A stretch of DNA of 15,101 nucleotides from Phycisphaerae bacterium. Its GTDB lineage: Bacteria; Planctomycetota; Phycisphaerae; UBA1845; PWPN01. Numbering within the stretch: position 1 is the stretch's first letter; each line of letters opens with the position of its first letter. Of this stretch, positions 1-15,101 are shown piece after piece. The stretch covers positions 1 to 15,101 of the forward strand of contig PWPN01000146.1 of the NCBI GenBank assembly GCA_003557125.1, written 5' to 3'. The translations under genes were made by a program, and so were the position numbers. A model generated the notes under the pieces. It saw nothing but the letters and a program-made list of their open reading frames with translations, searched no databases and was not told the DNA's origin.

Positions 1-130
1 CATCCGCCTCCCGCAACATCCCCTTCTCGGACGGCCCCAGTTCCGCGCACCCGACCGCCGGCACTATCAGCCACAACAGCGCGATCCACCGGCCCGGCCC
101 GTACGCCCCTCGAAGAATATGTTTTGTCAC
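1..130 (-). CDS. Putative lipoprotein, N-terminal part only (runs off left edge)
   Basis: The reverse strand opens a frame with GTG at 130-128, preceded at good spacing (8 nt) by GAGG, and stays open to the window edge (43 codons). The product starts VTKHILRGAYG, then has a hydrophobic stretch at about residues 15-26 (WIALLWLIVPAV) followed by Gly-Cys at residue 28. A short basic N-terminus, a hydrophobic core and a Cys at this place form a type II (lipoprotein) signal peptide, with AVGC as a slightly unusual lipobox. The mature protein would be lipid-anchored on the outer side of the inner membrane or sorted to the outer membrane. An ATG at 148 in the same frame is an alternative start but lies before the Shine-Dalgarno. 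Function is unknown because only the leader is visible. The gene is divergent from the acyl-CoA synthetase gene. Confidence 0.6.
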   Translation of the reverse strand, partial: MTKHILRGAYGPGRWIALLWLIVPAVGCAELGPSEKGMLREAD

Positions 131-462
131 TTGCCGCACCTCATGCATGAGACCGGACGAACCTTGCGTGAGACCCCTGTCTTGCCTCCGAGCCATTGGA
201 CGGCCTGCAGAGCTGCGATTAGCATGATGTCTGAGAGGCATTTTGTCGAGTCGTTGCCGACGTCCATTTTGTAGTGGGCCGACGGGAAGTTTTCCAGTAG
301 CACGCGCGAAGTGCGACCCGGGCGTCAGCAACCGGTAAGAATTTACGCAGCCGGTGAGACGGATCTTATCCTGGACGGCCTTGTTTTCTGGACTGTCTTG
401 GCCGCGGCATGATCCGGAGTGTCACGCGAACCGGCTGTTCTCTCGTTGTGGGAATACTTCGA
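131..462. other. Divergent intergenic region
   Basis: About 330 bp separate the divergent lipoprotein and acyl-CoA synthetase genes, so promoters for both should lie here. I saw no convincing -35/-10 pair on either strand and no strong hairpin or repeat. Open frames crossing it on both strands are shadows of the acyl-CoA synthetase gene and carry no recognisable motif. Confidence 0.5.
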
Positions 463-1938
463 ATGATCATCGGTCGATTTCTCGAAATCGTACGGAAACA
501 CAGCACGAAGATCGCCGCCCAGGACCCTTTCCGGCAGGTGACCTACAAGAAGTTGGCGCTGGCAGCGCAGGCGCTGCGGAGGCTCATTCTTGCCGAGACC
601 CGTTGCGAACGGGTGGGGGTCGTGTTGCCCGCGTCCGTAGGAGGCCTGGCGACGACGCTGGGCGCCCTGTGGGCCGGCAAGACGGTCGTCCCCCTCAATT
701 TCCTGCTGCCGCCCGAAGAACTGAAGCGCATCGTCGCAGACGCATCCATCGATTGCATTCTCGCGACCCAGCACTTCGAACAACAGCTCGAGCCGTTGCC
801 CGTGCGGACGATCTACCTCGAACGCGTCAAACTCAAACGACGCTGTCTCTTCGAGATGTTCCATCGGCAGCCCGCGCCGCCCGAGGTCCGGGACGATGAT
901 CTCGCTGCCATCGTGTACACGTCGGGCTCGACGGGCGAACCGCGCGGCGTCTGCCTGTCCCACCGCAACCTGCTGTCCAATGTCGACGCTGCCATCGCAC
1001 ACCTCGGCATCACCGTCGATCATCACCTGCTCGGCATGCTGCCGCCGTTCCACGTCTTCGGTTTGACGACGAGCATCATTCTGCCGGTGATGCTCGGGAC
1101 GACGATCACGTACATCCCGCGTTTCTCGCCCCAGCAGGTCCACGAGGCGATCCGCGGCTCGGACATCTCCGTGATGATGGCGATCCCCAGCATGTACGCC
1201 GCCCTGGCCCGCTTGAAGAAAATCGACCCGTCGGATTTCGCCGACATCGAGTTGGCGGTCAGCGGGGGCGAGCCGCTTCCTTCGCAGGTCTACCACGAAA
1301 TGCTCCAACGTACGGGCGTCCGGCTCCTGGAAGGGTACGGCATGACCGAAACGTCACCCGTCATCGCGTGCAATCAGCCGCGCGCCAACAAGTTCGGTAC
1401 GGTCGGCCGACCGCTTCCCGGCGTCGAGGTGCGCGTGTGCGATGCGGAAGGCCACACGCTCGCAACCGGCCAGGAGGGCGAGCTTCAGGTCCGCGGCACC
1501 CTCGTCATGCAGGGGTACTACCACCGGCCCGAGCAGACGGCCGCCATCCTGAGCGAGGACGGCTGGCTGCGCACGGGCGACATCGTGCGCATCGACGAGG
1601 AGGGCTACATCGCCATCACCGGCCGGGCCAAGGACCTCATCATCGTCGGAGGTGAAAACGTCTACCCGCGCGAGGTCGAACGCGTTCTCGAAGAGCACCC
1701 GGCCGTTCAGGAGGTGGCCGTCTTCGGCCGACCCGATCCCAGCCGTGGCGAGGTCATCGTCGCCTGTGTCACATGCAAGGAGGGCGCTTCGTGCTCTTCG
1801 GAGGATTTGCGCTCCTTCTGCCGTCAGCGTCTTGCCGGCTACAAGACGCCCCGGCAGGTGCACATCCTCAGTGAGCTGCCCCGCGGGCCGACGGGCAAAG
1901 TCTTGAAAAACAAGCTGAAAACCGAGGTGGGGGCGTAA
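463..1938 (+). CDS. AMP-forming acyl-CoA synthetase (fatty-acid/aryl-CoA ligase family)
   Basis: Member of the ANL (acyl-CoA synthetase/NRPS adenylation/luciferase) superfamily. It activates a carboxylic acid with ATP to acyl-AMP and transfers the acyl group to CoA. All core motifs are visible in the 491-residue product: A3 P-loop YTSGSTGEPRG (152-162), A5 YGMTETSP (292-299), A7 GWLRTGD (367-373), the hinge and A8 region GRAKDLIIVGGENVYPREVE (387-406), and A10 PTGKVLK with catalytic Lys479. The length is near the usual 500 residues and no transmembrane segment is evident. The ATG at 463 is chosen because GGGA lies nine bases upstream and the family N-terminus begins here. An ATG at 409 in the same frame adds 18 residues without a ribosome site. 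The substrate cannot be read from sequence; a medium- or long-chain fatty acid is most likely. Confidence is high for the family, low for the substrate. Confidence 0.93.
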   Translation: MIIGRFLEIVRKHSTKIAAQDPFRQVTYKKLALAAQALRRLILAETRCERVGVVLPASVGGLATTLGALWAGKTVVPLNFLLPPEELKRIVADASIDCILATQHFEQQLEPLPVRTIYLERVKLKRRCLFEMFHRQPAPPEVRDDDLAAIVYTSGSTGEPRGVCLSHRNLLSNVDAAIAHLGITVDHHLLGMLPPFHVFGLTTSIILPVMLGTTITYIPRFSPQQVHEAIRGSDISVMMAIPSMYAALARLKKIDPSDFADIELAVSGGEPLPSQVYHEMLQRTGVRLLEGYGMTETSPVIACNQPRANKFGTVGRPLPGVEVRVCDAEGHTLATGQEGELQVRGTLVMQGYYHRPEQTAAILSEDGWLRTGDIVRIDEEGYIAITGRAKDLIIVGGENVYPREVERVLEEHPAVQEVAVFGRPDPSRGEVIVACVTCKEGASCSSEDLRSFCRQRLAGYKTPRQVHILSELPRGPTGKVLKNKLKTEVGA

Positions 1939-1953
1939 AAGCGCCCTGCGCTT
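1939..1953 (+). terminator. Short hairpin after the acyl-CoA synthetase gene
   Basis: A perfect 6-bp inverted repeat (AAGCGC / GCGCTT) with a 3-nt loop begins directly after the stop codon. No T-tract follows, so it is at most a weak or factor-dependent terminator or an mRNA 3' end protector. Confidence 0.3.
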
Positions 1954-2011
1954 ATGGCTGTCCATGAAGCGGCGCCCTAGGACGCGACCACCCGAACGCG
2001 ACGAGGCTGCT

Positions 2012-2017
2012 TATAAT
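2012..2017 (+). promoter_or_regulatory. Possible -10 element before the ACT-domain gene
   Basis: A perfect TATAAT lies about 95 bases upstream of the ACT-domain start, in a 171-bp gap that is otherwise GC-rich. No good -35 box is found 16-18 bp upstream. The gap supports separate transcription of the ACT gene, but the promoter call is tentative. Confidence 0.3.
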
Positions 2018-2109
2018 TTCTAAGGATGAACAAGGATGTTCGTGGCCGTATCGATTTGATGTACGGTGGGGCGTGGCCCACGGCCGCGTGAATGCCCCGG
2101 GAGGTAAGG

Positions 2110-2562
2110 ATGATGGAGCTGGTCAATCAATTCTCCGTGTTTCTAGTCAACAAGCCCGGCGTCCTCGCACAGGTGACGCGCCACATTGCCCAGGAAAAGC
2201 TCAACATCATTGCCATGACGATGAGCGATTCGAGCGAGCACGGCGTACTCCGGCTGGTGACCACGGATGGCACGCGCATTCGCAAGGCGATGGCGTCGTT
2301 GAACCTGCCCGTCACCGAAACGGAAGTCCTGCTCATTACCCTGCCGAATCGTCCCGGCGCCCTTGCCGAGGTCTGCCAGAAGCTGGCCGACGCGCACATC
2401 AACATCAGCTATGCCTACTGCACGACCGGTGCCCGAGGTGGAAAAACCACGGGCGTTTTCAAAGTGGCCGACGTCAAAAAAGCGATGCGGATACTCAAGG
2501 ACAAACTGCCCAAGACGCGCGACGATAAGAAGCGGATCCGCCACCATGTCGCGACGCGCTGA
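2110..2562 (+). CDS. Tandem ACT-domain protein (amino-acid-binding regulator)
   Basis: The 150-residue protein is two ACT domains back to back. The first runs from about residue 4 to 66 and the second from about 70 to 140. Each begins with a strand followed by the ligand-site turn: NKPGVLAQV in the first and NRPGALAEV in the second. ACT domains bind small effectors, usually amino acids, at dimer interfaces. There is no catalytic or DNA-binding domain, so it is probably a stand-alone effector sensor. The start is the ATG at 2110 (or the adjacent ATG at 2113), placed 5-8 bases after a strong GGGAGG; an ATG at 2092 precedes that ribosome site. The tail after residue 140 is Lys/Arg-rich. It follows the acyl-CoA synthetase gene on the same strand. 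ACT proteins are often encoded near CoA ligases in anaerobes, but a functional link here is inference. Confidence 0.85.
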   Translation: MMELVNQFSVFLVNKPGVLAQVTRHIAQEKLNIIAMTMSDSSEHGVLRLVTTDGTRIRKAMASLNLPVTETEVLLITLPNRPGALAEVCQKLADAHINISYAYCTTGARGGKTTGVFKVADVKKAMRILKDKLPKTRDDKKRIRHHVATR

Positions 2563-2564
2563 TC

Positions 2565-2579
2565 GCCGGAGGATCCGGC
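2565..2579. terminator. Hairpin between convergent genes
   Basis: A perfect inverted repeat, GCCGGA-GGA-TCCGGC, sits three bases after the ACT-gene stop, in the 75-bp gap where this gene converges with the AsmA-like gene. It lacks a T-tract on either side. It may end or protect both transcripts. Confidence 0.35.
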
Positions 2580-2637
2580 AGCGGCAACAGTACGTCCGAA
2601 CGGTCAACAGAACGACCGAACGCGTGAAAACCTGCGC

Positions 2638-5600
2638 TCAGTCCCGGTGGCGGCCCATCTGCATCATGCCCTCGAGCGTTCTTCGAATATTTCCGGCGAT
2701 CTGGGTGCGTATGACCGGCTCGCCGAGAGAGCCTTCCACGCGCACTTCCACGAGCTCGCGCGCGACCCCCTCGACGAATTCGCTGAACACCTGGAATCGC
2801 GGCAGCCGCACGGGTGAACCGACCAGCAGCGCCAGGTCGAGGGTCCGGGTGGGTGTGTGCGCCCGGCCGGCACCCACCATCGACAGGCCGCGCCCCCGCA
2901 GGTCGATCTCATCGAAAATGAGCTCGTCGCCGTGGATCGTGTAGCGGATCAGCGCGTCGTGGAAAGCGGTATCGTCGAGCGAATCGCCGATGACGCGCAT
3001 CATGGACAGAAGCAAGGGGACGCGAAGCATCTGCGCCTGGTAGATCGAGACGCTTCCGCCGCCGCGGCGGCTGGGCTTGTCCCCGAATCGGCCGACCAGA
3101 TCGAGGTGACCCGTGGCACGCCCCTCGACGGAGACGGAAGGTTGGTCCGCATCGGTTTGCGTATCGAAAAAAGCATTCAGCGACAGGTCGTAGGCCGACA
3201 GCGAGACACCGTAGGTCGACCCGCGCGGATCCGCGTCGATTTCGAGTCGGCCGGCCACCTTGCCCTCGCAGAAACGACCGAAAAACTCGTCGATGACAAA
3301 GCGCGTCGAGTCGGCCGGTCGTGCGAACGTCGCCCGTGCGTCGGTCACGGTACGATCCGCCACAACGACGTTGGCCAGCTCGAACCGTCCCTCGCTTGCC
3401 CATTGCCCGTCCATGGCCACGCGACCCTCGATCGCGCCGTCGATGTTCGACACCTTCGTCCCGAGTTCAAGCGACGCGTCTTTGAGATCGAGCCGACCCT
3501 GAATCGACCAGCGGGGCGGCTGCCTCGGAACGGCTGTCACCTGAAGCGACTCGAGCGAAAGATCGAAACGACCGGTCGGTTGCAGATCGTTGTAGAGCCG
3601 TCGCAACCGCCAGGGGAGCGCTGCGCGGAGCGTTTCGGAAAAGGTCATGTCATGCGCTTCCACGGCCAGGCTCGTTTCGGTGAATTCGTCTCCGAGCACG
3701 ACTCGGCCGTCGAGCTGGAAAGTGCCTTCCCCCGCAAAGCCGGCGAGCTTTTCGAACGACACCGCGTCGCGCGTCACCTCGATTCGGCCCGTCAACGCTT
3801 CGGCAGGCAACGGGAACGCTTCGTAACAGGCATGCGCTTCGAGCGGTTCGATGACGATCGCGTAGGGGATGGCTGTACCCTCGGCCGACGGCGTGTCCGG
3901 TGCGGGTGCGGTCGCGGTGACAGCTTCCAGACCGTACCGCACATCGACAGCCACCGCACCGGAAGGCGAAAAGGCCTCCCAGACCGAATCGGCCGCGTCC
4001 GGCAGCACCGCGCGGAGCCGATCGTTCAGCTCCAGGCGAGGGCTCTGCATGTGCAGCGACAGTTCCGCACGGGCATCGTCCAGCGGAATGACGCCTTCGA
4101 GGCGTACCTGCGATTCGTGAAAAAGGCCATCGAAATTCGAAAGAATCAGCCGGTGCGGCTCGATCCGCAACAGAGCCCGCCCGTCCGTGAGCATCTCGTC
4201 CGTACCGGGGAGCCTGACCGATCCGTCGGTGACCTCGGCCGTGAGATCGCAGACGAGCGGTTGACCCGGTGACGGCGAAAACAGTCGGCCGTGGATGTCC
4301 GCACGCCCCTCGGGCGAGAGCGTTTCGAAAAGCCGTCGGCCGCTTTCCGGCAAGGCGCTGCCGAGTGCCTTGTCGAGAACGACGTTCGTCGCCTTCAGGT
4401 GAAGGTCCATGCGCGCATCGTCTTCCAGAAGCGACTCAGCCGATCCGTCGACGACCACCTCGCTCGGCCCGTGTCGTGCGCGGAGGTTGCGGGCGACCAT
4501 GCGGCTCCCGTTTATCTCCAGTCGGCCGCTGAGGTTGCTGAGCGCATAAGGGAACCACGTCATATCGAGCGTGCCGTCGCGAAAGTCGATCGCGACCTCG
4601 GTTTCCCAAGGCTCGGCCGGCTCGGTGAGCGGGACCGGAGGCCGTGCCATGACGACGTGCACTTCGGCCCGCACATCGGCGTTGAATTTTCGGATCGCCT
4701 CGGCTTTTTCGGGAGCCAGGCACTCCAGCAGCGGCTCGTCGACCGCGATGTTCCGACCGACGATCTCCAGTCGGCCTCCCTTGTCCATACGGCCGCCGAG
4801 CAGGCCGTTGATCGGGACTTCATTATCGTACTGACGGCCCGCGACATCCTTCAGTTCGACCAGCCCGTCGGGCCGGAAATGGACTGCACCAGTCATATCC
4901 GACAACCGGTAGGGGAACCGGAAGTACCGCGCGCTCGCTCCGCGGAACGTCAGCAACCCCTCGGCGAATTGCACGCCGGCATTCGGACCGGGTTCGCGTG
5001 TCAGGTGGATCATCATGTCGATCGGCCCGTGCCCGTCGAAATCTTCGACCGAAACCTGCAACGCCGGTATGGCATGGACGAATCGGCGTTCAGCCTCGGT
5101 CGGGGCGTCTTCGTCGCGTGGGAGCGGCAGGCCGACCAGCGTGCCGGTCAGATCGAACCCGAGCCCGGCCAACCGTTCGGCAAGCGTGCCATCTTCCGGC
5201 AGCGTGAGCGTGCCCTCGATTGCGACGGTCGTCTCGCGAAGTCGGCCTTTCAGCTCGACCTGCGCGCCCGAAGCGTCGAGCCGGACGGTGCCCACGACAT
5301 CGTTCAACATGAGATAGCGCGTGTCAGGCGGAGCCGCGCGGTCCTCGTCGCAAACGGGAACCGCCAGTGTCAGACCGCGCAGGCCGACCTCGGCCGACCA
5401 CGCTCTCGCCGAGTCGTACGCGAATCGTTCGAGACGCACGACCCCGTCCGCTGCGAGCATGTTCAGCATGTCGGCTGCGTGCGGCGGCAAAGCCGGCTTC
5501 AGGTCACGAATCGCCAGGGCGGGGAGACTGCCCGTCACCGAGCCCCGCTCGAGGTCCAGCCGAATGTCGCTCCTTTCCGGAGGCAGCTCAGCCGCATCGC

Positions 5601-6291
5601 GCTCACTCGACGATCGCGTCAGTGCGATGCGGTAACCGTTCGGTTGCGCCGTATCAGGTCGCGCATGCACCCACAGCCGCTGTTCGGTTCCCACCGTTCG
5701 CCCGTCTTGCTCGATGCGTGTCTGACGGACGCGCAGATCGCGAAGCCGGACCTCGGGCAAGCGGCCCGCCTTCGGCCCTTCCTCACGTTCGTTAAGGTCG
5801 GCGAACATTTCCTGAAAATTCCAACGTCCGTCGGACGCGCGGTAGAGCAGGTCAAGCTCGGCGTCGACAATGACCGTTTCGGGCACCGCCAGCTCGCCCG
5901 ACAACATGCTCAACGGGCACAATCGCAGAAAGATCGTGTCCGCTCGGACGAGGGTGCGCGCCTCGAAACAGTTGTTGTGCGGGTCGAAGTGCGCGTCAGC
6001 GGGCAGCGCGATAGCGACGTCGAGCAGATGAAGCCCCTCGAAAAGGTTGAACCGCACGCCCCCGACGTGCGCTTCGCCGCCCGTCCGGGATTCGATCCAC
6101 AGCTGCGCCAATTCGCGCAAACGGGTTTCGTCGGTCACGTGACGGTAGACCACCACACCCGTGCCCAGCCCGATGAGCAGGCCCAGCCCGATGAGCTTCC
6201 TGCCGAATCGCCAAAGCCAGGGGCGGTTCGACGTTCTCGACGGAGATGGTTTCGAAAGAAAACCCAATCTTCGATCCCCGGTTCGGCACAT
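2638..6291 (-). CDS. AsmA-like (YhdP/TamB-type) envelope protein, 1217 residues
   Basis: A very long protein anchored by one N-terminal transmembrane helix (about residues 33-49, IGLGLLIGLGTGVVVY) after a basic cytoplasmic tail. It is followed by the AsmA-type opening, with a pattern like VRFNLFEGLHLLDV (about 79-92), and about 1000 residues of alternating beta strands. The final ~140 residues (IYQAQMLRVPLLLSMMRVIG, then a beta-rich stretch and SLGEPVIRTQI) match the AsmA-like C-terminal region. Known relatives (YhdP, TamB, YdbH) form long beta grooves spanning the periplasm and are implicated in phospholipid movement to the outer membrane. That role is inferred here. The ATG at 6291 is chosen because AAGGGGAG precedes it by five bases. 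It lies downstream of a glycosyltransferase gene on the same strand. Several long open frames lie antisense to it and are composition shadows. The exact subfamily is uncertain. Confidence 0.85.
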   Translation of the reverse strand: MCRTGDRRLGFLSKPSPSRTSNRPWLWRFGRKLIGLGLLIGLGTGVVVYRHVTDETRLRELAQLWIESRTGGEAHVGGVRFNLFEGLHLLDVAIALPADAHFDPHNNCFEARTLVRADTIFLRLCPLSMLSGELAVPETVIVDAELDLLYRASDGRWNFQEMFADLNEREEGPKAGRLPEVRLRDLRVRQTRIEQDGRTVGTEQRLWVHARPDTAQPNGYRIALTRSSSERDAAELPPERSDIRLDLERGSVTGSLPALAIRDLKPALPPHAADMLNMLAADGVVRLERFAYDSARAWSAEVGLRGLTLAVPVCDEDRAAPPDTRYLMLNDVVGTVRLDASGAQVELKGRLRETTVAIEGTLTLPEDGTLAERLAGLGFDLTGTLVGLPLPRDEDAPTEAERRFVHAIPALQVSVEDFDGHGPIDMMIHLTREPGPNAGVQFAEGLLTFRGASARYFRFPYRLSDMTGAVHFRPDGLVELKDVAGRQYDNEVPINGLLGGRMDKGGRLEIVGRNIAVDEPLLECLAPEKAEAIRKFNADVRAEVHVVMARPPVPLTEPAEPWETEVAIDFRDGTLDMTWFPYALSNLSGRLEINGSRMVARNLRARHGPSEVVVDGSAESLLEDDARMDLHLKATNVVLDKALGSALPESGRRLFETLSPEGRADIHGRLFSPSPGQPLVCDLTAEVTDGSVRLPGTDEMLTDGRALLRIEPHRLILSNFDGLFHESQVRLEGVIPLDDARAELSLHMQSPRLELNDRLRAVLPDAADSVWEAFSPSGAVAVDVRYGLEAVTATAPAPDTPSAEGTAIPYAIVIEPLEAHACYEAFPLPAEALTGRIEVTRDAVSFEKLAGFAGEGTFQLDGRVVLGDEFTETSLAVEAHDMTFSETLRAALPWRLRRLYNDLQPTGRFDLSLESLQVTAVPRQPPRWSIQGRLDLKDASLELGTKVSNIDGAIEGRVAMDGQWASEGRFELANVVVADRTVTDARATFARPADSTRFVIDEFFGRFCEGKVAGRLEIDADPRGSTYGVSLSAYDLSLNAFFDTQTDADQPSVSVEGRATGHLDLVGRFGDKPSRRGGGSVSIYQAQMLRVPLLLSMMRVIGDSLDDTAFHDALIRYTIHGDELIFDEIDLRGRGLSMVGAGRAHTPTRTLDLALLVGSPVRLPRFQVFSEFVEGVARELVEVRVEGSLGEPVIRTQIAGNIRRTLEGMMQMGRHRD

Positions 6292-6364
6292 GCATGCTCC
6301 CCTTGCGGGATCAGCCTGTGCCTGGGTTTTTATCGACGCGATACGCGTTGTGTTCTGAGGGAAG

Positions 6365-6403
6365 ACTTCACGACCCGAACTTCACGACCCGAACGACCCG
6401 AAC
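6365..6403. repeat. Short tandem repeat, 14-bp unit
   Basis: ACTTCACGACCCGA occurs twice head to tail (6365-6378 and 6379-6392), followed by a partial third copy sharing ACGACCCGA. It lies in the 178-bp gap between the glycosyltransferase stop and the AsmA-like start and would be present in a joint transcript. No function is evident. Confidence 0.6.
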
Positions 6404-6469
6404 TGAGGTCCGCTTCGCATCCTACGTTTTCAACTCGAACGATCCATCGTCCCGTACGATACTGCGTCC

Positions 6470-7795
6470 TTACCTTTTGGCATTTTCCTCGGCGGATGTT
6501 CTTATTGTGGGCCCGATACCCCGTCTCCACAACAGGTGAACGCAACCCGCGGCCGAAAGCACGACGATCAGCGGCAGCACCGGCACCCGGTACCGCACGC
6601 TGCCCACGAAGATCATGTGCAGGGCCGTCACAGCCGCGACCGGGCAGAGCAGCACGAACCAGGCGTGCACCGCCCGGCGATGGGCCCACCCGCCGACAAG
6701 CGCCGTCGCCAGAACGCCCCCCATGAAAATCGCGCTGATCCATGCGGTCGCGCCCCCGCGGTATTCTTCGACATTCGGCGTCAGCGACCAGGTACGCATG
6801 AACTTGCGCCGCGCCAGTCGGGCGACCCGCACGGGGTCCTGTCGGGCGTCCTCGAGGGCACGGGCCCGGAACCATGCGTCCCACTCGGTTTCGCTCAAGC
6901 CCTGGACCGCGTCCATCGTCTTGGTGTGCGCCAGGTCGCTCGTTCCGTCCGCTTCGGCATGCAGGCCGTCGTACAGCGAGATGCCGCCGCGCGTCGTCAG
7001 CCAGCGCCATTGCCCGATCGTCTGGCGATTCCGCATGGCCCACGGAAAGAGCCCGGCCACGACCACAGCCACGATGACGCAGGCCAGAACCGCGCGACGC
7101 AACGAGTGCCCGCGTCCCACGACGACCGCCAGCACAGCCGCCCCGGCCACCGCGATAGCCGCAGGTCGAAGCAGCATACCGACAAGCAGCAGCGCGCCTG
7201 CGCCGAGTGCATCGCGCCGGTGCCCCCCGTCCTCGCAGCGGGCCGCCCCTGCGACAAACCACCACGCTGCCAGTACTACGACGGCAAAGAGCGCCTCGGT
7301 CAGAAAAAGCCCGCTGAAAAAAATCAGGAACGGATCGAACGCGACGATTACGCCCGCGATGCAGGCCATCCCGAGCACGCGACGCTCACCCAGAGTATCA
7401 CCCGGAAGCGGTGGGGCGGTCACGCGATCCGGCAGATTCTCCACCCAGCGTCCCCATCGCAACGCCACCGCAGCCGCCAGGGGCGCCGCCAGGGCAGCAA
7501 GAGCCGCCTGTGCGAGTCGACCTGCCAGGTAGGGGCGTTCGCCAGTGGCCCACAAGGCCAGAAACGCCGGGTAAGCCGGCATGTACGTCGCGCGGAACCC
7601 GAACTCGTCGACGAGCCCCACGCCGCCCGCAAGCGACCGGGCGACCTGCCAGTACGCCTCCTCGTCAGGAAAGGCCAACTCCGCCGACCGTTGCGGATCG
7701 CCGTAGCGGGCTGCTACCCACCCTACGCGCAGACCCGCCGCCACCACGTAAAGTGCCAGCAGCACCGCTGCATATCGCAATGATCGCCCTTTCAA
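6470..7795 (-). CDS. GT-C membrane glycosyltransferase, GT39/ArnT-like
   Basis: The 441-residue product is a polytopic membrane protein with roughly nine or ten hydrophobic segments. Helix 1 (about 9-29) is followed by an outer loop carrying FPDEEAYWQVARSL (42-55), which matches the acidic catalytic motif of GT-C enzymes. A later conserved block reads YMPAYPAFLAL. Such enzymes transfer a sugar from a polyprenyl-phosphate carrier to protein or lipid on the outer face of the inner membrane; donor and acceptor are unknown. No ATG or GTG gives a sensible N-terminus. The best start is TTG at 7795, whose TTG overlaps the tilS stop (TTGA) with AAGGAG about 14 bases upstream, implying translational coupling. 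The open frame continues upstream inside tilS, but that part is Arg/Pro-rich and not membrane-like. A shorter, later start cannot be excluded. Confidence 0.8.
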   Translation of the reverse strand: MKGRSLRYAAVLLALYVVAAGLRVGWVAARYGDPQRSAELAFPDEEAYWQVARSLAGGVGLVDEFGFRATYMPAYPAFLALWATGERPYLAGRLAQAALAALAAPLAAAVALRWGRWVENLPDRVTAPPLPGDTLGERRVLGMACIAGVIVAFDPFLIFFSGLFLTEALFAVVVLAAWWFVAGAARCEDGGHRRDALGAGALLLVGMLLRPAAIAVAGAAVLAVVVGRGHSLRRAVLACVIVAVVVAGLFPWAMRNRQTIGQWRWLTTRGGISLYDGLHAEADGTSDLAHTKTMDAVQGLSETEWDAWFRARALEDARQDPVRVARLARRKFMRTWSLTPNVEEYRGGATAWISAIFMGGVLATALVGGWAHRRAVHAWFVLLCPVAAVTALHMIFVGSVRYRVPVLPLIVVLSAAGCVHLLWRRGIGPTIRTSAEENAKR

Positions 7796-9402
7796 CGTGA
7801 TGCGGACGTCTCCTTGCTCTCGTTGGCAGAATCCGCTTTTTCCGCACTCGGCCCGACGCGGATATGCAGGATATTTCGCGTCGCCTCGGTCAACCGGACA
7901 CGGTGCGCGATCCGCTGCCCCACGACCCAGATGGGGCCGAGCCGATCGCACAGAAGCACGATGGCATTTCGACGGTCGGCCGAGACCTTCGCGTCGATCA
8001 GAAAATCCGAGAGTTTTTTCGTGTCGCCGCCCATCCCCAAAGGGTCGAACCGGTCGCCCGGAAGAGGGGAACGCGCGACAAGGGGCCCGCGGACCGCGTC
8101 GGCGTCGATGCATTCGGCGAGCGGGCAGCCCCGGACCCGTTCCCGCAGGTCGGCCCACCCGCAATCGATCGGTGCATCCGGCGGGAGCGACGTTCTGGGT
8201 TGGCGACTTTCGTTTTCACGGGTGCCACGGGCGGCTTGTCCGCCCGTGTGAGACGGACCTGCCGAAAGCAGCGCGGGCCGTTCGAGCGCGATCTCCAGGC
8301 CGACCGGCTCCAGCCGTGTGATCCCTTCGGGGGCGACCGGGATCGCGAAGGGCGCATGGGAAGCCTTGTCGTTGGATGACACAGATCGCTCGAAGACGAG
8401 CCGATCGTAACAGGCCCTGGCCAGGAACCCGCCCGGAAGGGGGGCGGTCCGCGTGCCCTGTCCGTCGGCGGCAAGTTCCAGGATGCGGTCGATCTGCTCG
8501 GCCGACAGCTCGCGCTGCGGCGCGCCGAGGTCGGCCAGAAGCTGCCGGACGAGCTCGGCCTGGATCACCCGCGGCTCGCGTGCAAGGGCGGACCGATCCA
8601 GCTCGATACAGTCCGCGTTCGTGCGGGTCACGATCTCGATGGTACGCCTTGCCGCCTGCTCGGCCAGATATGCGTCCACCTCGCGCGCATGGTCGGCCAA
8701 TCTTCGCAGCGCCTCGTCCACGCGCGGGTTGAGCCGTTCGCGCATCAGCGGCAGCACCTCATGGCGAATGCGGTTGCGCGTGTGCGTCGGCGAGTCGTTC
8801 GAGGCGTCCTGGCGGAACGGCACACTCCGCTCGGAAAGGTACGCTTCGAGCTGGGCGCGCGTGAACCCAAGCAAAGGCCGTACGAGCCTGACGGCACTAT
8901 CCGCCCGCAACGGCCGCACCATCCGCATACCACCCAGTCCGCGCAGGCCCGTGCCGCGCGCGATCCGGTGGAGGACCGTCTCAGCCTGGTCGTCAGCGTG
9001 ATGGCCGAGCGCGACCCAGTGCAGGGCGTGCGCGGCGCAAAGCCGCTCGAACAGCTCGAACCGGCAGAGGCGCCCCGCCTGCTCGACGGAGATCCCTTCG
9101 GCCGCGGCCTGGCCCGCGACGTCGGCCGACGCGACCGTGCAAGGCACGCCGTGCTGCCCGCAGCGCTCGACCACGAAGGCTGCGTCCGCCTCGGCCGCTT
9201 CGCCGCGGAGGTTATGGTTCAAGTGCGCCGCATGCAGCCGGAGCGACCATTGGCCGCCCGCGTTCAATGCGCAGAGCATCTCCAGCAGCGCGACCGAATC
9301 CGCTCCGCCGGACACGCCCACGAGCATGCCCTCGCATGCCCCGAGTCCGCACGGGCCTGCCAGCACGCTGGAGAAAGCCGCTTCCATTCGAACGTTGCCC
9401 AT
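7792..9402 (-). CDS. tilS: tRNA(Ile)-lysidine synthetase TilS
   Basis: TilS converts C34 of tRNA-Ile(CAU) to lysidine with ATP and lysine, so that the tRNA reads AUA and is charged with isoleucine; it is essential in most bacteria. The 536-residue product has the N-type ATP-pyrophosphatase P-loop SGGADS (31-36). It also shows family blocks HLNHNLRGEAAEADA (60-74), ALGHHADDQAETVLHRIARG, RPLLGFTRAQLEAYL and DASNDSPTHTRNRIRHEVLP. A substrate-binding middle domain and a C-terminal domain (PGDRFDPLGMGGDTKKLSDFL) follow. The length is typical to slightly long. A palindromic repeat lies in frame at about residues 385-393, just before the C-terminal domain. The start is the ATG at 9402; the next in-frame ATG at 9387 is possible. 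Downstream, the glycosyltransferase start overlaps its stop. Confidence 0.95.
   Translation of the reverse strand: MGNVRMEAAFSSVLAGPCGLGACEGMLVGVSGGADSVALLEMLCALNAGGQWSLRLHAAHLNHNLRGEAAEADAAFVVERCGQHGVPCTVASADVAGQAAAEGISVEQAGRLCRFELFERLCAAHALHWVALGHHADDQAETVLHRIARGTGLRGLGGMRMVRPLRADSAVRLVRPLLGFTRAQLEAYLSERSVPFRQDASNDSPTHTRNRIRHEVLPLMRERLNPRVDEALRRLADHAREVDAYLAEQAARRTIEIVTRTNADCIELDRSALAREPRVIQAELVRQLLADLGAPQRELSAEQIDRILELAADGQGTRTAPLPGGFLARACYDRLVFERSVSSNDKASHAPFAIPVAPEGITRLEPVGLEIALERPALLSAGPSHTGGQAARGTRENESRQPRTSLPPDAPIDCGWADLRERVRGCPLAECIDADAVRGPLVARSPLPGDRFDPLGMGGDTKKLSDFLIDAKVSADRRNAIVLLCDRLGPIWVVGQRIAHRVRLTEATRNILHIRVGPSAEKADSANESKETSASR
8226..8248. repeat. Palindromic repeat inside tilS
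   Basis: A perfect 9-bp inverted repeat (CACGGGCGG / CCGCCCGTG) with loop CTTGT. On the tilS strand it encodes THTGGQAARGT-like residues that lie between the TilS middle and C-terminal domains. The core GGCTTGTCCGCC recurs, with a diverged stem, at 9642-9660 outside any gene in the same orientation. This supports a mobile or spreading REP-type element rather than ordinary coding sequence. Confidence 0.7.
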
Positions 9403-9455
9403 AACGTTCCATATTACACTTCCAGGCAGGCAAGGGCATAATGAGCGACCTTGCA

Positions 9456-9612
9456 GGGTGGTACGGCGTCAGGGTGGTACGGCGTCTCGCCCGTCGAGTG
9501 TATGTGCGAGTCCGGGTAGTAGGGTGTTCGGGTGGTACGGGCGTCTCGCCCGTCGAGTGTATGTGCGAGTCCGGGTAGTAGGGTGTTCGGGTGGTACGGG
9601 CGTCTCGCCCGT
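9456..9612. repeat. Tandem array, about 59-bp unit, with 24-nt palindromic core
   Basis: A 24-nt core that starts GGGTGGTACGGGCG and ends TCTCGCCCGT occurs exactly at 9530-9553 and 9589-9612, with a one-base-shorter version at 9472-9494 and a truncated piece at 9456-9470. The 35-nt segments between the cores (9495-9529 and 9554-9588) are identical, giving a 58-59 bp period. The core holds the inverted repeat ACGGGCG / CGCCCGT. It also recurs exactly at 11428-11451. Identical inter-core segments exclude a CRISPR array. No transposase is present, so this is a REP/MITE-like family that has expanded locally. Confidence 0.85.
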
Positions 9613-9641
9613 TTGCTCTATGTCGACTGTACAGGGTTCCC

Positions 9642-9660
9642 CTGGTGGCTTGTCCGCCAG
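9642..9660. repeat. Palindromic repeat, second copy of the tilS-internal family
   Basis: CTGGTGG-CTTGT-CCGCCAG forms a 7-bp stem (one G-T pair) with the same CTTGT loop as the element at 8226-8248. Confidence 0.6.
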
Positions 9661-9766
9661 TGCGGGTTCGGACTCTGGAGACGGCCGCCACGGCGAAGTC
9701 GCGGTGAAGCCGAAGGCGACGATGGAGGGGCGGCCGCTACAACAGCCGTCGGGGAGTACAACCCTG

Positions 9767-9796
9767 TTGGCACTGGCAGAATGCCTCGGCTAGACT
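9767..9796 (+). promoter_or_regulatory. Candidate promoter for the methyltransferase gene, possibly leaderless
   Basis: TTGGCA (9767-9772), an 18-bp spacer and TAGACT (9791-9796) resemble a sigma70-type promoter. Initiation would fall at about 9803, the A of the methyltransferase ATG. This agrees with the absence of any Shine-Dalgarno before that ATG. The match is moderate. Confidence 0.4.
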
Positions 9797-9802
9797 ACGG
9801 CC

Positions 9803-11407
9803 ATGGCACGGAAAAAAAATGCAACGAAACGGACGGCTGCACCTCGACCGGCCTGCAAGGCCCCGGCTGTGCCGCGCGCCACCCTTCCGCCCGCACCCGC
9901 GGGGCGCCCGTCGTCCCTGGTCGATACGCGTATCATCTATTGCGGTGACTGTCTCGATCAGCTCAGCAAGCTGCCCGATGGTTGCGTGGACCTCGTCTAC
10001 ATCGACCCGCCATTCAACTCGAACCGCAACTACGAGGTCTTCTGGGGCGAGACCAAGGAAAAACGCGCCTTCGAGGACCGGCACGCCAGCACGCAGGCGT
10101 ACATCGAATACATGCGCCCGCGCTGCGTCGAACTCGCCCGCGTCCTCAAGAAAACCGGCAGCTTCTACTACCACTGCGACTGGCACGCTTCGCACTACGT
10201 CAAAGTCATGCTCGACCAGATAATGGGGGAGAACCAGTTTCAGAATGAAATTGTGTGGAAACGTGCCGGCGCGCACAGCGACACCAAGCAGGGAATGAAG
10301 CGTTTCGGAAACGTGACCGATTCAATTTTATTCTACACTGGCGGAGCGAAGACATGGACGTTCAATCCGGAGTACCTTCCTTATGACGATCAGTATGTTA
10401 ATGCGATGTATCGACATGTCGAGCAGGGAACCGGGAGACGCTATCGTCTGGACAACCTTACGGCCAGCAAACCAGGAGGCGACACGAAATACGAGTGGAC
10501 AGCGCCCGATGGCACTAAGGTGAGGCCGTACAAGGGGCGCTATTGGGCGTATAGTCGCAAGAAAATGGAAGCATTCGCTGAGGCCGGGCGTCTGGTCTAC
10601 AGCAAGTCCGGGATGCCCAACTACAAACGCTACCTCGACGAGATGCCTGGAGTTTCATTACAGAACATCTGGACAGATCTTCCACCGATCAGTTCGACGG
10701 CGAAGGAGCGTCTCGGCTACCCGACGCAGAAACCGCTCGCCCTGCTTGAACGCATCATCAACGCATCGAGCAACCCCAACGACATCGTTCTCGACGCGTT
10801 CTGCGGGTGCGGGACGGCGCTGGTGGCGGCGCAGAACCTCGGCCGACAGTGGGTCGGGATCGACGTGTCGCCCACCGCCTGCCGGGTGATGGCCAAACGC
10901 ATGCGCGACGTGTGCAAGCTGCGCGAGGATGAGGACCTGTGGCGGGTCGGGCGCGGGTTCGTGGTCCGCGACCTGCCCTGGACCGAGGAAAAACTGCGCA
11001 AGATTCCGCCGTTCGAGTTCGAGAACTGGGCGGTCATCGCGCTGGGCGGTATCCCGAACAAGGCGCAGGTCGGCGACATGGGCATCGACGGGCGGATCTT
11101 CCCCGTATCGGCCAGCCCGGCCGAGCAGAAGCCGACGAAGGGCCAAACGCCTGTCTTCGACGAGTTCATGGACGCCTGGTACCCGATCCAGGTGAAGCAG
11201 AAAGACAAGGTCGGCCGACCGGACATCGACGCCTTCGAGACCGCGATGGAGCGGGCGAACCGCACGAAGGGCTTTTTCGTGGCGTTCGACTATTCGGCCG
11301 ACGCATTGACCGAGATCGACCGGTTCTTCCGCAAGACGGGCAAGGTGATCGTCGCGCTGACGGTACGGGAGATCCTCGGCGAGCAGTTGGCAATGCGGTT
11401 GGCATGA
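9803..11407 (+). CDS. DNA methyltransferase (N4-cytosine/N6-adenine) fused to Mrr-like nuclease domain
   Basis: The 534-residue product has three parts. Residues 1-40 are a basic Pro/Ala-rich tail. Residues about 41-370 are a beta-class amino-methyltransferase: catalytic motif IV DPPF (68-71) comes first, then a target-recognition segment (about 140-290), then the AdoMet motif DAFCGCGT (331-338). Residues about 400-534 resemble a restriction-endonuclease fold of Mrr type: FEFENWAVIALGG (404-416), GDMGIDG (424-430) and IQVKQ (462-466) supply the D...QxK active-site pattern, followed by KGFFVAFDYSADAL (489-502). Methyltransferases of this class protect DNA from a partner nuclease; here both activities may lie in one chain. 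No separate restriction or specificity gene is adjacent. Codons of the recognition segment are much less GC-rich at third positions than the flanks. No ribosome site precedes the ATG. The methyltransferase call is firm; nuclease activity is inferred from motifs. Confidence 0.9.
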   Translation: MARKKNATKRTAAPRPACKAPAVPRATLPPAPAGRPSSLVDTRIIYCGDCLDQLSKLPDGCVDLVYIDPPFNSNRNYEVFWGETKEKRAFEDRHASTQAYIEYMRPRCVELARVLKKTGSFYYHCDWHASHYVKVMLDQIMGENQFQNEIVWKRAGAHSDTKQGMKRFGNVTDSILFYTGGAKTWTFNPEYLPYDDQYVNAMYRHVEQGTGRRYRLDNLTASKPGGDTKYEWTAPDGTKVRPYKGRYWAYSRKKMEAFAEAGRLVYSKSGMPNYKRYLDEMPGVSLQNIWTDLPPISSTAKERLGYPTQKPLALLERIINASSNPNDIVLDAFCGCGTALVAAQNLGRQWVGIDVSPTACRVMAKRMRDVCKLREDEDLWRVGRGFVVRDLPWTEEKLRKIPPFEFENWAVIALGGIPNKAQVGDMGIDGRIFPVSASPAEQKPTKGQTPVFDEFMDAWYPIQVKQKDKVGRPDIDAFETAMERANRTKGFFVAFDYSADALTEIDRFFRKTGKVIVALTVREILGEQLAMRLA

Positions 11408-11427
11408 GGTAGCGGCCGTCCTTGCTC

Positions 11428-11492
11428 GGGTGGTACGGGCGTCTCGCCCGTCTGGCTGGAAAGGGCTAACGGGCAAGATGCCCGTACCACCC
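11428..11492. repeat. Inverted pair of the 24-nt repeat core (possible terminator)
   Basis: The forward core at 11428-11451 is identical to those at 9530-9553 and 9589-9612. A copy in reverse orientation at 11469-11492 matches it at 22 of 24 positions. Transcribed, the pair would form a long hairpin 20 bases after the methyltransferase stop, with a 17-nt loop, and each half also folds on itself. It has no T-tract. Confidence 0.75.
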
Positions 11493-11566
11493 AGATAGGG
11501 AACTGCCTGTGGCACCCGGCAAGACGCCCGTACCACCCAGATAGGGAACTGCTAGTGGCACCCGGC
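11475..11566. repeat. 46-bp direct tandem duplication
   Basis: Two 46-bp units (11475-11520 and 11521-11566) differ at three positions. Each holds part of the reverse-oriented repeat core (CCCGTACCACCC) followed by AGATAGGGAACTG and GTGGCACCCGG. The second unit ends 20 bases before the thiF start. Confidence 0.85.
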
Positions 11567-11585
11567 CCCTGACAGGGAGTGATTC

Positions 11586-12623
11586 GTGGACGTTTCCGAC
11601 CGCTATTCGCGGCAGATCTTGTTTACGCCGTTGGGTGAGAAGGGGCAGCGGCGGCTGATGGCGTCGCGCGTCGTGCTCGTCGGGTGCGGTGCGCTGGGGA
11701 GCGTGTCAGCCAACATCCTCGTCCGTGCGGGCGTCGGGCACGTGCGGATCGTCGACCGCGACGTGATCCAGTGGCACAACCTCCACCGCCAGATGCTCTT
11801 CGACGAGGACGATGTGCGCGGCGATCTGCCCAAGGCAGAGGCGGCTGCCCGCAAGCTGCGGCGGATCAACAGCGGTGTCGTCGTCGAGCCGATCGTCGCG
11901 GACGCCAACCCCGACACCATCGAGGAGCTGACCGAGGACGCGGAGGTCATCGTCGATGCGACGGACAACTTCGAGACGCGCTTCCTGATCAACGACGTGG
12001 CGGTCAAAACGGCTCGGCCTTGGATTTACGGCGCGTGCGTGGGCTCGACGGGGATGGCGCTGCCGATCCTGCCGGGTCGCTCGCCTTGCCTGCGTTGCGT
12101 GGTCAGCGAGATCCCGCCGCCGGAGCTGAACCCGACCTGTGAGACGGCAGGCATCCTGGGGCCGGTCGTCGCGACGGTCGCCGCCCACCAGGCGATGGAG
12201 GCGATCAAGATCCTGGCAGGCTGCGTCGAGGCGGTGGACGGCAGGCTGCTCAGCTTCGACGCCTGGAGCGGGCGTCACATCATGGTGAACGTCCAGAACG
12301 CCTTCGAGCAGGGCGACTGCCCGTGCTGTAAGGAAGGTCGCTACGAGTATCTCCAGGGATCGGCTGCGGGCCGGACCATCACGTTGTGCGGCCGGGACGC
12401 GGTGCAGGTGTACCCGGGTCGGCAGGCGGCTGTCGACCTGGCGGCTTTGGCTGAGCGTCTTGAACCGGTCGCCAGCGAACGGCCTCGGTTCAACCCCTTG
12501 TTGCTCAAGGCACATGTCGAAAGCTACGAGTTGACGGTCTTCGCCGACGGCAGGGCCATCATCAAGGGCACGTCCAGGCCGCAAGAGGCCCGGGCGGTCT
12601 ATGCACGGTACCTTGGCGGCTGA
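11586..12623 (+). CDS. thiF: ThiF/MoeB-family E1-like adenylyltransferase
   Basis: E1-like enzymes of this family adenylate the C-terminal glycine of a ubiquitin-like sulfur carrier (ThiS for thiazole, MoaD for molybdopterin). The 345-residue product has the ATP-binding loop GCGALGS (33-39), the acidic strand end VDRD (56-59), NLHRQ (65-69), LPKAEAA (81-87), DATDN (124-128) and IYGACVGS (147-154). It also has zinc cysteines CLRC (168-171) and CPCC (245-248), and TCETAG (184-189), whose Cys185 matches the sulfur-transfer cysteine of ThiF. An extra C-terminal domain (TITLCGRDAVQVYPG to the end) matches the layout of Bacillus ThiF/MoeB proteins. GTG at 11586 is preceded by GGGAG six bases upstream. 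No thiS, moaD or other thiamine or molybdopterin gene is in the window, so the ThiF versus MoeB choice is open. Confidence 0.88.
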   Translation: MDVSDRYSRQILFTPLGEKGQRRLMASRVVLVGCGALGSVSANILVRAGVGHVRIVDRDVIQWHNLHRQMLFDEDDVRGDLPKAEAAARKLRRINSGVVVEPIVADANPDTIEELTEDAEVIVDATDNFETRFLINDVAVKTARPWIYGACVGSTGMALPILPGRSPCLRCVVSEIPPPELNPTCETAGILGPVVATVAAHQAMEAIKILAGCVEAVDGRLLSFDAWSGRHIMVNVQNAFEQGDCPCCKEGRYEYLQGSAAGRTITLCGRDAVQVYPGRQAAVDLAALAERLEPVASERPRFNPLLLKAHVESYELTVFADGRAIIKGTSRPQEARAVYARYLGG

Positions 12624-12693
12624 CACGTCGGATACGTCTCGGATATGTCGAAAAAAGCGGGGGCGAGTGCTACGGCCGATCGCGTGCAGTCTG

Positions 12694-12722
12694 GGTATGC
12701 ATACCGAAGGGGACTGTCCCCT
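12694..12722. repeat. Two adjacent palindromes between convergent genes
   Basis: A perfect 12-bp palindrome GGTATGCATACC (12694-12705) is followed two bases later by a 15-bp inverted repeat AGGGGAC-T-GTCCCCT (12708-12722). They lie in the 150-bp gap between the thiF and PilZ stop codons. The second could act as a bidirectional terminator stem, though no T-tract is present, or belong to another dispersed repeat family. Confidence 0.55.
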
Positions 12723-12773
12723 CGTTCACGCGAGACCGTCACCTTATTCAATCAGGCCGAATGGATTATTCCA

Positions 12774-13160
12774 TCACGCCCATTGGAACAGTTGGCGATG
12801 CTGATAGGGGGTCGTTTCGGTCGGATCGACTCGGCGTACGCCGATGTGGCACATGCCGTTGTGCGTCTCCTGCCGCCACGCGACCTGGGCACGGGCCGAG
12901 ACGAGCCAGTCGCAGCAGTTGTCGAGCCGGAAGACGAGTTTGAGCGTGTCGCCGATTTTCGGGGCGGTCGAGGTCGGGACCGTGAAGCTCGCGCCCCCTT
13001 CGCTGGCGTCGCGAGCCCAGCCGAACCGTTCGGCCCCGTCGCTGACCCAGTGCATGGGGCAGTCGAAGCCGACTCGGGGTTGCGATCGGCGGTCCGAACC
13101 GAACGAGAGCGGTCCCTGGTAAGCCGCCATCCGTGCGAGTGGGAGTCTTTCGGTGAGCAT
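12774..13160 (-). CDS. Single-domain PilZ protein (c-di-GMP receptor candidate)
   Basis: The 128-residue product is a lone PilZ domain, the common receptor for the second messenger cyclic di-GMP. Both binding motifs are present: RxxxR as RSQPR (25-29) and [D/N]xSxxG as DASEGG (51-56), followed by the beta-barrel strands (KIGDTLKLVFRL, WLVSARAQVAW, CHIGVRRV). No output domain is fused, so it probably acts through a partner. The ATG at 13160 gives a normal PilZ length. The frame stays open upstream to 13622, but that extension is not conserved-looking. No good Shine-Dalgarno is seen (AAGG is about 14 bases upstream), and ATG at 13130 is an alternative. It converges with thiF. The overlapping plus-strand open frame at 12645-13187 is a shadow. 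Confidence 0.8.
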   Translation of the reverse strand: MLTERLPLARMAAYQGPLSFGSDRRSQPRVGFDCPMHWVSDGAERFGWARDASEGGASFTVPTSTAPKIGDTLKLVFRLDNCCDWLVSARAQVAWRQETHNGMCHIGVRRVDPTETTPYQHRQLFQWA

Positions 13161-13442
13161 GAGCTGGTGCCGCCCTTGTTGAGATGACGGGGGGCCTGCT
13201 TGTTTCCGGCCGATGCGCCGTTCGCCCGGCCGTTGCCTGGCCCTCGGTAGCATACATAACCACTGGTATGTCTCTTTTCGGCACAAACTACCAGCACCTT
13301 GAATTGATCGGACGTTGCGCCGCGAAAACGGGACTGCCCCAGGATGGCCTTCTGCGGGGTGTGCAATGTGGTTTTTTATTTTCCCGTGAAGGCCGACGGA
13401 GGGGAACGTCCGAAAAATAGGGTGAAGTGCCCTTTGTCGCAG
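13161..13442. other. Intergenic region upstream of the PilZ gene
   Basis: Divergent gap between the PilZ start and the sigma-gene promoter. It must carry the PilZ promoter, but I found no clear box pair. It contains an AT-rich patch at 13372-13383 (GTTTTTTATTTT on the plus strand) and a small inverted repeat GACG/CGTC around 13396-13411. No gene is supported. Confidence 0.4.
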
Positions 13443-13471
13443 TTGGCTGACACGGCAGAACGTGTTATAAT
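13443..13471 (+). promoter_or_regulatory. Sigma70-type promoter of the sigma-factor unit
   Basis: TTGGCT (13443-13448), a 17-bp spacer and a perfect TATAAT (13466-13471) form the best promoter in the window. Initiation is expected near 13478, about 470 bases before the sigma-factor start codon. Confidence 0.7.
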
Positions 13472-13613
13472 TGAATGCGTTCAAGCTCCTGCATGATGCT
13501 CCCTTGGTACGGCCGCCGTGGCGACGGCGGAGCGAACTTCGGGGAGCGGACATCCCCAATGACCCCCGCCGGGCTGTGTCGACAGCCTGGTGTCGGATCG
13601 ACATGTGCATATT

Positions 13614-13646
13614 CGCAAGCATCTTTGAGTCGCAAGCATCTTGAGT
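13614..13646. repeat. Direct duplication, 16-17 bp
   Basis: CGCAAGCATCTTTGAGT (13614-13630) is followed at once by CGCAAGCATCTTGAGT (13631-13646), differing by one T. It lies inside the leader. Confidence 0.7.
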
Positions 13647-13912
13647 CGCGGTTGCGTTTGATCGGCTGAACGGCGCGGGAAGACCGCAAGCCGCAACGTG
13701 ACGCCGTCAAATAGATGAGTCGCGGAGAAAAAATAAAAGACTGATAACGCTGCACCGCATGAACGGGTGTGGCCACGGCGCGGCATTTATCCGGCCGTTG
13801 GACCCAGCAGGGGCCGATGTGCGCTGCGCGGGAAAGTGGTCCTGGCAGGGTCGCGATTGGACCGCGGTGCGATTCGTATCGTACATAGGTACATAGGGTC
13901 ACGAGGCCCCGT

Positions 13913-13925
13913 GGGCACTGTGCCC
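13913..13925 (+). promoter_or_regulatory. Hairpin just before the sigma-factor ribosome site
   Basis: GGGCAC-T-GTGCCC ends seven bases before the AAGGGA ribosome-binding sequence (13932-13937). Its position would allow an effect on translation initiation, but a palindromic-repeat relic is equally possible. Confidence 0.4.
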
Positions 13926-13945
13926 GCTAACAAGGGATGGTGATC

Positions 13946-14929
13946 ATGACTGCTGCACGAACAACAACACTCGGATTACGGTCGACTGCAGAGGTTGCGG
14001 GGCCGCGCGTCCTTTCGAGCCCTATGGGCGATTGGGCGGTACTGGACGCCGAAGACCGCGCCCTGTTGGCCAGGCTGCACGAAGAACCCCTCGAATACGT
14101 TTCGCATGAGCTGTTCGAGAAGCCCGACGCGGAGGCGTTGCTTTTCGGCCAGGTCGATGAGCTGAAACCTTCGAGCACCTGCTTCCAGGGCGATGGGCGA
14201 CTGCGCATTGGCTCCGACAAAAGCGATTCCCACCTGACGGCGGCACAGGAGATTCTGCTGTTCCAGCGCTACAACTTCGCCCGGATGAAGATCGCTTCGT
14301 TCATCCAGCAGCCCGGTACGGCGGATGCGATTTCCTTCGAGGGGGCGCGACACCTGCTGGCATGGGCACACCGTGTGGAAGCCATCCGTGCACAGATCGT
14401 CCAGGCGAACATGCCGCTCGTCCTGGCGATGGCCAAGCGTACCCGGCTCAGCGGCCTCGACCCGAACGAGATGATCAGCGAAGGGAACCTCGCACTTCTG
14501 CGCAGCGTCGACAAGTTCGACTGTTCGCGCGGATTCAAGTTCAGTACCTATGCCTGCCGGGCGATCCTGAAGAGCTTTTCGCGCGTGGCGATGCGTACCG
14601 CACGCTACCGTGGCCATTTTCCGACGGAGTTCGACCCTTCGCTGGAGAAGGGCGATTTTACGGACCGCCTGCGTGACGACCTGGAAGCGCGGTGCGTGGA
14701 CGAGATCCGCGAGATCATGACGGAAAACCGCGCCTCTTTGAGCGATGTCGAGCAGATGGTGATTCGCGAGCGGTTCGCGCTCGATGCACTCACCGCGCCC
14801 GCCAAGGGGCGGACCCTCGAGCAGGTCGGGTTGATGATCGGCGTGACCAAGGAACGGGTCCGCCAGATTCAGAACAAGGCCCTTGCCAAGCTCCGCGCGG
14901 TCCTCGAGGAAAGCTATCTCGATACGTGA
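13946..14929 (+). CDS. Divergent sigma-70 family RNA polymerase sigma factor
   Basis: The 327-residue product has a sigma70 layout. A region 1.2-like stretch (HLTAAQEILLFQRYNFARMK, about 96-115) is followed by region 2 (about 149-218: IVQANMPLVLAMAKR, EMISEGNLALLRSVDKFD, GFKFSTYACRAILKSFSRVA), a shortened region 3, and region 4 (about 258-323) whose helix-turn-helix reads TLEQVGLMIGVTKERVRQIQ (290-309). These bind core polymerase, the -10 and the -35 element. Region 2.3 lacks the Trp-Trp pair that RpoD uses for promoter opening (TYATWW in RpoD, TYACRA here), so it is not the housekeeping factor. The first 95 residues match nothing I recognise. The ATG at 13946 follows AAGGGA by eight bases; the in-frame ATG at 13937 overlaps that sequence. 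No anti-sigma gene is adjacent. It has its own promoter and terminator. Confidence 0.9.
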   Translation: MTAARTTTLGLRSTAEVAGPRVLSSPMGDWAVLDAEDRALLARLHEEPLEYVSHELFEKPDAEALLFGQVDELKPSSTCFQGDGRLRIGSDKSDSHLTAAQEILLFQRYNFARMKIASFIQQPGTADAISFEGARHLLAWAHRVEAIRAQIVQANMPLVLAMAKRTRLSGLDPNEMISEGNLALLRSVDKFDCSRGFKFSTYACRAILKSFSRVAMRTARYRGHFPTEFDPSLEKGDFTDRLRDDLEARCVDEIREIMTENRASLSDVEQMVIRERFALDALTAPAKGRTLEQVGLMIGVTKERVRQIQNKALAKLRAVLEESYLDT

Positions 14930-14953
14930 TGCACGATTCCGATGGTGCGCTAG

Positions 14954-14990
14954 CAGAAAAGCCCCCGACCGGCCGCCGGGGGCTTTTCTG
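14954..14990 (+). terminator. Intrinsic terminator after the sigma-factor gene
   Basis: A perfect 14-bp stem (CAGAAAAGCCCCCG / CGGGGGCTTTTCTG) with a 9-nt loop starts 25 bases after the stop codon. A GC-rich upper stem with a T-run on the descending arm and an A-run on the other makes it potentially active in both directions. Confidence 0.92.
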
Positions 14991-14991
14991 T

Positions 14992-15050
14992 GCGCTGTGC
15001 AGAGCACGGCGCGTTGTAGAGTATGGCGCTTTGCTGAGCATAGCGCATGG
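14992..15050. repeat. Degenerate 17-bp tandem repeat
   Basis: Three imperfect 17-bp units begin at 14992, 15009 and 15026, with a partial fourth at 15043. The shared pattern is roughly GCGCnnTGnnGAGnAnG. The array starts two bases after the terminator. No gene is visible from here to the window end. Confidence 0.55.
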
Positions 15051-15101
15051 TGGAAGCACATCAAAGGGCCGATTTTTCGAAGAGTTGTACTTTTTTCCGA
15101 C

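Follow-up and report, generated by a model that had tools for sequence, protein, structure and literature searches.

Type IIG restriction enzymes, as a review of Type II systems describes them, combine a cleavage domain and a gamma-class methylase (NPPF/Y/W) in one chain (PMC4081073). In enzymes of the MmeI type, the target changes readily because one target recognition domain (TRD) serves both activities (PMC4833311). Movement of a TRD between methylase genes by recombination is as such already known from the Type I and Type III systems of H. pylori (PMC3983042). The E. coli Type IV enzyme Mrr (EcoKMrr) is described as a PD-QxK nuclease that has an N-terminal winged helix and no methylase and that restricts methylated DNA (PMC12707154). 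Here we analyse a gene whose product joins a beta-class methyltransferase to an Mrr-type nuclease domain, a fusion for which searches of a literature library yielded no paper among the matches listed.

The gene lies in a 15,101-nucleotide stretch of DNA from a Phycisphaerae bacterium, which is referred to as the window. Its open reading frame at 9803-11407 (+), with an ATG start and without an internal stop, encodes 534 amino acids. Domain borders were drawn by hand after inspection of invariant columns, in one step with the regional identity counts over 213 related sequences, and gave the following layout.

9803..11407, + strand: entire gene, encoding a beta-class DNA methyltransferase joined to an Mrr-type nuclease, 534 aa plus stop (ORF, Pfam)
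9803..9922, + strand: residues 1-40, variable N-terminal extension rich in Lys, Ala and Pro (lower conservation; invariant columns from residue 41 on)
9923..10252, + strand: residues 41-150, methyltransferase half 1 (cat1; mean pairwise identity 0.87, n = 213)
10004-10015, + strand: motif IV DPPF, residues 68-71, inside cat1 (invariant in 213/213)
10253..10657, + strand: residues 151-285, hypervariable, presumed TRD from its position (mean pairwise identity 0.49)
10658..10954, + strand: residues 286-384, methyltransferase half 2 (cat2; Pfam, regional identity, invariant residues)
10799-10813, + strand: AdoMet motif FCGCG, residues 333-337, inside cat2 (F333, G335 and G337 invariant in 213/213)
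10955..11404, + strand: residues 385-534, Mrr-type PD-(D/E)XK nuclease domain (Mrr_cat at 24.6 bits against a cut-off of 21; aligned to E. coli Mrr by hhalign)
11021..11023, + strand: Glu407 codon, conserved acidic residue of FEFENW (213/213)
11087..11089, + strand: Asp429 codon, predicted metal-binding catalytic residue (213/213; pairs with GDGGIDG of E. coli Mrr)
11189..11197, + strand: Gln463-Val464-Lys465 codons, predicted active-site QxK (Q463 and K465 in 213/213; pairs with QAK of E. coli Mrr)

In beta-class methyltransferases motif IV (DPPF/Y) comes first and motif I (FxGxG) second, and the TRD separates the two. The window protein has this order of motifs, with motif IV at residues 68-71 and motif I at 333-337, and in a Pfam search with the whole protein N6_N4_Mtase matched residues 62-363 at 163.6 bits (cut-off 26.7), bearing out the complete beta-class methyltransferase (DPPF, then FCGCG) that the original prediction had read from the sequence. 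PADLOC ranked Type II methylase models best (E = 4.8e-66); Type III methylase models matched too (E = 1.9e-37). Matches to solved structures fell mainly within the catalytic halves, which resemble CcrM, M.RsrI and M.MboIIA (PDB 6pbd, 1nw8 and 1g60); the matched chains of these methylases, at 260-366 residues, leave little room for a nuclease domain, and we know of none of the three with one at its C terminus. A Type III Mod structure (6k0w) matched residues 97-348, TRD region included.

The same prediction had placed an Mrr-like nuclease after about residue 400 and proposed comparing that part with the Mrr_cat profile. On the whole protein, Mrr_cat (PF04471) scored 20.6 bits, slightly below its cut-off of 21, and on residues 385-534 alone it scored 24.6 bits, which passes the cut-off; 40 of the 41 members of a nuclease-domain alignment matched Mrr_cat at E <= 0.01. 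A profile of these 41 domains aligned one against one with E. coli Mrr by hhalign (E = 2.1e-5, probability 76.6%), pairing GDMGIDG, QVKQ and GRPDIDAFE of the window protein with GDGGIDG, QAKR and GRPELQAFY. With GDMGIDG starting at residue 424, Asp429 is the second of the motif's two Asp residues. Because hhalign pairs Asp429, Gln463 and Lys465 with the E. coli Mrr motifs, these residues, which had been predicted at just these positions, are the expected active site. A profile search of the PDB with the nuclease domain returned no solved structure at E <= 1, the winged-helix domain Mrr_N had no Pfam match in the window protein at E <= 1, and no helicase domain reached its Pfam cut-off there (the strongest stray hit was Helicase_C_2 with 13.4 bits and E = 0.082, against a cut-off of 25.3).

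Set beside the described systems, the predicted activities of the window protein recall Type IIG/IIL enzymes such as MmeI and BpuSI, in which each chain holds a nuclease, an N6-adenine methylase and one TRD and specificities have diversified widely (PMC4833311, PMC4081073). In the accounts given there, however, the methylase of MmeI and BpuSI is gamma-class and is followed by the TRD, and their nuclease is N-terminal, whereas the window protein has a beta-class methylase with the presumed TRD inside it and a C-terminal Mrr-type nuclease, and at 534 residues it is much shorter than MmeI (919). Nuclease and methylase share one chain, but the methylase, with DPPF and motif IV before motif I, is not of the gamma class, and we therefore do not file the protein as Type IIG, although it probably works like such an enzyme. 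With EcoKMrr it shares the Mrr_cat domain with D...QxK, and differs in having a methylase and no Mrr_N match. Type III systems require a Res helicase-nuclease, and none recurs beside the gene in 95 loci; Type ISP enzymes carry a helicase in the same chain, and the window protein has no helicase match above cut-off.

To follow conservation, we assembled relatives from two sources. A protein search scored 8000 candidates, of which the best 120, 67-99% identical to the window protein, were used (one, P0002, is 99% identical), and a scan of genome contigs gave 562 related loci, of which 80 were kept; taken in this way, the relatives lean towards the window's own type. The 213 aligned sequences comprise 121 proteins, including the window's own, and 92 of the 94 loci L002-L095 (L029 and L076 were left out), with the ORFs of loci read from stop to stop without a called start; 206 of the 213 are distinct over residues 41-534. 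DPPF, F333, G335, G337, E407, D425, D429, Q463 and K465 are invariant in all 213, and with 206 distinct sequences this is not a matter of chance. Thirteen of 14 further copies were checked (L202 was left out), and all 13 are intact at the checked residues. In ten pairs chosen for sharing a genome or for an extreme contrast between flanks and TRD, dN/dS was 0.007-0.097 for the nuclease and 0.016-0.078 for cat1, values that are rough because the pair furthest apart shows synonymous differences of up to 0.69. The invariant residues and low dN/dS indicate that the nuclease half is under purifying selection and that both halves are maintained. Proteins of this kind do stand in databases, a possibility raised when the architecture was first noticed, and some of them are named there as restriction endonuclease, DNA modification methylase or YhdJ; one homologue, P0013 of Phycisphaerae bacterium RAS1, is 76% identical to the window protein.

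Beyond the close relatives, the conservation of the D/QxK residues holds in part. A more distant sister family has the same layout, although, judged by eye, DPPF and a YHCD-like region are set apart by some tens of inserted residues, and its nuclease motif is [Q/E/S]xK, so that the Gln position also takes Glu or Ser. A crude pattern applied to 76 proteins, at least 14 of them of the window's type, gave 32 Q, 13 S, 7 E, 22 without a match and 2 others (L103 and L216) that are probably mis-parsed. In six of eight scanned sister proteins NA-iREase1, named as an inactive family, scored above Mrr_cat in Pfam (in L194, 57.0 versus 32.1 bits), and for this reason the Ser forms, judged by sequence, may not cleave; an NA-iREase1 match alone is no proof of inactivity, because the real Mrr gene in locus L212 also matches that model (42.9 bits versus 121). 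For the wider sister family it is thus possible that the nuclease part is a repurposed module. Sister genes also occur in temperate phages of Streptomyces and Mycobacterium near the integrase (L194 4977-6623 and L196 4064-5695), with Ser in place of Gln in QxK: in phage Dwayne the gene is one small gene away from a serine integrase and in phage Amgine three small genes away from the integrase. Plasmid pMLa of Mesorhizobium japonicum carries a sister gene, and one viral contig (L083) holds a sister-type gene at 919-2283 and a window-type gene at 4875-6467.

Against this constancy of the catalytic parts, residues 151-285 vary strongly. Averaged over all pairs of the 213 sequences, identity is 0.87 in residues 41-150, 0.49 in 151-285, 0.77 in 286-384 and 0.72 in 385-534. 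Pairwise identity in the TRD bears no relation to that in the nuclease (r = -0.02), whereas cat1 and cat2 each correlate with the nuclease (r = 0.25 and 0.32); TRD and cat2 identities correlate as well (r = 0.41), and exchanges may therefore reach into cat2. Five same-genome pairs have nuclease identities of 0.89-0.99 and cat1 identities of 0.86-0.98 but TRD identities of 0.38-0.45. In L022/L055 the values for cat1, TRD and nuclease are 0.98, 0.40 and 0.97, and in L025/L041 0.95, 0.40 and 0.99. Taken by genome, the three copies in Phycisphaerales bin fen_1362 range over 0.93-0.98, 0.38-0.45 and 0.93-0.97, the two in GWC2_45_44 give 0.95, 0.40 and 0.99, and the two in CSMAG_1215 give 0.86, 0.39 and 0.89. 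A sixth pair, L203/L219 in genome G274, has cat1 at 0.93 and TRD at 0.25, and its nuclease is divergent too (0.66). At the DNA level, six pairs chosen for a shared genome or an extreme flank/TRD contrast were about 75-98% identical in the flank cores, about 28-63% in the TRD and mostly below 50% past the gene ends, so that identity drops to near background both inside the TRD and outside the gene.

Trees were built for 78 of the 80 genome loci, with the window added to a combined tree, and changes of cluster along them were compared with 200 label shuffles, TRD clusters being taken at 50, 60, 70 and 80%; branch support was weak, with 11 of 76 inner branches starred and 34 open. On the nuclease tree, phylum labels were clustered (10 changes versus a shuffled mean of 31.0, 0/200 as low). 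TRD types on the same tree changed 43 times at 60% (44.9 shuffled, 29/200 as low), 64 times at 70% (63.7, 133/200) and 67 times at 80% (69.4, 18/200), and on the combined tree 41, 43 and 8 of 200 shuffles were as low at these three levels; the 50% clustering put 66 of 78 rows in one cluster and carries little information. On the cat1 tree an association persists, with 40 changes versus 44.8 (0/200) at 60%, 59 versus 63.6 (4/200) at 70% and 64 versus 69.3 (0/200) at 80%, and nearest neighbours by TRD have a nuclease identity of 0.777 versus 0.708 over all pairs. TRD types are thus not fully independent. As a control, nuclease clusters (84%) mapped onto the cat1 tree gave 41 changes versus 58.2 shuffled, 0/200 as low, and likewise 0/200 at 80, 87 and 90%; nuclease and cat1 are inherited together. 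Residues 151-285 appear to be exchanged between otherwise similar genes, with TRD types that look shuffled on the nuclease tree, and from their position we infer that they form the recognition domain. Each of the four largest TRD types spans two or more phyla, the second-largest comprising Planctomycetota, Acidobacteriota, Verrucomicrobiota and one Actinomycetota bin, although bin labels may be wrong. Third-position GC content in the window gene is 0.64 in the TRD, 0.81 in cat1 and 0.90 in the nuclease, and it is lower in the TRD than in the flanks in 88 of 92 loci; we considered this as a hint of foreign origin but do not take it as proof, because the one-sided direction fits relaxed codon usage as well. 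Five loci carry C-terminal remnants of a second copy downstream of the intact gene (L010 6803-6997, L011 9884-10105, L017 9521-9673, L024 9612-10004 and L035 4495-4839), which suggests tandem copies or allele replacement.

In the window, the gene has tilS on its left and what looks like a gene for a ThiF-family protein on its right, with no Res helicase-nuclease adjacent. Of 174 neighbour ORFs picked from a mechanical set (90 aa or more), 109 were scanned with Pfam; they gave one ThiF match, and no family occurred more than twice. The families listed, 25 of 103, were largely metabolic, including aconitase, LpxC and GCV_T, and each of the 25 of 51 PADLOC families listed for neighbours was found in one ORF. 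Among 1082 mechanical ORFs around 95 loci, no family besides the gene itself occurred in more than five loci, so that there is no recurrent partner gene; nor did a Res helicase-nuclease or a defence-island context recur around the loci. This accords with the early observation that no separate restriction subunit adjoins the gene. The gene is patchily distributed. Of 150 genomes in the window's class, 23 (its own among them) match at E <= 1e-60: 18 do so through the window's type, with 13 copies at full length and 5 partial or broken, and 5 through the sister type alone. In two orders 6/38 and 2/8 genomes match at E <= 1e-100, and in a phylum sample 45 of 199 match at E <= 1e-20, all at <=52% identity except the window's own genome and G145. 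A REP-like repeat, GGTGGTACGGGCGTCTCGCCCGT, flanks the gene on both sides (window 9531-9553, 9590-9612 and 11429-11451); allowing <=2 mismatches, the draft genome of 2.3 Mb contains it 73 times in forward and 83 times in reverse orientation, with no copy of a reversed-pattern control.

Taken as a whole, the sequence makes it fairly likely that the gene encodes a self-contained restriction–modification enzyme, Type IIG-like but of distinct architecture, that would methylate its site and cut nearby when the site is unmethylated. The original prediction had left a choice between such an enzyme and a nuclease part repurposed for DNA binding, and purifying selection on the nuclease, the want of a recurrent neighbour and TRD exchange beside a near-constant nuclease favour the former. 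A nuclease-fold domain that does not cut and serves DNA binding or dimerisation in an orphan regulatory methylase would accord with Ser at the Gln position of 13 parsed sister proteins and with the six of eight that prefer NA-iREase1 to Mrr_cat. In the window's family, however, the E, D, Q and K residues never vary among 213 sequences and the domain and the methylase have about equally low dN/dS, and patchy presence, broken copies and TRD exchange are unlike a conserved regulatory methylase; we consider this explanation unlikely. The domain might instead act as a modification-dependent nuclease against foreign marks, as E. coli Mrr restricts methylated DNA (PMC12707154), with the methylase setting the self mark in what would be a Type IV enzyme fused to a methylase. 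The near independence of nuclease and TRD also fits a nuclease without sequence specificity. Yet Mrr_N, which the canonical Mrr gene in L212 does show (86.9 bits in Pfam), was not found at E <= 1, and a nuclease directed at m6A would be expected to turn on the host when an m6A methylase is part of the same protein, which makes this reading less likely still.

Least probable of the three alternatives is that the nuclease needs a helicase or translocase partner in trans, encoded elsewhere, as in Type I or III systems. Mrr-family nucleases do occur in helicase-bearing Type ISP enzymes (PMC4666363), and the PADLOC matches include Type III methylase models, but the Type II models match better, the protein has no helicase domain, no neighbour recurs near the gene in the 95 loci, and in the six pairs examined shared DNA identity ends near the gene ends.

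Under the self-contained enzyme reading, one polypeptide would hold the whole restriction–modification system. Residues 151-285 would recognise a short DNA sequence, the beta-class halves would methylate an adenine in it (at N6, to judge by DPPF) with AdoMet as cofactor, and the C-terminal Mrr-type domain would cut DNA when the bound site is free of methylation, with cleavage probably made by a dimer and falling close to that site or outside it, in a role that we take to be defensive. A near-identical nuclease beside very different segments means that its target comes from the segment or that it has no sequence target: a nuclease with a fixed target of its own would leave host sites unprotected after a TRD swap, and one without a target, being modification- or structure-dependent, would presumably endanger the host when paired with an adenine methylase. 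Probably, then, both activities take their target from the TRD, in the manner of Type IIG/IIL enzymes. With one recognition segment steering methylation and cleavage alike, its replacement would shift protection and attack together, and the gene could change target in one recombination step. A more specific proposal, to which we would give somewhat less than an even chance, is a beta-class counterpart of MmeI: one gene, present in no fewer than three phyla (Planctomycetota, Acidobacteriota and Verrucomicrobiota), whose Mrr-type nuclease has been redirected to unmethylated DNA by fusion to a methylase and whose recognition domains are pooled between phyla.

If this is true, a compact beta-class form with a near-constant Mrr-type nuclease and an exchangeable segment would widen the Type IIG scheme as the Type II review sets it out (PMC4081073). 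Nature would then also supply a whole series of such enzymes, each about 500-550 residues long and together covering many targets, a cell could collect several that differ mainly in target, and how an Mrr-type nuclease comes to read the absence of methylation instead of its presence would become a testable question. The natural paralogue pairs, with near-equal nucleases and different TRDs, are built-in controls.

Broken copies of the gene are few (L191-L193, L209, L210/L220, L212, L218 and L097), and they stem from draft assemblies, where frameshifts could be artefacts. In L212, L191, L210 and L218 the methyltransferase half is broken and the nuclease half is still readable; because a nuclease active on its own ought to kill the cell, either its activity requires the rest of the chain or the remnants are silent. 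A count of nuclease-dead versus methylase-dead variants was considered as a test of restriction and dropped, since neither site is damaged in any of the aligned close relatives and broken copies are few. Proteins consisting of the C-terminal part alone might suggest a split form, but 19 of them share a length of 168 aa, with 16 of these starting at an internal MAKR, and many lie on short contigs, so that contig ends or frameshifts would be the simpler explanation. Three broken copies (in genomes G145 and G304) have other restriction–modification genes inserted between residue ~111-129 and residue 321-382. L192 (3439-5658) holds an N6_N4 methylase and an EcoO109I-type endonuclease, L212 (106-2187) the canonical Mrr_N plus Mrr_cat gene, and L191 (2341-5317) a methylase fragment with an ORF weakly matching a Type II endonuclease model. 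In the last of these, the remnant of the nuclease half (4748-5317) contains an in-frame tandem repeat, DGLKPALQTQ, in a hypervariable loop.
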